Below are positions 1 through 64,000 of a stretch of DNA of 64,000 nt, piece after piece (within the stretch, counting starts at the first letter, position 1; every line of letters begins with the position of its first letter). The DNA lies in the NCBI GenBank assembly GCA_938002605.1, contig CALLAF010000017.1:62001-126000 (forward strand), read 5' to 3'. A model generated the notes under the pieces. The model worked only from the letters and a program-made list of their open reading frames with translations, ran no database searches and was not told the DNA's origin. Position numbers and translations under genes: made by a program. This DNA comes from an uncultured Paracoccaceae bacterium (GTDB lineage Bacteria; Pseudomonadota; Alphaproteobacteria; Rhodobacterales; Rhodobacteraceae).

Positions 1-1
1 A

Positions 2-688
2 CAGGGGCTCGCGATCAAGACAGCCGTCACACATTGGCGTAGCCTCAAGCCGCGCTGCATGGGCACGTTGATCTGGCAGCTCAATGATACATGGCCGGTC
101 TGTTCTTGGGCGTCACTGGATCATGGCGGTGATTGGAAGTTGATGCACCACATGGCGCGCGAATTCTATGCACCTGTGCTGGTTACAGCCGTGCCACTAG
201 ACGGGAACTATGTGATCCGCGCCGTCAACGATAGGCCGGACGCCTGCGATGTTACTGTCACTGTTTCGGCGGTTGATATGGCGGGTAACCTGCGCGCGTT
301 AGGCGCGGGTGGCGCGTCAGTCGAAACAACGGCAGTAGACGTGCTGACAATCGCGGGCGCTGATCTGCAGCCCGATGAAATGCTGCACTATGCGTGGGAA
401 ACCGCGAATGGCACGGCAGGCAGCGATATATTCGCGCCTAAACCTTACAAAGACTACAATCTGCAGGCACCGCACCTGACCCAAGTTATCTCGGGCAATA
501 CACTCACACTGACGGCGCAGACATTGGCATTGTTCGTTGCGGTCGAGGCCGATGTGCCCGGTCGCTTTGACCACAATGCGTTTACGCTTTTGCCCGGACA
601 AACAATGGTTGTGCAGTTTACACCAGCCAATCCTGCGGACAAACCCAACTTCACGCTGCGCGATTTGCACAGCGCAACCTACGCCTGA
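2..688 (+). CDS. beta-mannosidase (GH2 family), C-terminal part only
   Basis: Only the last 228 residues lie in the window; the reading frame is already open at base 2. The visible part starts in the end of the TIM-barrel domain (TAVTHWRSLKPRCMGTLIWQ, then LNDTWPVCSWASLDHGG) and continues with the beta-sandwich domains typical of GH2 beta-mannosidases. The enzyme removes terminal beta-mannose from oligosaccharides. The catalytic acid/base and nucleophile lie largely upstream and cannot be checked here. The next gene starts 15 bases later on the same strand, so it probably closes a sugar-degradation operon with the isomerase and oxidoreductase that follow. Confidence 0.85.
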   Translation, partial: QGLAIKTAVTHWRSLKPRCMGTLIWQLNDTWPVCSWASLDHGGDWKLMHHMAREFYAPVLVTAVPLDGNYVIRAVNDRPDACDVTVTVSAVDMAGNLRALGAGGASVETTAVDVLTIAGADLQPDEMLHYAWETANGTAGSDIFAPKPYKDYNLQAPHLTQVISGNTLTLTAQTLALFVAVEADVPGRFDHNAFTLLPGQTMVVQFTPANPADKPNFTLRDLHSATYA

Positions 689-703
689 TCAAGGAGAGAA
701 AAT

Positions 704-1450
704 ATGACCCAGATTTCCTACCAAGTCTACTGCTCACGGAATTTTCCTCCGTTGGGGGATACGCTGAAAATGCTCTCTGAGACCGGGTTCAAAGAGGTCG
801 AAGGTTTCGGTGGCCTTTTTGACGATCTCGATGGGCTAAAGGCGGGGCTTGACGCGACAGGCCTGAAAATGACCAGCAGTCACTTTGGGTTGGATATGGT
901 TGAGAGTGACGCATCAAAAGTGATCGCCATCGCAAAGGAATTGGGAATTCAAAAGGTCATCGTTCCTTTTTTGATGCCTGATGATCGCCCCACGGATGCC
1001 GCTGGTTGGGCCGCATTTGGGACGCGTTTGGCCAAGGCAGGTAAGCCGTTGCAAGATGCAGGTCTTACGTTCGGCTGGCACAATCATGACTTTGAGTTTG
1101 TTGCGACCGAAACCGGAGAGCTGCCACTAGATCTGATTGCGGCTGCATCCGACGATCTGATGCTAGAGCTTGATCTGGGTTGGGTTGCGCGCGCGGGTCT
1201 TGATCCGGTGGCATGGATCAAGAAATATGCGGGTCGCGTGACAGCGGCGCATATCAAAGACATTGCACCCGCAGGCGAAAACGCAGACGAAGATGGTTGG
1301 GCTGATGTCGGTCACGGTACCCAAGATTGGGCCACGATCCATACCGCGCTGCAAGAGGCGGGGGTAGATCACTATGTGGTCGAACACGATAACCCCAAAG
1401 ACCACGCGCGGTTTGCAAGCCGCAGCTTGGCTGCGATCCAGAAATTCTAG
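704..1450 (+). CDS. sugar phosphate isomerase/epimerase family TIM-barrel protein
   Basis: A 248-aa protein of the xylose-isomerase-like TIM-barrel superfamily (AP endonuclease 2 fold). Signs are the metal-ligand stretches around FGWHNHDFEF, the ELDLGWVARAG strand and AAHIKDIAP, which supply His/Glu/Asp ligands. A strong ribosome site (AAGGAGAG) lies just before the ATG. Members isomerise or epimerise sugars, keto-sugars or inositols; the exact substrate cannot be read from sequence. It sits between beta-mannosidase and a Gfo/Idh/MocA oxidoreductase, a pairing common in operons for oxidised sugar intermediates. Confidence 0.8.
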   Translation: MTQISYQVYCSRNFPPLGDTLKMLSETGFKEVEGFGGLFDDLDGLKAGLDATGLKMTSSHFGLDMVESDASKVIAIAKELGIQKVIVPFLMPDDRPTDAAGWAAFGTRLAKAGKPLQDAGLTFGWHNHDFEFVATETGELPLDLIAAASDDLMLELDLGWVARAGLDPVAWIKKYAGRVTAAHIKDIAPAGENADEDGWADVGHGTQDWATIHTALQEAGVDHYVVEHDNPKDHARFASRSLAAIQKF

Positions 1451-1461
1451 GAGGTTCTATC

Positions 1462-2583
1462 ATGACGAAACTTGGTGTTGGCATCATTGGATGCGGTAAT
1501 ATTTCGACCTCTTATCTTAAACTGGCTCCGCTGTTTAAATCGCTTGATGTTAAGGCGGTCGCAGATATCAACATGGACGCGGCCAAGGCACGGGCCGCAG
1601 AATTTGGCGTGCGCGCTGAAACTGTCGCTGACTTGCTCGCTGTGGATGACGTTGATGTAATCGTCAACTTGACCATTCCCGATGTGCATTTCGCGGTGAC
1701 AAAACAGATCATCGAAGCAGGCAAGCACGCCTATTCCGAAAAGCCATTGGTGTTGACCTTGGAAGAAGGCAAAGAATTGCGTGATTTAGCAGCCTCTAAG
1801 GGGCTGCGTATTGGGTCCGCGCCGGATACGTTTCTGGGTGGATCGCATCAGCTTGCACGCGCACAAATTGACGCGGGCAAGGTTGGGCGTATCATCGGCG
1901 GCACCTGTCACGTGATGGGCCACGGTATGGAAGCATGGCACCCGAACCCCGATTTTTTCTTCAAACCCGGCGGTGGTCCGGTGTTGGATATGGGCCCTTA
2001 TTACATCACTAATCTGATTCAATTGATCGGGCCAGTGAAATCGGTCACAGCGCTTGCGAAGTCAACATTTCCCACGCGCACCATCAGCAACGGGGCCCGC
2101 AATGGCGAAGTGCTGAAGGTGGAAACACCGACAGATATTCAAGCCTTGCTTGAATTTGAGAACGGTGCCGTCGTGACCCTAGGCGCAAGCTGGGATGTCT
2201 GGTCTCATCGCCATGACCACATGGAGTTATACGGTGAAAAAGGGTCTATCTTCCTTCCGGATCCGAACTTTTTTGGTGGCGACGTGGAAATCAGCGGCGA
2301 AGACAAAGACATCGTCACAGTTGCACCGTGGGACCACCCGTTTAGCGTGGTGAACTACGAAGAAATCCGTGCGAATTACCGATGTGCCGGGCTAGCTGAT
2401 ATGGCGACAGCCATCGCCGAAGATCGCCCGCATCGCTGTAATATCGACGTCGCGCTCCATGCGGTTGACGTGATGACCAGCATCTTGAAGGCGGGCGAAG
2501 AGCGCCGGTTTGTCGATATGACAACCACCTGCGAACGTCCCGCGGCCTTGTCGCCAGAAGAGGCGCGTGCGTTGCTGGCATAA
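1462..2583 (+). CDS. Gfo/Idh/MocA family NAD(P)-dependent oxidoreductase
   Basis: 373 aa, usual length for the family. The N-terminus has a Rossmann dinucleotide motif (GVGIIGCGNIS) and the EKPLVLTLEEGKEL segment whose Glu-Lys-Pro holds the catalytic lysine. The C-terminal alpha/beta domain contains GGGPVLDMGPYYI, including the conserved Asp. It probably oxidises or reduces a sugar or cyclitol at the expense of NAD(P). An AGGAGG ribosome site precedes the ATG and only 11 bases separate it from the isomerase gene, so the two are co-translated. The substrate remains unknown. Confidence 0.85.
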   Translation: MTKLGVGIIGCGNISTSYLKLAPLFKSLDVKAVADINMDAAKARAAEFGVRAETVADLLAVDDVDVIVNLTIPDVHFAVTKQIIEAGKHAYSEKPLVLTLEEGKELRDLAASKGLRIGSAPDTFLGGSHQLARAQIDAGKVGRIIGGTCHVMGHGMEAWHPNPDFFFKPGGGPVLDMGPYYITNLIQLIGPVKSVTALAKSTFPTRTISNGARNGEVLKVETPTDIQALLEFENGAVVTLGASWDVWSHRHDHMELYGEKGSIFLPDPNFFGGDVEISGEDKDIVTVAPWDHPFSVVNYEEIRANYRCAGLADMATAIAEDRPHRCNIDVALHAVDVMTSILKAGEERRFVDMTTTCERPAALSPEEARALLA

Positions 2584-2590
2584 GGAAATA

Positions 2591-2616
2591 CGCCTGCGCT
2601 ATTTTTGGCGCAGGTG
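2591..2616. terminator. hairpin after the sugar operon, possible terminator
   Basis: CCTGCGC (2593-2599) pairs with GCGCAGG (2608-2614), extendable by one G-T and one C-G pair; the loop is T-rich. It starts 8 bases after the oxidoreductase stop. No T-tract follows, so it may instead slow or block reading between the convergent genes. Confidence 0.45.
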
Positions 2617-2622
2617 CATCGG

Positions 2623-2799
2623 CTAGCCGGATGATGGTGCTGTTTGATGCGCCCGTTCCGTCAGGGTCGCTGCGCGCTGGCGCAAATCATTGCGCAGCGC
2701 GTCACGAACAATATTTCCAATAACAATTTCATTGCGCCCGGTCATATGTTCGAGCGCGTCATGAAGTTCCGGCGGTAAATCGATAACAAGATGTTTCAT
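2623..2799 (-). CDS. small ribbon-helix-helix-like protein (58 aa)
   Basis: A 58-aa open frame starting MKHLVIDLPPELHDALEHMT and ending QTAPSSG. The N-terminus has the alternating beta-strand pattern and following helices of Arc/CopG-type (ribbon-helix-helix) DNA-binding proteins such as FitA-like antitoxins. No toxin partner is adjacent: rlmN lies upstream on the same strand and the sugar operon converges from the other side. No clear Shine-Dalgarno sequence precedes the ATG. An 8-bp inverted repeat just upstream (2809-2837) could be its operator. The family call rests on the short N-terminal pattern only. Confidence 0.6.
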   Translation of the reverse strand: MKHLVIDLPPELHDALEHMTGRNEIVIGNIVRDALRNDLRQRAATLTERAHQTAPSSG

Positions 2800-2808
2800 G
2801 CGATATGC

Positions 2809-2837
2809 TTAACGAAACAGAATGAAAAATTCGTTAA
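2809..2837 (-). promoter_or_regulatory. perfect inverted repeat TTAACGAA-N13-TTCGTTAA
   Basis: TTAACGAA at 2809-2816 and TTCGTTAA at 2830-2837 are exact reverse complements. The right arm covers the rlmN stop codon and the left arm lies 10 bases before the ATG of the small ribbon-helix-helix-like gene. It may be an autoregulatory operator or an RNA hairpin; there is no T-tract for a terminator. Confidence 0.4.
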
Positions 2838-4012
2838 ACGCCGGCTTCTTTTGCGATTTCAGCGCGACTTTTTTGCGCCCGCTCTGTGGCTGATTTCAAC
2901 TGCCCGCAAGCAGCCATGATGTCTTCGCCGCGCGGTTTGCGTACGGGGGATGAATAGCCAGCATTATAGACGATGTCGGAAAACGCACGGATACGGTTAT
3001 TTGACGACCGTTTATAGGGCGCGCCGGGCCATTCGTTGAATGGGATTAGGTTGATCTTGGCCGGAATGCCTTTGATCAGTTCAACCAGCCGGTGCGCGTC
3101 CTCGTCGGAATCATTTACACCATCCAGCATCACATATTCAAATGTGATCCGTTCTGAATTCGAGGCTTTGGGGTAGACCCGCAGCGCATCGAGCAAATCC
3201 GCAATTGGCCAGCGTTTATTAATCGGGACCAGTTTATCGCGCACTTCATCCGTTGTGGCATGGAAAGATACCGCAAGCTGGCAACCTATTTCTTCGGCGG
3301 TACGGGCGATTTCGGGGACAACGCCGGATGTTGACAGGGTAATGCGACGGCGGGACAGGGCGATCCCTTCGGGATCAAGCGCGATCTTCATCGCGTCACG
3401 TACGTTTTCAAAATTATAGAGCGGTTCACCCATGCCCATCAGCACGATGTTTGAAAGCAGACGTGGCGCGGCTTCGTTACGGGCACCTTGTTCGGGCCAT
3501 TCGCCCAGATCATCGCGTGCCAACATGACTTGGCCAATAATTTCGCCTGCGGTCAGGTTGCGGACAAGTTTTTGCGTGCCTGTGTGGCAGAAAGAACAAG
3601 TTAACGTGCAACCAACTTGGCTTGAGATACACAGGGTGCCGCGGTCGGTTTCGGGGATATAGACGACTTCGACCTCGTGGCCACCCGCGATCCGCACGAG
3701 GTACTTGCGGGTGCCATCCTCAGATATTTGCCGGGTTACGACCTCGGGCAATTGAATGACGAAATTCTCGGCAAGCATTGCGCGATAGTCTTTGGACAGG
3801 TTGGTCATCTGATCAAAGTCGCGGACCCCCCAATGATAGAGCCATTGCCAAATTTGTCCCGCGCGCATCTTGGCTTGCTTTTCTTTGGTGCCGACGGCGA
3901 TCAAGGCATCGCGCAGGGCTGGGCGCGTCAGGCCGATCAGGTTCGGTAGACTATCAGGCAGTTTGCGCGGAATCGTCATAACGTCCTGGGTGATGGGGGC
4001 CTTGGCGTCCAT
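2834..4012 (-). CDS. rlmN: 23S rRNA (adenine2503-C2)-methyltransferase RlmN
   Basis: A 392-aa radical-SAM methylase that methylates C2 of A2503 in 23S rRNA and also A37 in some tRNAs. The radical-SAM cluster motif CxxxCxxC is at Cys135, Cys139 and Cys142 ([12 protein letters not shown]). The SAM-contact region [13 protein letters not shown] and the C-terminal conserved Cys in IMAACGQL are present. The N-terminus has the RlmN/Cfr helical accessory domain. It is transcribed leftward, separated by a terminator from the IalB-like gene upstream. Confidence 0.95.
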
Positions 4013-4043
4013 AGTGTGCTCCGAAAAGGGTGTAAGCGCTGCG

Positions 4044-4084
4044 TATAAAAGAAACGGGCCGCTTTCACAAGAAAAGCAGCCCGT
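4044..4084 (-). terminator. Rho-independent terminator of the IalB-like gene
   Basis: On the minus strand ACGGGC (4084-4079) pairs with GCCCGT (4059-4054), and the stem continues with GCTTT/AAAGC around one mismatch. It is followed by the T-rich run TTTCTTTTAT (4053-4044). It lies between the IalB-like gene and rlmN. Confidence 0.8.
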
Positions 4085-4120
4085 AGGAAATAGAACGTTA
4101 CCGCAGGGGCAACAAAATTG

Positions 4121-4651
4121 TTAGCCAGCGCATTGCGATGCGGCTTCGTCAACGGCGGCGGTAAAGCCGAGCAGGCTAAATGTGTCTTGGGTCTGTGTGC
4201 CGCGGCCAGAACGGCCTGTCACAACCGCATCTGCACCGCGCTTCATAGCCGCGACAAATTTCGCGTCATCTTCGGCGCTTGCAGGCCAAGCAAATTCACC
4301 TTCGGTGAACATCTCAAGCGTTGTGTCGCCGACTTGCACCGAAACAGTTGATCCGCTTGCAAATGGGTAGCCACCTGCAAACATCACCTGACCGGCGACG
4401 TTTTCGGATGGGCGATAAAAGACGATCATCTGGATTTCGCCACGGCGCACTGTAACTGGCTGGCCGTCGCGTGTGTTATTCGTGTTTACGGGCGCTGAAA
4501 CAGCCCAGCATTCTTTTGGGTCAGCTTCAACGTAGACGGCCCAATCTGTATTGGCCGCAACGCGATTTTCGCTTGATTCTTGTGCGGTCGCCGTTGTGGC
4601 GCAAGCCAATGCCGCAACAACGCCAAACACGCGTGCAATATTTAAATTCAT
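4121..4651 (-). CDS. invasion-associated locus B (IalB)-like secreted protein
   Basis: 176 aa with a clear signal peptide (MNLNIARVFGVVAALACATT, likely cut after ATAQ). The mature part begins with NTDWAVYVEADPKECWAVSAP, the W-x-V-Y-x-C-W pattern of the IalB family, and has a conserved cysteine near the C-terminus (ASQCAG). IalB proteins are periplasmic and their molecular role is unknown; the name comes from Bartonella erythrocyte entry, and free-living alphaproteobacteria carry many copies. The gene stands alone between rlmN and a divergent asparaginase, with its own terminator. Confidence 0.8.
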   Translation of the reverse strand: MNLNIARVFGVVAALACATTATAQESSENRVAANTDWAVYVEADPKECWAVSAPVNTNNTRDGQPVTVRRGEIQMIVFYRPSENVAGQVMFAGGYPFASGSTVSVQVGDTTLEMFTEGEFAWPASAEDDAKFVAAMKRGADAVVTGRSGRGTQTQDTFSLLGFTAAVDEAASQCAG

Positions 4652-4848
4652 TTCGCAGCCTCCAAGCTGTCTTTGCCTCTTGCCGGTCCGCTGATTCCTT
4701 TGCCACTAAGATCGATCTTTTTGGCTGGTAGGACCTGTCATTACCCGATAGCGTTAGCTTTAACAAAAAAACCGGCCTAGGGGAAAGCCCCCAATACGGC
4801 AATGCGCGCGCAATCGCGCCTACATTTACAATCCAAAAAGGCAAAAGA

Positions 4849-5841
4849 ATGGCAAATCCTGTTGATCTGGTTGAAGTTTGGCGCGGTGAACTGCTGGAAT
4901 GTGTGCATCAGGGGCATGCGGTGATTTGTGATGAAGCTGGCGAAATTGTGAACGCTTGGGGTGATCCAAGCGCGCAAATTTTTCCAAGATCGTCGTGTAA
5001 AATGATCCAGGCCCTGCCTCTGCTGGAAAGCGGCGCAGGTGCGCATCTGACGCAAGAGCAACTTGCGCTGGCATGCGCTTCGCACCAAGGGGCTGCTATT
5101 CATACGGATCGCGTCGGTGCGTGGTTAGATGATTTGGGGTTCAGTGATGCCGATTTTCGCTGCGGGCCACAGACACCCGCCGATAAGGATGCCCGCTACG
5201 CGCTGATCCGCGCCCATTCAGAGCCCTGCCAAATCCACAATAATTGTTCGGGCAAACACGCTGGCTTTTTGACGCTGAACAAGCACCTTGGCGGGGGGGC
5301 TGATTATGAAAAAATTGACCACCCTGTGCAGCAGGTTGGTAAAGCCGCGTTTGAAGAAACGACCGAGGAAACCAGCCCAACATACGGCATCGATGGGTGC
5401 TCCGCGCCGAACCATGCATGCACCGTACATGGGCTTGCCCGTGCGATGGCGTTTTTCGCGAGCGCTCATGAACGGTCAGACTTACGCAGCACGGCCGCAG
5501 TGAAATTGCGCGAGGGGATGATGGCCTATCCGGAACTGGTCGCGGGCGAAACGCGGGCCTGCACCGACCTTATGCGTGCTATGAATGGGCGCGCTGCGAT
5601 TAAAACAGGTGCGGACGGTGTGTTTGTCGCGATCATTCCTGAAAAACGGATTGGTGTGGCACTGAAAATTCGTGACGGGGCGACGCGCGCCAGCGAATGT
5701 GTGATCGCAGCCATTTTGGTATCGCTTGGTGTGCTAGACCCAAACCATCCGGCCGCGATCGCACGCATGACGCCCACGCTCAAAAATTGGCGTGGCCTGA
5801 TTGTCGGGCGGGTGCAGCCGGTTGCCGCGCTTGGTGTTTAG
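4849..5841 (+). CDS. L-asparaginase, class 3 (rhizobial AnsA/ReAV type)
   Basis: 330 aa of the Asparaginase_II family (PF06089), unrelated in fold to E. coli AnsA/AnsB. It should hydrolyse L-asparagine to aspartate and ammonia in the cytoplasm. The sequence holds the elements described for Rhizobium etli ReAV: Ser48-x-x-Lys51 in FPRSSCK, Ser78 in CASHQ, and the Cys133-Lys136 pair in NNCSGKHAGF, part of the zinc site. There is no signal peptide. It stands as a single gene 73 bases before xthA. Confidence 0.85.
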   Translation: MANPVDLVEVWRGELLECVHQGHAVICDEAGEIVNAWGDPSAQIFPRSSCKMIQALPLLESGAGAHLTQEQLALACASHQGAAIHTDRVGAWLDDLGFSDADFRCGPQTPADKDARYALIRAHSEPCQIHNNCSGKHAGFLTLNKHLGGGADYEKIDHPVQQVGKAAFEETTEETSPTYGIDGCSAPNHACTVHGLARAMAFFASAHERSDLRSTAAVKLREGMMAYPELVAGETRACTDLMRAMNGRAAIKTGADGVFVAIIPEKRIGVALKIRDGATRASECVIAAILVSLGVLDPNHPAAIARMTPTLKNWRGLIVGRVQPVAALGV

Positions 5842-5913
5842 CCCAAACGGCTTGATCACCTTAAGAATGCGCGCCACAAATGGCGTGCAACACTCTATTG
5901 AAAGCGAAACAGC

Positions 5914-6702
5914 ATGGCCTTTACTTTGGCGACTTGGAACATCAACTCGGTGCGTTTGCGCGAAGATATCGTCGCAAAGCTAATGGGAGAAGAGGCGCCG
6001 GATGTGCTCTGTTTGCAAGAATGCAAAAGCCCGGTTGATAAGATCCCGTTGGCGCAGTTTCAGGCGCTGGGCTACACGCATATGGTTGCGCGCGGCCAAA
6101 AGGGATATAACGGCGTCGCAATTTTTTCCAAAATTCCGATGGTCGAGGCCGGTGCAGAAGACTTTGCCCAGCTTGGACATGCCCGCCATATCGCGGGGCG
6201 GCTGGAAAATGGCGTGACCATCCATAACCACTATGTCCCCGCAGGTGGGGATGTCGCGGACCGCGAAGTGAACGAAAAGTTCGGCCAAAAACTGGACTAC
6301 CTGACCGACATGCGTGACGCGTTTAATGTGTCAAAGCCGGAAAAATCTATCCTTGTAGGTGATTTAAACATCGCGCCACGCGAAGATGATGTTTGGGACC
6401 ACAAAAAACTGTTGAAGGTTGTGAGCCACACACCAATCGAGGTGGAACATTTCGCCGAAGTGATGGCCGCTGGCAACTGGGCCGATGTGACCCGGAACGA
6501 TATCCCTGAAGGTAAACTGTATAGCTGGTGGTCGTATCGCGCCAAAGATTGGGATGCGGCAGATAAGGGACGGCGCCTTGATCATATCTGGGCCACGGCT
6601 GATATCCAAAACGCAGCACATTCCAGCCGGGTGATGCGCGATGCCCGTGGATGGGACCGCCCCAGCGACCACGCGCCGGTCTTTGCGACATTTGATTTGT
6701 AA
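5914..6702 (+). CDS. xthA: exodeoxyribonuclease III
   Basis: 262 aa, usual size. It is a class II AP endonuclease and 3'-5' exonuclease of the EEP fold for base-excision repair. Motifs in order are ATWNINSVRLR, CLQECK (metal-binding Glu), GYNGVAIFSK, VGDLNIAPREDDVWD (catalytic Asp-x-Asn) and the C-terminal RPSDHAPVFATFDL (catalytic Asp-His). Upstream bases carry no strong ribosome site. A good terminator follows directly. Confidence 0.95.
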   Translation: MAFTLATWNINSVRLREDIVAKLMGEEAPDVLCLQECKSPVDKIPLAQFQALGYTHMVARGQKGYNGVAIFSKIPMVEAGAEDFAQLGHARHIAGRLENGVTIHNHYVPAGGDVADREVNEKFGQKLDYLTDMRDAFNVSKPEKSILVGDLNIAPREDDVWDHKKLLKVVSHTPIEVEHFAEVMAAGNWADVTRNDIPEGKLYSWWSYRAKDWDAADKGRRLDHIWATADIQNAAHSSRVMRDARGWDRPSDHAPVFATFDL

Positions 6703-6708
6703 ATGATT

Positions 6709-6737
6709 GGCCCCGCCTATCAGCGGGGCCGCATTTT
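6709..6737 (+). terminator. Rho-independent terminator of xthA
   Basis: GGCCCCGC (6709-6716) pairs perfectly with GCGGGGCC (6723-6730) around a 6-base loop, followed by GCATTTTTT. It lies between xthA and the converging PilJ-like gene; the T-run favours use in the plus direction. Confidence 0.85.
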
Positions 6738-6743
6738 TTGCGA

Positions 6744-7673
6744 CTAGCGCTTGTGAGAGCGTTCAGCGTATTCTTTGTAATCGTCAAGAAGATGATCAAG
6801 TTCGGCCAGTTCGACCTCTAGGTCGTGAAACACCGCTGCCTTTTGATCATCAGTCAGTGTACCGCCGTCGATCAGTGTTTGTTCGTTGACTTTAATCGTT
6901 TCCCAACGCGCGAGCAGCTGGTCAAGATCATCGCGGATTTTGTCGTTTGGCGCTTCTTGGAGACCAGCAGCGGGAAGCCCATACCGCAGCGCATTCAATG
7001 AATTTTCAAAAACATCAACGGTCTGCGCAAGGTCTTCCCGGGCCGCGTCCGCATGATAGCCAGCCCAGATTTCGCAGGCATCTTTGGCCATTTTTTGCGT
7101 GAGCATACGTTGACGACCAGCGATTTCAATCATCATCGCGTCGGCGGCGGTGATCTCATAGGGGTGGCTGTATTGGCCCGTGATATCTGAAGCAAGGACG
7201 CTTGTAAGTTCTAGCAGTTCAAGGTTGTGATCATCGATAAAGCGCGCGCTTTCTACATCATGACCATCAAGCAAAATAGCATCTACCGCGCCATGGATGC
7301 TATCCCATTCAGCAGCGACATGCGCGATGTCCTCTAACGTGCGGCGGCGGGTCTCTGGGTGCAGAATGTGCAATGTGTCGTCGCCGTCGCGCAGCGCAAC
7401 GATATATTGATCGAACTGTTGGGTTGCCAGTTCAAGCACATCATGTGCCTCGTCGATGCTGATATCTGTCGATAAAGCACAAGACGCGGCCGCTACTTGT
7501 TGGGTGAGCGTCCGTAACTGGCCTGCGACACGAATGCGATCCGCGCCGTCAGATTCGATATCATATTGTGCCTCGATGAGTGCAGCACCGGCAGTGTCAT
7601 CCGCAAAAAGAGAGAGGGGAATTGTGCAAGCTGCAATGGCAAGCGTTGTTCCTGTGCAAAATTGTCGAAACAT
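6744..7673 (-). CDS. secreted tandem PilJ-type domain protein, copy A
   Basis: 309 aa from the ATG at 7673, which gives an N-terminal signal peptide (MFRQFCTGTTLAIAACTIPL); upstream in-frame ATGs would bury it. Two copies of the PilJ N-terminal (NarX/type IV pilus transducer sensor) repeat are visible: RIRVAGQLRTLTQQ near residues 46-60 and MIEIAGRQRMLTQKM near 181-195, each in a helical bundle with one Cys (65 and 200). There is no C-terminal membrane helix or signalling domain, so it looks like a free periplasmic sensor or ligand-binding protein. It is paralogous along its whole length to the gene upstream and has the same length. Confidence 0.75.
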   Translation of the reverse strand: MFRQFCTGTTLAIAACTIPLSLFADDTAGAALIEAQYDIESDGADRIRVAGQLRTLTQQVAAASCALSTDISIDEAHDVLELATQQFDQYIVALRDGDDTLHILHPETRRRTLEDIAHVAAEWDSIHGAVDAILLDGHDVESARFIDDHNLELLELTSVLASDITGQYSHPYEITAADAMMIEIAGRQRMLTQKMAKDACEIWAGYHADAAREDLAQTVDVFENSLNALRYGLPAAGLQEAPNDKIRDDLDQLLARWETIKVNEQTLIDGGTLTDDQKAAVFHDLEVELAELDHLLDDYKEYAERSHKR

Positions 7674-7731
7674 GGTCGTACCTTTCGTGGGGGGGTGGCC
7701 GCCCGCAATCTGCGTGACGGCCGCACGTAGA

Positions 7732-8661
7732 TTAATGGGCGCGTTCAGCGTATTCTTTGTAGTCAAGAAGAAGGTGGTCGAGATCAGCCAACTCAACTTC
7801 GAGGTCGTGGAATACTTCGGTCTTTTGTTCCTCGTTTAATGTGCCGCCATCAACGAGTGTTTGAGCATTGACCTTAATAATGTCCCAACGCGCCAAAAGT
7901 TCGTCCAAATCATTTCGGATTGCGTCGTTCGGGGCGGCTTGGATGCCCGCTTCAGGCAAGCCGAATCTAAGCGCGTTCAGTGAGGCTTCAAAAATTGTCA
8001 TCGTTTGCGCGAGGTCTTCTTTGGCCTCCTCGGAGTGATAGCCTGTCCAGATTTCACAAGCGTCTTTCGCCATTTTTTGGGTCAGCATGCGCTGGCGTCC
8101 CGCGATTTCAATCGTCATTGCGTCTGCGGCACTGATCTCGAACGGATGCGCGTATTGACTTGCGATGTCGGATGCCAAGATTGTCGTCAGCCCAAGAAGC
8201 TTAAGGTTGTGATCGTCGATGATATGCGCGCTTTCAACATCATGACCGTCTGCGAGGACGGAATCGATTGCCCCGTGGATGGCGTCCCATTCTTCGCGAA
8301 CATGATCAATGTCTTCAAGCGTCAAGCGACGTGTTTCTGGGTGCAAAATGTGCAACCCTTCGTCACCGTCCTTCAGTGCAACGATGTAGCGGTCAAACTG
8401 CGCTGTCGCCAGCTCAAGAACGTCATGGGCCTCTTCGACTGCGATGTCGGAGGTAAGTGCGCAGGACGCTGCCGCAACCTGTTGCGTGAGCGTGCGCAAC
8501 TGGCCAGCAATGTGAATACGGTCAGCCCCATCAGATTCAACGTCATACTGCACTTCAAGCAGTTCAGGCTGCCCTGTCATTTCTTCAGCGTTGGCGGTCG
8601 CTGCAAAGGTGAGTGCAGCAATTGAGAGTGGGGCGATCACGCAGCGAGGGGTACGAAACAT
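7732..8661 (-). CDS. secreted tandem PilJ-type domain protein, copy B
   Basis: 309 aa from the ATG at 8661, giving a signal peptide (MFRTPRCVIAPLSIAALTFA, ending ATANA). A longer in-frame start at 8907 exists but would place the signal peptide internally, so it is rejected. Domain plan matches copy A: RIHIAGQLRTLTQQ in the first half and MTIEIAGRQRMLTQKM in the second. The C-termini are nearly identical (HLLLDYKEYAERAH versus HLLDDYKEYAERSHKR). The two genes lie 58 bases apart head to tail, a clear local duplication. Function is unknown; a PilJ-type fold suggests ligand sensing in the periplasm. Confidence 0.75.
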   Translation of the reverse strand: MFRTPRCVIAPLSIAALTFAATANAEEMTGQPELLEVQYDVESDGADRIHIAGQLRTLTQQVAAASCALTSDIAVEEAHDVLELATAQFDRYIVALKDGDEGLHILHPETRRLTLEDIDHVREEWDAIHGAIDSVLADGHDVESAHIIDDHNLKLLGLTTILASDIASQYAHPFEISAADAMTIEIAGRQRMLTQKMAKDACEIWTGYHSEEAKEDLAQTMTIFEASLNALRFGLPEAGIQAAPNDAIRNDLDELLARWDIIKVNAQTLVDGGTLNEEQKTEVFHDLEVELADLDHLLLDYKEYAERAH

Positions 8662-8995
8662 AAATAATGTCCAATTAATACTATAGGGTTTACATCCCGA
8701 TCTCTCTCGCAGGACATTGCGAATAAAGTGGGGCAAAATAGTGAATTTTCTATCCCATTTTTTGCGGTTCGTGCAGAAATAATGCGTTAGCATTGTGGGA
8801 TGTCTTGGTGTGCAATCTTGGGTTGCGGTTAGCGGTGCTGGATTGCGATAGATTGGGTTCCGCCATTGCATGTCTTTAATAAATCCGCGACACGGGCGTT
8901 CGCCCATCTTAGTTTTGTTGAAAAATGCGCTGGGCGTTGCTAGTTTTATAGCATGCCCTGCGCCGGGGTCCTGTCGGCGTGCATACAGGAGGACA
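8662..8995. other. intergenic region between the PilJ-like pair and rsfS
   Basis: About 330 bases with no gene I can support. It should hold the leftward promoter of the PilJ-like pair, with a GGA-type ribosome site ahead of 8661, and the rightward promoter of the rsfS operon (see 8918-8946). The rest is AT-richer than its surroundings and shows no repeat or RNA structure that I recognise. Confidence 0.6.
8918..8946 (+). promoter_or_regulatory. candidate sigma-70 promoter for rsfS
   Basis: TTGAAA at 8918-8923 and TAGTTT at 8941-8946 are separated by 17 bases. Transcription would start near 8953, placing an AGGAGG (8987-8992) about 35 bases into the transcript. This is a pattern match only. 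Confidence 0.4.
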
Positions 8996-9055
8996 ATGTT
9001 CTGTCTCTTTCACCATCGGCAGCCGATGCTGCCAACGCCGGGTCCCCGCCTATGA
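8996..9055 (+). CDS. possible 19-aa leader peptide overlapping the rsfS start
   Basis: AGGAGG at 8987-8992 is followed after 3 bases by an ATG that opens a 19-codon frame (MFCLFHHRQPMLPTPGPRL). Its TGA overlaps the ATG of rsfS (ATGA at 9052-9055). The rsfS start itself has no visible Shine-Dalgarno site, so re-initiation from this frame could drive rsfS. The short 3-base spacing argues for caution. It may be chance, or rsfS may start earlier in its own frame (ATG at 8953). Confidence 0.3.
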   Translation: MFCLFHHRQPMLPTPGPRL

Positions 9056-9408
9056 CGGGTGCTCAGACCGCGACAAGTGACGCCATTCTTGAGGCCGTCC
9101 TAAAATCGCTCAATGATGACAAAGCCGAAGACGTCGTGCAGATTAATCTGCGCGGTAAATCCGAAATGGGTGACCATATGGTGATCGCCTCTGGGCGCTC
9201 GACCCGTCAGGTGATTGCGATGGCTGAAAAGCTGTCTGAGCGGCTCAAGCACGACTTCAACGTATTTTCAAAGCTTGAGGGTAAAGACAGCGGCGATTGG
9301 GTGCTGATCGATACGGGCGATATCATCGTGCATATCTTCCGTCCCGAAGTGCGCGAATTCTACCAGATCGAAAAGATGTGGCAGCCCGGGTCCGCAGCGG
9401 CCACCTGA
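9052..9408 (+). CDS. rsfS: ribosome silencing factor RsfS
   Basis: 118 aa from the ATG at 9052 (151 aa if the in-frame ATG at 8953 is used). The DUF143 core is complete: DDKAEDVVQINLRGKSEMGD, MVIASGRSTRQV, DWVLIDTGDIIVHIF and EVREFYQIEKMW. RsfS binds uL14 on the 50S subunit and blocks 30S joining in poor growth conditions. Its stop codon shares one base with the rlmH start (TGATG), so the two are translationally coupled. I chose the start from family length and the ATGA overlap with the upstream small frame. Confidence 0.9.
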   Translation: MTGAQTATSDAILEAVLKSLNDDKAEDVVQINLRGKSEMGDHMVIASGRSTRQVIAMAEKLSERLKHDFNVFSKLEGKDSGDWVLIDTGDIIVHIFRPEVREFYQIEKMWQPGSAAAT

Positions 9409-9878
9409 TGCGTGTGCAAATTTGCGCAGTGGGCCGACTTCGGCGCGGCCCAGAGCGCGACCTTTACGATGACTATCTGACCCGGTTTGACCGGACGGGC
9501 CGCGCGCTTGCGCTTGGCCCTGCGCAATTGATCGAGGTGGAAGATAAAAAAGGCGGCGGTATGCCTGCCGAGGCCGGATTGCTACAAAAAGCCATTCCGT
9601 CAGGTGCATTAATCTGCACGATGGATGAGCGCGGCAAGGTCATGTCATCACCGGATTTTGCAAAGATGCTTGGCGATTGGCGCGACCAAGGCCTCCAAGA
9701 CGTCGCCTTTGTCATCGGCGGCGCAGACGGCATCGACCTCAGCCTGCGCGCGCAAGCGGATGCTTCACTGAGTTTCGGCAAAATGGTCTGGCCGCATATG
9801 CTAGTCCGCGTAATGCTCGCCGAACAACTCTACCGCGCCGCGTCGATTCTTTCGGGTGGACCTTATCACCGGGTTTAG
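9408..9878 (+). CDS. rlmH: 23S rRNA (pseudouridine1915-N3)-methyltransferase RlmH
   Basis: 156 aa starting MRVQICAVGRLRRGPERDLY, exactly at the end of rsfS. It is a SPOUT-class enzyme that methylates pseudouridine 1915 in helix 69 of 23S rRNA. The trefoil-knot SAM site is visible in VAFVIGGADGIDLSLRAQA, and the C-terminal signature LVRVMLAEQLYRAASILSGG then PYHRV is intact. The rsfS-rlmH pairing is conserved widely. Confidence 0.95.
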   Translation: MRVQICAVGRLRRGPERDLYDDYLTRFDRTGRALALGPAQLIEVEDKKGGGMPAEAGLLQKAIPSGALICTMDERGKVMSSPDFAKMLGDWRDQGLQDVAFVIGGADGIDLSLRAQADASLSFGKMVWPHMLVRVMLAEQLYRAASILSGGPYHRV

Positions 9879-9922
9879 CTGGTCGTCGTTAATATTGTGG
9901 GTAAAAAGGTTCATAGGAATTT

Positions 9923-10336
9923 ATGATAATCTACGCAACGCCTGATAGAATTGCCCCACTCTTCGGGGCGGCAGTTATGCTATCAATGTTAGCTACGACA
10001 GGCAGTTCAGCGTGCATTGATGACGGAATTTCCGCTTTCGCTGACAGCCCTAGAACGGTAAGTTTGTGTTTGAAAGATCGCTGTGAGACGGCGGTATTGT
10101 TTCGGGTATGCGGCAATATACATTACTCTTCTCACGAATATGAAACCGATTCAGAACGATGGCTTTTCCGCGTAAGGTTTCATCAAGACAGAAATGAAGG
10201 CGATGAACACAGTGTTACTCTAAATGGAACCGCAATCCCACACTCTCTAGCACAGCAAGTGATATGTATTTCTCAGCATGATGAGAGCGGTTGTGAATTC
10301 ATTGATGAAGTGCTGGGGAATGTCTTAGCAGAGTAA
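9923..10336 (+). CDS. secreted hypothetical protein, cysteine-containing
   Basis: 137 aa not recognised as a known family. An N-terminal hydrophobic stretch (IAPLFGAAVMLSMLATTGSSA) ending near Ala30 suggests a signal peptide; the mature part has six cysteines (in SACIDDG, SLCLKDRCE, RVCGN, QVICIS, GCEF), compatible with disulfides in the periplasm. A weak purine-rich ribosome site (TAGGAA) precedes the ATG. Base composition and codon use look AT-richer than in rlmH and gpmI on either side, so it may be a recent insertion into an otherwise conserved block. Confidence 0.6.
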   Translation: MIIYATPDRIAPLFGAAVMLSMLATTGSSACIDDGISAFADSPRTVSLCLKDRCETAVLFRVCGNIHYSSHEYETDSERWLFRVRFHQDRNEGDEHSVTLNGTAIPHSLAQQVICISQHDESGCEFIDEVLGNVLAE

Positions 10337-10510
10337 GTCGCGGCTTTTGCGGCCATCACGAATCCTAGATAGATTCGGCTTATCGCTGGCCAAGAAGTAG
10401 TTCGAAACCCGTGAACCTATGGGCGATCAAAGCAGTCTAGCATTCAATTCGTATTTTGTTTGCCGCCGACCTGCGCTAAACCTGCCGTAACATCAAATCG
10501 GAGATTTCCC

Positions 10511-12025
10511 ATGTCTGCACCCAAACCCGTTGTCTTGTGTATTCTTGATGGTTGGGGGCTGCGTGATGATCCGGTCGGCAATGCGCCCAAATTGGCCAAT
10601 ACCCCTAATTTCGACGCGATCATGCAGGGGCCGCATGCGCAACTGTTGACCCATGGCCGTGATGCGGGACTGCCCGGCGGCCAGATGGGCAATTCCGAGG
10701 TCGGCCATACCAATATCGGCGCGGGCCGTGTTGTGGCGATGGATTTGGGCCAGATCGAACTGGCGATCGAAGACGGCACATTCGCGCAGGCCGAGGCTTT
10801 GCAAGCATTTATCGCCAAGATGAAAGCATCCGGCGGACGCGCGCATTTGATGGGCGTTGTGTCAGATGGCGGCGTGCATGGGCATGTCGAACATATTATC
10901 GCCGCGGCCAAAGCATTGGATGATGCGGGTGTGCCGGCGGTGATCCATGCGATCACAGATGGGCGCGATGTGGCCCCGTCTTCGGCCAAAGAGTTTATGA
11001 AGATTTTGCAGGCGGGTCTTCCGGCTTCTGCGCAGATTGTCACGGTGATCGGCCGCTACTTTGCGATGGACCGCGACAATCGCTGGGACCGCGTGCAAAC
11101 GGCCTATGACACGATGGTGAAAGGGCAGGGCGCGCAGACGGAAACACCACAAGCGGCAATCGATGCGGCTTATGTGAATGGCAAAACGGATGAGTTTATC
11201 CCGGCAACAGTGATTGGCGATTACGCCGGGTTTGCGGCAGGCGACGGGCTGTTTTGTTTGAACTTCCGTTCGGATCGCGCGCGCGAAATCCTTGCCGCCA
11301 TCGCGGAGCCAGCATTCGACGGGTTTGTCCGTCCGCAGCCTGCATTGGCGGCTTTGCTCGGCATGGTCAGCTATTCGGATCGTCACGATGATTGGTTTGA
11401 AACCGTATTCCCCAAACGCGATATCCAAAACACACTGGGGGCTTGGGTGGCCAAACACGGGTTGCGTCAGTTCCGGCTGGCCGAAACTGAAAAGTACCCG
11501 CATGTGACGTTTTTCCTCAATGGTGGGATCGAAGAACCTGCGCCGGGCGAAGACCGCTTTATGCCCAAATCACCCAAGGTTGCGACCTATGATCTGCAAC
11601 CTGAAATGTCGTCAGGCGAAGTGACCGAGGCATTCGTTAAAGCGATTGGTGACGGCTACGACATGATCGTTACGAACTATGCAAACCCCGATATGGTTGG
11701 TCACACGGGCGATTTGGATGCGGCGATTAAGGCTTGCGAATCTGTTGATCGCGGGCTTGGGCAGGTGTTGACGGCACTTAAGGCCGCTGGTGGCGCGATG
11801 ATCGTGACCGCCGATCACGGCAATTGCGAAACGATGATCGATCCTGAAACTGGTGGGGCGCACACGGCGCATACGCTCAACCCTGTGCCTGTGGCGCTGG
11901 TCGGCGGGCCTGATGGGGCCACATTGCGTGATGGGCGTTTGGCCGATTTGGCGCCGACGATCCTTGATCTGATGGGACTAGAATTGCCGCCCGAGATGAC
12001 CGGACGCACATTGATCCAAAAATGA
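10511..12025 (+). CDS. gpmI: 2,3-bisphosphoglycerate-independent phosphoglycerate mutase
   Basis: 504 aa from the ATG at 10511. It interconverts 3- and 2-phosphoglycerate in glycolysis and gluconeogenesis using two Mn ions. The phosphatase-domain nucleophile is Ser62 in GGQMGNSEVGHTNIGAGR. Other metal-binding segments are VLCILDGWG, NYANPDMVGHTGD and MIVTADHGNCE. The stop overlaps the ATG of the EnvC-like gene by 4 bases (ATGA), so the metabolic gene heads a coupled envelope-protease unit. Confidence 0.95.
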   Translation: MSAPKPVVLCILDGWGLRDDPVGNAPKLANTPNFDAIMQGPHAQLLTHGRDAGLPGGQMGNSEVGHTNIGAGRVVAMDLGQIELAIEDGTFAQAEALQAFIAKMKASGGRAHLMGVVSDGGVHGHVEHIIAAAKALDDAGVPAVIHAITDGRDVAPSSAKEFMKILQAGLPASAQIVTVIGRYFAMDRDNRWDRVQTAYDTMVKGQGAQTETPQAAIDAAYVNGKTDEFIPATVIGDYAGFAAGDGLFCLNFRSDRAREILAAIAEPAFDGFVRPQPALAALLGMVSYSDRHDDWFETVFPKRDIQNTLGAWVAKHGLRQFRLAETEKYPHVTFFLNGGIEEPAPGEDRFMPKSPKVATYDLQPEMSSGEVTEAFVKAIGDGYDMIVTNYANPDMVGHTGDLDAAIKACESVDRGLGQVLTALKAAGGAMIVTADHGNCETMIDPETGGAHTAHTLNPVPVALVGGPDGATLRDGRLADLAPTILDLMGLELPPEMTGRTLIQK

Positions 12026-13098
12026 AACTCGTTGCATTCTTGATCTGTCTGGCCGCACCTGTGTTCGGGCAATCGGCTGACACGGCTGCGCGCGACGCAA
12101 TGGCGCAATTGCAAGCCGCGCAGGCGCGGCTAGAGACAGCAGGCGATGCGCGTGATCAGATTGCGGCCTTGACCCAGACCGTGCAAGCCTACGAGGCCGG
12201 GTTGGCCGCCGCGCGCTCTGGGCTGCGGCAGTTACAGGCGCAAGAAACCGCGCTGACCGCTGATTTGGACGCACGCCGTGCGGAATTGGGTGCCTTGGTT
12301 GGGACGCTTGCGACGATGTCGAAAACGCCGCGACCTGTGTCGCGGAGCCAACCGCAGTCACCCATTGATACGGTGCGCGCGGGGATGTTGGCGGTAGATG
12401 TGACGCAATCGCTTAAGGTCGCGGCAGATGATTTGCGTGCTCAAATAGCGCAGGTGCAAGACCTGCGCGTGTTGCGGCAGGAAACCACGGATACGCTCAC
12501 GGCGGGGATGCAAGGCGCGCAATCTGCACGGTCCTCATTGGGCCATGCGATTTCGGCGCGCACAGATTTACCTATACGGTTCGAAGATGACCCTGTGCAA
12601 ATTGCACTCCTGATGTCGGGGTCTGAAACGCTGGATGCGTTTGCGGATGCGCTTGTGGCCTATCTGCCAGATAGCGAGACCGAGCTTACAAAGCAGGGAA
12701 ACTTGCCTTTGCCCGTTTCGGGCATCGTACAACCACAAAGTGGCGACGACGCAGGCATCTATATTGCGACGGCGGCGCAGGCCCTGGTCACCGCACCTGT
12801 TGATGCAACGATCCTTTATGTCGGGCCTCTTTTGGGGGATTTGAATGTGATCGTTTTAGAACCCGCACCTGATGTTGTGTTTATCTTTGCAGGGCTTGAG
12901 ACACTTTATGGCAGTGCCGGGCAAATCGTGCCTGCGGGGACGCCGCTTGGGACTATGGGGCGGAATGCGACAGAAGTTAACGGTATTTTGACTGAAAATG
13001 TGGGCGATGACGGCGAAGCAAGCACGCACCCCCTTTATCTTGAGGTCAGGGACGGGCAGAGTTCGGTAAGCCCAGATGCATGGTTCGCGCTGGAATAG
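12022..13098 (+). CDS. EnvC-like murein hydrolase activator, degenerate LytM domain
   Basis: 358 aa with a short signal peptide (MKLVAFLICLAAPVFG). Residues about 20-105 form a long Ala/Gln/Leu-rich coiled coil, as in EnvC. The C-terminal 120 residues follow the M23/LytM pattern (LPVSGIVQPQSG, TAPVDATILYVGPL, IVPAGTPLGTMG), but the zinc-ligand histidines of active M23 peptidases are missing; for example the usual Y-x-H-L segment reads VFIFAGL. It probably activates an amidase rather than cutting peptidoglycan. It overlaps gpmI and precedes ctpA by 14 bases. Confidence 0.85.
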   Translation: MKLVAFLICLAAPVFGQSADTAARDAMAQLQAAQARLETAGDARDQIAALTQTVQAYEAGLAAARSGLRQLQAQETALTADLDARRAELGALVGTLATMSKTPRPVSRSQPQSPIDTVRAGMLAVDVTQSLKVAADDLRAQIAQVQDLRVLRQETTDTLTAGMQGAQSARSSLGHAISARTDLPIRFEDDPVQIALLMSGSETLDAFADALVAYLPDSETELTKQGNLPLPVSGIVQPQSGDDAGIYIATAAQALVTAPVDATILYVGPLLGDLNVIVLEPAPDVVFIFAGLETLYGSAGQIVPAGTPLGTMGRNATEVNGILTENVGDDGEASTHPLYLEVRDGQSSVSPDAWFALE

Positions 13099-13112
13099 AC
13101 ATAGGACGTGGA

Positions 13113-14453
13113 ATGAAAAAACTAGTATTAGCCGCCCTTGGGGGCGCTGCCCTTGGTCTGGTCACGACTGTTCAGGTCGCAGGGCCGCTTGTTGCGCAAG
13201 ATGCTCAAACATCTGGCAGCGTCTACGAACAGCTCGATCTGTTTGGCGATATCTTTGAACGGATTCGTTCTGACTATGTTCAAGATGTGGACGACAAAGA
13301 GCTGATCGAAGCCGCGATTAACGGGATGCTGACATCGCTTGATCCGCATTCAAGCTATATGTCTGCCGAAGATGCAGCCGACATGCGGATCAGCACACGC
13401 GGTGAATTTGGCGGGTTGGGGATTGAAGTCACCCAAGAAGACGGCTGGGTCAAAGTCGTATCGCCCATGGATGGAACACCTGCCGATGCGGCAGGGATTT
13501 TGGCTGGTGATTTCATCACGGCTGTTGACGGCGAAAGCGTGATGGGACTCACGCTTGATGAGGCCGTTGATCTGATGCGCGGACCTGTAGGTGCCGAAAT
13601 CATTATCACTGTCGTGCGTGAAGGCGAGGTTGAACCGTTCGACGTGTCCATCATTCGCGACACCATTAAGATGACTGCCGTGCGCAGCCGCACTGAAGGT
13701 AAAGCCGTTGTTTTGCGGATTACGACATTCAACGAACAAACCTATCCAAACCTCAGCGAAGGGATCGAAGAACAGATTTCTGAGGCGGGCGGTATCGACA
13801 ATGTTGACGGGTTTATCTTGGATTTACGCAACAACCCCGGCGGATTGCTGAATCAAGCGATCTACGTATCGGACGCGTTTTTGAATGCGGGTGAAATCGT
13901 TTCTACGCGGGGCCGCGAGGCCGCTGACGGTGATCGTTTCAACGCGACAGAAGGCGACTTAGCCCAAGGGAAACCGATTGTGGTTTTGGTGAACGGGGGC
14001 TCTGCCTCGGCCTCTGAAATTGTGGCCGGTGCGTTGCAAGATCACCGCCGGGCCATCGTGGTTGGGACCAATTCGTTTGGGAAAGGGTCTGTGCAGACGG
14101 TGATTCCGCTGAGCAGCGATGGCGCGATGCGCCTAACTACAGCGCGCTATTACACGCCGTCCGGGCGCTCTATTCAATCCTTGGGCATTTCCCCTGACAT
14201 TATCGTCGAACAGCCGCGTCCGCAGCCAAACGACGAGGAAGAGGAAGAAACGCGCAATCAACGCACAGAGGCATCTTTGCGCGGGGCGTTGGATAACGAC
14301 AGTCTGACCGAAGATGAAATTCGCCAGATCGAAGAGGATCGCGCGCGCGCCGAAGCTGCCGCGCAATTGCGCGAGGATGACTACCAAATGGCCTATGCGA
14401 TTGATATCCTCAAAGGGCTCAACGCGCTGAGCCCGGTTAATCAGAGCGAGTAA
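13113..14453 (+). CDS. ctpA: carboxy-terminal processing peptidase (S41 family)
   Basis: 446 aa. N-terminal signal peptide or membrane anchor (KKLVLAALGGAALGLVTTV), PDZ domain around 100-170 (GGLGIEVTQEDGWVKVVSPM onward), then the S41 core with Ser cluster GGSASASEIVAGALQD (297-301) and Lys324 in SFGKGSVQT, the Ser-Lys dyad. It degrades or trims periplasmic proteins from their C-termini. The charged acidic tail after residue 370 is variable in the family. The start at 13113 was chosen because it exposes the signal sequence and follows a GGA ribosome site. A strong hairpin follows. Confidence 0.93.
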   Translation: MKKLVLAALGGAALGLVTTVQVAGPLVAQDAQTSGSVYEQLDLFGDIFERIRSDYVQDVDDKELIEAAINGMLTSLDPHSSYMSAEDAADMRISTRGEFGGLGIEVTQEDGWVKVVSPMDGTPADAAGILAGDFITAVDGESVMGLTLDEAVDLMRGPVGAEIIITVVREGEVEPFDVSIIRDTIKMTAVRSRTEGKAVVLRITTFNEQTYPNLSEGIEEQISEAGGIDNVDGFILDLRNNPGGLLNQAIYVSDAFLNAGEIVSTRGREAADGDRFNATEGDLAQGKPIVVLVNGGSASASEIVAGALQDHRRAIVVGTNSFGKGSVQTVIPLSSDGAMRLTTARYYTPSGRSIQSLGISPDIIVEQPRPQPNDEEEEETRNQRTEASLRGALDNDSLTEDEIRQIEEDRARAEAAAQLREDDYQMAYAIDILKGLNALSPVNQSE

Positions 14454-14458
14454 AGAGC

Positions 14459-14487
14459 AAACCCCGCGCGGCAATCGCGCGGGGTTT
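14459..14487 (+). terminator. terminator after ctpA
   Basis: AAACCCCGCGCG (14459-14470) pairs perfectly over 12 bp with CGCGCGGGGTTT (14476-14487) around a 5-base loop. The T-run is short (part of the stem), but the stem is the strongest in the region and it sits 6 bases after the stop. Confidence 0.8.
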
Positions 14488-14555
14488 AGGTCAGCCTTGT
14501 TGACTTAAATATTTCTTGTGCCAATATGCCGCTCTGTCAAAAGGGGAATCAGCAT

Positions 14556-15755
14556 ATGTGGGACCAAATATTTGCATCGCGGATGGAACGGATGAGTGCC
14601 TCCGAAATCCGCGAGCTACTAAAATTGCTGGATCAGCCCGACATCATTTCCTTTGCGGGAGGCATTCCAGACCCCAAGCTGTTTCCCACCTCCGCATTTC
14701 AAGATGCATTTGCAAGTGCGCTTGGCCCCGACATGCATTCCGAAGCCCTGCAATACTCTGCTAGTGAAGGTTATCCGCCGCTGCGTGACTGGATTGCGGA
14801 GCAAATGCAAAAGCTGGGTGTGCCCTGTACCCGCGACAATATTTTGATCACATCCGGGTCGCAGCAGGGGTTGGATTACTTAGGAAAATTGTTTTTGTCG
14901 CCCGGGGACACGGCGCTAGTGAATTGGCCGACCTATTTAGGCGCACTGGGCGCGTTCAACGCTTATGAACCCCGCTATGACCGGCTGAACTTGCTCAGCA
15001 ATCGCCCCGCTGAAGACTACGCGCAACGCGCAGCCGATCATGGAGGGCGGGTAAAATTTGCCTATGCATCGGTTGATTTTGCGAACCCGACAGGCGAGAC
15101 GATCGACCGAGCCGGGCGCGAAACCTTGCTGGACCTAGGCGAAGATCTGGGCATCGCGTTGATTGAAGACGCGGCCTATCAATCGCTGCGCTATGATGGT
15201 GATCCGATCCCGCCCGTGCTTGCGCTCGAGATCGTGCGAAAAGGCGATATCAATGCATGCCGCACGATCTATTGCGGTAGTTTTTCAAAAACGCTTGCGC
15301 CGGGCCTACGTGTTGGTTGGGTCTGCGCCGCGCAGCCTGTCGTTGCGCAATTGGTGCTGATGAAACAGGCGTCGGACTTGCATTCGCCAACGATTAATCA
15401 GATTGCGATCAACACTGTGGCGCGATCAATCTTTCATGATCATGTGAAAAAATTGCGAGATACCTACAAGAAGCGGCGTAATTATATGCTAAACGCGCTT
15501 ATGCAATATATGCCCAATGGGGTCGAGTGGACCAAGCCCGAAGGGGGTATGTTCATTTGGTTGACCTTGCCGGACGATATTGATGGGGCGGCGTTGCTAG
15601 CTAAATCGCTTGAGACACAGCGCGTTGCCTTTGTGCCAGGCCGCGCATTTCACGCTGATGGGTCGGGTGGTAACACTATCCGTCTGAATTTCTCCCTACC
15701 AGATGAAGCCACGATAAACGAAGGCATCAAACGGTTGGGCGCTTTGCTGAGTTAA
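14556..15755 (+). CDS. PLP-dependent aminotransferase, class I/II (2-aminoadipate/LysN-like)
   Basis: 399 aa from the ATG at 14556, which follows a purine-rich ribosome site (AAAGGGGAA). A possible promoter (TTGACT at 14500-14505, AATATG at 14523-14528) overlaps the earlier in-frame ATG at 14526 and argues against it. Fold-type I motifs are present: SFAGGIPDP, SGSQQGLDYLGK, DFANPTGETID, EDAAYQ and the PLP lysine in YCGSFSKTLAPGLRVGW. It resembles the LysN/KAT II-like group acting on 2-aminoadipate, kynurenine or branched amino acids, but the substrate is not readable. It ends tail to tail, overlapping the next gene by 4 bases. Confidence 0.85.
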   Translation: MWDQIFASRMERMSASEIRELLKLLDQPDIISFAGGIPDPKLFPTSAFQDAFASALGPDMHSEALQYSASEGYPPLRDWIAEQMQKLGVPCTRDNILITSGSQQGLDYLGKLFLSPGDTALVNWPTYLGALGAFNAYEPRYDRLNLLSNRPAEDYAQRAADHGGRVKFAYASVDFANPTGETIDRAGRETLLDLGEDLGIALIEDAAYQSLRYDGDPIPPVLALEIVRKGDINACRTIYCGSFSKTLAPGLRVGWVCAAQPVVAQLVLMKQASDLHSPTINQIAINTVARSIFHDHVKKLRDTYKKRRNYMLNALMQYMPNGVEWTKPEGGMFIWLTLPDDIDGAALLAKSLETQRVAFVPGRAFHADGSGGNTIRLNFSLPDEATINEGIKRLGALLS

Positions 15756-18196
15756 GCTTTCGTGCGATCGCCCTTGGGATCGTAGAACGGGCGCAACTGT
15801 GCCTCGGCATTGACCCGCGTACCCATGACGTCAATTTCAAAGGAACTGCCCAGCATCTCTGCGGCGGTTTCGCCTTTGCATGGCACATAGCCCATACCTA
15901 TTGCGGCCCCTAGATGATGCCCGTATCCGCCCGACGACAGATAACCGACGGTTTCGCCATCGCGCAGGATTGGTTCGTTATGGTAAAGCAGCGGTTCTGG
16001 ATCGGTCAGTTTGAACTGTACCAAACGGGTCAGTAGCCCGGATTCACGCTTTTGCAGCACCGCGTCACGGCCAATGAAATCGGGTTTGTCAGTCTTTACG
16101 GCAAAGCCCAACCCGGCCTCAAGCACGTGATCCTCGCAGGTGATGTCATGTCCAAAGTGCCGAAACCCTTTTTCAAGGCGTGCGGCATCCATCATATGCA
16201 TACCGCATAGCTTGGCATCCATGTCCTGCCCCGCCGCAAGCAGCGTTTCAAACACATGTGCGGCCATATCAGCAGAGACGTAAACTTCCCAGCCCAGCTC
16301 ACCCACATAGGTTACGCGATGGACCCGAGCGAGCCCCATGCCGATCTCAACCTCTTGCGCGGTGCCAAATGGGTTCGCATCGTTTGAGAAATCATTAGGC
16401 GAAACGGCTTGCAGCAGTTTGCGCGCGTTCGGCCCCATGACGGCGATCACAGCCTCTGATGCGGTGACGTCAGTGATCACCGCGTTAAGTGTGCCCAAGT
16501 TCCGCTGCATCCAAACCTGATCCGCCAGACGTGTTGCCGCAGGGGTGACAACGAGAAAAGCGATCTCGGATAGACGGGTCACCGTGACATCGGCCTCGAT
16601 CCCGCCAGCGTGGTTTAGAAATTGCGTATAGGTAATTTTACCGACCGGGACATCCATTTGCCCGCCGCTGATATGGTTTAGGAATGCGGTGGCATCGGGG
16701 CCTTCGACGCGGATCTTACCGAATGAAGACATATCGTACATGCCAACATTTGTGCGCAATGCCGCGACCTCGGTTGCGACATTGCTAAAAAAATTTTGCC
16801 GTTTCCATGAGTATTCATAGGCAGGCTTTTGTCCGGGGGTCGCAAACCAATTGGCGCGTTCCCATCCGGCAAGCTCGCCCATTACAGCACCTTGGTCCAA
16901 TAGGTGTTGGTGCAGCGGGCTGCGCCGAATGCCGCGCGCGGTTGCCTTTTGACGGAACGGATAGTGATCCGCATAAAGCAGCCCCAGCGTTTCTTTGGAC
17001 CGTTCAAACAGATAGGTTTTATTGCCCTGAAACGGCTGCATACGCGCGATGTCGACATCGCCCAGATCAAACGGCTTTGCGCCTGTGTCCATCCATTGGG
17101 CCAGCGCCATGCCCGCGCCACCGGCGGATTGGATACCAATTGAGTTGAACCCGGCGGCCACCCAAACATTGTCCATCTCCGGGGCTTGGCCAAGATGGTA
17201 CGCGTCGTCAGGGGTAAAGCTCTCGGGGCCGTTAAAGAACGTATGGATGCCAGCCTCTGCCAAGAGCGGGAGACGGTTTACCGCTGATTCCAAGATCGGC
17301 TCAAAATGATCAAAATCTTCGGGCAGTTGATCAAATTCGAAATCATCCGCGATGCCATCCATGCCCCATGGTTTCGCATTCGGCTCAAACGCACCCAACA
17401 ATATTTTCCCGGCGTCTTCTTTGTAATAGGCGCATTCATCAGGGACGCGCAGCACCGGAAGCTGGCTGAGGTTTGGAATGTTTTCGGTTACGATATAGAA
17501 GTGTTCGCAAGCATGTAGCGGCACATTGCTGCCCATCATTTTGCCAACCTCATGCCCCCACATGCCCGCACAGTTAACCACCATATCGCAGGCGATTGTG
17601 CCGCGGGCATCAGCCGTTTCCCAATCCACCGATGTGACCTTGCGACCGGTGCGGTTGACCTTAGTGACTTTGGTGTGTTCAGCGATGGTCGCGCCATTCA
17701 TGCGCGCGCCTTTCGCCAGTGCGAGAGCAATATTGCCCGGGTCACCTTGCCCGTCTAGCGGTAGATAAACCCCAGCTTTTACATCGTTAATATTTAGGTG
17801 TTCATAACGGTCTTTGACCTCTGCAGGGCTAATTTCAGCGACCTCGACGCCAAAGGCACGTGCCATTGCGGCCTGACGGAAAATCTCTTCGCGGCGGGCG
17901 TCGGTCAATGCGACGGTAATCGACCCATTGCGTTTGAACCCTGTCGCGACGCCTGTTTCGGCCTCTAGGTTACCGTATAGCTCTTGGGAATACTTCGCGA
18001 GCTTGGTCATATTCGCGGTCGCACGCAATTGTGCAATTAGGCCAGCGGCATGCCATGTGGTACCAGAAGTCAGCTGCTTGCGTTCCAGCAGAACAATGTC
18101 TTTCCAGCCCAGTTTGGCCAAGTGGTAAGCAACAGAACAGCCGATAACGCCGCCGCCGACGATAACAACACGCGCTGATTTAGGAAGGTGAGACAT
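15752..18196 (-). CDS. FAD-dependent GcvT oxidoreductase (dimethylglycine/sarcosine dehydrogenase-like)
   Basis: 814 aa from the ATG at 18196. N-terminal DAO-type FAD domain with GGGVIGC (14-20) and TSGTTWHAAGL, whose His49 matches the covalent FAD site of dimethylglycine dehydrogenase. A central FAO_M linker follows, then a GcvT folate-binding domain (about 420-715) and GcvT C-terminal barrel. Such enzymes oxidise N-methyl groups of dimethylglycine or sarcosine and pass the one-carbon unit to tetrahydrofolate. The XRE-cupin regulator lies directly upstream on the same strand, with a palindrome in front of this start. The exact N-methyl substrate is not determined. Confidence 0.88.
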   Translation of the reverse strand: MSHLPKSARVVIVGGGVIGCSVAYHLAKLGWKDIVLLERKQLTSGTTWHAAGLIAQLRATANMTKLAKYSQELYGNLEAETGVATGFKRNGSITVALTDARREEIFRQAAMARAFGVEVAEISPAEVKDRYEHLNINDVKAGVYLPLDGQGDPGNIALALAKGARMNGATIAEHTKVTKVNRTGRKVTSVDWETADARGTIACDMVVNCAGMWGHEVGKMMGSNVPLHACEHFYIVTENIPNLSQLPVLRVPDECAYYKEDAGKILLGAFEPNAKPWGMDGIADDFEFDQLPEDFDHFEPILESAVNRLPLLAEAGIHTFFNGPESFTPDDAYHLGQAPEMDNVWVAAGFNSIGIQSAGGAGMALAQWMDTGAKPFDLGDVDIARMQPFQGNKTYLFERSKETLGLLYADHYPFRQKATARGIRRSPLHQHLLDQGAVMGELAGWERANWFATPGQKPAYEYSWKRQNFFSNVATEVAALRTNVGMYDMSSFGKIRVEGPDATAFLNHISGGQMDVPVGKITYTQFLNHAGGIEADVTVTRLSEIAFLVVTPAATRLADQVWMQRNLGTLNAVITDVTASEAVIAVMGPNARKLLQAVSPNDFSNDANPFGTAQEVEIGMGLARVHRVTYVGELGWEVYVSADMAAHVFETLLAAGQDMDAKLCGMHMMDAARLEKGFRHFGHDITCEDHVLEAGLGFAVKTDKPDFIGRDAVLQKRESGLLTRLVQFKLTDPEPLLYHNEPILRDGETVGYLSSGGYGHHLGAAIGMGYVPCKGETAAEMLGSSFEIDVMGTRVNAEAQLRPFYDPKGDRTKA

Positions 18197-18212
18197 TGCG
18201 GTGACCTTGATA

Positions 18213-18235
18213 TGAAATTTTACCAAATAATTTCA
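18213..18235 (-). promoter_or_regulatory. candidate operator upstream of the GcvT oxidoreductase
   Basis: TGAAATT (18213-18219) and AATTTCA (18229-18235) form a 7-bp perfect inverted repeat with a 9-base AT-rich spacer, 17-39 bases before the oxidoreductase start. It is a good size for an XRE-type dimer, and the adjacent regulator is the obvious candidate to bind it. Confidence 0.45.
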
Positions 18236-18289
18236 CGAACGGGCGATTCGGTCACGCGAAATCGTTCCGGATTTTAGGAAATTGTTAGA

Positions 18290-18847
18290 TCAATAAACCG
18301 GAGGCGAGATCACCCAGATCATTTCGCATGCGGACGCGCCTTGGTTTTCCCAGCGGTACATTTCACCGCGTAGTCGAAAACTATCACCTGCGGACAATGT
18401 GTAATGCACGTCATTCACCCAAATATTCAGTTGCCCACTGATGACATAGCCGATCTCTTGGGTGTCACGTTGCAAGGGGGCCGCGAGCTGCGATCCAGGT
18501 TCAAATCGCGAATGGATGACTTCAAAACTATCGGTGAGATCGGGTGACAGCAGGCCTTCGGTCAGCCCTTTGGTGCCGTTGCGCATGGGACGTCGGGCGT
18601 TTGCGCGCACGATGATCCCATCGTCGGCAGGGTCAGCATCGGTTTGGACCAAGCTCGCAAGCGTGGTGTCCAGTATCGTCGCAATCCTGTTCAAATCGGC
18701 GATTGAAGGGACCGAGATGTCGCGTTCAACCTGACTTAACCATCCGACCGAACGGTCCAGCGCAGTCGCGAGATCGATGAGCGTAATGCCGCGCGCCTTG
18801 CGCAATGCGCGCAGATCAGCGCCCAGTGTTTTGGGTGTTGTGTTCAT
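18290..18847 (-). CDS. XRE-family transcriptional regulator with cupin sensor domain
   Basis: 185 aa from the ATG at 18847. The N-terminal helix-turn-helix spans about residues 8-63 (LGADLRALRKARGITLIDLA, then SVGWLSQVERDISVPSIADL). The C-terminal cupin covers about 110-185 (LQRDTQEIGYVISGQLNIWV, SAGDSFRLRG, YRWENQGASACEMIW). This HTH-cupin class often controls amine or amino-acid catabolism by binding the substrate in the cupin. Being 93 bases upstream of the FAD-GcvT gene, it is likely its local regulator. Confidence 0.88.
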   Translation of the reverse strand: MNTTPKTLGADLRALRKARGITLIDLATALDRSVGWLSQVERDISVPSIADLNRIATILDTTLASLVQTDADPADDGIIVRANARRPMRNGTKGLTEGLLSPDLTDSFEVIHSRFEPGSQLAAPLQRDTQEIGYVISGQLNIWVNDVHYTLSAGDSFRLRGEMYRWENQGASACEMIWVISPPVY

Positions 18848-18907
18848 GGGCTTCCCTTGGCGGCATTCAGATCGCCATGCTAGCCGCGCGCGCGAAAAAC
18901 GCAATCT

Positions 18908-19363
18908 TTAGCTGGAGGCGAATGCTTGCTTTAAGATGGCAGTCAATGCTGTCGCGTCGTTTGTATCGAATGCATCGGGCTGATTGCTGTCGATGTCGAA
19001 CACCGCAATGAGGTTTTGCGTGCCGCCAAACACCGGAATGACCAGTTCCGAACGGGTGCTGCTGGCGCAAGCAATGTGATCCGCGAATGCATCGACATCC
19101 GGCACAAGCTGCGTTTCGCCGCTGCGCGCTGCCGCGCCGCATACGCCGCGTGAAAAAGGAATTGTCAAACAGCCGTGGCCGCCTTGGTAGGGGCCAATTT
19201 TCAGCAATTCCGGGGTGGTCACCCGGTAAAAGCCGGTCCAGTCGAAACGAGCGTCGCTGTGATGAACTTCGCAGGCGATTGTGGCCATCAACGCGACGTG
19301 ATCTGTTTCACCTTCCGTCAGCGCGGCAATTGTTTTTGCAAGTAAATCATAGTCGACGCGCAT
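18908..19363 (-). CDS. msrC: free methionine-(R)-sulfoxide reductase (GAF domain)
   Basis: 151 aa single GAF domain. The three cysteines needed by fRMsr are present at 65, 75 and 99 (GGHGCLTIPFSRGVCG and HIACAS), with the same 10 and 24 residue spacing as the E. coli enzyme (84, 94, 118). The enzyme reduces free Met-R-sulfoxide in the cytoplasm with thioredoxin. The ATG at 19363 gives the usual length; a longer frame to 19498 would overlap the divergent gamma-glutamyltransferase. It lies divergent from ggt. Confidence 0.88.
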   Translation of the reverse strand: MRVDYDLLAKTIAALTEGETDHVALMATIACEVHHSDARFDWTGFYRVTTPELLKIGPYQGGHGCLTIPFSRGVCGAAARSGETQLVPDVDAFADHIACASSTRSELVIPVFGGTQNLIAVFDIDSNQPDAFDTNDATALTAILKQAFASS

Positions 19364-19483
19364 CGGTGATATTCCTTTGTCTGGGCTTATACGCGGACCT
19401 AGCGTGATGCGCTTTCCGGGGCAAGACCCGTTGCACACGCTACAATTTTGCGTACCGTGTGCAGGTAATTCTAGGGGGACTTT

Positions 19484-21058
19484 ATGCGCGATTTTCACTT
19501 ACCCGGCCGCTCGGCTGTTTACGCAACCAACGGAATGGCTGCGACATCGCACCCATTGGCGGCCAAAGTCGCGATCCAGATGCTTGAAGCCGGGGGCAAT
19601 GCGGTTGACGCTGCGATTGCAGGTGCCGTGTTGCTGGGGATTTGTGAACCGCAAATGACAGGGATTGGCGGCGATTGTTTCGTGCTACTGACCCCGCCGG
19701 GCGAAGACCGCGTTGTCGCACTGAACGGATCAGGCCGTGCACCAGCCGGGATTGACGCTGATGCTTTGCGCGCCAAAGGGCCGGTTGTCGCGCCGTATAG
19801 TGTCGATGCCGTCACCATCCCCGGTGCCGTTGATGCATTTTGCCGCCTTTCTAAGGATTGGGGTAAACTGGGCATTAAGGCCGCGCTTGCCCCAGCAATT
19901 CATTACGCTGAAGCGGGTGTGCCCGTCGCACCGCGTGTCGCGTCTGACTGGGCGCAGGGGGCGGGGAACCTATCAGGGCGCGCGCGTGATCTGTTTCTTT
20001 TGAACGGCGAGGTGCCGCAACCCGGCCAGATGTTCCGCGCGCCCGGCCAAGCCAAGGTCCTGCGCGAAGTCGCGATGGAAGGCCGCGCTGGTTTCTACGA
20101 AGGCGCGGTAGCCGAAGATATGATCAAGAGCCTGAACGCTTTGGGCGGCACCCATACGCTGGATGATTTCGCGAATGTCGGCTGTGAATACACCGATCCG
20201 ATTTCGGGTGGTTACGGCGGGTTAGAGCTGTGTGAACACCCGCCTAATGGGCAGGGGGCGACGGCGATCTTGCTGCTCAATATCCTCAAGCATTTCGACA
20301 TTGCTGGCATGGACCCGTGGGGCGCTGAGCGCGCGCATATCGAGGCCGAAGCGACCAAGCTTGCCTATGACGCGCGCAATCGGTTTATCGCGGATCCCGA
20401 TCATACAACGCGCGCCGATTACATGATGGCACCCGAAACCGCAGCAAAACTGACCGCACTGATTGACCCACAAAAGGCAATGCCCGCCGCCGCCCCGCTC
20501 ACGGAATCTGTGCATAAGGATACGATCTATATCACTGTGGTCGATAAAGACCGGATGTGCGTGTCCTTGATCTATTCTGTGTTTCATTCCTTTGGGTCTG
20601 GCATTGCGTCGGATGAATACGGGGTGCTGTTTCAAAACCGCGGTGCGGGGTTCACGCTCGAAAAGGGGCACCCCAACGAGGTGGGGGGTGGCAAACGCCC
20701 CATGCACACGATCATTCCGGGGCTGCTGAAAAGAGACGGGAAACCCTATATGCCGTTTGGCGTGATGGGTGGTGCCTATCAATCAACCGGGCATGCAAGG
20801 TTTGTCAGCAACCTGACCGATTTTGGATTGTCGCCCCAAGAGGCAATGGATGCGCCGCGCCTGTTTGCGGATGGCGATAGGCTGAATGTCGAAAATGGTT
20901 ATGCGGATAGCGTAAAAGCAGCGCTGCGCGATTTGGGCCATAAACTACAGACACCTGAAACCGCTATCGGCGGGTCGCAGGCAATTATGATCCATGATGA
21001 TGGCGTTCTAGAGGCAGGCAGCGACCCGCGCAAAGACGGTTGTGCCTTGGGGTATTGA
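19484..21058 (+). CDS. ggt: gamma-glutamyltransferase family protein
   Basis: 524 aa Ntn-hydrolase of the gamma-glutamyltranspeptidase family. N-terminal signature MAATSHPLAAKVAIQMLEAG then GNAVDAAIA, and the autoprocessing region at HKDTIYITVVDKDRMCVSLI, whose Thr would be the new N-terminal nucleophile. Oxyanion and substrate elements (VGGGKRPMHTIIPGL) follow. No signal peptide is seen, unlike classic periplasmic GGT, so it may be one of the cytoplasmic homologues that hydrolyse acylated or gamma-glutamyl compounds. An AGGGGG ribosome site precedes the ATG. Confidence 0.85.
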   Translation: MRDFHLPGRSAVYATNGMAATSHPLAAKVAIQMLEAGGNAVDAAIAGAVLLGICEPQMTGIGGDCFVLLTPPGEDRVVALNGSGRAPAGIDADALRAKGPVVAPYSVDAVTIPGAVDAFCRLSKDWGKLGIKAALAPAIHYAEAGVPVAPRVASDWAQGAGNLSGRARDLFLLNGEVPQPGQMFRAPGQAKVLREVAMEGRAGFYEGAVAEDMIKSLNALGGTHTLDDFANVGCEYTDPISGGYGGLELCEHPPNGQGATAILLLNILKHFDIAGMDPWGAERAHIEAEATKLAYDARNRFIADPDHTTRADYMMAPETAAKLTALIDPQKAMPAAAPLTESVHKDTIYITVVDKDRMCVSLIYSVFHSFGSGIASDEYGVLFQNRGAGFTLEKGHPNEVGGGKRPMHTIIPGLLKRDGKPYMPFGVMGGAYQSTGHARFVSNLTDFGLSPQEAMDAPRLFADGDRLNVENGYADSVKAALRDLGHKLQTPETAIGGSQAIMIHDDGVLEAGSDPRKDGCALGY

Positions 21059-21159
21059 GATAAAAAACACACCCTATGCATGCAATTGCGATTGACCAAC
21101 AAAGGGTGATTAAGGATAAGCCATTAGATGTTCTCGGTTAGTAATTTGTTAGGGTTATT

Positions 21160-22149
21160 ATGCTAGTCTTGCGTGCCATTCCATTTTCCTTTGCGATCCT
21201 TTGGCGGATGACAATCGTCTTACCTTTTGTTGGTCTGGCGCTCGCTGTCTTTTCGGTCATGTTTGTGATCTGGTTTCTGACATCGCTGATTTTCTTTCCG
21301 TCGATAGCCCTCATAATCATGTCGTTGTTTGCGTATTTCCCTGTCGCGGGCTTTCTGGTGCTCTTCGCTGTCATGTCGGCGATGATGTCAGTTGTCCCAA
21401 CAATGGTTGGTACGCGGCTTGGATTACAGGCGCGTGGAGTGATTGTGCGCGATGGTTATGGTAAAATGGTCCTGCCCGCATTGGGCTATGGGCTGTTTGA
21501 AAGCTTGCTTGGTATCATCTTGATATCTGCGGGATTTGCGCTGTTCCTGCTGGTCTCGCCGCTGACGCTTGCGGATCTGAGCATGCTTACTGAGACCAGT
21601 TCCGAACAGGAGATTTTTGACGTGTTTTCAGGTAGCGGTAGAATTGCATGGCCGGTCATAATCTTGGTGGCATTGGTGATCGCGGCGGTGCGCGCGCTAC
21701 TCTTGGTTCCACTCGCAGGAGCATCTATCGGACGTGATGCAAACGGTAGTATGCACACCCCGTTTATGGGCGCGGGCACAAGTTTCCTATCTGTGTTTGT
21801 CGTCGTCTTGCTCGCCTCTTGCAGCTCATACTTTGTTGCACCGCTTGTCGCGTTTGTTGCCGAACTAATTGGCTACGTCGATGCTCAAATTGGCGTCTTG
21901 AAAACCACGGGCAAGACGGGTTTCGAAGACATTTCGCTCGCGACTTGGCAGGGGTGGGCGTTGTTGACGCTGATCGTTCTTTATTGGATCTGGATTTTCA
22001 GCCTGCAATGCGCGGTCGCGGTTCTAGCCTACCTTCAAAAGCAGGAAGCCTATGAAGAAATCAGGAACGCAGAAGTTGCGGTAAAGCGTATGGCGGCCGA
22101 GGAGGTGCGCGGTCTGTGGAAAGAACGGATGCCGCCGGGGCGGCGCTAA
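21160..22149 (+). CDS. hypothetical polytopic membrane protein
   Basis: 329 aa with about six to seven hydrophobic segments: two long ones in the first 90 residues (LPFVGLALAVFSVMFVIWFL, ALIIMSLFAYFPVAGFLVLF), others near 105-130, 165-190, 210-245 and 265-295, then a charged C-terminal tail. No catalytic motif or family signature is recognised. It converges with the small membrane protein that follows, overlapping it by 4 bases. Localisation to the inner membrane is the only safe inference. Confidence 0.65.
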   Translation: MLVLRAIPFSFAILWRMTIVLPFVGLALAVFSVMFVIWFLTSLIFFPSIALIIMSLFAYFPVAGFLVLFAVMSAMMSVVPTMVGTRLGLQARGVIVRDGYGKMVLPALGYGLFESLLGIILISAGFALFLLVSPLTLADLSMLTETSSEQEIFDVFSGSGRIAWPVIILVALVIAAVRALLLVPLAGASIGRDANGSMHTPFMGAGTSFLSVFVVVLLASCSSYFVAPLVAFVAELIGYVDAQIGVLKTTGKTGFEDISLATWQGWALLTLIVLYWIWIFSLQCAVAVLAYLQKQEAYEEIRNAEVAVKRMAAEEVRGLWKERMPPGRR

Positions 22150-22541
22150 CCTGCCCGGAGGGATCGCAAAAACAACCCGATCCCGCCCACAAGCAGTACG
22201 AGGATGACGATCAGATCAAAAGCGCTCATCCGTTCGAGCTGCAATGTCATATTTGCGATGACGCCAAATATAAGCGCAATCATCGATCCCCCGGCAAGGA
22301 TCCAACCGATCCAATTTTTGGCGTTATAAAACACCATGCCGACGCCAAACATGAACGGAATAAAGACCATTCCCGATGTGATGGGCACACCACCAATGCC
22401 AAACACGCGCGAGCCAAAGCCGAAATTGGGCCGCACGACAATGCCGCTTAGCAGCAGGTAGCCGCCCCCGATGATCATAATCACACCGATCAAGAAGCTA
22501 CCGGTTCCGCCGTCTGATCCACCCGCACCACGTCGTGCCAT
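22146..22541 (-). CDS. small inner-membrane protein, unknown function
   Basis: 131 aa beginning with a glycine-rich MARRGAGGSDGGTGS tail followed by four hydrophobic segments (GVIMIIGGGYLLLSGIVV, SGMVFIPFMFGVGMVF, GWILAGGSMIALIFGVIANM, DLIVILVLLVGGIGLFL). Such compact four-helix proteins are frequent and unassigned in Rhodobacterales. It is monocistronic, 84 bases beyond the end of bluB on the same strand, and could be read through from the cobalamin block. Confidence 0.65.
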   Translation of the reverse strand: MARRGAGGSDGGTGSFLIGVIMIIGGGYLLLSGIVVRPNFGFGSRVFGIGGVPITSGMVFIPFMFGVGMVFYNAKNWIGWILAGGSMIALIFGVIANMTLQLERMSAFDLIVILVLLVGGIGLFLRSLRAG

Positions 22542-22625
22542 AACGTTTCTTTCTTTGCTGTCGTTCGTTTGTTGTATGCGACGGTGACGTTGATTGCTAG
22601 GGCTGGGCTGCCAAGCCCAATCTTG

Positions 22626-23249
22626 CTAGATTTCGTGCCAGCGGGTTGGCGTGTTTTCTTGCCATTTCTTGTCGTGCAAAAGAGGGGTGTCCGTATCAAA
22701 CGCGGCTTTGCCCAGACATAAATATCCGGTCAATTGCCAATGATCTGGCACGCCCAATGTCTGCGAAACCGCCTGTGGATCAAGGATGGAAACCCACCCA
22801 AGCCCTAGGTTTTCGGCCCGTGCCGCCAACCAAAGCGTATAGATCGCCGTAACGCTGGAATAGCACAGCATTTCAGGCATGGTTTGGCGGCCAAGGCCGC
22901 GCCCCTCGACAGGTTGGTTTTCTGTAAACACGGCCAAATGCACAGGCGCGTCGCGTAACCCGGCAAGTTTCAAGCCCGCGTAGGATGCACGTGTGTCATC
23001 ATCATAGATTTCGGCGGCTTCTGCGTTGGCTTTCTCAAAATTTGCGATGATTTTTGCGCGTAGGGCCGGGGTCGTTACATGCAGTACCCGCCACGGCCTT
23101 GCATTGCCCACAGATGGGGCCAGATCCATTGCGGCGCGCAATCGCGCGAGCACATCCTCAGGGACCGGTTCGGTACTAAAATGCCGGACATCCCGCCGCC
23201 ATTGCAAGACATCGTTCAGGGCGTCGCGGTGGGCTTGGGTCAGTTGCAT
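22626..23249 (-). CDS. bluB: 5,6-dimethylbenzimidazole synthase BluB
   Basis: 207 aa from the ATG at 23249, which shares one base with the stop of the gene upstream (TGATG), fixing the start by coupling. It is a nitroreductase-fold enzyme that cannibalises reduced FMN with O2 to make the lower ligand of B12. Matching segments are QWRRDVRHFSTEP, DLAPSVGNARPWRV and AARAENLGLGWVSILDP, with the Asp in the flavin-binding RRDVR segment and the Ser of the APSVGN segment. Placement in the cobalamin block supports this over a generic nitroreductase. Confidence 0.9.
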   Translation of the reverse strand: MQLTQAHRDALNDVLQWRRDVRHFSTEPVPEDVLARLRAAMDLAPSVGNARPWRVLHVTTPALRAKIIANFEKANAEAAEIYDDDTRASYAGLKLAGLRDAPVHLAVFTENQPVEGRGLGRQTMPEMLCYSSVTAIYTLWLAARAENLGLGWVSILDPQAVSQTLGVPDHWQLTGYLCLGKAAFDTDTPLLHDKKWQENTPTRWHEI

Positions 23250-23611
23250 CAGCCTTGCACCCATTTGTTGGCTTGGCTGGGCAGAAATGCTTCGACGGCG
23301 GCAGTCGCAATAACGGCTGTATCCCCCGTTTCAGGGTTGGGGACATTCATTCCGCCATGGACTGCCGACACGGTTGCGCGCCCTCGCGGCAGTTTGGCGA
23401 CCAGTGCAGCGGTGTCTATCTTGTCGGGTTCCTGCACGCCGATGGTGACTTGAACCCGCATGGCGTCGGTTTCTAGACCGATGCTTTGAAAAATGGGTAA
23501 AGTCGAATGGCGGATCGCGTCTTCGATCGCGCGAGCGGCGGCCTTTTGGTAATCCATCCCGTGTAGGTCATTTCCCATACCCATTTCGATAATCACACGT
23601 TGGTCTGTCAT
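23249..23611 (-). CDS. Lin0512 family protein, second of a tandem pair
   Basis: 120 aa, Lin0512-type conserved protein of unknown function. Features are the N-terminal IEMGMGNDLHGMDYQKAAAR segment, a Gln-x-Pro-Asp stretch (VQEPDKIDT) and VHGGMNV near the C-terminus. It overlaps its paralogue upstream by 4 bases (ATGA) and bluB downstream by one base, so the three genes form a tightly coupled unit. The link to bluB suggests a cofactor-related task, but this is context only. Confidence 0.75.
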   Translation of the reverse strand: MTDQRVIIEMGMGNDLHGMDYQKAAARAIEDAIRHSTLPIFQSIGLETDAMRVQVTIGVQEPDKIDTAALVAKLPRGRATVSAVHGGMNVPNPETGDTAVIATAAVEAFLPSQANKWVQG

Positions 23612-23952
23612 CTGGGCACCATATCAAAGCTGACGTTAATCGCGACGTTGGCAATCACAGTTGGGTTGCCATCAGGGCGCGCAATATCAAGCCCGCCTTT
23701 GGTGACATTGATCGTCGGTTGCCCATAGGGAAAGATATCTAACAGAGCGTTGGTATCCACCCGGTCGGGCGCTTGCACGGCGATCTGGACGTCGATCAAC
23801 ATTGCCTCTTTCGGAAAACCAAATAGTTCCGCCATATTGATTGAGTTATGCCAAAGTGCGTCTTGCAGACCACGCCGCGCCGCTTGGGTATAGTCTTGGC
23901 GGCGCAGGCTGGTGCCCATACCAAATTCAGTTAGCACACGGTGGATTGGCAT
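23608..23952 (-). CDS. Lin0512 family protein, first of a tandem pair
   Basis: 114 aa, paralogous to the following gene: TEFGMGTSLRRQDYTQAARR, VQAPDRVDT and VTKGGLDI align with IEMGMGNDLHGMDYQKAAAR, VQEPDKIDT and VHGGMNV. Both have the same compact alpha/beta length and no signal peptide or metal motif. Two divergent copies in one operon suggest a heteromeric assembly. Function unknown. Confidence 0.75.
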   Translation of the reverse strand: MPIHRVLTEFGMGTSLRRQDYTQAARRGLQDALWHNSINMAELFGFPKEAMLIDVQIAVQAPDRVDTNALLDIFPYGQPTINVTKGGLDIARPDGNPTVIANVAINVSFDMVPR

Positions 23953-24002
23953 TTGGATGCGCCTTGTTGGGTCAGTTGCCGCAACCTAGCGCAAGGTGAT
24001 CA

Positions 24003-24671
24003 TCAACGCGAGAACCGCAGCGTATTTTTATGCCAAGTAAGTTTCGTATTGCGGGCAAGCCGTTCGCAGCTGTCGTTGAGGCCGATCCGATTTGACCATT
24101 TGGCCATAGATCGCACCGGAATTGCGTGGATGTCCCCAAAACCGTCAACAAGAACGCATTCTTCCTGCCCTGGCCCATCGCCGTTATCACGGTGGCCGAA
24201 GACAAAATTATTTGGGTTCATATCGCTGGCACGGATGTCATTGGCAAAGATGCGCGCGATTGTGTCGTTCAGCAAATCAATGTCATGATCGCTTAGTGTT
24301 TGCGCTTTGACCTTTGCGCCCAACGTCTGGCCAAGCGTCCCATCTGCGTTCAACACACTTTCTGTCAGGCACCCGAGCCCGATATTCGTGCTGACGAACC
24401 CAAACATATGCGACATGGGCGCCCGAAATTCAGGTTCAGGGTGGCCCAACATGACCCTTAGGTATTCACTGTATTCTTTTCGGATCTGGCGCAAGCGCGT
24501 GCTTGGAAACCAACGATCAACGATGCCGTTGAAATTGTTGCGACGCGGCATATTGCTGTGCGGCTTCAGTACTTTGATCAGTTTGGTCCGATCCGTAGGG
24601 TGAAAATAGACAGCACGCTGCACGCCGCTCGCGACAAGACTATTTGGCAAAAGGTTAAGCGCATGTGTCAT
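24003..24671 (-). CDS. YrbL-like (PhoP regulatory network) protein
   Basis: 222 aa resembling the YrbL family, a degenerate protein-kinase-like fold. Visible pieces are AVYFHPTDRTKLIKVLKPH (a beta-strand with the Lys of a small N-lobe), KEYSEYLRVM, and a catalytic-loop-like NDIRASDMNPNNFVFGHRDN followed by ECVLVDGFGD, which mimics D-x-x-x-x-N and DFG. E. coli YrbL is in the PhoP regulon but its biochemical role is unknown. It stands between cobO and the Lin0512 pair, with gaps of 50-90 bases on each side. Confidence 0.75.
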   Translation of the reverse strand: MTHALNLLPNSLVASGVQRAVYFHPTDRTKLIKVLKPHSNMPRRNNFNGIVDRWFPSTRLRQIRKEYSEYLRVMLGHPEPEFRAPMSHMFGFVSTNIGLGCLTESVLNADGTLGQTLGAKVKAQTLSDHDIDLLNDTIARIFANDIRASDMNPNNFVFGHRDNGDGPGQEECVLVDGFGDIHAIPVRSMAKWSNRIGLNDSCERLARNTKLTWHKNTLRFSR

Positions 24672-24760
24672 GATCCTGTTACATAAGCGCTAAGCCGTTT
24701 GGATCAAGTCACATTTACGTATTGCGCAGCGTTCGTGGCAATTTGGCGCGCTTTTCTGCC

Positions 24761-25369
24761 TTAAAATTCCACGCCGATTTGCGCTTTGATCCCTGATCGG
24801 AACGGGTGTTTAACCAGTTCCATTTCCGTCACAAGGTCAGCCATTTCGATCAAGTCTTCGTGGGCGTTGCGGCCCGTGAGCACGACATGGGTCATTGGTG
24901 GCTTATGATCACGCAAGAATGCCACAACCTCTTCGGCGCTGACATAGTCATAGCGGATGGCGATGTTGATTTCATCCAAGAGCACCATGTGATTGGTTTC
25001 GTCCACGATGAGCTCTTTGGCCTTGGCCCAAGCGGCCTGCGCCATTTCGGTGTCGCGTGATTTGTCTTGGGTTTCCCAAGTAAACCCTTCGCCCATTGTG
25101 TGGAACGCGCAGGTGTCCGAAAACTTGGCTAAGATCAGATCGCGTTCTCCGGTGGACATGCCCCCCTTGATGAACTGTACGACCGCGCATTTCATGTCAT
25201 GTGCAATGCAGCGAAAAATCATGCCAAACGCGGCAGAGGATTTGCCCTTACCCTTGCCCGTGTGCACGATGACCAAACCCTTTTGATCAGTCTTTGTGGC
25301 CATGATTTTGTCGCGGGCGACTTTTTTCTTGGCCATTTTCATTGCGTGACGGTCGGTGTCTTCGGTCAT
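24761..25369 (-). CDS. cobO: cob(I)yrinic acid a,c-diamide adenosyltransferase
   Basis: 202 aa of the CobA/CobO/BtuR family. The P-loop variant HTGKGKGKSSAAFGM lies near residues 36-50, and DEINIAIRYDYV and VVLTGRNAHEDLI are typical. It transfers the adenosyl group of ATP to Co(I) corrinoids. An AGGAG site ahead of the ATG supports the start. The Lys-rich N-terminus before the P-loop is normal. It is the last biosynthetic gene of the riboswitch-led leftward block. Confidence 0.93.
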   Translation of the reverse strand: MTEDTDRHAMKMAKKKVARDKIMATKTDQKGLVIVHTGKGKGKSSAAFGMIFRCIAHDMKCAVVQFIKGGMSTGERDLILAKFSDTCAFHTMGEGFTWETQDKSRDTEMAQAAWAKAKELIVDETNHMVLLDEINIAIRYDYVSAEEVVAFLRDHKPPMTHVVLTGRNAHEDLIEMADLVTEMELVKHPFRSGIKAQIGVEF

Positions 25370-25443
25370 TGCGGGCTCCTCTTTTGAAAAGACAGTACCC
25401 GCATGACGACGGGCGGTACAGAGCGTACCGCCCGGTTTTGTTT

Positions 25444-26658
25444 TTATTCAGCCGGAACCATTGGCTGGCTTTCGACCCGGCCAAAGTGCCGACGGTTCAG
25501 GTATAGCACCAGTCCAACCATCGCGAATTGGAACATCAGTGCTGCCGCACTAAGTACCCAGAAAGCAGTGCCAAACTTTACGATCAAACCAGTTGCGACA
25601 AGCCCTTTGTTGATCCAAAAGTGCATCATCACAGAGAGCGCAACGCCGGGACAAACCAACGCGTAAGAACCCGGTGAATTGCCTTCCCCGCGCAAGAACG
25701 CATCAGCGTAGCCTTGGCGACGCAGGACAATCAGCCCCATCAGCGCAAAGGCAAATTGCACGGCAAGAATTTTTGTCAGCAGCACGAGTGTCTCGGCGTT
25801 CGTGACATGAACGTCAAATGTTGTGTGCAGCCCGTGGTTTTGACGTAGCATCATAATGCCAAGTACGGTCAATAACGGTACGACAACCATCAATGTTGGT
25901 CCGCTTTCTTTGGCGGTGCCAAAGTGCAGCATTGAATTGAACGCGGTGATTGCAGCGATTGCAGCATAAAGTGCGGCAACCGTGCCCATGGCGGTCGAAA
26001 GAACAAGGCTTGTCCCAACGGTTAGGGGAACCTGGCTCATCGCGGCGGGCGAAGAAAGGCCAACGGCGACCATCGCAAGCGCAAAGGCAGGCAGAAGTTG
26101 TGCAAAAGAGTTATGCGCAGTGACGTCAAAAATGCCGCCTTCGGACAAGATACGTCCCAAGAAGCGACCAATCTGGGCCAGCGCCAAGGTGCCGATAGCC
26201 GCAAAGGCCAGCAATGCCATAGGGAACATATACTCAACCGCGCCCCATAGGGATGGAACAAAGACGAGGCCCAGAATGAAGCCAACGTTTACGGTCATCG
26301 CCAAGGCAAACGGCATGGCGAGAAGCTGGGTTTCTGCATTTGTTTCGCACAGCTTTGCGTAGCTTTCGGTCTTTTTGAACTGTGACAGTTGGGACAGGTT
26401 CCAGATCAACGATTTGATGTTCAAAAATGCGAAACCCGCGATCCCGGTGACGGCCACTAAAATCGCGACCTTCATACCAGCGCTGCCAGCAGACCAAGCG
26501 CGCAAGATGTCTTCAAAGACGGGTACGGGTTGGCCTGGGTGCGGCACCCAGAACATCAAGTACATAAAAAACGTGACGGCTAACCCGCCCGCGCCGAGCG
26601 AGGCTAGAAAGTAAAGTGGCGAATAGCTGTCCGCCGGACGTGCATTTTGATGTGCCAT
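25444..26658 (-). CDS. polytopic membrane protein, TsoY-like
   Basis: 404 aa from the ATG at 26658 (GGAG site before it) with about ten hydrophobic segments spread over the whole length, e.g. VTFFMYLMFWVPH, VAILVAVTGIAGFAFLN, MALLAFAAIGTLALAQ. It starts MAHQNARPADSYSPLYFLAS, which I associate with TsoY-family (seleno)proteins, loosely reminiscent of TehA/SLAC1-type channels; this assignment is from memory and moderate. No selenocysteine is evident. It sits between cobN and cobO but has two palindromic sites in front of it, so it probably has its own control. Confidence 0.6.
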   Translation of the reverse strand: MAHQNARPADSYSPLYFLASLGAGGLAVTFFMYLMFWVPHPGQPVPVFEDILRAWSAGSAGMKVAILVAVTGIAGFAFLNIKSLIWNLSQLSQFKKTESYAKLCETNAETQLLAMPFALAMTVNVGFILGLVFVPSLWGAVEYMFPMALLAFAAIGTLALAQIGRFLGRILSEGGIFDVTAHNSFAQLLPAFALAMVAVGLSSPAAMSQVPLTVGTSLVLSTAMGTVAALYAAIAAITAFNSMLHFGTAKESGPTLMVVVPLLTVLGIMMLRQNHGLHTTFDVHVTNAETLVLLTKILAVQFAFALMGLIVLRRQGYADAFLRGEGNSPGSYALVCPGVALSVMMHFWINKGLVATGLIVKFGTAFWVLSAAALMFQFAMVGLVLYLNRRHFGRVESQPMVPAE

Positions 26659-26674
26659 TTTGAGTCTCCATAGC

Positions 26675-26698
26675 ATACATTTCAAATATGGAATGTAT
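26675..26698 (-). promoter_or_regulatory. palindromic operator, proximal copy
   Basis: ATACATT (26675-26681) and AATGTAT (26692-26698) form a near-perfect 24-bp palindrome whose centre is TTCAAATATGG. It lies 17-40 bases before the membrane-protein start. A second copy of the same sequence starts 44 bases farther upstream. Size and AT-rich symmetry suit a winged-helix dimer such as an ArsR-family repressor. Confidence 0.6.
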
Positions 26699-26717
26699 TA
26701 GAGGTGACTCATTCCGC

Positions 26718-26743
26718 AATACATGTCAAGTATGAAATGTATT
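26718..26743 (-). promoter_or_regulatory. palindromic operator, distal copy
   Basis: AATACAT (26718-26724) and ATGTATT (26737-26743) bracket GTCAAGTATGAA. Aligned with the proximal copy it gives the consensus ATACATnTCAArTATGrAAT then GTAT. The site overlaps the stop codon of cobN. The centre-to-centre distance of about 44 bases is close to four helical turns, allowing two dimers on the same face. Confidence 0.6.
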
Positions 26744-29700
26744 AAGGGGCCTCATCTATAACCGCAGCAATCCGTGCGCGCGCGGAATTGGATTTGGGGT
26801 GCCAAAGTTCACGGTCGATTGCCTCTTGCAGGCGCTGCGCAATCTCACGCAGGGCCGGGGCGTTTGCATCAGCAATAAATGAACGCGTATCATCATCGTT
26901 GATGAACGCGTCCTCGACCAGATCAAAGTGGTGGTTTTGAACGGCCCCTGTGGTCGCGGCAAAGGCAAACAGATAATCCACCGTTGCCGCGATTTCGAAC
27001 GCGCCTTTGTAACCGTGGCGTTTGACCCCATCGATCCATTTGGGGTTTACCACGCGGCTGCGCACAACCCTCCCGATTTCATCGTCGAGCGTTCGAATCA
27101 CCGGGCGCTCCGGGCGCGAATGATCGTTGTGATAGATGGGCCGGTCTTGGCCCTGCAATGTGCTGATTGCAGCAGCGGCCCCACCTTCGAATTGATAATA
27201 GTCGTCGCTATCTAGGATGTCGTGCTCGCGGTTGTCTTGGTTTTGGACTGTGGCCTCGACCTGAGATAGCCGGGTTTCAAAGGCGGCACGGTCTTTGCGC
27301 CCGTCTTCACCGGCGCCGTAGGCATAGCTGCCCCATTCAAGGTAGGCTTCTGCAAAGTCGGATTTATCGGCCCAGATGCGTTCGTCAATCAAGGCCTGTA
27401 GCCCGGCCCCATAAGCACCGGGTTTTGATCCAAAGACGCGGGCTTGAGTGTCACCTGTTTTGGCGCGGGCAGCTGCGGGGTTGACGTCGGCGGGTTCATC
27501 AAGTGCCTGTACGGCCCGCGCGGCGCTGTCGACAAGTGCGATCAATTGCGGGAAAGCGTCACGGAAAAAACCAGAGATGCGCAACGTGACATCGACACGC
27601 GGACGCCCGAGGATGGATTGGGGCAGGATTTCAAACCCTGTAACGCGGCGGTTGGCGCTGTCCCATTTGGGCTTTACCCCCATAAGGGCCAAAGCCTGTG
27701 CGATATCATCGCCGCCGGTGCGCATATTGGCCGTGCCCCATGCCGTCACCAGCAGGCTGCGCGGCCAATCGCCGTGGTCTTGCAGATGTTTTTCAATCAG
27801 CAGGCTTGCGGATTTCCAGCCAAGTGCCCAAGCGGTTGGGGTCGGGACGGCCCGGCTATCCACACTATAGAAATTGCGCCCAGTTGGCAGCACATCTAAA
27901 CGTCCTCGGGTTGGCGCACCCGACGGGCCCGGGGCGACGAAGTGCCCCGAGAGGGCGCTGAGGAGCCCCGCCCCTTCGGCAGGGCCGCAGCCCTGGATGG
28001 TGGGCAAGATGGAACCCAAAATTTCATCTAGAACGGCTTGTGCCGCTCGCGGGGTGAACCCCGCATCGCCCCACCCGCCGTCCCGCAGCCCGCGCTGGCA
28101 CAATGATTCGAGCCGTTCCACCGTGTCGCCATTTGTTCGCCATGCATCATCATTCATGAGCGCAGGCGGTTTGACTGTCGCCAGTGCGCCTAAGTCGCAA
28201 TCTAGCGGGTCGATATTAAGGCTTAGGTCATCGGCAAGCGCGCGCAACAGCGAGGCGTTCTTGCCCACCCCGTCTCCGCGTGGCACCCTTGCCAGGGCAA
28301 TCGCCAGATCGCGTTCTTGTTGCCCTGTGGGTGATTGCCCAAAGATGTGGAGCCCATCGCGAATTTGCGCTTCTTTGAGGTCACACAGGTAGGCATCTAG
28401 CTTGCCCAGATCACCGTCGCTGTCCCCTGTAAACCCGGCATCCTTTGACAGGCCTGTAACCTCGGAAAGTGATAGGATTTCTTTGCGCAGATGGGTGATG
28501 CGGCGCGGATCGACGCCTGCGGCCTCGTAGTATTCATCGACCAAAGCTTCGAGATCGCGCATGGGTCCATAGCTTTCGGCCCGCGTCAGCGGCGGTGTCA
28601 GATGGTCGATAATGACGGCAGATGTGCGCCGTTTGGCTTGCGTTCCTTCACCCGGGTCGTTGACGATAAATGGGTAGATGTGGGGCGTGGGTCCAAAGAC
28701 GGCTTCGGGCCAGCAGGTTTCGGATAGGGCAACAGCTTTCCCGGGGAGCCATTCGAGGTTTCCGTGTTTGCCCATATGCACGATGGCATCCGCGCCCCAG
28801 TGGTTGCGCAACCAAAAATAGAAGGCGAGGTAGTTATGGGGCGGAACGAGATCGGGAGAATGGAATGTTTCGGTGGGGTCGATATTATACCCCCGTGCCG
28901 GCTGAAGACCAACGACTGCACTGCCATAGCGATGGATTGAAAGGGCAAAGCCCTTTTGCGCCTCCGGCGGGAGTATTTTTCGCGATGTGATGAAGGGGTC
29001 GTCTGCAGGTTGCCCCCAGCGCGATGTGATTTGGTCCTTTATCTCCCACGGCAGCGCGTCAAAATATTGCCGGTAGATGTCGAGCGGCAGGAATTCACCG
29101 CCCTCTTTGTCGGCCCGATCTGTCAACCAGTTGGTTGGTCCCAGCATGATGGTTTGCATCATTGCAGCGCTATCGGCGGGTGGTGTGACCTGATGCCCGG
29201 ATGATTTGAGCAGGTTCAGCACATGTACCGTGGCGGCGGGCGTATCGAGCCCGACCCCATTGGCCAGCCGCCCGTCTTTGTTGGGGTAGTTGGCGAGGAT
29301 CAGGGCCGTTTTTTGCTCTGCGGGTTTGGTACGGCGCAGGTTTGCCCAATTGCGCGCAAGTTGGCTGGTGAAATCAATGCGGTCGCCTAGGGCTTGGTAG
29401 GATGCGATGGGGCATTGGGTGGCGTCATCAAAGAAGGCTTCGCCTTTAAAGCTGACAGCGCGGGACAAGATGCGCCCGTCAACTTCGGGGAGGGCCACGT
29501 TCATGGCAATGTCGCGTGCTGTCAGCCCGTGCAAACCGTCTCGCCATGAGGCTTCGTCTGCGCCCGAAAGGATCACCTGAAAGACCGGCGCATGGTTGGC
29601 AAGTAGTGGGTTTGTAGGGCTGTCGTCACCGTCATGGGGGCTGCCCACGGCGAACGCTGTACAGTTTAAGATGACATCTGGCGGGTGGGCCGCGAACAGT

Positions 29701-30452
29701 TGATCCAACGTGGCGCGGCTGATCGGGTCTTTGAGCGAGGCCACGAAGATCGGCAAAGGGTTCAACCCTGCGCGCATGAGGCTGCGGGTGAGCCTGTTGA
29801 TTGGGTTCAGCCCGCCGCCTTGGACAAGTGCGCGATAGAAGATGATCGGCACGATTGGCGCGTCCGTCGTCCAATCGGCTTGCGCGGCCGCGCTATCGGC
29901 GATTCCGGCACCGGGCCAATAGACCCCTGCGCGTAACAATGGGCTGGCGGCGGCGGGTTTTTCTGACCCGTCTAACATCGCGCGCGCATAGCTCAGTAGG
30001 TTGCCGCTGTTTTGCGGGCCGCCTTCGACAAAATACGACCAAAGCGCGTCGTAATCGGTGCCCGAGACCGTCGAGAGTTCGCGTAACTCTTGATCGGGTT
30101 TGTCGTCGCCGGGCAGGGCGACAAAAGGGATGCCCGCATCATGCAAACGTGCCGCGTATTGCGTTAGCCCGTATTTCCAATAGCCTGCGCCGCCCAAAAT
30201 GCGTGCGATCACGAGCCGCGATTTCGTTGCGCAATCGTCAAGATGCAGATCCACCGACATCGGGTGTTGCAGGTGCATCATATTCGCTAATCGCAGGCTC
30301 GGTGGATTGTCCATTAGTGCGCGTGCTTCGGATAATGCAGCCAATTCGGTATCTGCGGCTGAGATGATCACCACATCAGCAGGGGTTTGGCCAAGATCGA
30401 CAGGTTCAGATCCGTCAGAGATTGCCCCCGGTGTCGCCGCTAGAAGGTGCAT
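26742..30452 (-). CDS. cobN: cobaltochelatase subunit CobN
   Basis: 1236 aa, the expected size for the large subunit of the aerobic, ATP-dependent cobalt chelatase (CobNST). It inserts Co(II) into hydrogenobyrinic acid a,c-diamide. Recognisable CobN/BchH-type blocks include WGANAIVHMGKHGNLEW-like HWGADAIVHMGKHGNLEWLP, YPNKDGRLANGVGLDTPAAT and the C-terminal YHNDHSRPERPVIRTLDDEI and WIDGVKRHGYKGAFEIAATV. CobS and CobT are not in the window. It starts 205 bases after the GNAT gene; a small rightward gene occupies that gap. Confidence 0.95.
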   Translation of the reverse strand: MHLLAATPGAISDGSEPVDLGQTPADVVIISAADTELAALSEARALMDNPPSLRLANMMHLQHPMSVDLHLDDCATKSRLVIARILGGAGYWKYGLTQYAARLHDAGIPFVALPGDDKPDQELRELSTVSGTDYDALWSYFVEGGPQNSGNLLSYARAMLDGSEKPAAASPLLRAGVYWPGAGIADSAAAQADWTTDAPIVPIIFYRALVQGGGLNPINRLTRSLMRAGLNPLPIFVASLKDPISRATLDQLFAAHPPDVILNCTAFAVGSPHDGDDSPTNPLLANHAPVFQVILSGADEASWRDGLHGLTARDIAMNVALPEVDGRILSRAVSFKGEAFFDDATQCPIASYQALGDRIDFTSQLARNWANLRRTKPAEQKTALILANYPNKDGRLANGVGLDTPAATVHVLNLLKSSGHQVTPPADSAAMMQTIMLGPTNWLTDRADKEGGEFLPLDIYRQYFDALPWEIKDQITSRWGQPADDPFITSRKILPPEAQKGFALSIHRYGSAVVGLQPARGYNIDPTETFHSPDLVPPHNYLAFYFWLRNHWGADAIVHMGKHGNLEWLPGKAVALSETCWPEAVFGPTPHIYPFIVNDPGEGTQAKRRTSAVIIDHLTPPLTRAESYGPMRDLEALVDEYYEAAGVDPRRITHLRKEILSLSEVTGLSKDAGFTGDSDGDLGKLDAYLCDLKEAQIRDGLHIFGQSPTGQQERDLAIALARVPRGDGVGKNASLLRALADDLSLNIDPLDCDLGALATVKPPALMNDDAWRTNGDTVERLESLCQRGLRDGGWGDAGFTPRAAQAVLDEILGSILPTIQGCGPAEGAGLLSALSGHFVAPGPSGAPTRGRLDVLPTGRNFYSVDSRAVPTPTAWALGWKSASLLIEKHLQDHGDWPRSLLVTAWGTANMRTGGDDIAQALALMGVKPKWDSANRRVTGFEILPQSILGRPRVDVTLRISGFFRDAFPQLIALVDSAARAVQALDEPADVNPAAARAKTGDTQARVFGSKPGAYGAGLQALIDERIWADKSDFAEAYLEWGSYAYGAGEDGRKDRAAFETRLSQVEATVQNQDNREHDILDSDDYYQFEGGAAAAISTLQGQDRPIYHNDHSRPERPVIRTLDDEIGRVVRSRVVNPKWIDGVKRHGYKGAFEIAATVDYLFAFAATTGAVQNHHFDLVEDAFINDDDTRSFIADANAPALREIAQRLQEAIDRELWHPKSNSARARIAAVIDEAP

Positions 30453-30499
30453 TTACGAATCCCGCGTGTTAGTGCCTGTCTGAACAAGAGGTCAAAACC

Positions 30500-30655
30500 A
30501 TGGATTACAAAGCCGCAGGCGCGCCGAAATTGGGCAAAAACGCCCCAAAGTACACAGAGCATAACGCGCATGGTTCGCGCAAAAAGCCGTTTGGCGCGCG
30601 CGAAGATAAGGCCGCTTTGTTGGCCCGGATGAAAAAAGCCGCTGAGAAAAAGTAG
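30500..30655 (+). CDS. small basic conserved-type protein (51 aa)
   Basis: A 51-aa frame, start MDYKAAGAPKLGKNAPKYTE, end LLARMKKAAEKK, preceded by a good ribosome site (AAGAGGT) 7 bases before the ATG. Lys/Arg/Ala-rich with a predicted C-terminal helix; I recall similar ~50-aa proteins in other Rhodobacteraceae, without a known function. It may bind nucleic acid or ribosomes, judging from charge only. It lies on the plus strand, divergent from cobN and ending 2 bases short of the GNAT stop, in the middle of a leftward operon. Confidence 0.7.
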   Translation: MDYKAAGAPKLGKNAPKYTEHNAHGSRKKPFGAREDKAALLARMKKAAEKK

Positions 30656-30657
30656 CG

Positions 30658-31107
30658 TCACAGCCGCTTTTCCATAAAGATCGAGCTATTGGCGGTCTCG
30701 TAATCGCCAAACGGGCCGCAAACGTCAAAGCCGTGGCGCGCATAGAGCTTGTGTGCTGCGTGTAGCAGGTTGCCTGTTTCAAGCTTAATCTCGGGCAGTT
30801 TTAGTTCTATTGCTTGATCTTCGATTTGGCGCATCAGCGCGTCCGCAATCCCTTTGCCGCGTGCGTCCGGGTCCACAAACATGGATTTGACTTCGCCGTA
30901 GTCACCGTAAACCTTCAGCGCACCGGTACCTAAAATCTGATCGCCGATCCGGGCAGTAAAAAAGTAGATATTATCTGCAACTAGATCGTCGATTTCGAGG
31001 TAATAGTTGTCTTCGGGCGGAAACAGAGATGCCATCAATGCGTGGCTTTGCCGGAGCAAAGCTGTCGCCTGTGGATGATGAGGGTCTGTGCGTGCGATGA
31101 TGATCAT
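30658..31107 (-). CDS. GNAT family N-acetyltransferase
   Basis: 149 aa. The acetyl-CoA binding signature is present as VKSMFVDPDARGKGIADALM (motif A, R/Q-x-x-G-x-G/A), with YARHGFDVCGPFGDY as motif B. The acceptor is unknown. Its ATG overlaps the cobW stop by 4 bases (ATGA), so it is part of the cobalamin operon by translation, yet no acetylation step is known in B12 synthesis. Confidence 0.85.
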   Translation of the reverse strand: MIIIARTDPHHPQATALLRQSHALMASLFPPEDNYYLEIDDLVADNIYFFTARIGDQILGTGALKVYGDYGEVKSMFVDPDARGKGIADALMRQIEDQAIELKLPEIKLETGNLLHAAHKLYARHGFDVCGPFGDYETANSSIFMEKRL

Positions 31108-32183
31108 GCTTGCAGCGCTGCCGTGATTGCTGCGTGGTCCAGACCTGCTTCGCCGATGACGACAAGTCGGGTTTCGCGCGGAGCATCCCCAAAGGGTTGG
31201 TCGAAGTAGGTGTCGACGCGTGGGCCAACCGCCTGCAGGGTCTGGCGCATTGGTTTGCCGGTGACCGCGACAAAACCTTTGAGGCGCAGGATGTTATTGG
31301 CGCGGATGACATCGGCAACTTGGGCGGCGAATGCGGGCGCATCCGCGATCTCGCCACGTGTGACGATGAAACTTTCAAATTCATCATGGCCGTGGCTGTG
31401 TTCATGATCGTGATCGTGATCGTGATCATCGTGGTCGTCATCATCATGGTGATGATGGTGGTGATGGACTTCGTGCCGCGCAGAAAGATCGGATTCGGCG
31501 CCGATCCCTTGACCCAGTAGGACATCAACGGGCAGCGCGCCCATGGAAGCCTTGATCACCTGCACACCATCCCGGCTTTCGGATTTGAGCTTGCCGGTTA
31601 ATGTCTCGGCCTCTGTTTCGGACAATAGGTCGGCCTTATTAACAACGATCATATCCGCGCAGGCGACTTGATCTTCGAAGAGTTCTGACAATGGGGTTTC
31701 GTGATCGAGGTTTTCATCCTGGGCGCGCAGCGCGTCAACAGCAGCGACATTATGGGCAAACTGGCCATCTTGGACAGCGCGCCCATCGACGACAGTAACG
31801 ACGCCATCGACGGTGACTTTGGTGGATATATCGGGCCAGTTGAACGCGCGGATCAGCGGTTGTGGCAGTGCCAGCCCAGAGGTCTCGATGACAATGTGGT
31901 CAGGCTTTTCGTCACGCGCGAGCAGCGCTTCCATTGTCGGGATGAAATCATCGGCGACAGTGCAGCAGATACAGCCGTTTGAGAGTTCAACAATATCATC
32001 TTCGGTGCAGGTCTCGATGCCGCAGCCTTTGAGGATGTCACCATCAACGCCAAGATCGCCAAATTCATTAATGATCAACGCGATGCGCTTGCCTTGGGCG
32101 TTTTGGAGCATGTGGCGGATCAGCGTTGTTTTACCAGCGCCAAGAAAACCGGTGACAACTGTAGCGGGGATTTTTGCGGGCAT
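31104..32183 (-). CDS. cobW: CobW, G3E-family GTPase with His/Asp-rich metal segment
   Basis: 359 aa from the ATG at 32183 (AGGAG site upstream). Walker A GFLGAGKTTLIRH, the metal-binding CxCC in NGCICCTV, the base-recognition VNKADLL, and a CobW C-terminal domain. Between them, about residues 238-275, lies a run of His and Asp (HHHHHHHDDDDHDDHDHDHD then more) expected to bind cobalt or zinc. CobW is thought to be a cobalt metallochaperone that delivers Co to CobN. It lies in the riboswitch-controlled operon. Confidence 0.93.
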   Translation of the reverse strand: MPAKIPATVVTGFLGAGKTTLIRHMLQNAQGKRIALIINEFGDLGVDGDILKGCGIETCTEDDIVELSNGCICCTVADDFIPTMEALLARDEKPDHIVIETSGLALPQPLIRAFNWPDISTKVTVDGVVTVVDGRAVQDGQFAHNVAAVDALRAQDENLDHETPLSELFEDQVACADMIVVNKADLLSETEAETLTGKLKSESRDGVQVIKASMGALPVDVLLGQGIGAESDLSARHEVHHHHHHHDDDDHDDHDHDHDHEHSHGHDEFESFIVTRGEIADAPAFAAQVADVIRANNILRLKGFVAVTGKPMRQTLQAVGPRVDTYFDQPFGDAPRETRLVVIGEAGLDHAAITAALQA

Positions 32184-32216
32184 TGGGTTGCTCCTGCTAG
32201 GGTGTTTCCAAACGGA

Positions 32217-32240
32217 ATGACGGCCCCAAGGGACCGTCAT
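32217..32240 (-). other. hairpin between the CbiM-like gene and cobW
   Basis: ATGACGG (32217-32223) and CCGTCAT (32234-32240) pair, and the inner CC/GG bases extend the stem to about ten pairs around a tiny loop. It lies 24 bases after the CbiM-like stop. No T-tract follows on the minus strand, so it may stabilise the upstream message or cause partial termination rather than end the operon. Confidence 0.5.
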
Positions 32241-32263
32241 ATGACATGTTTTGATTGGCGCGC

Positions 32264-32938
32264 CTAAGCGGCGTAAAGGCGTGGCGTAACGAGACCGCTT
32301 TTTTCAAAGCCGCGCAGGGCTTTGGCACCGGCCAGAACTGCAAGATCGACAAGCGGTTCGAGCAAGACGACGGTCATGTAAGCAGCACCAAATGTCCCGA
32401 CAGAAGCGAGGTTTTCAGCGCCGAAACCTTGGCCGTAGAAAGCCCAGAACGCAACCCAAGCCACGATCCCGCCTTGGTAAGTTGCGGACATTGCGAGCGC
32501 TTGTTTATAGCTTAGGTCGACATAAGCAGTGCCTTTGGCGATGACGTTTTTGGTCAGCGCGTGCAGGCCAAGCAGCGGCACTAGCAAGGTTGTCAGGTTC
32601 ATGCCGTATTGTGGCAGATCAAACGGGGCAAAGAACAGGCCCTGAATGAGCAACCCCGCAGCAAGACCGATGGCCGCAGGTGCGGTGCCTAGCATGAGCA
32701 GTAATGTTGACCCCATGATCAGGTGTACTTCGGAAACGCCGACGGCCATATGTGGCAGCAGTTCAAAGAAAATAAAGACGGCAATTGTTGCAATGGCTGC
32801 GCGCGCGATGAGCGATACAGCACCGCGTTCACGCAGGCTTTCCCAGATAAGTTTTACGGAATACGCGGTTGCGCCCGCAGCAGTGGCGTAAGAAAGCGCG
32901 ATTTTAGCGCCCGTGACAATTCCAGGTTCGATATGCAT
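32264..32938 (-). CDS. CbiM-like ECF-type cobalt transport permease
   Basis: 224 aa, starting MHIEPGIVTGAKIALSYATA, the CbiM hallmark in which the N-terminal Met-x-His coordinates Co(II)/Ni(II). About six hydrophobic helices follow, with VSEVHLIMGSTLLLMLG as the conserved loop-helix carrying the second His. CbiN, CbiQ and CbiO partners are absent nearby, so it may work alone or with proteins coded elsewhere. It is the first gene after the cobalamin riboswitch, as expected of a B12-repressed cobalt importer. Confidence 0.85.
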   Translation of the reverse strand: MHIEPGIVTGAKIALSYATAAGATAYSVKLIWESLRERGAVSLIARAAIATIAVFIFFELLPHMAVGVSEVHLIMGSTLLLMLGTAPAAIGLAAGLLIQGLFFAPFDLPQYGMNLTTLLVPLLGLHALTKNVIAKGTAYVDLSYKQALAMSATYQGGIVAWVAFWAFYGQGFGAENLASVGTFGAAYMTVVLLEPLVDLAVLAGAKALRGFEKSGLVTPRLYAA

Positions 32939-32984
32939 AGTTCTATCCTTGCTTTGCCGTCATCCCCGACGGCCGTTACGATAT

Positions 32985-33162
32985 GATGCAAGGCTGGTCT
33001 CCTGGCTTGCGGGTCGATGCGTCTTGCTGCCTTCCCGGGTTTCCCCAGTGGCGTTGTAACAAGACACTCTCCGCATACAGTCGCGGGGGCGGCTGTGGCA
33101 TGGGGTCTCCGGTTCGGATCGACCTTTCCACATTCCCATTTCATCCCCAGATGCTTGGCATC
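32985..33162 (-). promoter_or_regulatory. cobalamin riboswitch
   Basis: On the minus strand the core elements appear in order: GCCACAGCCGCCCCCGCGAC, TGTATGCGG, GCCACTGGG, CCGGGAAGGC and the B12 box AGCCAGGAGACC (33007-32996). The ends pair as P1: GATGCCAAGC (from 33162) with GCCTTGCATC (to 32985). It ends 46 bases before the CbiM-like start. It should lower expression of the cobalt import, CobW and CobN genes when adenosylcobalamin is plentiful. Confidence 0.95.
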
Positions 33163-33388
33163 AACGGGGAACCGTGCCCTATGTATGTGCGCTGGTGGAC
33201 CCGGTTACGTCAAGGCAGAATGCGACATTTGGCGGTCGTTGCGCGCCGTTCGGGGTGTTGTATCTCATGTGGGCGCAATATCTTGTGGATAAGTCGTGCG
33301 ATGTTGGCACATCCTGCGTCTGCATCGTTGACAGGTCGCGTGTCGGGCGCTCATGGTTTTGATATAAAGGAATCACAGGGATTGCCCT

Positions 33389-36300
33389 TTGCGCTTTAGT
33401 AAATTGCGTCTGAACGGCTTTAAAAGCTTTGTAGACCCCACCGATCTTATCATCGCGGATGGTTTGACGGGTGTTGTGGGGCCAAACGGCTGTGGCAAAT
33501 CGAACCTGCTTGAGGCGCTGCGCTGGGTGATGGGCGAAAACCGCGCGAAATCCATGCGCGGCAGCGGGATGGAAGACGTGATTTTTGCTGGGGCGTCATC
33601 ACGCCCTGCGCGCAATTTTGCCGAAGTTTCCTTGGTCATTGATAACGGTGAACGGCTCGCGCCGGCGTCGTTTAACGATAATGATCAGCTTGAGGTTATC
33701 CGCCGGATTACCCGTGATGCGGGATCTGCCTATAAGGTGGGCGCAAAAGATGTGCGGGCACGCGACGTGCAGATGCTCTTTGCAGACGCCTCCACAGGGG
33801 CGCATTCCCCGGCGCTGGTGCGTCAGGGTATGATTTCAGAACTGATCAACGCCAAGCCCAAGGCCCGTCGCCGGATTTTGGAGGAAGCTGCTGGGATCTC
33901 GGGCCTGTATCAACGCCGCCATGAGGCAGAGCTGAAGTTGAAAGGGGCAGAAACCAACCTGACCCGCGTTGACGATGTGATCGAACAATTGGCGGCGCAA
34001 TTGGGCCAGCTCGCCCGGCAGGCTCGGCAGGCGGCACGTTATCGTGAAATTGGTGATAATCTGCGCCGCGCCGAAGGGATGCTACTGTTTCGTCGTTGGA
34101 AAGAGGCGGATGAGGCGATGCTAGCAGCGTCAGCACAATTGCGCGAACGGACAACTGCCGCCGCGCAAGCAGAAAAAGCCGCCCGCGAGGCAGCCAAATC
34201 ACGTGGCACCAGCGAGGATGCCTTGCCGCCGTTGCGCGAAGAAGAAGCCATCGCCGCTGCTGTGTTGCAGCGTTTGCAGGTTCAGCGTGATACGCTCAAA
34301 GACCAAGAAGACCGCGCGCTTGAAATGATCGAAACCCTGCGTGCGCGGATCGACCAGTTGGGGCGCGACATGGAGCGCGAAAGCGGGTTGAACAAAGACG
34401 CGGGCGAAACCATTGAACGTCTAGAATGGGAAGCACGCGAGATCGCAAAAGCGGGTGATGGCCATGACGCGCGCCTGCAAGAGGCGCAAGCCGCGGCCAG
34501 CGATGCAGCACAAGTGCTTGAAAAACGCGAATCAGATTTGGCGCAATTGACCGAAGATGTCGCGCGGCTTGCGGCCCGGCACCAATCGGCGCAACGGTTG
34601 GTCGCTGATAATCGTACGACGATGGAAAAGAACGAAGCCGAAGCCACACGCGCAAAGGCTGCGATGCAAGAAGCAGCAGAAGCTTTGACCAAGGCGGAGG
34701 CCGATTTTGCAGCGGCAGGTGAAGCCGAAAAAACCGCGGTGCGCGTTGCAGAAGCGGCGGATATCGCCCTGACAGAGGCCGAAGCCGCCCGCGCGGCAAC
34801 CCAAACCCGCGAAAGCGAAGCACGCGCGATGCGCTCTGCGGCAGAAGGCGAAGCAAACGCGCTGCGTGCCGAAGTCGGCGCATTGGCGAAACTGGTGGAA
34901 CGAGATACTGCCGAGGGCGGGCATGTGCTGGATCTTTTGCAGGTGCAGGGCGGTTACGAGAAGGCGCTTGGCGCAGCGCTTGCGGATGATTTGCGCGCGC
35001 CAGAAATTGACGCCGCAGCGAAATCCGGCTGGGCGCTTTTGCCCAGCTATGCGGTGCCGCAGCTATTGCCCGAAGGGGTCAGCGCGTTGACTAATTATGT
35101 GAGCGTTCCCGCAGTCTTGGCCCGCCGTATGGCGCAGGTAGGGCTGGTGGATGCAGCCGATGGGCCGCGTTTGCAGGCGGACTTGAAACCCGGTCAGCGG
35201 TTGGTTTCGGTCGAAGGTGATTTGTGGCGATGGGACGGGTTCCGCGCGGGGGCCGAAGATGCACCTTCGGCTGCGGCTTTGCGGTTGCAACAGTTGAACC
35301 GGCTTACCGATCTGAAGCGTGATCTGGAAGAAGCATCGGGTACCGCAATTGGCGCGGCGCAAGCGCATGAAACGCTGACCGCACTGTTGAAACAACAGAC
35401 CGAGGCTGATCAGGCCGCGCGTGCGGCGCGCCGCGACGCAGACCGCATGGTTGCCGACGCAAATCGCGCCGCGAGCCGCGCTGAGGCGGACCGCAACCTG
35501 AGCCAAGGCAAGCAGGAAAGTCTTGGCCTTGCGCTCGCCCGGCACGAAGAAGAAGCGCTGAACGCGCGCAAAGCGCTTGCCGAAGCGGAAACGGCTGCGG
35601 CCGCGCTGGGCAATTTGGACGACGCCCGCGCCTCTGTGGAAGACGTGAAATTGACTGTCGAAGCCGCGCGGATCACAATGATGTCGCACCGTTCTGCGCA
35701 TGATGAGGTGCGCCGCGAAGGCGAGGCGCGCCTGAAACGATCACAGCAGATCACCAAGGATGTGAGCGGTTGGAAATACCGGTTGGAAACCGCCAATAAA
35801 CGCAGCGCTGAATTGGCCGAACGCAAGACCACATCAGAAGCCGAACTGGCCGAAGCAACAACCGCCCCTGAAGAAATCGCCGCGAAACGGTCTGAACTGG
35901 CCGATGCAATTGATGAAGCCGAAGTGCGGCGCAAGGCCGCGGCGGATAAGCTGGTGGCAGCGGATACCGCCCTTCGCGATGCGGGCCATCTTGAACGCGA
36001 TGCAGAGCGATTGGCATCCGAAGCACGCGAAGCGCGCGCGCGGTCAGAAGCGCGTGCAGATGCTGCGCGTGAAACGGTGGGTTATGCCGCCGAGCGGATC
36101 ATGGAGGCCCAAGAGGTCACACCGGAAAAGCTGCTTGAGAGCCTTGAAGTTTCAGTCGAAGACATGCCCGCGTCCGATGCGGTTGAGGCGCAGGTCAATG
36201 CGTTGAAACGCCAGCGCGATAGTCTGGGGGCTGTGAACTTGCGTGCCGAAGAAGACGCCAAAGAAGTGCAAGTTGAGCATGATGAATTGGTCTCTGAAAA

Positions 36301-36844
36301 GGCGGACCTTGAAGCGGCGATTGCGGCGCTGCGGTCTGGCATCGCAAGCCTGAACAAAGAAGGGCGTGAACGGCTGTTGACGGCGTTTGAACAGGTCAAT
36401 GACAACTTTGGGTTGCTGTTTACGCATTTGTTCGGCGGGGGGGAGGCCAAGCTGGTACTGGTGGAATCGGATGATCCGCTTGAGGCTGGGTTAGAGATCA
36501 TGTGCCAGCCGCCGGGCAAAAAGCTGAGCACCTTATCGCTGCTATCTGGTGGTGAACAAACGCTGACAGCGCTTGCATTGATCTTTGCGGTGTTCTTGGC
36601 GAATCCGGCCCCGATCTGTGTGCTTGATGAGGTCGACGCCCCATTGGACGATGCCAATGTGACCCGGTTCTGTGACCTACTGGATGAAATGTGTCGCCGC
36701 ACCGACACGCGGTTTTTGATCATTACGCACCACGCTGTCACCATGAGCCGAATGGACCGGCTGTTTGGCGTCACCATGGGTGAACAGGGTGTGTCGCAAC
36801 TGGTTTCGGTTGACCTGAAGAAGGCCGCCGCGATGGTTGCCTGA
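33389..36844 (+). CDS. smc: chromosome segregation protein SMC
   Basis: 1151 aa from a TTG start (MRFSKLRLNGFKSFVDPTDL), the standard SMC beginning. Walker A GPNGCGKSNLLEALRW near residues 31-46; two long coiled coils (about 165-500 and 650-1000) rich in Ala/Glu/Arg flank a hinge near 510-630. The C-terminal head has LSLLSGGEQTLTALALIFAV (signature) and ICVLDEVDAPLDDANV (Walker B). It organises and segregates the chromosome with ScpA/ScpB, which are not here. The start codon is weak, but no other in-frame codon preserves the N-terminus. Confidence 0.96.
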   Translation: MRFSKLRLNGFKSFVDPTDLIIADGLTGVVGPNGCGKSNLLEALRWVMGENRAKSMRGSGMEDVIFAGASSRPARNFAEVSLVIDNGERLAPASFNDNDQLEVIRRITRDAGSAYKVGAKDVRARDVQMLFADASTGAHSPALVRQGMISELINAKPKARRRILEEAAGISGLYQRRHEAELKLKGAETNLTRVDDVIEQLAAQLGQLARQARQAARYREIGDNLRRAEGMLLFRRWKEADEAMLAASAQLRERTTAAAQAEKAAREAAKSRGTSEDALPPLREEEAIAAAVLQRLQVQRDTLKDQEDRALEMIETLRARIDQLGRDMERESGLNKDAGETIERLEWEAREIAKAGDGHDARLQEAQAAASDAAQVLEKRESDLAQLTEDVARLAARHQSAQRLVADNRTTMEKNEAEATRAKAAMQEAAEALTKAEADFAAAGEAEKTAVRVAEAADIALTEAEAARAATQTRESEARAMRSAAEGEANALRAEVGALAKLVERDTAEGGHVLDLLQVQGGYEKALGAALADDLRAPEIDAAAKSGWALLPSYAVPQLLPEGVSALTNYVSVPAVLARRMAQVGLVDAADGPRLQADLKPGQRLVSVEGDLWRWDGFRAGAEDAPSAAALRLQQLNRLTDLKRDLEEASGTAIGAAQAHETLTALLKQQTEADQAARAARRDADRMVADANRAASRAEADRNLSQGKQESLGLALARHEEEALNARKALAEAETAAAALGNLDDARASVEDVKLTVEAARITMMSHRSAHDEVRREGEARLKRSQQITKDVSGWKYRLETANKRSAELAERKTTSEAELAEATTAPEEIAAKRSELADAIDEAEVRRKAAADKLVAADTALRDAGHLERDAERLASEAREARARSEARADAARETVGYAAERIMEAQEVTPEKLLESLEVSVEDMPASDAVEAQVNALKRQRDSLGAVNLRAEEDAKEVQVEHDELVSEKADLEAAIAALRSGIASLNKEGRERLLTAFEQVNDNFGLLFTHLFGGGEAKLVLVESDDPLEAGLEIMCQPPGKKLSTLSLLSGGEQTLTALALIFAVFLANPAPICVLDEVDAPLDDANVTRFCDLLDEMCRRTDTRFLIITHHAVTMSRMDRLFGVTMGEQGVSQLVSVDLKKAAAMVA

Positions 36845-36913
36845 TGGCAAGCGGCGCTATTGCTGCGCAATGCGCCCCGCCCGCCATCCCACATATACGG
36901 AGTTAGATTTTTG

Positions 36914-37348
36914 GTGAAACAGCAAGGGGCAGTCTTTGGTTTTTGGATGCCAGTCATAGACGAAGAATCTGCTGCCTATGCGGTGAAAATGTCTGGCTTG
37001 CCGCTCTTTTTAGTAGGGCTTAATACCTTTGCATTGGTTGCCGTCATTGATCAGCACTGGGCGCAGGTGATCGCCGCCGTTTTCGCGGTTTTGTTTGTGT
37101 CGCTCGCGTTTCGTATCCGTGCCGCATGTACGGCATGGGCCCCGATTGCCGCGTTCCTAAGTGTGACCTTTTTTCTGTTGCAGGTCATGTGGCGGTTTTT
37201 GACCGTCATCGTACTTGGGTTTCATTGGCAGGTTATGCTGGCCGAAGCTGCGCGTTTGATTGTTCCAACACTTGCGGTGATCCTTGCGATGGGGGGCTTG
37301 CGCGGGTGGAAATGGTTGCGGCGCAATGGGGTGACACAGCACTATTGA
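36914..37348 (+). CDS. hypothetical small membrane protein
   Basis: About 144 aa from a GTG at 36914 (GGAG 11 bases before it); an ATG at 36947 is the alternative and gives 133 aa. Three to four hydrophobic segments: LPLFLVGLNTFALVAVI, VIAAVFAVLFVSLAF, APIAAFLSVTFFLLQVMW and ARLIVPTLAVILAMGG. A basic C-terminal end (GWKWLRRNGVTQHY) would face the cytoplasm. It is not recognised as a known family. It runs from the end of smc and overlaps the converging dipeptidase gene by 7 bases. Confidence 0.6.
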   Translation: MKQQGAVFGFWMPVIDEESAAYAVKMSGLPLFLVGLNTFALVAVIDQHWAQVIAAVFAVLFVSLAFRIRAACTAWAPIAAFLSVTFFLLQVMWRFLTVIVLGFHWQVMLAEAARLIVPTLAVILAMGGLRGWKWLRRNGVTQHY

Positions 37349-38508
37349 GGTAGCCGTTCACGCAGCACGCGCACCATATTTCCGCCCATGACTTTGCTAA
37401 TTTGTGCGTCGCTGAGCCCCGCGTCGATTAATGCTTGGGTCAGTACTGCAAGTTCAGAAACGTCAAACGTAGTTGCGACAGAGCCGTCAAAATCAGACCC
37501 AAGGGATACGTGATCTTCGCCAAGTAAGGCGATTGCTGCTGTGATTGCCGTGGCAATACCTGCGGGGGTGGGGTCGCAGACGGCATTCGCCCAATATCCA
37601 ATTGCGATCACCCCACCTGTTGCGGCAATGTCTTGCATAAGTTCATCCGGATAATTGCGTTTTACCGCGCAGACAGAATGGATGCCTGTATGGCTGACCA
37701 CGAGCGGCATATCGGTCATTGCGATCACGTCGCGCACGACCTGTGGGGATGAATGCGCAAGGTCTAAAATTAGATCGCGGGCTTCGACTTCGGCGACGAC
37801 TTGGCGCCCAAAATCGGTGAGCCCATGGTTCCCAACCCCATGTAGTGATCCGCCGAGCGCGTTGTCAAAAAAGTGTTGCAGCGCGATCATGCGGTGCCCG
37901 GCGGCTTCGAGTTTATCGAGGTTTCTGATGTCGCCCAGTAATGGGTGCGCGCCTTCGATCCCAAGCAAACCACCAACGACCTGTTGCCCATCGGCGCGGT
38001 CGGATAGCAATTGATCAAGGTCGGCACGGGTTTTGATGACCCTGAGCTGCCCGCCCGATGCCGCCGCATAGCGGTGTAGCCGTTCTGCTTGATACAGTGC
38101 CCGTTCAAGCAGACTGTTCCAAGTGCGCGGCGGCCACATCTGCCCGATCACAAGTGGAGTGATATTGTCGAACGCGTCTGTTTCGTTGGACTGGATGTTT
38201 TGGCCCGCCGGGCTTTTGGTGACGGCGGTGAACATTTGAATCGTGACGTTTCCGTCAAGCAGACGTGGGAGATCAACCTGACCGCGATCGGCACGATCAA
38301 GCAAGCTACGTTTCCATAGCAAGCTATCCGCATGCCAATCGCCAATGATCAGACTGTCGTGAAGATCTTGGGCGCGCGTGCTAATCACATAGGGCGCGTG
38401 TGCGGTGACTGCATTGCGCTTATTTTCGACATACCCAGGCGCAAAGGTCAAAAACGCCCCAACCCCAATGATAATCAGCAGGGTTAGGGATTTGACAAAA
38501 CGGCGCAT
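37342..38508 (-). CDS. membrane dipeptidase (peptidase family M19)
   Basis: 388 aa with an N-terminal membrane anchor or uncleaved signal (VKSLTLLIIIGVGAFLTFAP). M19 metal-ligand segments are present: GDWHADSLLW (His-x-Asp), LGIEGAHPL (bridging Glu), QHFFDNALGGSLHG (His), VVSHTGIHSVC (His) and LGSDFDGSVATTF. The enzyme cuts dipeptides, including those with D-residues, probably in the periplasm. It lies 8 bases after the lytic transglycosylase gene, so a shared role in recycling of wall peptides is plausible. Confidence 0.88.
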   Translation of the reverse strand: MRRFVKSLTLLIIIGVGAFLTFAPGYVENKRNAVTAHAPYVISTRAQDLHDSLIIGDWHADSLLWKRSLLDRADRGQVDLPRLLDGNVTIQMFTAVTKSPAGQNIQSNETDAFDNITPLVIGQMWPPRTWNSLLERALYQAERLHRYAAASGGQLRVIKTRADLDQLLSDRADGQQVVGGLLGIEGAHPLLGDIRNLDKLEAAGHRMIALQHFFDNALGGSLHGVGNHGLTDFGRQVVAEVEARDLILDLAHSSPQVVRDVIAMTDMPLVVSHTGIHSVCAVKRNYPDELMQDIAATGGVIAIGYWANAVCDPTPAGIATAITAAIALLGEDHVSLGSDFDGSVATTFDVSELAVLTQALIDAGLSDAQISKVMGGNMVRVLRERLPQ

Positions 38509-38516
38509 CGGTTTCC

Positions 38517-39680
38517 TTAGAGTTGGTTCAAAAGCTCAAGTGTTGGCCATGCGTCCGCAGGTAGGCCAAGCCGTTGCTGTTCTGACTGTACCGCAGCGCG
38601 GGTCATTGCGCCAAGGATTCCGTCAATACCGCCAACATCGTGGCCGCGTGCCGACAATCTTTCTTGCAAACGCTGCATTTGCGGTCCGCTCAGTGGGTTT
38701 GATGGGTTGCCCACGTCATAAACAGAAGCCCCTGACAGGCGCGTCGCGAAATAGGCCGCGGTGGTCACATAGACAAAGCTCTTGTTCCATTCAAAATAGA
38801 CGTCAAAGTTCGGATAGGCGAGGAACGCGGGCCCGTCGCGGCCCATGGGCAAAAGCACCGAAGCTTGCAGGGTTGAAGCGCCAAGCGATCCCTCGCGCGC
38901 GGTGATACCGGCCGCTTCCCAGTCGCTGACCCGTGATTTATGGTTCAAACCGGTCAGTGACCAATCAAGATCGTCGGGTACGATGATTTCTTGCAGCCAT
39001 GGTTCATTCGCGCGCCAGCCAAGCGCCGAAAGTACGTTTGCGCCAGACATGAGCGCATCAGGCGCCGAGGTCTTGAGCGTTACCAGCCCGTCACCATCGC
39101 CGTCCATGCCGCGTTCAATAATATCAAGCGGCAGCATTTGCACCTGCCCAATTTCGCCCGCCCATGCGCCGGTGGTGTTGGCCGGATCCATCCCGCCACG
39201 TTGGTACAGTTCAAGCGCGGCAAGCAGTTGCGGGCGGAATAGCTCTGGGCGCCGACAATCATGAGCGAGCGTCAGCAGAGCATTGCGGGTATTGAAGTTC
39301 CCTTGGACTTGACCGTAATCGGTCTCGAAGGCCCAAAACGCGAGAAGCACGCCGCGCGGGACGCCAAAACGCGATTCAATTTCGGTGAAAGTGGCGTCAT
39401 AGCGGTCTGCATTGGCGCGGCCGTTGTCGATACGGTTTTGCGAGATCAAAGAGCGTGAAAAGCTGACGAAGTCTTTTTGAAATACACCCTGAGAGCGATC
39501 CGCGTTCAAAACGGATTGTTCGATCTGTGCCCCTTGAAAAAAGCTGTCCGCATTTGCGGCGGTCACGCCGTTGGCGATGGCTTCGGATTTTATGTCAGCG
39601 ATAAAGGCATCAACAGGGCCGCCGCATGTTTGGGCGGTGGCGGTGCTGGCCATGAGGGACAGGGCGATTGCTAGGCGCAT
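38517..39680 (-). CDS. lytic murein transglycosylase (MltB-like) with peptidoglycan-binding domain
   Basis: 387 aa with a signal peptide (MRLAIALSLMASTATA). The SLT_2 catalytic domain covers about 20-310, with Glu119 in AFWAFETDYG as the catalytic acid and the typical GEIGQVQMLPLDII. The last 60 residues form a PG_binding_1 domain (LQERLSARGHDVGGIDGILG). It cuts the glycan strand to give 1,6-anhydro ends. No lipobox is present, so it is likely soluble in the periplasm. Confidence 0.92.
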   Translation of the reverse strand: MRLAIALSLMASTATAQTCGGPVDAFIADIKSEAIANGVTAANADSFFQGAQIEQSVLNADRSQGVFQKDFVSFSRSLISQNRIDNGRANADRYDATFTEIESRFGVPRGVLLAFWAFETDYGQVQGNFNTRNALLTLAHDCRRPELFRPQLLAALELYQRGGMDPANTTGAWAGEIGQVQMLPLDIIERGMDGDGDGLVTLKTSAPDALMSGANVLSALGWRANEPWLQEIIVPDDLDWSLTGLNHKSRVSDWEAAGITAREGSLGASTLQASVLLPMGRDGPAFLAYPNFDVYFEWNKSFVYVTTAAYFATRLSGASVYDVGNPSNPLSGPQMQRLQERLSARGHDVGGIDGILGAMTRAAVQSEQQRLGLPADAWPTLELLNQL

Positions 39681-39737
39681 TTAGTGTTCTCCTATGTGGT
39701 GCACGTAGGTTAGCAGCGCACATCAGAGGTGCAAACG

Positions 39738-40328
39738 TTATCCTTGTTTCGATTGGCGCAATAGGAAGAAACTTGCCGCAATCACAAGGCTTATCGCGGT
39801 GAGTAACCATGCCCAATCGTTGACTAAAGTGGTCAATGCATCAAGGTTTGCTGCGAAGTAGTAGCCCAACATCACATAGCCGGAGACCCAGATTGCCTCT
39901 CCAAGCGTGTCCCAGATGAGAAACTTCCAGGGGTTGAACCGCGCGGCACCCGCCGCAAAATTGACCCACGGCCCAAGCGGGGCAGTAGCCCAAGTGCTAA
40001 AGAAGACACCGATGCTTCCCCAGCGGTCAACGATTTGTTGTGCACGCGCGAAAAGCGCAGCCCGGTTTGGTCGTGTGGCCAAACGCGAATCGAGCCAGCG
40101 ACCGCCGAGCCGCCCCAGTTGAAACCCGGTCTGGTCGCCACATATGGCTGCGATATAGGCGACCGCCAAAACCTGCCACAAGACCAAATCCCCCGCCGCT
40201 GCAAAGGCCCCGCCTGACAACATTACGGCAAAGGTTGGCACGGGGACCGCGAGGCATGAAAAATAGGCCGATGCCCCAATGACCACGAGCCCCCAAGTCG
40301 CGACCAGCCCAAAGAAGAAATCAATCAC
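39738..40328 (-). CDS. DedA family membrane protein
   Basis: 196 aa of the DedA/SNARE-associated (VTT) family, inner membrane. Features are the re-entrant segment with CGDQTGFQLGRLGGRW and the FFSTWATAPLGPWVNFAAGA loop with its conserved Phe-x-x-R-like position replaced by FFSTW. Family members act as lipid (undecaprenyl phosphate or phosphatidylethanolamine) flippases or affect membrane potential. The gene overlaps the preceding small protein by 8 bases. Confidence 0.8.
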   Translation of the reverse strand: MIDFFFGLVATWGLVVIGASAYFSCLAVPVPTFAVMLSGGAFAAAGDLVLWQVLAVAYIAAICGDQTGFQLGRLGGRWLDSRLATRPNRAALFARAQQIVDRWGSIGVFFSTWATAPLGPWVNFAAGAARFNPWKFLIWDTLGEAIWVSGYVMLGYYFAANLDALTTLVNDWAWLLTAISLVIAASFFLLRQSKQG

Positions 40329-40686
40329 CTTGGCTGCCCCTAAAATCTTGGATTGCAGCTTCGAGCTGGGCGATCAGTTGGGCGGTATCTAGGCCTTGGT
40401 TCAACGCGATGTCTTCAAGGGTGATTTTGTGTCGTGCCACGTCACCGTCCAAGGCGATGACGTCTTCGATTACGTGGCGCGGCACATGTTGTGATAGAAC
40501 AACATAGCGCGGGGTCATCCAGCCCGCGATGTCTTCGGGGGGCGCATTGTGCCATGCCCGTGATGAATTTGCAGCGCGGACCCCAAAGATCAATATGCCG
40601 AACACTGCAATCACAATGACCCCAAGCAGCACACGCCGTAACAGCTGTTTATGGCGTTCGGAAATTTTGGGTTTGTGGTCTGGCAT
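40321..40686 (-). CDS. single-span membrane protein of unknown function
   Basis: 121 aa from the ATG at 40686. A basic N-terminus (ERHKQLLRRV) is followed by one membrane helix (LLGVIVIAVFGILIFGV) and a periplasmic domain with APPEDIAGWMTPRYVVLSQH, then VPRHVIEDVIAL. No family is recognised for certain. It overlaps DedA by 8 bases and follows cbiB by 48 bases, so it belongs to the same leftward unit. Confidence 0.7.
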   Translation of the reverse strand: MPDHKPKISERHKQLLRRVLLGVIVIAVFGILIFGVRAANSSRAWHNAPPEDIAGWMTPRYVVLSQHVPRHVIEDVIALDGDVARHKITLEDIALNQGLDTAQLIAQLEAAIQDFRGSQGD

Positions 40687-40734
40687 TTGCGGTGGTCCTG
40701 AGAAACGGGGTGGATCAAGATCCACCCTACGGCG

Positions 40735-41631
40735 TTAGAATATCGTTGTTATTGCCGCGCACAAGAGCGCAAGCCCCCATGTTCGCCACAGCACAGTAAC
40801 CGCGCGGTCGATGTCGCAGGGTGTTAGATCCCGTGCCCCGTCGTGGTTGACATATGGAAAATCTTGCATCTTCCCCTCATAGCTGCGCGGTCCGCTGAGC
40901 GCGATGTCTAGCCCATGCGCCATTGCAGCCTCTGGCCAACCTGCGTTGGGCGAGCGGTGCCGGGGTGCTTCTACCAAGATTGCGCGCGCGTGCGTTCGGT
41001 TGGTGACGACCCAGATCATCAGCGCAGTAAACCGCGCGGGAACGAGGTTAAGCAGATCGTCAAATCGTGCCGCGGCCCAGCCAAAGTCGGCATGTCTCGG
41101 GGTGCGGTAGCCGATCATACTATCCGCCGTATTGGTAATTTTATAGACCAGTAGGCCGGGTAACCCACCTACTGCGAACCAGAATGCAGGCGCGATGACC
41201 CCGTCTGACAGGTTTTCGGATGCGCTTTCTATTGCGGATCGCGCAACGGAACTTTGGTCCATTTGCGCTGTATCGCGCCCAACAATCATTGCGACGGTCA
41301 TGCGCGCATCACCGACAGAAAGCCGAAGCGCGTCGGCCACTGCGCGTACATGTTGGACCAGTGATTTTTGCGCCAAAAGTGCTGCGATAATCAATACGTC
41401 AAGGGTCGCGGTTGGAACCGCCGCGATCCCTTTTCCAAGGAAATAGGCCGCGATACATAAAACGGCCATGACGATGGTGCCCTTCACGCGGCGGTAGTGA
41501 CCCGCGTTAAAGGTCCTGTCGCACCACCCAATCACCTGACCCATCAGAATCGCGGGATGCGTGATGCGTGACCAAATCACGCGTGGCTCGCCCAAGATAG
41601 CATCCAAGATCATGCCGCAAACAAGGATCAA
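40735..41631 (-). CDS. cbiB: adenosylcobinamide-phosphate synthase (CbiB/CobD)
   Basis: 298 aa when read from the TTG at 41631, whose last two bases overlap the TGA of cobC (TTGA), giving the expected CbiB length; the next ATG is at 41613. Membrane protein with ILDAILGEPRVIW at the N-terminus, SASENLSDGVIAPAFWFAVG and the ITNTADSMIGYRTPRHADFG signature. It joins aminopropanol phosphate to adenosylcobyrate. It is coupled to cobC, the enzyme making its substrate. Confidence 0.92.
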   Translation of the reverse strand: MILVCGMILDAILGEPRVIWSRITHPAILMGQVIGWCDRTFNAGHYRRVKGTIVMAVLCIAAYFLGKGIAAVPTATLDVLIIAALLAQKSLVQHVRAVADALRLSVGDARMTVAMIVGRDTAQMDQSSVARSAIESASENLSDGVIAPAFWFAVGGLPGLLVYKITNTADSMIGYRTPRHADFGWAAARFDDLLNLVPARFTALMIWVVTNRTHARAILVEAPRHRSPNAGWPEAAMAHGLDIALSGPRSYEGKMQDFPYVNHDGARDLTPCDIDRAVTVLWRTWGLALLCAAITTIF

Positions 41632-42560
41632 AACGCGGCTTCCAATTGCGCCCAGCGATTGGGGGCAGGTAGCCCAAGGCGAAGCCAATCGGGCGCATAG
41701 GGGAATGTGCGTGACCAGACATGATGCTGCGCAAGCTGTTTCTGCGCGGCGCTGGCGTCTTTGACTTTGTAGAGCCGAAACAGGGTGGTGCCCCCCCAAA
41801 TCTCTGCCCCGTTTCGGATCAGCAGTTGGTCAAGCCGATCTGCATCTCCCGCAAGTCGTGCGCGCGTTTCATCCGCCCACGCGGGGTCAGCCAATGCTTC
41901 GGCACCAATGGCCAACGCGGGGCCGGATATTTGCCAAGGTCCCAAAAGATCGGTCAGTTTCGCAATTATCGCAGGATCCCCAATCGCAAACCCTAGCCGA
42001 AGGCCCGCTAAGCCCCAAAATTTGCCAAAGCTTTTTAGCACCACGGTGCCGGGGCGGGTTGCCAGATGGATCAGCGATTTTTCGGGTGCAACATCGCCGA
42101 AGCTTTCGTCGATGATTGTGATCGGCGTGTTCAGGTTTGCTTCGGGCCATTCGTGCCCATCGGGATTGTTCGGATGCACCGCGACCATCGCGTCATGCGG
42201 CGCATCCATCGTCCAACCTGCGGCTTGAAATGCCGCGCCGTGTTCATTGTAGGTGGGGCCGGGGATATGGACGTTCTGACCGTTAAGCGCGTGGGGCAAG
42301 GCTGCAATAATCGCCGACGCGCCTGTCGCGCCAATCATCGCGGCGTCTTTAGGAATGTTCCAATAGCTGCGCGCAAGGGCATAGAGCCGCGCAAACGCGG
42401 CCTGATCCGGCAATGCTGTCCAAACATCATCTGGAAGCCGCGGAAGCGGATAGGGCACCGGGTTTATTCCGGTTGATAGGTCAAGCCAGCCGGCACGCGT
42501 TCCTCCATAGGCCGCGATCGCTGCATCAATGCCCCCGCCGTGGTCGCGTTGTTGGGTCAT
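41628..42560 (-). CDS. cobC: L-threonine-O-3-phosphate decarboxylase, CobC/CobD type
   Basis: 310 aa, fold-type I PLP enzyme. LDLSTGINPVPYPLP at the N-terminus, GATGASAIIAALPHAL, and the Schiff-base lysine in VLKSFGKFWGLAGLRLGFAI. It makes (R)-1-amino-2-propanol phosphate for the nucleotide loop of B12. It overlaps cbiB at its end and the DUF1636 gene at its start (ATGA, 42557-42560), which supports function in the same pathway. Naming varies: CobC in aerobic nomenclature, CobD in Salmonella. Confidence 0.9.
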   Translation of the reverse strand: MTQQRDHGGGIDAAIAAYGGTRAGWLDLSTGINPVPYPLPRLPDDVWTALPDQAAFARLYALARSYWNIPKDAAMIGATGASAIIAALPHALNGQNVHIPGPTYNEHGAAFQAAGWTMDAPHDAMVAVHPNNPDGHEWPEANLNTPITIIDESFGDVAPEKSLIHLATRPGTVVLKSFGKFWGLAGLRLGFAIGDPAIIAKLTDLLGPWQISGPALAIGAEALADPAWADETRARLAGDADRLDQLLIRNGAEIWGGTTLFRLYKVKDASAAQKQLAQHHVWSRTFPYAPDWLRLGLPAPNRWAQLEAAF

Positions 42561-42931
42561 TCTGTATCCGGAAGCGGTGGGTGACGGGTTACAAAATGCC
42601 CTTTGATGGATTGCGGCCAGTCGCGGTAAGGTACTTGCCCTGTCTCGCTGGCGCTATGCGATAGCGCATAGGCGACAATCCCGGAGGCTGCTTCTTCGTT
42701 AGGTTCGAATTCACCAAGGGTATAATTCAGCTTTCCATCTGCCTGGATCGCGATGTTGCACCCGCGCTTGCATCCCATCAAACACGAAACCCGGCGGGTT
42801 TTTACATCAGTTAGACCCGTTGCCGTTGCTTCGATCAATGTCGCGAGCCGTTCGCCATCGGTATGTTCCTGTTCGCTGGCGTCCCAGCCTTCGCGCTTGC
42901 AGGTGTCGCAGATCGTGATCCAAGTTGTCAT
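42557..42931 (-). CDS. DUF1636 metal-binding protein
   Basis: 124 aa with Cys8-x-x-Cys11 (ICDTCKREGW) and Cys50, Cys54 and Cys58 in VSCLMGCKRGC, the DUF1636 pattern that resembles thioredoxin-like 2Fe-2S ferredoxins. The role is unknown. It is the first gene of the cobC-cbiB unit, with a 4-base overlap to cobC, so it may serve as a redox or metal partner in cobalamin synthesis. No cobalamin riboswitch is found upstream. Confidence 0.82.
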   Translation of the reverse strand: MTTWITICDTCKREGWDASEQEHTDGERLATLIEATATGLTDVKTRRVSCLMGCKRGCNIAIQADGKLNYTLGEFEPNEEAASGIVAYALSHSASETGQVPYRDWPQSIKGHFVTRHPPLPDTE

Positions 42932-43137
42932 TCGGTTTGCCTGTGTGTTGGTAACTGTACTTCAAGCGGAAATTCGCTCGTTGTTCAAGGTTTCGTGAAA
43001 ATGACTGTCTTTTGGTATAGGTTCTTAAAAGCTGTTAACCATTCGTTAGGGAATTGAGACGACTTGTCGACAACCGCATTTGAAATTAATTTTGGATGTG
43101 TTGAAACGATTTAGAAAACCTGATGACCGGAGACTTC

Positions 43138-43518
43138 ATGCACGTCCTTATTGCGCAAAGTGACATTAACTTAGGGAGGCTGTGGAAACAGCACCTTGAG
43201 CGTTTGCGCGCGAAAGTAACACTGGTACAATCAGGCGAGGGGGCGATTTCTGCGTTGGAAGACCAAGTGTTCGACGTGATTGTGCTTGATCTCGTATTAC
43301 GTGAAGGCAGCGCGTTGGCCGTGGCAGATGTTGCCAACTATCGCCAGCCAAACGCGAACGTCGTATTCGTAACTAACACGTCCTTCTTTTCAGATGGTTC
43401 AATTTTTAACCACAGCCCTAATGCCCGCGCCTTTATCGAAAGCACGACATCGCCCAATGACCTTGCTGCGATTGTTGAACACTATGGCCAGCCTAACCCC
43501 GGCAATGCGGCGCATTAA
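43138..43518 (+). CDS. receiver-domain-only protein with altered active site
   Basis: 126 aa from the ATG at 43138 (GGAG site 8 bases before). It follows the CheY-like fold: MHVLIAQSDINLG, phospho-acceptor candidate Asp51 in VIVLDLVLREG, VVFVTNTSFF for beta4. The acidic pair after beta1 is reduced to Asp9 only (QSDI), and the conserved lysine after beta5 is missing (RAFIESTTSP). It may not be phosphorylated in the usual way. No histidine kinase or output domain is nearby. Its end overlaps the converging glutathione-transferase gene by 26 bases. Confidence 0.75.
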   Translation: MHVLIAQSDINLGRLWKQHLERLRAKVTLVQSGEGAISALEDQVFDVIVLDLVLREGSALAVADVANYRQPNANVVFVTNTSFFSDGSIFNHSPNARAFIESTTSPNDLAAIVEHYGQPNPGNAAH

Positions 43519-44467
43519 AATCAATCACAGGGTTGATCGGGATAATGCGGTTAGGGTTAATCGTGTCATGGCTATAATGATAATGTCTTACGATGTGGTC
43601 CATATCGACGGTCGCTGCGACACCGCCCCATTGATATAATTCGCGGGTGAACCCCATCAGATTTGGATAGTCGATGATCCGTTTGCGGTTACATTTAAAG
43701 TGCAAATGATAAACCGCATCGAAACGGATAAGTGTCGTCCAAAGCCGCCAATCGGCCTCTGTCAGGCGGTCCCCCATCAGATAGCGCTGTGTCGACAGGC
43801 GTTGTTCCAGCCACTCTAAGTTGTCGAAAAGCGGCCCAATGGCGGCATCATAGGCAGACTGGGTGGTGGCGAACCCGGCTTTATACACCCCGTTATTCAC
43901 TGTGTCATAGATTCGGGCATTCACCTGTTGGATGGCGTCACGTAGGTCGCCGGGCCAATAATCATCCGTGTTGCCAGTGATGCCGTCGAAGGCGCTGTTG
44001 AACATGCGGATGATTTCTTCGGATTCGTTCGACACGATTGTACCGCGTTGCTTGTCCCACAGGATTGGGACAGTGACGCGGCCTGAAATGGTTGGGTCTG
44101 CCTTTAGGTAAATGTCGCGGGCGAAAGGGGCGTCGAACAACGTGTCGCCGGTTGCCCCGTCGAAATCGCTTGCAAAGGTCCAGCCATCTGACAGCATGTC
44201 GGGATGTACGACTGATACGGATATATGTTCGGTCAGCCCCTTGATCGCGCGAAAGACCATTGTGCGGTGCGCCCAAGGGCAAGCATGAGAAACATATAGA
44301 TGATAGCGCCCGCTTTGCGCGCTGAACCCGTCAGACCCTGATGGGCCAGCACTGCCATCGGGTGTGATCCAATTGCGAAACGCCGTGGTTGAACGTACAA
44401 ATGCGCCGCCCGTTGTTTTGGTGTCGTACCAAGTGTCTTGCCACACCCCGTCGATCAATTGGCCCAT
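43493..44467 (-). CDS. glutathionyl-hydroquinone reductase (Xi-class glutathione transferase)
   Basis: 324 aa from the ATG at 44467. The Xi-class active site is Cys63-Pro-Trp in YVSHACPWAHRTM, followed by the C-terminal all-helical domain with NNGVYKAGFATTQSAYDAA and RFDAVYHLHFKCNRKRI, as in YqjG/EcGHR. It removes glutathione from glutathionyl-hydroquinones. The preceding ATG at 44494 would add nine residues without family support. It is divergent from the phosphatase gene. Confidence 0.92.
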   Translation of the reverse strand: MGQLIDGVWQDTWYDTKTTGGAFVRSTTAFRNWITPDGSAGPSGSDGFSAQSGRYHLYVSHACPWAHRTMVFRAIKGLTEHISVSVVHPDMLSDGWTFASDFDGATGDTLFDAPFARDIYLKADPTISGRVTVPILWDKQRGTIVSNESEEIIRMFNSAFDGITGNTDDYWPGDLRDAIQQVNARIYDTVNNGVYKAGFATTQSAYDAAIGPLFDNLEWLEQRLSTQRYLMGDRLTEADWRLWTTLIRFDAVYHLHFKCNRKRIIDYPNLMGFTRELYQWGGVAATVDMDHIVRHYHYSHDTINPNRIIPINPVIDFNAPHCRG

Positions 44468-44636
44468 TGTTCCGTCCTTACCTTTGCGTATCATCTTGGT
44501 AGCCGAAGTCTGTGCACAAACCTATGCCGCTTTGGGCGCAGGGTGCGTGCGTAATTGCACAAACCAAATGCTGCATCTGCAAAATATCTTCTTGCGTGGG
44601 GTTGCATCCCGGCGCTGCAACGATGAAGCTAAAAAC

Positions 44637-45410
44637 ATGAAGGCAGCTACTTCACTGGTCGTTTTTTCCGATCTCGACGGGACATTGTTGGATCATGATA
44701 CCTATGCATGGTCTGCGGCTGCACCCGCATTGGCCGCGCTTCGCCGGATTAATGCGCCTCTGATTTTATCTAGCAGTAAAACGGCGGTTGAGATTGCAAA
44801 AATTCAATCGGATTTGGATATTGTCGGAACGCCTGCGATTGTTGAAAATGGCGCAGGCCTGTTGGGGATGGAACATACCGCCGATGACTATGCACGCCTG
44901 CGCGATACCTTGAACGGGATTCCCGTGCAATTGCGCGCGCCATTCGAAGGGTTCGGTGATATGGATGCTGCGCGTATCGCGCAGGTCACGGGGTTAAGCC
45001 TTGCCGGTGCCGTGGACGCAAAATCGCGCGCCTATTCGGAACCGGGCCTTTGGTCTGGCGGTAGCGCAAGCCGCACCACATTTATTTCCGCGCTCGCAGA
45101 TCACGGCGTTTTTGCTCGCGAAGGTGGCCGTTTCTTAACCCTGTCATTCGGCGCGACCAAGGCCGACGGCATGGCGCAAGTCATCGACACCTATAAACCG
45201 CAGCACACGATCGCGCTGGGCGATGCACCGAATGACATCGAAATGCTGGGCGCCGCCGACTATAGCGTTGTGATCGCCAACCCGTCGCGCGCACCCTTGC
45301 CCCCATTGCCGGGCGAGCCATCAGCGAACATCATCAGAACAGAGCAGCCCGGCCCCATCGGTTGGAACGCCGCCGTTCTGTCCATTCTTCAACGGCTTAA
45401 CTTAGACTAA
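44637..45410 (+). CDS. mannosyl/glucosyl-3-phosphoglycerate phosphatase (HAD family)
   Basis: 257 aa HAD phosphatase. Motif I is FSDLDGTLLDHD, motif II SSSKT, and motif IV IALGDAPNDIEMLG; the cap type fits the MPGP subfamily. It should dephosphorylate mannosyl- or glucosyl-3-phosphoglycerate to the free glycerate glycoside, a compatible solute. A longer upstream frame runs back into the divergent gene and is not credible as coding. The glycosyltransferase follows 16 bases later, which supports the pathway role. Confidence 0.85.
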   Translation: MKAATSLVVFSDLDGTLLDHDTYAWSAAAPALAALRRINAPLILSSSKTAVEIAKIQSDLDIVGTPAIVENGAGLLGMEHTADDYARLRDTLNGIPVQLRAPFEGFGDMDAARIAQVTGLSLAGAVDAKSRAYSEPGLWSGGSASRTTFISALADHGVFAREGGRFLTLSFGATKADGMAQVIDTYKPQHTIALGDAPNDIEMLGAADYSVVIANPSRAPLPPLPGEPSANIIRTEQPGPIGWNAAVLSILQRLNLD

Positions 45411-45426
45411 GAAAGAGAACTCCCGC

Positions 45427-46647
45427 ATGGTTGATTTTCATCAAAACGGAAACATCGCAACGCTGCACAATCTGCGCACGCGATCGGATGCCGATATGAC
45501 CTATGCGTTAGAGACCTTTGCGCAGACGCGTAAGATGTCTTTGATTTTGCCCTGCCTCTATTCGGAACTTGAAACCGACGCGATGCCCAATATTTTGGCC
45601 GAACTGTCGAAAGTCACCTATTTGCACCGCATTATCATCGGGCTTGATCGTGCGACTGAAGACCAGTTTCGCCATGCAAAGAAATTCTTTGAGGGATTGA
45701 ACCAAAACCACGTGGTGATTTGGAACGACAGCCCCCGCATGAAAGCGCTTGAAACGCGGCTTGCTGATCTGGGTCTCGCACCGACGGAACAGGGCAAAGG
45801 CAAGAATGTTTGGGCGTCGTTGGGATATTTGATTGGGTGTCAGGATAGTGCGGTGATGGCGATCCACGATTGTGATATTTTAACCTATACCAATGATATG
45901 CTTGCGCGGTTGGTGTATCCGGTCGCGAACCCCACGTTCCCCTATCAGGTCGCTAAAGGATATTACGCCCGTATCGGCAATGACAAACTGAACGGGCGGG
46001 TGACGCGTCTGTTGGTCAGCCCTTTGTTGATCGCGTTAAAGCGGGTGATCGGGGATCGCGATTACATCGATTACCTGCGCAGCTTTCGCTATCCGCTGTC
46101 GGGCGAATTTGCGATGCGTACAAATATATTGCCCGATTTGCGTATCCCTTCTGATTGGGGTCTTGAAATTGGGGTTTTGTCAGAGGCATGGCGCAACCTT
46201 GCGCCGAAAGCCGTGTGTCAGGTCGAAATCGCCGATGCCTACGACCACAAGCACCAAGATCTTAGCCCCGAAGATGCTGCTGCCGGGTTGAACCGGATGT
46301 CGATTGATATTTGCAAAGCCATTTTCCGTAAACTGGCCGCAGATGGCACAGTCTTTACCGCCAATGTGTTCCGGACGCTGAAAGCGACATACTATCGCAG
46401 CGCGCTAGATTTGCTTGAAGCTTATTATAACGACGCCGAAATGAACGGGCTGACGATTGACCGCCACGCCGAAGAACGATCCATCGAACTATTCGCAGAA
46501 AACATCATGCGCGCGGGGCAGTTTTTCTTAGAAAACCCGCATGAAACGCCGTTTATTCCAACATGGAACCGTGTGCATGCGGCCGATCCGGATTTCCTGC
46601 GCGAAATGCAAGAGGCCGTTGCCGCCGATACGGCCGAGTATTCTTGA
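45427..46647 (+). CDS. glucosyl-3-phosphoglycerate synthase-like glycosyltransferase
   Basis: 406 aa. GT-A fold with SLILPCLYSELETDAMPNIL at the N-terminus and the metal motif in AIHDCDILTYTND (Asp-x-Asp). It resembles GpgS-type (GT81) enzymes, which use a nucleotide sugar and 3-phosphoglycerate. Together with the HAD phosphatase 16 bases upstream it forms the two-step route to glucosylglycerate or mannosylglycerate, an osmolyte in marine bacteria. Which hexose is used cannot be read from the sequence. Confidence 0.8.
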   Translation: MVDFHQNGNIATLHNLRTRSDADMTYALETFAQTRKMSLILPCLYSELETDAMPNILAELSKVTYLHRIIIGLDRATEDQFRHAKKFFEGLNQNHVVIWNDSPRMKALETRLADLGLAPTEQGKGKNVWASLGYLIGCQDSAVMAIHDCDILTYTNDMLARLVYPVANPTFPYQVAKGYYARIGNDKLNGRVTRLLVSPLLIALKRVIGDRDYIDYLRSFRYPLSGEFAMRTNILPDLRIPSDWGLEIGVLSEAWRNLAPKAVCQVEIADAYDHKHQDLSPEDAAAGLNRMSIDICKAIFRKLAADGTVFTANVFRTLKATYYRSALDLLEAYYNDAEMNGLTIDRHAEERSIELFAENIMRAGQFFLENPHETPFIPTWNRVHAADPDFLREMQEAVAADTAEYS

Positions 46648-46850
46648 TGCCGCGGATCAATCATTAATCGCCGCTTATCTGATTGCTCCGACCGCGCGCG
46701 CGCCTTATACGAATCCCCAGACGAAGCCCTTTCAGGGCCAGAACGGTTGGAGGCGCGGCGGTCGACCCAAAAAGGGGACCAAAGCACCACGTCGTCAAAT
46801 CCTGCATTTTTGCGGGACCTCTGGTCATGAACCCACAACGGAGAGATCAG
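46648..46850 (+). other. 203-base leader ahead of the cbiX-cob cluster
   Basis: No gene is supported here. A short palindrome GCCCTTTCAGGGC (46727-46739 region) and GC-rich runs are present. I looked for the cobalamin riboswitch elements (GCCACTG, B12 box) and did not find them. It should hold the promoter of the rightward cobalamin cluster. Confidence 0.5.
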
Positions 46851-47066
46851 ATGCGCCTATTGTTAACGTCAATCCTAGTTATGACCGGTTCCGCCGCAGC
46901 GGCCCATCCCGGTCATTGGGCCGAAGCAGCTGGCCACGACCATTGGGCAGCGGGCATCGCGATCGGGTTGGCTGGTTTGGCGGCACTTTGGGGCGCGGCA
47001 AAAGGCAAGAAAGAAAAAGAAAACGTCGAAGAAGCCGAAGAAGAGCCTGAAGGCGAAGCTGCATGA
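46851..47066 (+). CDS. small membrane protein (DUF6732-like), start of the cob cluster
   Basis: 71 aa from the ATG at 46851 (CGGAGAG ribosome site). Signal-like start MRLLLTSILVMTGSAAAA, then HPGHWAEAAGHDHW with four histidines, one membrane helix (AAGIAIGLAGLAALWGAA) and a charged Lys/Glu tail. The His cluster suggests metal contact. Its stop overlaps the cbiX ATG by 4 bases (ATGA), so it is coupled to the cobalt chelatase gene. The family name is from memory of Rhodobacteraceae annotations. Confidence 0.7.
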   Translation: MRLLLTSILVMTGSAAAAHPGHWAEAAGHDHWAAGIAIGLAGLAALWGAAKGKKEKENVEEAEEEPEGEAA

Positions 47067-48289
47067 AAACCGGGGTCATGATCTGCGGCCACGGGTCGCG
47101 CAGCCAGTCCGCCGTGGATGAATTTGCGACGCTAGCCGAAAAACTACCCGCCTATCTGCCGGATGATTGGCTGACAGACTATGGCTATCTCGAATTTGCG
47201 AACCCTGTGATCCGTGACGGGCTGGACCGTTTGCGTGATGCGGGTTGCGAACAGATTTTGGCGGTACCGGGGATGTTGTTTGCGGCGATGCACGCGAAAA
47301 ACGATATCCCAACTGTGTTGAACACCTATGCGACCAAACATGGTGTCAAGGTCAGCTATGGCCGCGAACTGGGTGTTGATCCCAAGATGATCGCTGCCGC
47401 TGCTGACCGCATCCAAGAAGCCGTCGATCAAGCCAATGCAGATCATGGTGCGCTGCCACTGACGGAAACCTGTTTGGTTGTGATTGGGCGCGGCGCATCC
47501 GACCCGGATGCCAATGGTAATGTGTCCAAGGTCGCGCGCATGCTACAAGAGGGCATGGGCTTTGGTTGGTGCGAGGTCGGCTATTCTGGTGTGACCTTCC
47601 CGTTGGTCGAGCCCTGTCTGACACATGTTGCGATGTTGCCCTATAAGCGGGTTATCGTTTTCCCCTATTTCTTATTCTCAGGTATTTTGATCGACCGGAT
47701 TTACGGTTTCACCGATCAGGTCGCGGCTGAACATCCGGGGATCGACTTCGTCAAAGCTGGTTACTTGGGTGATCACCCAAAGGTGCTTGAAACCTTTGCC
47801 GAACGGATCATGGAGCAAAACAGCGACACACCGCCACCCAATTGCGGGATTTGCGGCTATCGCAGCCAGGTGCTCGCGCTTGAAGACGGTAAAAACCACG
47901 CGATCTCTGTCGAAGAACGCAGCCATCCTGCCTTTGGTGCAGTGCCCCCACCCACCTGCGTTTTGTGCAAATACCGGACCCAAGTTCTTGGCTTTGAGGC
48001 CGAGGTCGGCGCGGTTCAAGAAAGCCACCACCACCACGTCGAAGGCCAAGGGGCCAATGCGCCTGGGTCAAACGTGTCCGATTGCCAGTTGTGTGATCTA
48101 TTCTGTACCGGGATGTGCCGGTTAGAAGCGACGCACGATCACGATCACCACCATCATGATCACCACCATGATCATACACATCACCACCACCATCATGATC
48201 ACGACCACGATCATCATCACGCAGTCTATCCGCATGCTGATCACCCGCATGGCCCTGAAAGTGCGCGTAAATCACCGGCGAAACCCTGA
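47063..48289 (+). CDS. cbiX: sirohydrochlorin cobaltochelatase-like CbiX with Cys repeats and His-rich tail
   Basis: 408 aa. Residues 1-250 are a two-part CbiX domain: CGHGSRSQSAVDEFATLAEK, AVPGMLFAAMHAKNDIP with its His, and FPYFLFSGILIDRI. Beyond it are two copies of a C-x-x-C-x-Y-R-x-Q-V-L repeat (Cys261/264 and Cys299/302), a third cluster Cys341-x2-Cys344-x3-Cys348-x3-Cys352, and a tail (358-396) made almost only of His and Asp. CbiX normally inserts cobalt into sirohydrochlorin in the anaerobic pathway; the extra part may hold Fe-S and stored cobalt. It is coupled to the gene before it. Confidence 0.85.
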   Translation: MKTGVMICGHGSRSQSAVDEFATLAEKLPAYLPDDWLTDYGYLEFANPVIRDGLDRLRDAGCEQILAVPGMLFAAMHAKNDIPTVLNTYATKHGVKVSYGRELGVDPKMIAAAADRIQEAVDQANADHGALPLTETCLVVIGRGASDPDANGNVSKVARMLQEGMGFGWCEVGYSGVTFPLVEPCLTHVAMLPYKRVIVFPYFLFSGILIDRIYGFTDQVAAEHPGIDFVKAGYLGDHPKVLETFAERIMEQNSDTPPPNCGICGYRSQVLALEDGKNHAISVEERSHPAFGAVPPPTCVLCKYRTQVLGFEAEVGAVQESHHHHVEGQGANAPGSNVSDCQLCDLFCTGMCRLEATHDHDHHHHDHHHDHTHHHHHHDHDHDHHHAVYPHADHPHGPESARKSPAKP

Positions 48290-48291
48290 TT

Positions 48292-48927
48292 ATGCGCCCT
48301 TATGAAAAAGACCCAAACGCGATTTACGCGCAAAGCTTCGCTACCGTGCGCGCAGAGGCACGGTTGGAGCGTTTCGCGCCTGATATGCGTCCTTTGATCA
48401 CGCGGGTCATTCACGCCTGCGGCATGGTTGAGGTCGCAGATCGTTTGGCGTTTTCTGCGGATGCTTATGCTAGGGGTCACGCGGCCTTGCAGGCTGGCGC
48501 GCCGATCCTGTGCGATTGCGAAATGGTTGGGGCGGGCATTATCCGTCGTTACCTGCCCGCAAATAATGATGTCATTGTGACCTTGAACCGTGACGGTGTT
48601 CCCGCCCGAGCTGCCGACATTGGCAATACGCGGTCAGCAGCGGCTGTAGAGCTGTGGCAAGAGCACCTTGAAGGCGCTGTTGTGGCCATTGGCAATGCGC
48701 CAACAGCCTTGTTTCACTTGCTTGAATTGCTAGACGCTGGTTGGCCCAAACCGGCTGTTATCCTTGGGTTCCCTGTGGGGTTTGTTGGGGCTGCAGAAAG
48801 CAAGGCCGAATTGGCCGCGAACCCACGTGGTTGCGATTACGTCGCGCTGCGCGGGCGGCGCGGCGGGTCTGCGATTGCTTCGGCTGCGGTGAATGCGCTG
48901 GCGGCAGGGTTGCCCGAAGATGGCTGA
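48292..48927 (+). CDS. cobH: precorrin-8X methylmutase CobH
   Basis: 211 aa. It moves the C11 methyl to C12, giving hydrogenobyrinate. The catalytic histidine lies in TRVIHACGMVEVADRL; DCEMVGAGI, IGNAPTALFHLLEL and VGFVGAAESK are conserved in CobH/CbiC. It follows cbiX by 2 bases and overlaps cobL by 8 bases. Confidence 0.95.
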   Translation: MRPYEKDPNAIYAQSFATVRAEARLERFAPDMRPLITRVIHACGMVEVADRLAFSADAYARGHAALQAGAPILCDCEMVGAGIIRRYLPANNDVIVTLNRDGVPARAADIGNTRSAAAVELWQEHLEGAVVAIGNAPTALFHLLELLDAGWPKPAVILGFPVGFVGAAESKAELAANPRGCDYVALRGRRGGSAIASAAVNALAAGLPEDG

Positions 48928-50122
48928 ACCTTGGTTGCATATCGTCGGTATTGGTGAGGACGGATTGGATGGGCTGACCCCGGCGACCCGCGCCGTGGTC
49001 GCGGCCGCCGAAGTGATCATTGGTGGCAAACGCCATCACGCGCTTGCCGCGAACAAACATGCCCAACAGATTGCATGGCCTTCGCCGTTTGATGCGATGG
49101 TTGACACGATTAATGGATTGCGCGGACGCCGTGCGGTGATCTTGGTCACGGGTGATCCGCTGTGGTTTTCAGTTGGGGCGCGTATAGGGCGGGCGATTGA
49201 TCCGTCAGAAATCATCTACCACCCGCAACTCTCGGCGTTTCAATTAGCAGCGGCGCGCATGGGCTGGTCTCTACCAGATGTTGAAACTTTGACTGTTCAC
49301 GGGCGCCCGGTTGAACAAATGATCGCCTTTATCCAGCCGGATGCCCGGCTGTTGGTGCTGACCACCGGGGCAGAGACGCCAGCGCAAATCGCCGCGTTTT
49401 TGACTGAACGGGGCTTTGGTAAATCGCGCATGTCGGTTCTGGCCGCGATGGGTGGCAAAGACGAAGCACGGTTTGACGGCATTGCCGAAGATTGGCATCA
49501 CACGGTGCCCGCGTTCAATACGTTGGCCGTTGAATGTATTGCTGCCCCTGATGCGGCGCTTTTGCCGCGTGTGCCGGGGCTCGCGGATAATCTGTTTCAG
49601 TCCGACGGCACCATGACCAAGCAAGAGGTGCGCGCAGCTACTGTCGCCAAGCTCATGCCGATGCGCGGCGCGCTGTTGTGGGATATCGGGTCGGGTTGCG
49701 GGTCGGTTGCTATCGAATGGATGCGCGCGGCGCGCTATGCGCGGGCGATCGGAATTGAACCGCGCGCTGATCGGCGCAGCATGGCGGCAGCGAATGCGCT
49801 GGCGCTTGGCGCACCAAAGCTGGCGTTGGTTGATGGCACCGTACCAGAGGCACTGGCTGGACTTGATGCCCCAGATGCGATCTTTATCGGCGGTGGCCTG
49901 AGCGTTGAAACTTTCACAACGGCATGGGCTGCGCTGCGCCCGTTGGGGCGTTTGGTGGCAAATGCCGTCACGCTTGAAAGCGAAGCTATGTTGATTGCGC
50001 TTCACAAAGAATACGGCGGTGATTTGGTGAAAATCGCAACGCACCGGGCAGAGCCTGTCGGGCGGCTGACTGGTTGGCGTCCAGCGATGCCCGTCACACA
50101 GTGGAGCCTTGTGAAACGATGA
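48920..50122 (+). CDS. cobL: precorrin-6B C5,15-methyltransferase (CbiE-CbiT fusion) CobL
   Basis: 400 aa from the ATG at 48920. Residues 1-205 form a CbiE tetrapyrrole methylase (LHIVGIGEDGLDGLT, ILVTGDPLWFSVGARI); residues 215-400 form CbiT, a class I methylase with LLWDIGSGCGSVAIEWMRAA. The fused enzyme methylates C5 and C15 and decarboxylates the acetate side chain. The end overlaps the start of cobI (ATGA). Confidence 0.95.
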   Translation: MAEPWLHIVGIGEDGLDGLTPATRAVVAAAEVIIGGKRHHALAANKHAQQIAWPSPFDAMVDTINGLRGRRAVILVTGDPLWFSVGARIGRAIDPSEIIYHPQLSAFQLAAARMGWSLPDVETLTVHGRPVEQMIAFIQPDARLLVLTTGAETPAQIAAFLTERGFGKSRMSVLAAMGGKDEARFDGIAEDWHHTVPAFNTLAVECIAAPDAALLPRVPGLADNLFQSDGTMTKQEVRAATVAKLMPMRGALLWDIGSGCGSVAIEWMRAARYARAIGIEPRADRRSMAAANALALGAPKLALVDGTVPEALAGLDAPDAIFIGGGLSVETFTTAWAALRPLGRLVANAVTLESEAMLIALHKEYGGDLVKIATHRAEPVGRLTGWRPAMPVTQWSLVKR

Positions 50123-50820
50123 CTGGGATTTTGTATGGTGTCGGGCTGGGGCCCGGTGCGACAGACTTGATGACCTTGCGCGCGGCGCGGCTGATTGAAA
50201 ACACAGGCGTGATCGCATACCCGTCGCTGGCGGGTGGCGATAGTTTTGCCCGCGCGATTGCTGCTGATTTGATTGCGCCGGGCGCACAAGAAATCATCAT
50301 GGACGTGCCCATGACGGTTGAACGGGCCCCTGCGCAAGCGGCCTATGATCAAGGGGCCGCGCAGATCGCGGCGGCACTTGATGCTGGCCAAGATGTTGTC
50401 TGCCTTTGCGAAGGTGACCCGTTTTTCTACGGTTCTTTTATGTATTTGTACGCACGTCTGTCAGGACAGTATCGGGTCGAAGTCGTGCCCGGTGTGACAT
50501 CAATCACCGCCTGTGCCGCGCGTGCGGGCATGCCGCTGGCTGCGCGCAATGAGCGGCTGACAGTCCTGCCGGGGCCGCTGCCCTCTGACGAATTGCGCAG
50601 CCGTATCGATGGGGCCGAAAGTGTCGTGATCATGAAGGTCGGACGGCATATCGCAAAGATTCGCGCCGTGATCGCTGATCTTGGGCTGACCGATCAAGCC
50701 ACCTATGTGGAACGCGCAACATTGCCGCAAGAAGTCGTGCTGCCACTGTCTGAGGCCCCAGAAAAGGCCCCGTATTTTTCTATGATTTTGCTTACAAAAG
50801 GGGCCGATCCATGGCTTTGA
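50119..50820 (+). CDS. cobI: precorrin-2 C20-methyltransferase CobI
   Basis: 233 aa, uroporphyrinogen-III-methylase-like class III SAM enzyme. YGVGLGPGATDLMTLRAARL is the N-terminal signature, with CEGDPFFYGSFMYLY and VPGVTSITACAAR in the SAM site. It starts inside the cobL stop and overlaps the cbiG-cobJ start by 10 bases. Confidence 0.95.
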   Translation: MTGILYGVGLGPGATDLMTLRAARLIENTGVIAYPSLAGGDSFARAIAADLIAPGAQEIIMDVPMTVERAPAQAAYDQGAAQIAAALDAGQDVVCLCEGDPFFYGSFMYLYARLSGQYRVEVVPGVTSITACAARAGMPLAARNERLTVLPGPLPSDELRSRIDGAESVVIMKVGRHIAKIRAVIADLGLTDQATYVERATLPQEVVLPLSEAPEKAPYFSMILLTKGADPWL

Positions 50821-52616
50821 AACCTGTCGTTCTGGCGTTGTCCCAATCTGGTGAAGCCACCGCGCACCGCGTCGCCGCAGCCATCGGGGCGCAAGTTCAC
50901 GGGCGCGCGGACCGTGTCACAAAGGCCGATGCGTTTTTTCCTAACGCACTTGATCATGCGCGCGATCTTTTCGCGGCGGGCGTGCCGATCATTGGGGTTT
51001 GTGCATCGGGTATTTTGATCCGCGCCGTGGCCCCGCTTCTGGCGGATAAAACCACGGAACCGCCTGTTGTTTCCGTGTCAGATGATGGCGGTGTCGTGGT
51101 CTCATTGCTGGGTGGTCACCGCGGCGCGAACCGCTTGGCGCGTCAAATTGCTGATGCTTTGGGCGGCGAGGCCGCTGTAACCACGGCGGGTGATGTCGCG
51201 CTTGGCGTGGCCTTGGATGAACCGCCCGCAGGCTACCGTTTGCACAATCCGCAAGACGCGAAATCTGTGATGGCGGCATTGCTTGGCGGTGGTGGTGTGA
51301 CTTTTACCGACGAAGACTTGTTTGATGTCGCATTGCCCGATGGCGGCGAGGTTGAGATACTCGTGACCGAAGCTAGCAGTGCAGGCGGCCCAGATAAGCT
51401 TGTCTACCACCCGCAGCGGTTTGCGCTTGGATTGGGCTGTGCGCGCAATGCGGACCCGCAAGAAATGTGGGACCATGTTTTAGGGGCGCTTGAAGCGGCA
51501 GATGTGGCCCCCGGTGCGATTGCTTGCGTGGCGTCGATTGATTTGAAGGCGGATGAACCCGCGATTATCGACGTGGCCGCGCGATTGGGTGTGCCGTTAC
51601 GTGTGTTCACCGCAGTGGAGTTAGAGGCCGAAACCCCCCGCCTTGCGAACCCATCTGATGTCGTTTTCGCCGAGGTTGGCTGCCATGGTGTATCCGAAGG
51701 GGCAGCGCTGGCCGCAGCGGGGGCGGGCGCGGAATTGTCCGTCGCAAAAAGTAAAACCGCAAACACCACCTGCGCCGTGGCCCGTGCAGAAGAGCCGATT
51801 ACCCAGATGCAGGGACGGGCGCGTGGTAAGTTGTCAATCGTCGGTATCGGTCCTGGGCAGGCGACATGGCGCACGCCCGAAGTGTCCAAGCTTGTGTCTG
51901 ACGCCGAAGAACTGGTTGGTTACGGGCTTTACATTGATTTGCTTGGGCCATTGGCGATTGGCAAAGAACGGTCCGATTTCCCGCTTGGTGGCGAAGAAGA
52001 TCGCTGTCGCTATGCGCTGGAACAAGCGGGCAAAGGCAAGAATGTCGCGCTGGTTTGCTCCGGCGATGCCGGGATTTATGCGATGGGCGCGCTGGTGTTT
52101 GAGTTGCTGGATCGCGGCCCAGAACAGATGGGCGTGTCCGACGCAGCCCGTCGGGTTGAAGTGCAGTGTTCGCCGGGTGTCAGCGCTTTGCAAGGGGCTG
52201 CTGCGCGGGCAGGCGCGCCGTTGGGCCATGATTTTTGTGCGATCTCTCTGTCAGACCTGCTGACACCGCGCGAAGATATTGTGAAGCGGTTGAAAGCCGC
52301 AGCCGAAGGCGATTTTGTGATCGCGTTTTATAACCCGGTGTCTATGCGCCGCCGCACGTTGTTAGCCGAGGCACGTGACATCTTGTTGCAACATCGCCCC
52401 GCAGACACGCCTGTGATGCTTGCGTCGTCACTGGGACGACCCGAGGAACACGTGCGCTATCGCCGTTTGGATGAATTGCAGGTCGATGAAGTTGATATGT
52501 TGACCGTCGTGCTGATCGGATCGTCACATTCAAAACTGGCGCAAATGGGCACGGGCCCACGTATGTACACCCCGCGTGGTTATGCGCGCAAAATTGATGG
52601 TGATCTGGCGGAGTGA
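50811..52616 (+). CDS. cobJ: fused CbiG and precorrin-3B C17-methyltransferase CobJ
   Basis: 601 aa. Residues 1-125 match the CbiG N-terminal domain (GVCASGILIRAVAPLL, SLLGGHRGANRLA), about 205-325 the CbiG C-terminal/CobE-like domain (ALGLGCARNADPQEMW, GCHGVSEGAALAA), and 340-601 CobJ/CbiH (LSIVGIGPGQATWRTPE, VCSGDAGIYAMGAL, SPGVSALQGAAAR). CobJ methylates C17 with ring contraction; CbiG opens the lactone in the anaerobic route. The fusion puts both activities in one chain although the other enzymes are of the aerobic type. Confidence 0.93.
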   Translation: MALKPVVLALSQSGEATAHRVAAAIGAQVHGRADRVTKADAFFPNALDHARDLFAAGVPIIGVCASGILIRAVAPLLADKTTEPPVVSVSDDGGVVVSLLGGHRGANRLARQIADALGGEAAVTTAGDVALGVALDEPPAGYRLHNPQDAKSVMAALLGGGGVTFTDEDLFDVALPDGGEVEILVTEASSAGGPDKLVYHPQRFALGLGCARNADPQEMWDHVLGALEAADVAPGAIACVASIDLKADEPAIIDVAARLGVPLRVFTAVELEAETPRLANPSDVVFAEVGCHGVSEGAALAAAGAGAELSVAKSKTANTTCAVARAEEPITQMQGRARGKLSIVGIGPGQATWRTPEVSKLVSDAEELVGYGLYIDLLGPLAIGKERSDFPLGGEEDRCRYALEQAGKGKNVALVCSGDAGIYAMGALVFELLDRGPEQMGVSDAARRVEVQCSPGVSALQGAAARAGAPLGHDFCAISLSDLLTPREDIVKRLKAAAEGDFVIAFYNPVSMRRRTLLAEARDILLQHRPADTPVMLASSLGRPEEHVRYRRLDELQVDEVDMLTVVLIGSSHSKLAQMGTGPRMYTPRGYARKIDGDLAE

Positions 52617-52669
52617 CGCTTTTTCGCGATTGCGAAAGGCGCCCCACCCGCCATCCCAAGGAGACGAAA

Positions 52670-53437
52670 ATGACAGTTTATTTTATCGGTGCAGGTCCTG
52701 GTGATCCTGAACTATTGACGCTCAAGGCCGCGCGGGTGATTGGGGAATGCCCTGTGTGCCTATACGCGGGGTCTTTGGTTCCGGAGGCCGTTGTCGCTTG
52801 CGCCCCCGAAGGTGCGCTGGTCATGGATACGGCCCCGATGGTCCTTGAAGAAACCCACGCACAAATTGTGGCAGCGCATGCTGAAGGCAAGAACGTAGCA
52901 CGTGTCCATTCCGGTGATCCATCGCTTTATGGCGCAATCGCTGAACAAATTCGGCGTTTGAAGGCCGATGGCATTGATTATGAGATTATCCCGGGCGTAC
53001 CTGCATATGCGGCGGCTGCTGCTGCGTTAGGGACTGAGTTAACCGTACCAGAGGTCACGCAATCAATCGTTTTGACACGTGTTTCAATGCAATCGACCGG
53101 CATGCCGGCAGGTGAGACGCTTGCTAATTTCGCGCAGACTGGCGCGACTTTGGCGATCCATCTCGGTATTCGTGCGCTACGTGAGATTGAGCGTGAACTG
53201 ACCCCACATTATGGTGAAGATTGCGCTGTTGCAGTTGTTTACCGCGTCGGTTGGCCAGATCAAATGATTATTCGTGGTACGCTCAAGGATATCCGCGCAA
53301 AAGTACGGCCTGCGAAGCTGACGCGCACAGCGTTGATCCTTGTTGGCCCTGCTCTGGGGGAAACGCATGGGTTCCCTGATTCCGCGCTTTATGATGCGAC
53401 GAAGCCTCATGTGTTGCGCCCGGAACGTACGGTTTAA
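52670..53437 (+). CDS. cobM: precorrin-4 C11-methyltransferase CobM
   Basis: 255 aa from the ATG at 52670, preceded by AAGGAG. YFIGAGPGDPELLTLKAARV at the N-terminus, HSGDPSLYGAIAEQI, IPGVPAYAAAAAALGTELT and QSIVLTRVS are typical of CobM/CbiF. It adds a methyl to C11. It is the last gene of the rightward cobalamin cluster; CobK, which acts next, is not in this cluster. Confidence 0.95.
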   Translation: MTVYFIGAGPGDPELLTLKAARVIGECPVCLYAGSLVPEAVVACAPEGALVMDTAPMVLEETHAQIVAAHAEGKNVARVHSGDPSLYGAIAEQIRRLKADGIDYEIIPGVPAYAAAAAALGTELTVPEVTQSIVLTRVSMQSTGMPAGETLANFAQTGATLAIHLGIRALREIERELTPHYGEDCAVAVVYRVGWPDQMIIRGTLKDIRAKVRPAKLTRTALILVGPALGETHGFPDSALYDATKPHVLRPERTV

Positions 53438-53449
53438 GCCCTAAAATAT

Positions 53450-53464
53450 CGATTTTATAAATCG
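53450..53464. terminator. weak AT-rich hairpin after cobM
   Basis: CGATTT (53450-53455) pairs with AAATCG (53459-53464) around three bases, 13 bases after the cobM stop. It is short and without a clear T-tract; low support as a terminator. Confidence 0.25.
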
Positions 53465-53519
53465 TAACTTGATGTTTACCATTGTCTGCGCATGCTAGAG
53501 GCGCAGGTGGAGGATGAAT

Positions 53520-53867
53520 ATGTATGAGTTTTTGCCAGAAGCAGTACGTCAGGGTCTTGAAGAGGCGCGTAAAGCTGCGTTGAAACGAAAAGACCGTTTG
53601 TCGGTGCATGACGGCGATGACACCTACCGTATTCGCAGGTTTTGGGACGGCGGGTTCGCGTTGGACCTATCCGGGTCTGACCGGCTACGCGGGCATGTTG
53701 ATATCTATGACGGTCCAAAACATTTGTACCAATGTTTGGTGGTGTCATCGGTGGCCGAAGACAATGAACGCGTGTTTGAATTCAAATGGTTGCGGCCGGT
53801 TACCGATGGGCCCGCCGCAGATTATGTGATGCCGGAATTCGCCCCAGCAGGTCTGCTGGAGCGTTAG
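53520..53867 (+). CDS. hypothetical protein, conserved-looking, cytoplasmic
   Basis: 115 aa from the ATG at 53520; an earlier ATG at 53514 is directly against the GGAGG ribosome site, while 53520 is 6 bases from it. Basic helical N-terminus (EEARKAALKRKDRLSVHDGD) followed by beta-strands (YRIRRFWDGGFALDLS, RGHVDIYDGPKHLYQCLVVS). No signal peptide or catalytic motif is seen and the family is unknown to me. It converges with the MalY-like gene. Confidence 0.7.
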   Translation: MYEFLPEAVRQGLEEARKAALKRKDRLSVHDGDDTYRIRRFWDGGFALDLSGSDRLRGHVDIYDGPKHLYQCLVVSSVAEDNERVFEFKWLRPVTDGPAADYVMPEFAPAGLLER

Positions 53868-53874
53868 TTTTTCT

Positions 53875-55044
53875 TTACTGCAGATCTTTAAACGCCTTTT
53901 GCATCCGCGCGACGGCCTCTTCGATTTGCGCGCGGGGTGCCCCAAGGTTGAAGCGCAAAAAGCTATCGCCGCCCGCGCCGAAGCTTGGCCCGTGGTTCGC
54001 GGCGATCTTGGCTGTTTTTTCAACGCGCGCTGTGAATTCTTCGTGGCTCATGCCCGTATCTTTGAAATCGACCCAAGCCAAATACGTTGATTCGAGCTCC
54101 ATTGACCGCAATCCGGGGATCGCATTGATGCCGGCGTCAAAGATTTTGCGATTTTCATTCAGGTATGTGCGCAGCGCATCTACCCAAGCCGCACCTGCGG
54201 GTGAATAGGCCGCTGTCGCCATGTGCAGCCCAAAGCTGTTGGGTGAAATGCCAAGTGCGGCCATGCGGCCCGCAAACTTTGCCCGCAGATCTGGATCGGC
54301 AATGATCACATTCCCAGAATGGCTACCTGCAATGTTAAAGGTTTTGGTGGTGGCGGTCATCATCACCAAACGGTCCGCGATTCCATCGATCAATGGCATC
54401 GGGATATGGGTTTGACCGGGCATGGTTAGATCATGGTGAATTTCATCGGACACAAGGATCAGGTCGTGGCGCTTGGCAAAGGCGGCGACAGCTTCAAGTT
54501 CATCCTTGGTCCAAACCCGACCACCCGGGTTATGTGGCGAACACAGGATTAGCATACGTTCGTTGCCAAGCATTTGCGCATCATAGGCGTCAAAATCCAT
54601 CTCGTAGCGGCCGTCGTTATTGACCAGCTCGCATTCAACGACTTGGCGATTAGCAGCATGAATGACGCGGGCAAAGGCGTGATAAACGGGGGTAAACAGG
54701 ACAACGCCATCGCCGGGCTGCGTAAAGGCGTCTATGCAAAGACCGGTGCCGTTAACCAGCCCATGTGTCGTGAAAATCCAGCTAGGGTCAATCGCCCAAC
54801 CGTGGCGTTCTTTCATCCACCATTGAATGGCACTGCGATATTTGCTTTCGTCGCCGAAATAGCCGTAAACTCCGTGATCGACCATGTCCTGAAGGGCTTT
54901 TTGGATTGGGTCGGCCGCGCGAAATTCCATATCAGCAACCCACATCGCAAGCCCATCATCCGGAGAGACGCCAAAGATGTCTTCCATCGCATCCCATTTG
55001 ACACAGTGGGTATTGCGGCGATCAATGGGGGTGTCGAATGTCAT
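53875..55044 (-). CDS. MalY/PatB family PLP-dependent lyase (cystathionine beta-lyase-like)
   Basis: 389 aa from the ATG at 55044 (AAGGACA before it). N-terminal RNTHCVKWDAME, MWVADMEFRAADP and the YGYFGD segment are typical of MalY/PatB; the internal aldimine lysine is in ATTKTFNIAGSHSGN. Members split C-S bonds of cystathionine, cysteine conjugates or DMSP-derived thiols, or act as aminotransferases. It is monocistronic and divergent from the deformylase cluster. Confidence 0.87.
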   Translation of the reverse strand: MTFDTPIDRRNTHCVKWDAMEDIFGVSPDDGLAMWVADMEFRAADPIQKALQDMVDHGVYGYFGDESKYRSAIQWWMKERHGWAIDPSWIFTTHGLVNGTGLCIDAFTQPGDGVVLFTPVYHAFARVIHAANRQVVECELVNNDGRYEMDFDAYDAQMLGNERMLILCSPHNPGGRVWTKDELEAVAAFAKRHDLILVSDEIHHDLTMPGQTHIPMPLIDGIADRLVMMTATTKTFNIAGSHSGNVIIADPDLRAKFAGRMAALGISPNSFGLHMATAAYSPAGAAWVDALRTYLNENRKIFDAGINAIPGLRSMELESTYLAWVDFKDTGMSHEEFTARVEKTAKIAANHGPSFGAGGDSFLRFNLGAPRAQIEEAVARMQKAFKDLQ

Positions 55045-55155
55045 AGGCTTGTCCTTTTGCTTTTGCTGCACGTTGGCGCAGATGAACGACCTGTTGCAAG
55101 GGCGATATTGTACCCTTTGCTTGCGATACATCGGCAGACAGATTAGATCACCGAC

Positions 55156-55677
55156 ATGACAGTTAGAAATATCCTTATTCACCCTGACCCGCGGCTCAAG
55201 AAGGTGACAGATCCTGTTGCTTCGGTGTCCGATGACATTCGGCGTTTGGCCGATGACATGTTGGAAACCATGTATGACGCGCCCGGTATCGGTTTGGCTG
55301 CGCCGCAGGTTGCAAAGATGCTGCGTATGATCGTGATGGATTGCGCAAAAGAAGAAGACGCAACGCCAGAGCCAATGGTTTTGATCAACCCGCAGGTGGT
55401 CTGGTCGTCAGAAGATCGTAACGTCTATGATGAAGGGTGCCTGTCGATCCCGGACCAATATGCCGAAGTCGAACGCCCGGCCGAGGTCGAAGTCGAATGG
55501 ATGACCCTTGACGGAAAGACCCAGCGCGAAAAGTTTGATGGGCTCTGGGCGACTTGCGTGCAACATGAGATCGACCATTTGGATGGAAAGCTGTTTATCG
55601 ACTATCTCAAACCGCTCAAACGCCAGATGATCACGCGCAAGATGCAAAAGCTCAAACGCGAAATGGCGCGGGGCTAG
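55156..55677 (+). CDS. def: peptide deformylase, complete active site
   Basis: 173 aa. All three catalytic motifs are intact: GIGLAAPQ (44-51), EGCLSIP (93-99, metal ligand Cys95) and QHEIDHLDG (His137, Glu138, His141). It removes the formyl group from new proteins. First of three consecutive deformylase-like genes ahead of fmt, with 4-base spacing to the next. Confidence 0.95.
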   Translation: MTVRNILIHPDPRLKKVTDPVASVSDDIRRLADDMLETMYDAPGIGLAAPQVAKMLRMIVMDCAKEEDATPEPMVLINPQVVWSSEDRNVYDEGCLSIPDQYAEVERPAEVEVEWMTLDGKTQREKFDGLWATCVQHEIDHLDGKLFIDYLKPLKRQMITRKMQKLKREMARG

Positions 55678-55681
55678 GGTT

Positions 55682-56143
55682 ATGGCCGTGCTAGACCTGC
55701 GGTTTCTGGGCGATGACGTTTTATACGCAGTGGCCGCGCCAGTTACGGGTTTTGACCCGGCGTTAGCGCAGCTCGCCAATGATATGTTGGACACGATGTA
55801 TGCCGCGCCGGGGCGCGGATTGGCCGCACCGCAGGTGGGGGTAAGCCAGCGCATATTTGTGACGGACGTGACCTGGAAAGAGGCAAAGCCGACCCCGTTG
55901 GTGTTTGTGAACCCGCAGATCACAGCGCAATCAGACGAGACCAAGGTCGGCCCTGAAGGCTGTCTTTCCATCCCTGATCGTAGCTTTGACGTTTCGCGTC
56001 CTGTGTGGATTGACATGAAGTGGCAAGGTCTAAATGGCACCGAAAACTCAGCAAGGTTTGACGGTATGCAGGCGATTTGTGCCTGTCATGAGCTGGACCA
56101 TCTCAACGGCGTACTGATTACGCAATCGGGGCTAGAGACATGA
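55682..56143 (+). CDS. peptide deformylase-like protein, second copy, active site intact
   Basis: 153 aa, shorter than the first copy at the C-terminus. Motifs are GRGLAAPQV (44-52), PEGCLSIPD with Cys94, and ACHELDHLNG (His136, Glu137, His140), so metal binding and catalysis look possible. The N-terminal segment is more diverged. It overlaps the third copy by 4 bases (ATGA). Confidence 0.88.
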   Translation: MAVLDLRFLGDDVLYAVAAPVTGFDPALAQLANDMLDTMYAAPGRGLAAPQVGVSQRIFVTDVTWKEAKPTPLVFVNPQITAQSDETKVGPEGCLSIPDRSFDVSRPVWIDMKWQGLNGTENSARFDGMQAICACHELDHLNGVLITQSGLET

Positions 56144-56640
56144 TACACCGTCCTTATGTCGCTTGGCCAAACGTTGCATTACGTACCGCAGCCCAGCCTG
56201 TGCTTGAGATCACTGATGAAACCCGCGCGATCTGGGATGAGATGATTTTGGCCATGGACACGATGCCCGGTGTTGGGCTTGCAGCGCCGCAACTTGGTAT
56301 CGGACAAGCGCTTGCAGTCGTCGATGCGTCTGAGACACGCGGGCAGGCCGTGCGCATGGCGAACCCAGAAGTACTACATGCGAGCGTTTCGCTGCGAGAT
56401 CACGAAGAAGGTTCGCCCAATTTACCCGGTGTCTGGGCTAAAATTTCGCGCCCACGTGCCGTTACAGTGCGGTTCTTGAATGAACATGGCGTGTCTGAGG
56501 ACCGTGATTTTGTCGGCCTGTGGGCGACCTCTGTACAGCACCAAATCGATCATTTGGCGGGCAAGATGTTTTTTGATCATCTGACAAAGATGAAACGCGA
56601 CATGTTGATCAAGAAAGCACGCAAGCTGAACCGGCAATAG
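56140..56640 (+). CDS. peptide deformylase-like protein, third copy, catalytic residues lost
   Basis: 166 aa with motif I intact (GVGLAAPQL, 44-52), but motif II reads EEGSPNLPG, where the metal-ligand Cys is Ser92, and motif III reads VQHQIDHLAG, with Gln135 in place of the catalytic Glu. The fold seems preserved, including the C-terminal basic helix (KMKRDMLIKKARKLNRQ), which would suit binding to ribosome or nascent chain. It probably works as a non-catalytic partner. Confidence 0.85.
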   Translation: MIHRPYVAWPNVALRTAAQPVLEITDETRAIWDEMILAMDTMPGVGLAAPQLGIGQALAVVDASETRGQAVRMANPEVLHASVSLRDHEEGSPNLPGVWAKISRPRAVTVRFLNEHGVSEDRDFVGLWATSVQHQIDHLAGKMFFDHLTKMKRDMLIKKARKLNRQ

Positions 56641-56770
56641 GTGGGCGATCTACGCTTCAATATTGAACTATTAGATCTATTGGTTAACGTAACGTCAGCG
56701 GTGTTTCCGCTTTGCGCGTCCCAAAAAGGGGCGAAACTCCATTGGAACAATAGTTTTGGGATTAAAAGTG

Positions 56771-57523
56771 ATGCAATTTTTACGTCTATCAGTGGCGACT
56801 GGTCTGTGTGCTGCCAGTCTGAGCGCATGTAGCACCACAACTGAACCACCGGCGCAACAAGAGGTCGGAAGCGTGACGATGCGCACCGGGGATGCAGCGA
56901 ATTACGAATACATCTACCAGCCGACGTCGGACCGTGTTCAGCGCTTGGTCCCAAATGCCGGGTGGTTTTACTATCCCGATTCGATTGCTGGCGTTCCCGC
57001 AGAGTTCAGCGTGTATTTGAATTCGACCGAAGGCTATCTTTTGCGCGGTACGGTTGACGGTGGCGAGGTGATCATCGCCGACAACGGTGCACAGTTAATA
57101 CGCACGGGCACAACCGTTTTGCCGGACGGGAGCGAAACCGGTGCGGTTACATACGGCGGAACCTACGGTGGCATCGTTGTCGAAGGTACACGTGATTTGA
57201 ACCCTAGTTCAGTCACTGGCCTTGTTCAAATTGAGGTTGATTTTGGGGACTATGCTGTCTCAGGTGCTATTACAAACAGGGTACTAGATGAAACGATTGC
57301 CGCGAACGATATTGCGTTGGACTTAACCGGTTTGATTGATGGTGCGTTTGAAGGAACCACGACCGGAGGTGATTTAAATACCGGCGGCTTGGTGGCGAAC
57401 GCAGGCACCTATACAGGCCTGATCGTTGGACCAAACGGTGAGCACATCATTGGCGCAGTGACGATAACGCACACAGGTGTCGATGATGTTATTGAGCAAG
57501 GCGGGATGATCTTATCCCAATAA
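56771..57523 (+). CDS. lipoprotein with transferrin-binding-protein-like beta domain
   Basis: 250 aa from the ATG at 56771. The lipobox LSAC ends a signal peptide (MQFLRLSVATGLCAASLSAC), so the Cys20 would be lipidated. The mature protein is rich in Gly/Thr and beta-strands, and the C-terminal half (GTYTGLIVGPNGEHIIGAVT) recalls the TbpB-type beta-barrel found in many roseobacter proteins. The ligand is unknown. It interrupts the def-fmt arrangement and is probably transcribed separately. Confidence 0.7.
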   Translation: MQFLRLSVATGLCAASLSACSTTTEPPAQQEVGSVTMRTGDAANYEYIYQPTSDRVQRLVPNAGWFYYPDSIAGVPAEFSVYLNSTEGYLLRGTVDGGEVIIADNGAQLIRTGTTVLPDGSETGAVTYGGTYGGIVVEGTRDLNPSSVTGLVQIEVDFGDYAVSGAITNRVLDETIAANDIALDLTGLIDGAFEGTTTGGDLNTGGLVANAGTYTGLIVGPNGEHIIGAVTITHTGVDDVIEQGGMILSQ

Positions 57524-57593
57524 GATCGCATTGCTATTTGCAGCGGATCAGGAAGTGGCGTAGCTCTGACGCAAAGACAGACAGGGCTACGCG

Positions 57594-58493
57594 ATGAAAA
57601 TTACCTTTATGGGAACGCCGGATTTTTCCGTACCGGTGCTGGATGCTTTGGTCGCGGCTGGTCATGAAATCGCTGCCGTCTATTGCCAACCGCCGCGCCC
57701 GGCGGGACGCGGAAAAAAGGATAGGCCAAGCCCTGTGCAAAATAGGGCAGAAGCACTGGGACTTGAGGTGCGGTATCCGGTCTCTCTTAAATCTGCGGAT
57801 GAACAGGCTTCTTTTGCGGCGTTGAACGCTGATATTGCTGTCGTTGTGGCCTATGGGCTGATCTTGCCGCAGGTGATCTTGGATGCGCCGCGCCTTGGCT
57901 GTTTGAATATCCATGCCTCGCTTTTGCCGCGTTGGCGGGGTGCTGCGCCGATTCACCGTGCGATCATGGCGGGGGACGCACAGACAGGTGTTTGCATTAT
58001 GCAGATGGAAGCCGGACTGGATACGGGGCCAGTTTTGCTGCGTGAAACGCTTGATATTGGCGCCGACGAAACGACCGGTGCATTGCATGACCGCCTGTCG
58101 GATTTGGGTGCCGCGTCAATTGTTAAAGCACTTGGTCAATTGGATCAGCTAACCCCGCAAATTCAACCCGACGAAGGCGTGACCTATGCGGCCAAGATCG
58201 ACAAGGCAGAAGCGCGCGTCGATTGGACAAAGCCAGCCACACAGGTTGACCGTTTGATCCGTGGTCTGTCCCCGTTTCCCGGCGCGTGGTGTGATGTTGC
58301 GGGTGAACGGGTTAAGCTGCTTGCCAGCATCTGCGCGGCTGGTGATGCTGCCCCGGGTATCGTTCTTGATGGGTTTACTATCGCTTGTGGCACAGGGGCC
58401 GTGACGATCACGCGTGCTCAGCGTCAGGGCAAAAAAGCCATGTCAGCCGAAGACGTGTTGCGTGGGCTTGATCTGGGCGCACGGCTAGACTGA
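57594..58493 (+). CDS. fmt: methionyl-tRNA formyltransferase
   Basis: 299 aa. It formylates Met-tRNAi from 10-formyl-THF. The N-terminal domain has [20 protein letters not shown] and the catalytic region [20 protein letters not shown] (Asn/His); the C-terminal OB-like domain follows from residue 205. It lies downstream of three deformylase genes, the usual def-fmt neighbourhood, with the lipoprotein gene between. Confidence 0.95.
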
Positions 58494-58560
58494 CCAGAAA
58501 TCGGGACTTGGTTTACCCTTCGTAATCGATATAGTTTCGCGACACGCGGGAGGATATCGC

Positions 58561-59370
58561 ATGAAAACCATACCAAATATTGGTTACGGAACCTGGAATA
58601 GACCGGGTGAAGCTGCCTATGACGGAACGCTAGCTGCGTTAGAGGCGGGCTACCGTCATATTGACGGGGCTGAGGGATATGAGAACGAAGAACATGTTGG
58701 CCGCGCGATTGCAGATTTTGATCTGCCGCGTGAAGAGCTGTGGGTCACCACCAAAGTTGCCCCCGAAAGCTTTGGCCCTGGTCAGGTGCGTCCCCATGTC
58801 GAGGCATCGCTTGAAAAATTAGGCGTTGGCCCGGTGGATCTCTTGCTGCTGCATTATCCCTCGATCAACGATGAATTTGAAATCGAAGACTATATGGCCC
58901 AGTTTGCAGCGGTTTATGATGCTGGGTTGTGTCGCAATATCGGTGTGTCGAATTTCACGAAGCGCTACATGGACCGTGCCGTGGAACTACTTGGTGACCG
59001 GTCGATCCTGACAAATCAGGTCGAACTACATGTGTTTATGCAAAACGCGCCGATCGTCGATTTTTGCCGAGCAAACGGCATCGCTCTAACAGCGTTTTCA
59101 CCGCTTGCACGCGGGGCTGTGGCTGATGACCCTGTGCTGGCAGGGATCGCAGCGAACCATGGGGCAACGGCCAGTCAGGTGGCGCTGGCATGGTTGTTGG
59201 CAGAAGGACACATCGTGATACCGTCTTCGGGGAACCCAGCACGCATCCGCGAAAACTTCGCCGCGGGACAGTTGCAGCTTTCGGCCGAAGAATTGCAGCA
59301 GATCGCGCAGCTTGAACGCGGTATGCGTTTGGTCAACGGGCCGTGGTGTCCAGTCTGGGATATCACATGA
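58561..59370 (+). CDS. aldo/keto reductase
   Basis: 269 aa TIM-barrel AKR. The N-terminal segment YRHIDGAEGYENEEHVG supplies the catalytic Asp and Tyr, ELWVTTKVAPESF the Lys, and LLLLHYPS the His. The NADPH site motif IPSSGNPARIRENF lies near the C-terminus. It is preceded by a GGAGGA ribosome site and overlaps the VOC gene by 4 bases (ATGA); substrate unknown, perhaps dicarbonyls or 2,5-diketogluconate-like sugars. Confidence 0.88.
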   Translation: MKTIPNIGYGTWNRPGEAAYDGTLAALEAGYRHIDGAEGYENEEHVGRAIADFDLPREELWVTTKVAPESFGPGQVRPHVEASLEKLGVGPVDLLLLHYPSINDEFEIEDYMAQFAAVYDAGLCRNIGVSNFTKRYMDRAVELLGDRSILTNQVELHVFMQNAPIVDFCRANGIALTAFSPLARGAVADDPVLAGIAANHGATASQVALAWLLAEGHIVIPSSGNPARIRENFAAGQLQLSAEELQQIAQLERGMRLVNGPWCPVWDIT

Positions 59371-59795
59371 GCACCCCGCCTTTTTCTCTGGTCGGGATCG
59401 ATCATGTTGTTTTCATCATTGATGACATGCCCAGGGCGCTTGCGTTTTATCACGATGTGCTGGGCTGTGTATCTGGCTATTCCTATCCATCGATGGGGAT
59501 GGAGCAGGTCTGGGCGGGTGCTGCGTTGATTGTTTTGTGGGATGTAACGCATCCGGGCGCGTCAAGCGCGGTGCCGCCAGTGGCCGGTGGCCGCAATGTG
59601 GATCATGTGTGTATCGCGACGTCGCCATTTGCCCCGGCTGAAATGCGTGCGCATTTAGCAGCGCATGCGGTCACGATTGACCGCGAGGCGCAGCATGGTG
59701 GCGCGCGCGGTGTGGGCCATTCATTCTATATATTTGACCCGTTCGGAAATAAGCTTGAGATAAAAGGTCCCGCTGAATATCCGGATGGGAGATAG
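59367..59795 (+). CDS. VOC (glyoxalase/bleomycin resistance) family protein
   Basis: 142 aa, two beta-alpha-beta-beta-beta modules. It begins GIDHVVFIIDDMPRALAFYH with the metal-ligand His, and the second module has VDHVCIATSPFAPAEM and ends FYIFDPFGNKLEIKGP with the C-terminal Glu. It is coupled to the aldo/keto reductase by ATGA overlap, so both may act on the same reactive carbonyl. Substrate unknown. Confidence 0.85.
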   Translation: MSTPPFSLVGIDHVVFIIDDMPRALAFYHDVLGCVSGYSYPSMGMEQVWAGAALIVLWDVTHPGASSAVPPVAGGRNVDHVCIATSPFAPAEMRAHLAAHAVTIDREAQHGGARGVGHSFYIFDPFGNKLEIKGPAEYPDGR

Positions 59796-59812
59796 GTCGG
59801 GGTCATAAAAAC

Positions 59813-59854
59813 GGTCTGCGGGGAAACTGAGATCCCCCGCAGACCTTTGTTTTT
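59813..59854. terminator. bidirectional Rho-independent terminator
   Basis: GGTCTGCGGGG (59813-59823) pairs perfectly with CCCCGCAGACC (59835-59845). A T-run (TTTGTTTTT, 59846-59854) serves the plus strand, and on the minus strand GTTTTTAT follows the stem. It serves both the VOC gene and the converging TRAP binding-protein gene. Confidence 0.9.
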
Positions 59855-61052
59855 AGTTCGTTTGCGCAATCGTATCTTGCAGCAGGTCGTAGATTTCTTG
59901 CGCAGGCAGACCTGCAGCAGTGCTATCTGCGATCCATTTTGCTGCAGTGGGTTCAGCAACATTCGCAATGATTGATGACATGATTTCTTGGTTAATGGTC
60001 AATTCCATAATCCCACGCTCACGCAATGCAGGTAGCCAAGCATCCATCGTCTTACCGTTATAGCTCGCAAGGTAGTGGTCGATAGCACCGTCAATAGACG
60101 ACATCAGTGCGTCACGGAATTCAGGGCTGAGGCTGTTTAGCGCGTCTGTATTTGCAACCACTGGGCAGTTAACGGTGCCGGGGTTGAGGTTTGTTGTCCA
60201 CCAAGTGGCGTTATCGACGGTGCCAAATGCCATATGCGCGTGCGGTGCAAAGCTCACGGCGTCGACGTAGCCAGTTTCCATTGCGCGCGCTACTTCCGGT
60301 GCTGGAATGTTTGCAACGATGCCACCCAAAGACGCGATCGTGTCACCAATACCGCCTGTCGCACGAATATTCATCCCCTCAAAGCTGGCAAGCGATGTTG
60401 GCGGAAAGCCAGCGCCGATCAAGTTCTGCTGCGGCAATGGGGTCGGCATGAGAATAGTGGCATTCCAGCGTGCGAGATCTTCCTTTACGGCAGGATGGTC
60501 ATAAACGGCCAGCGAAACAGCAACCTCTTGCTCAAGCGTTTCTACGCCAAGAAATGGTAATTCGAGAACCATAAGGGATGGGTTCTTTTCGGGGTGATAA
60601 CCTGCGCAAAACTGTGCCATCTCGAAATCACCTGCGGCGATTCCATCCAAGTTACGGTTACTTTGGGCCAACCCGCCGTAATCGATGTTCAAAGTGAATT
60701 CGCCACCCGTTTTTTCGGAAACCAATTCTGCAAGCTTTTCGACACCCTCAGTGAAGGCGCGCGGGCGTCCCCAAACTGAAACATCCCAAGTGACAGGACC
60801 AGCCTGAGCGCTTGGGCAGGCGTTGCCAGCGCAATCGACCTGATCGGCGGCGACCCGAATTGGACCGAAGCCAGATTCAATGACATAGTTTCCGTCTACG
60901 AAGTCGAGAAGCTCGCCAGTGATGTTGATTGCACCGTCGTGCGACGTCAGTGTGACATCTTCAGCGATGGCAAGCGTTGGGGCCGCCAAAGTGGCGATTG
61001 CGAGGATGGATGACGCCATCAGACGCTGTGTGCATGTGGATAAATAGTTCAT
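59853..61052 (-). CDS. TRAP transporter solute-binding protein (DctP type) with extra N-terminal module
   Basis: 399 aa from the ATG at 61052, with a signal peptide cut near Ala30 (PTLAIA). Residues 31-80 are an added module (DVTLTSHDGAINITGELLDF onward, Cys74 and Cys79) of a kind I recall from OmpA/phosphate-binding-like periplasmic proteins. The rest (about 85-399) is a DctP-type domain: YGGLAQSNRNLDGIAAGDFE, GMNIRATGGIGDTIASLGG. No DctQ/DctM permease genes adjoin it. It is divergent from creatinase. Confidence 0.87.
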   Translation of the reverse strand: MNYLSTCTQRLMASSILAIATLAAPTLAIAEDVTLTSHDGAINITGELLDFVDGNYVIESGFGPIRVAADQVDCAGNACPSAQAGPVTWDVSVWGRPRAFTEGVEKLAELVSEKTGGEFTLNIDYGGLAQSNRNLDGIAAGDFEMAQFCAGYHPEKNPSLMVLELPFLGVETLEQEVAVSLAVYDHPAVKEDLARWNATILMPTPLPQQNLIGAGFPPTSLASFEGMNIRATGGIGDTIASLGGIVANIPAPEVARAMETGYVDAVSFAPHAHMAFGTVDNATWWTTNLNPGTVNCPVVANTDALNSLSPEFRDALMSSIDGAIDHYLASYNGKTMDAWLPALRERGIMELTINQEIMSSIIANVAEPTAAKWIADSTAAGLPAQEIYDLLQDTIAQTN

Positions 61053-61197
61053 GAAACTAACTTCTACCTTCTGTCTTTGTTCTTGCTCCCGCATCTCAAG
61101 CCCGAGCGCCGCGAGATACCGACAATCTACCAATGATGCTTAAGTTGTAGTCGATACGGTGACAATTTGACAAAAAAAAGACCGTAACAAAGTTTTT

Positions 61198-61209
61198 AAT
61201 TACGTAATT
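61198..61209. promoter_or_regulatory. perfect palindrome AATTACGTAATT in the divergent intergenic region
   Basis: A perfect 12-bp palindrome between the divergent TRAP binding-protein and creatinase genes. A TTGACA hexamer lies at 61167-61172, without a good -10 box at the right distance. It could be a shared regulatory site. Confidence 0.3.
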
Positions 61210-61346
61210 TATGCTGAATACGCCCCTGATGGCGATATTTATTGATTTGTTATGGCCGCATCCCTACCGATTCACAGGCAACGATGGCGTCGTTGTGATT
61301 CTTTTTTGATGTCCTGAACGCCGGGACCTTTTTACGAGGGTCTGAC

Positions 61347-62552
61347 ATGACGACACGTCCCCAATTTTACCGTTTTCACCAAGGCGCCCAAGTGCTGCCT
61401 TTTGCCCCTGCTGAATATGAGGCACGCCTTGCAGCTTTACGTCAAACGATGAACTCACTTGGCGTTGAAGCCGCCGTTTTCACCTCGATGCACAATATCG
61501 CCTATTATTCAGGCTTTCTTTATTGTGCCTTTGGCCGCCCATACGGTTTGGTCGTGACCGACACAGATTGCGTTACCATCAGCGCGGGCATTGATGCCGC
61601 GCAGCCTTGGCGGCGCTGCTATGGCGACAACATCACCTATACCGATTGGGAGCGTGACAATTATTGGCGCGCTATTCTGTCGGTCACTGGTACTGGCCGC
61701 CATGTCGGTTTTGAGGCCGATCATTTGAGCATGCTGCAGCATGGCAAGCTCACTTCTTTCATGGCCCCATCCGCCGTAACAGATATTGCGCCCGCGACAA
61801 TGCTCCAGCGCATGCATAAATCGCAGGCCGAATTGGAGTTGATCCGCGCCGGTGCCGCAGTCGCGGATGTTGGCGGCTTTGCAATCCGAGATGCGGTCAA
61901 GCCGGGCACGCGCGAAATTGATGTCGCGATGGCGGGCCGTGACGCGATGGAAATGGAAATCGCCAAACAATTCCCGGATGCAGAATACCGTGATACCTGG
62001 GTGTGGTTTCAGTCGGGGATCAACACCGATGGCGCACATAACCCGGTCACTTCACGTGTGTTGCAGCGCGGGGATATTCTATCGCTAAACACATTTCCGA
62101 TGATTTCGGGCTACTATACCGCGCTTGAACGGACCTTGTTCGTGGGCGAAGTCGATGACGCCAGCCGCGCCATCTGGGATGCCAACGTTGCCGCCCATGA
62201 ATACGGGATGTCATTGCTGGTTCCGGGCGCCTCTTGCGCAGAGGTAACACACAAGATCAACGCCTTCTTTGAAGAACGCGATCTGCTGCAATACCGCACC
62301 TTTGGATATGGGCATTCGTTCGGGGTGCTGTCGCATTATTACGGGCGCGAACCGGGGCTTGAATTGCGCGAAGATATCGACACCGTGCTTGAACCCGGCA
62401 TGGTGATCTCGATGGAGCCAATGTTGACCATTCCCGAAGGTGCACCGGGCGCAGGCGGTTACCGCGAACATGATATCTTGTTCATCACCGATCAAGGGAA
62501 CGAAGACATCACGCAATATCCGTATGGCCCTGATTTTAACGTTGTTGGATAG
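61347..62552 (+). CDS. creatinase (M24 family amidinohydrolase)
   Basis: 401 aa that aligns almost without gaps to Pseudomonas creatinase: SMHNIAYYSGFLYCAFGRPY, WFQSGINTDGAHNPVT, YYTALERTLF, GYGHSFGVLSHYYGRE and MEPMLTIPEGAPGAGGYREH. The catalytic residues His232, Glu262 and Glu358 of the Pseudomonas enzyme correspond to His231, Glu261 and Glu357 here. It hydrolyses creatine to sarcosine and urea in the cytoplasm. The frame begins MTTRPQFYRFHQGAQ, matching the family N-terminus. Confidence 0.93.
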   Translation: MTTRPQFYRFHQGAQVLPFAPAEYEARLAALRQTMNSLGVEAAVFTSMHNIAYYSGFLYCAFGRPYGLVVTDTDCVTISAGIDAAQPWRRCYGDNITYTDWERDNYWRAILSVTGTGRHVGFEADHLSMLQHGKLTSFMAPSAVTDIAPATMLQRMHKSQAELELIRAGAAVADVGGFAIRDAVKPGTREIDVAMAGRDAMEMEIAKQFPDAEYRDTWVWFQSGINTDGAHNPVTSRVLQRGDILSLNTFPMISGYYTALERTLFVGEVDDASRAIWDANVAAHEYGMSLLVPGASCAEVTHKINAFFEERDLLQYRTFGYGHSFGVLSHYYGREPGLELREDIDTVLEPGMVISMEPMLTIPEGAPGAGGYREHDILFITDQGNEDITQYPYGPDFNVVG

Positions 62553-62567
62553 CGACGTTCGATGACC

Positions 62568-62614
62568 AATTTAGTATCGGCGAGGTAGGTTTCAAATGCT
62601 GCCGGTACTAAATT
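62568..62614. repeat. 14-bp inverted repeat with 19-base spacer after creatinase
   Basis: AATTTAGTATCGGC (62568-62581) and GCCGGTACTAAATT (62601-62614) are reverse complements at 13 of 14 positions. It starts 15 bases after the creatinase stop. The AT/GC mix and the lack of a T-tract make a simple terminator less likely. It could be an operator or an mRNA-end structure. Confidence 0.6.
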
Positions 62615-62783
62615 CTCTAGCTGGAAACTTTGGCAACGGTCCGGACATTAACGCATCAGCGCGTTGACCAGACATTGCGCGATTGTCACGATTTGTCATG
62701 CTATCGCGAGAATCTGCTTGCGGCTATTTTGTCTTCCTAGGCCAGGGTGTTAAGACGGGTGAAGCGAAATACTAGGTGATTAC

Positions 62784-63575
62784 ATGCAACCCATGACGAT
62801 TCTTTCCCGCCGCGCATTTGGTGCGATGATGTTGGCCAGCACCGCCGCGGCCTGTTCACCACAATTATCTGAAGATGAGGCGATGCCTCAGCCCGGAGAC
62901 TTTGTCGAGGGTTACGGCCCGATCGAAGATGCTGGGTACCGCTTGCCGGGCATCCCGTCAGAGTATCTGCAAGGGGTAAATCGCCGGGTTTCAGGGATAT
63001 ATAATGGGGAACAGCCTGGCAATACGCTCGACGTAGATCCTTATGCGAAATTCTTGTACCACGTGCGCGAAGATGGGACGACGACACGCTACCCTGTCGG
63101 CGTAGGCCGCGCTGGCAAATCGATCCGCGGGAACGCGACCATTCGTATTAAGCGGCAGTGGCCCGGCTGGACACCAACCGCGAACATGCTGCGCACCGAA
63201 CCCGAAGTATATGGCGATCTGGCCGCGGGCATTCCGGGGGGGCTACGCAGCCCGCTAGGTGCGCGCGCGCTCTATTTGTTCCGCGGGTCACGCGACACCT
63301 ATTACCGCATCCACGGGACAAACGACCTTGAATCTATTGGGAACTCTGGGTCTGCGGGCTGTATTCGGATGTTTAATCAAGACGTCATCCACCTTTTCGA
63401 TCAGATCGAAGTACCGATGAAGGTCCATATTCGCGGCCCTGAGGAATCGATGCGGGTTGACCCAGAGAATTATGAGCGCGGCATTGAATTGCCACCAAAG
63501 ATTATTCCGGCCGAAGATTTGCTTGGTGAAGAAGCCGCAGCGCTTGATCACCCGCCGATTTTTGACGACGCATAA
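62784..63575 (+). CDS. L,D-transpeptidase (YkuD) lipoprotein
   Basis: 263 aa from the ATG at 62784 (or 62793, which also keeps the signal). A twin-arginine-like RRAFGAMM precedes a hydrophobic stretch and lipobox AAAC (Cys24). The YkuD domain spans about 83-225, with catalytic Cys193 in SGSAGCIRMFNQD and His178 in YRIHGTNDLES. It links peptidoglycan stems (3-3 cross-links) or attaches proteins. Stand-alone gene. Confidence 0.88.
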   Translation: MQPMTILSRRAFGAMMLASTAAACSPQLSEDEAMPQPGDFVEGYGPIEDAGYRLPGIPSEYLQGVNRRVSGIYNGEQPGNTLDVDPYAKFLYHVREDGTTTRYPVGVGRAGKSIRGNATIRIKRQWPGWTPTANMLRTEPEVYGDLAAGIPGGLRSPLGARALYLFRGSRDTYYRIHGTNDLESIGNSGSAGCIRMFNQDVIHLFDQIEVPMKVHIRGPEESMRVDPENYERGIELPPKIIPAEDLLGEEAAALDHPPIFDDA

Positions 63576-63705
63576 GTGCTTTATTTTACGCGCTGGTCTT
63601 GTAAGAATTCATATCGAAAAGATGCGCACCGTCAGGAGCGCATTTGAAAATTGACGTTGGCGTACTTATGTAACTGTTAACGCATAATAAACGAGGGATA
63701 TTTTA

Positions 63706-64000
63706 ATGGCCGATTTTCAAACCCAAATTCAAGAATCGCAAGCGCAGGTTGCTGCCGCGCAAAGCAAGATTTCAGAATTGACCAGCCGGATTGAAACAGC
63801 ACGCACCAAGATGGCTGAGGGAACGGATATCGCCGTTGATATCGAAAACGCGAGCCTCGAAGATGTGCACGCCCATACCGACCTGATGAACGCGAATATC
63901 GCGGAACTGATCATGGGGCTGGACGATGTCACCTCTGCGTTTTCCAAAGACTTTGAGGAAATGCGCAATAAAACCGGGATGGAAACGTTCATTGGTATTT
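63706..64000 (+). CDS. coiled-coil hypothetical protein, cut by the window end
   Basis: The first 98 codons are visible, starting MADFQTQIQESQAQVAAAQS, with GAGGG as ribosome site. No signal peptide; Gln/Ala/Glu-rich heptads suggest a coiled coil over residues 5-35, then an acidic helical region. The family is not recognised and the C-terminal part, which might reveal it, is missing. Confidence 0.55.
   Translation, partial: MADFQTQIQESQAQVAAAQSKISELTSRIETARTKMAEGTDIAVDIENASLEDVHAHTDLMNANIAELIMGLDDVTSAFSKDFEEMRNKTGMETFIGI

Follow-up and report, generated by a model that had tools for sequence, protein, structure and literature searches.

The window, the 64,000-nucleotide stretch of DNA analyzed here, carries on its minus strand a run of cob genes headed by a cobalamin riboswitch (32975-33191), which is not part of the operators described below. 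In this Roseobacter-group genome, tsoY (25444-26658, ATG at 26658) sits between two members of the run and encodes a 404-residue membrane protein of the TsoY family. Its upstream neighbor is cobN, for a cobaltochelatase subunit (26742-30452), and its downstream neighbor is cobO, for a corrinoid adenosyltransferase (24761-25369), both on the same strand. A strong hairpin, CGGGCGGTACAGAGCGTACCGCCCG, lies between tsoY and cobO (25410-25434), with a T-rich tail on the plus strand, and may be a terminator or an attenuator. Two adjoining Lin0512-family genes (PF09585) occur beyond cobO, at 23249-23952.

Paired palindromes upstream of tsoY

Two 24-bp palindromes, read directly from the minus strand, precede tsoY as putative operators: a proximal, imperfect one, ATACATTTCAAATATGGAATGTAT (26675-26698), and a distal one, ATACATGTCAAGTATGAAATGTAT (26719-26742). 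Their 20-bp cores, ACATTCCATATTTGAAATGT and ACATTTCATACTTGACATGT, span -38 to -19 and -82 to -63, respectively, relative to the tsoY ATG. Taken as 26-mers, the sites are direct repeats, 88% identical and 44 bp apart from start to start. The 20-nt consensus from an earlier note on this DNA matches both without a mismatch, where 0.00 such matches are expected from 100 dinucleotide shuffles, and the proximal site matches it on the opposite strand also, with three mismatches. Extended by GTAT, the consensus is confined to these two positions across all 3.0 Mb of the genome when up to three mismatches are allowed. That note had described near-identical palindromes 44 bases apart, directly upstream of the membrane protein gene, one of them overlapping the cobN stop codon. 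All of this is borne out, with no such pair in 100 shuffles and with a single base, 26742, common to the distal site and the stop codon (26742-26744). It had further put the inner sequence within one or two mismatches of ATTC-N8-GAAT, the site deduced for RcSqrR (PMC9774250), which is correct for the proximal core (one mismatch) but not for the distal core (three). The proximal site has counterparts in G222, G213, G230, and G236. Some relatives carry a complete FNR box at the point where the distal palindrome's right half opens with TTGACATGTATTGC.

Conservation of the palindromes

A family-wide draw gave a tsoY match in 54 of 198 genomes; the match in G008 (37% over 64 aa) was treated as spurious. 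Within the genus, 12 of 56 genomes have tsoY. The closest named relatives, Yoonia sp. I 8.24 (98% TsoY identity) and Loktanella sp. D2R18 (96%), point to Yoonia as the probable genus. Promoters were surveyed as the 130 bp before tsoY in the best 80 of 182 relatives, taken from named genome contigs, with dinucleotide shuffles and 3462 windows from other parts of those loci serving as controls. In counts that are not independent, because the 80 loci are related, the pattern ACATTYCAN4TGRAATGT is matched in at least 12 of 16 positions by 52 of these 80 promoters, a level that about 12 of the 3462 controls (~0.35%) and 2.8% of shuffles reach. The exact RcSqrR core, ATTC-N8-GAAT, occurs in 53 of the best 80 of 182, against 2 of 3462 controls. 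Two sites at 12/16 or better are present in 29 of the 80 promoters, spaced by 23-26 bp in 20 cases and by 41-46 bp in 9. Nineteen of the 28 promoters that fall below 12/16 still match 10 of the 12 positions of ACATTC-N8-GAATGT. Among the twelve same-genus promoters, 11 have the palindrome in at least 9 of those 12 positions, the sole exception being G245. The earlier note had named comparison of the intergenic sequence across relatives as a check on its reading; the palindromes are conserved, so nothing from that side speaks against it. Clustering the neighbors of tsoY in 40 loci gained little; the ORF caller chose wrong-strand frames in GC-rich loci.

A sulfide-sensor-type ArsR gene with the same site

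A search of the same genome with PF01022 gave 13 matches at E <= 0.01, eight of them above the cut-off. The proposed binder, encoded on the minus strand of contig 33 (G000:C33:3768-4079, identical to L104:3768-4079), is an ArsR protein of the SqrR/BigR class. It is recognized as an ArsR-type winged helix by PF01022 (39.1 bits, cut-off 22) and by NF033788 (79.6 bits, cut-off 55). Its best match among PDB sequences is 13ct/6o8l (5.3e-22), which we take to be SqrR of Rhodobacter capsulatus, followed by BigR, 3pqj (5.2e-18). Both sensor cysteines are kept, as RILC and VYEVFC align with IMC and VYEQFC of 13ct/6o8l; their equivalence to Cys42 and Cys108 of BigR can be drawn from PMC10451225 and PMC5823870. 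Because the score to the NCBIfam BigR model NF040642, 79.7 bits, is under the cut-off of 155, we describe the protein as BigR/SqrR-like rather than as BigR.

The contig 33 arsR gene is divergent from genes that match Sulf_transp (YeeE), DUF6691, and BLH_phosphatase. Between arsR and this operon, at L104:4107-4126, lies ACATTCCAATATTGAAATGC, near-identical to the window sites, so the scan of the host genome for further sites that the earlier note had suggested did find one, before an ArsR gene of the expected class. A repressor's own site before its own gene is the usual sign of autoregulation. Within the genus, an orthologue of this arsR is present in 48 of 56 genomes, and all 34 loci examined of the 48 found have a palindrome with at least 14 of 16 positions matched, mostly near -46, against 0 of 607 control windows. 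The operator is mostly ACATTTCAATRTTGRAATGT. In L280 and L287, arsR diverges from an MBL gene for which NCBIfam gives the dioxygenase half of Blh as the best match; that of L280 scores 402.7 bits, under the two-domain Blh cut-off of 625. The note's idea of a repressor dedicated to tsoY alone was rejected, since the site also precedes arsR itself and, in two relatives, cydA.

Within the genus, genomes with tsoY do not have this ArsR significantly more often than those without it (12 of 12 against 36 of 44, p=0.18). For the wider ArsR class across the family the figures are 53 of 53 and 115 of 145 (p=6e-5, uncorrected for phylogeny). A second, SqrR/SoxR-like subgroup, with the helix ARQAAVSQQL or near it, accounts for 15 of 30 top-hit loci and for 20 of 20 in another set. 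Seven of those 20 (L147, L148, L154, L155, L157, L163, L165) have AAATTC-N8-GAATTT at 1.7-2.5 kb upstream of arsR, perhaps the operator of this other subgroup, and no ACATTC-type site was found near arsR in the 20 loci examined. In genomes with the SqrR/SoxR-like subgroup, the tsoY site may serve a different protein, and its reader is less certain.

Further sites and their sulfur context

Scanning the host genome with ACATTCCAN4TGGAATGT, up to three mismatches allowed, gave 12 sites against 2 for the reversed pattern used as control. Two are at tsoY, one is at arsR, and nine are elsewhere. Five of these nine were inspected; four fall within ORFs and one between ORFs, with no evident sulfur gene, and all five looked like chance matches. 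The others are C2:25630, C2:13634, C47:859, and C50:7354. Twelve same-genus genomes, scanned with at most one mismatch, have 31 sites against none for the reversed pattern: by position, 14 at tsoY, 12 at arsR, 2 at cydA (G198 and G212), and 3 elsewhere, one of them at G230:C2:3490539.

A scan of 18 chosen tsoY genomes with ACATTC-N8-GAATGT, at most one mismatch allowed, gave 138 places against 12 for the reversed pattern. Fifteen non-tsoY sites from other genomes were picked by eye among the matches listed, for being A/T-rich or for lying close to an ArsR or sulfur gene, and are for that reason no census. Five of the 15 precede a rhodanese gene that diverges from uvrA (G086, G096, G053, G095, G181), one precedes a BLH-flavoprotein fusion (G086), two have a match to an SQR-III-like flavoprotein some 240-320 bp downstream (G096, G126), and one precedes a 5'-nucleotidase/metallophosphoesterase-domain gene in G005, presumably SoxB-like. 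For six of the 15, no evident sulfur gene was seen. An ArsR-type palindrome between uvrA and a divergent single-domain rhodanese gene is a feature of five genomes (loci L169, L170, L171, L176, L178).

The surroundings of tsoY in relatives also include sulfur genes. In G198, G212, and G210, tsoY is downstream of a Blh-type dioxygenase gene and a peroxiredoxin gene, and in G198, G212, and G245 the cydDCAB genes are close to it. Cytochrome bd is reported to sustain sulfide-resistant respiration in Escherichia coli (PMC4815019). A SQR-III-like flavoprotein gene is near tsoY in L337, L338, L339, and L342; two of these were scored by NCBIfam, L338 at 195.5 bits and the truncated L342 at 99.4, both under the cut-off of 525.

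In the host genome, a Crp-type regulator, a small ORF, a Blh-type MBL dioxygenase, and a BLH-flavoprotein fusion are encoded in a row at L294 (G000:C15), positions 476-3849. The sequence GTGACATTGTCAC, of form 5-3-5, is found there at 1164, after the crp gene. No palindrome above 12/16 was found at the dioxygenase and BLH-flavoprotein genes, and the one at that level is 590 bp away. Sequences of the type GTGAC-N3-GTCAC precede tsoY in several loci without the ArsR palindrome (L006, L008, L010, L191, and, in looser form, L009), and in one of the best 80 of 182 named promoters, in the looser form. Crp homologues (57-59%) are encoded near tsoY in L036 and L040. A Crp-type protein is a possible second sulfide regulator.

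The TsoY protein

The window protein scores 503.2 bits to the TsoY family model NF047644 (cut-off 150) and 58.7 bits to the selenoprotein TsoY model NF047643, below its cut-off of 250. Its Cys336, in a CxxV motif, belongs to a Cys336-Pro337-x-Val339 sequence that is invariant in 52 aligned TsoY homologues. Because selenoprotein TsoY is listed with a UxxV motif in a review (PMC13188914), Cys336 is probably the selenocysteine position of some family members. Among the papers listed for TsoY, the one found relevant names it in a table, in a passage that gives it no function.

An AlphaFold2 model of TsoY (mean pLDDT 85, pTM 0.84) has ten long helices. Of the first 16 rows returned by Foldseek for this model, all at probability 1.00, ten are named TehA or SLAC1; the best E-value is 3.5e-3, so that none reaches E <= 0.001, with TMt up to 0.74 and TMq up to 0.59. 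We take the match 4ycr to be TehA and five 9m7 entries ('At S1/S3' trimers) to be plant S-type channels. The matches to SLAC1 and TehA are ~11-15% identical to TsoY. The SLAC1 model PF03595 gives no match to window TsoY at the Pfam cut-off; at E <= 10 it matches 5 of 52 TsoY homologues, the best at 9.8e-5, while the unrelated Jagunal family matches 6 of 52, the best at 0.026. A TsoY profile run against PDB sequences returned nothing at E <= 10. TsoY is predicted to have a SLAC1/TehA-like fold and to work like such proteins, a claim that does not extend to membership in the SLAC1/TDT family. A SLAC1 motif is present in Ssu1, the sulfite pump of yeast (PMC6765260), and among the products of the bigR operon is a sulfite transporter related to TauE (PMC5823870). 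Combined with the predicted fold, these suggest as a best guess that TsoY is a putative sulfide-inducible anion exporter, perhaps for sulfite.

FNR boxes and promoter geometry

Many tsoY promoters contain a box of the FnrL/FNR kind, TTGAT-N4-ATCAA. An exact box, TTGAYN4RTCAA, occurs in 17 of the best 80 of 182 promoters, against 2 of 3462 controls. Ten of the 17 start 11 bp into a palindrome (12-15 of 16 positions), so that one half-site, the right one of the distal operator, doubles as the left half of the FNR box. In L224 and L225, the box instead starts 18 bp before the palindrome. In L201, L226, and L258, an exact FNR box, TTGACATGTATCAA, takes in the distal palindrome's right half, and a second palindrome follows 46 bp further. 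The window differs in that its sequence at this place, TTGACATGTATTGC, fails to match the right half, leaving the box incomplete. The cydA genes of G198 and G212 have an exact FNR box (respectively TTGACATAGATCAA and TTGATCTAGATCAA) together with the ArsR palindrome.

In a Dinoroseobacter study (PMC5398030), a position 41.5 bp before the transcription start is described as almost optimal for FNR sites. By this distance, transcription of tsoY in the window would start near -23, with the proximal operator over roughly -15 to +5. BigR, with its two cysteines, reportedly acts on the -10 region (PMC5823870). The promoter scan of the window did no better than shuffles (2 hits against a mean of 1.8), so it is the FNR distance rule that carries this geometry.

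Discussion

The reading that best accounts for these observations, to which we assign a probability of about 0.86, is that the palindromes are putative operators of the organism's own SqrR/BigR-class ArsR, with sulfide-relieved repression of tsoY, a predicted anion mover. The same site stands before the organism's own sulfide-sensor-type gene, which places TsoY, to judge from sequence comparison, probably in hydrogen-sulfide defense rather than in the making of vitamin B12. The conserved sites, the arsR site, and the sulfur neighborhoods support the sulfur-related ArsR reading that the earlier note had offered, at the level of comparative genomics. Its separation of the membrane protein gene from B12 control stands in part: tsoY has its own conserved regulatory region, and the separation as such is only partly shown.

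Those computed features and the fold prediction lead us to infer repressor binding, a persulfide response, the promoter geometry, and transport as follows. Reduced ArsR dimers on both sites would obstruct transcription from the tsoY promoter, since the expected -10/+1 region lies under the proximal site and the place of an FNR-type activator box in some relatives under the distal one. As sulfide rises, persulfides would modify the two conserved ArsR cysteines and the repressor would leave the DNA. TsoY would then be made together with the YeeE/DUF6691/BLH sulfur operon at the repressor's own locus; where relatives have an FNR box, either fused with the operator or next to it, low oxygen would be a further requirement. 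TsoY itself would move an anion from sulfide detoxification, most simply sulfite. A bolder version sees TsoY as an unrecognized arm of sulfide defense, a sulfide-induced anion exporter of SLAC1/TehA fold with a redox-active cysteine or selenocysteine, whose promoter would use overlapping sites to answer to sulfide by way of ArsR and, in many relatives, to low oxygen by way of FNR. We put this forward tentatively, at somewhat less than even odds, with sulfite, hydrosulfide, or a selenium analogue as possible substrates.

Long AT-rich palindromes of the form ATACAT...ATGTAT also serve other repressor families, and the sites could belong to another repressor, for example of TetR or MarR type, that shares a half-site with the ArsR operator. 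Against this stand the recurrence of the same palindrome, mostly near -46, at every one of the 34 same-genus arsR loci examined and the fact that most other placed same-genus matches are at tsoY or cydA; we regard such a repressor as very unlikely. Placement among cob genes, with cobN in 33 and cobO in 35 of the best 80 of 182 tsoY loci (2.5-kb flanks, some ended by the contig), would suit a plain cobalamin-operon gene whose palindromes have nothing to do with its function. These counts make the placement common but not obligatory, and the palindrome also precedes tsoY in loci where it is not in the cob operon and has dioxygenase, peroxiredoxin, and cyd genes as neighbors. On these loci we rejected tsoY as a plain cob gene, a reading to which we give hardly any weight.

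A narrower alternative keeps the proximal site as the one live repressor operator and sees in the window's distal palindrome chiefly the relic of an activator site of FNR type. The exact FNR box in the distal right half of L201, L226, and L258, corresponding to TTGACATGTATTGC in the window, speaks for such a relic. The distal 20-bp core, however, is identical in the two closest relatives, L187 and L188, and matches at 15/16 in L198 and L199. Since the core holds although the FNR right half in these relatives is also off consensus, conservation seems to favor the palindrome over the FNR box. All four are very close relatives, which makes core conservation a weak argument. We consider the relic unlikely and prefer two ArsR operators.

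The proposed system resembles that of R. capsulatus SqrR in the ArsR class of the regulator, its two sensor cysteines, the near-matching operator core, and the sulfur genes nearby. It differs in the recognition helix, SQSYVSGQL here and TRQAAVSQQL in SqrR, as well as in the operator. Resemblance to the bigR operon of Xylella and Agrobacterium, which comprises BigR, Blh (DUF442-ETHE1), and a TauE-related sulfite transporter, lies in an ArsR repressor encoded beside BLH/ETHE1-type and membrane sulfur genes, in a palindrome placed so as possibly to block RNA polymerase, and in a candidate for membrane transport that the same site would control. Here, however, the BLH and MBL domains are on separate genes, the MBL gene of the window genome being on another contig, TsoY takes the place of TauE as the extra target, and the ArsR protein scores well under the BigR cut-off. 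TsoY is like the SLAC1/TehA (TDT) channels, Ssu1 included, in its ten long helices and leading Foldseek matches, but differs in its low identity, the lack of a Pfam match, and its invariant Cys-Pro-x-Val. Open-license literature on TsoY and on BigR regulons, each taken separately, contained no link between TsoY and SqrR/BigR among the matches listed.

TsoY, a named (seleno)protein family, would on this comparative evidence now be placed in a BigR/SqrR-type regulon. Its occurrence beside genes for Blh-type dioxygenase, cytochrome bd, and SQR-like proteins, together with its probable anion-channel fold, makes it a testable component of the sulfide-stress response in marine bacteria. Overlapping FNR and ArsR sites would be a compact joining of oxygen and sulfide signals.
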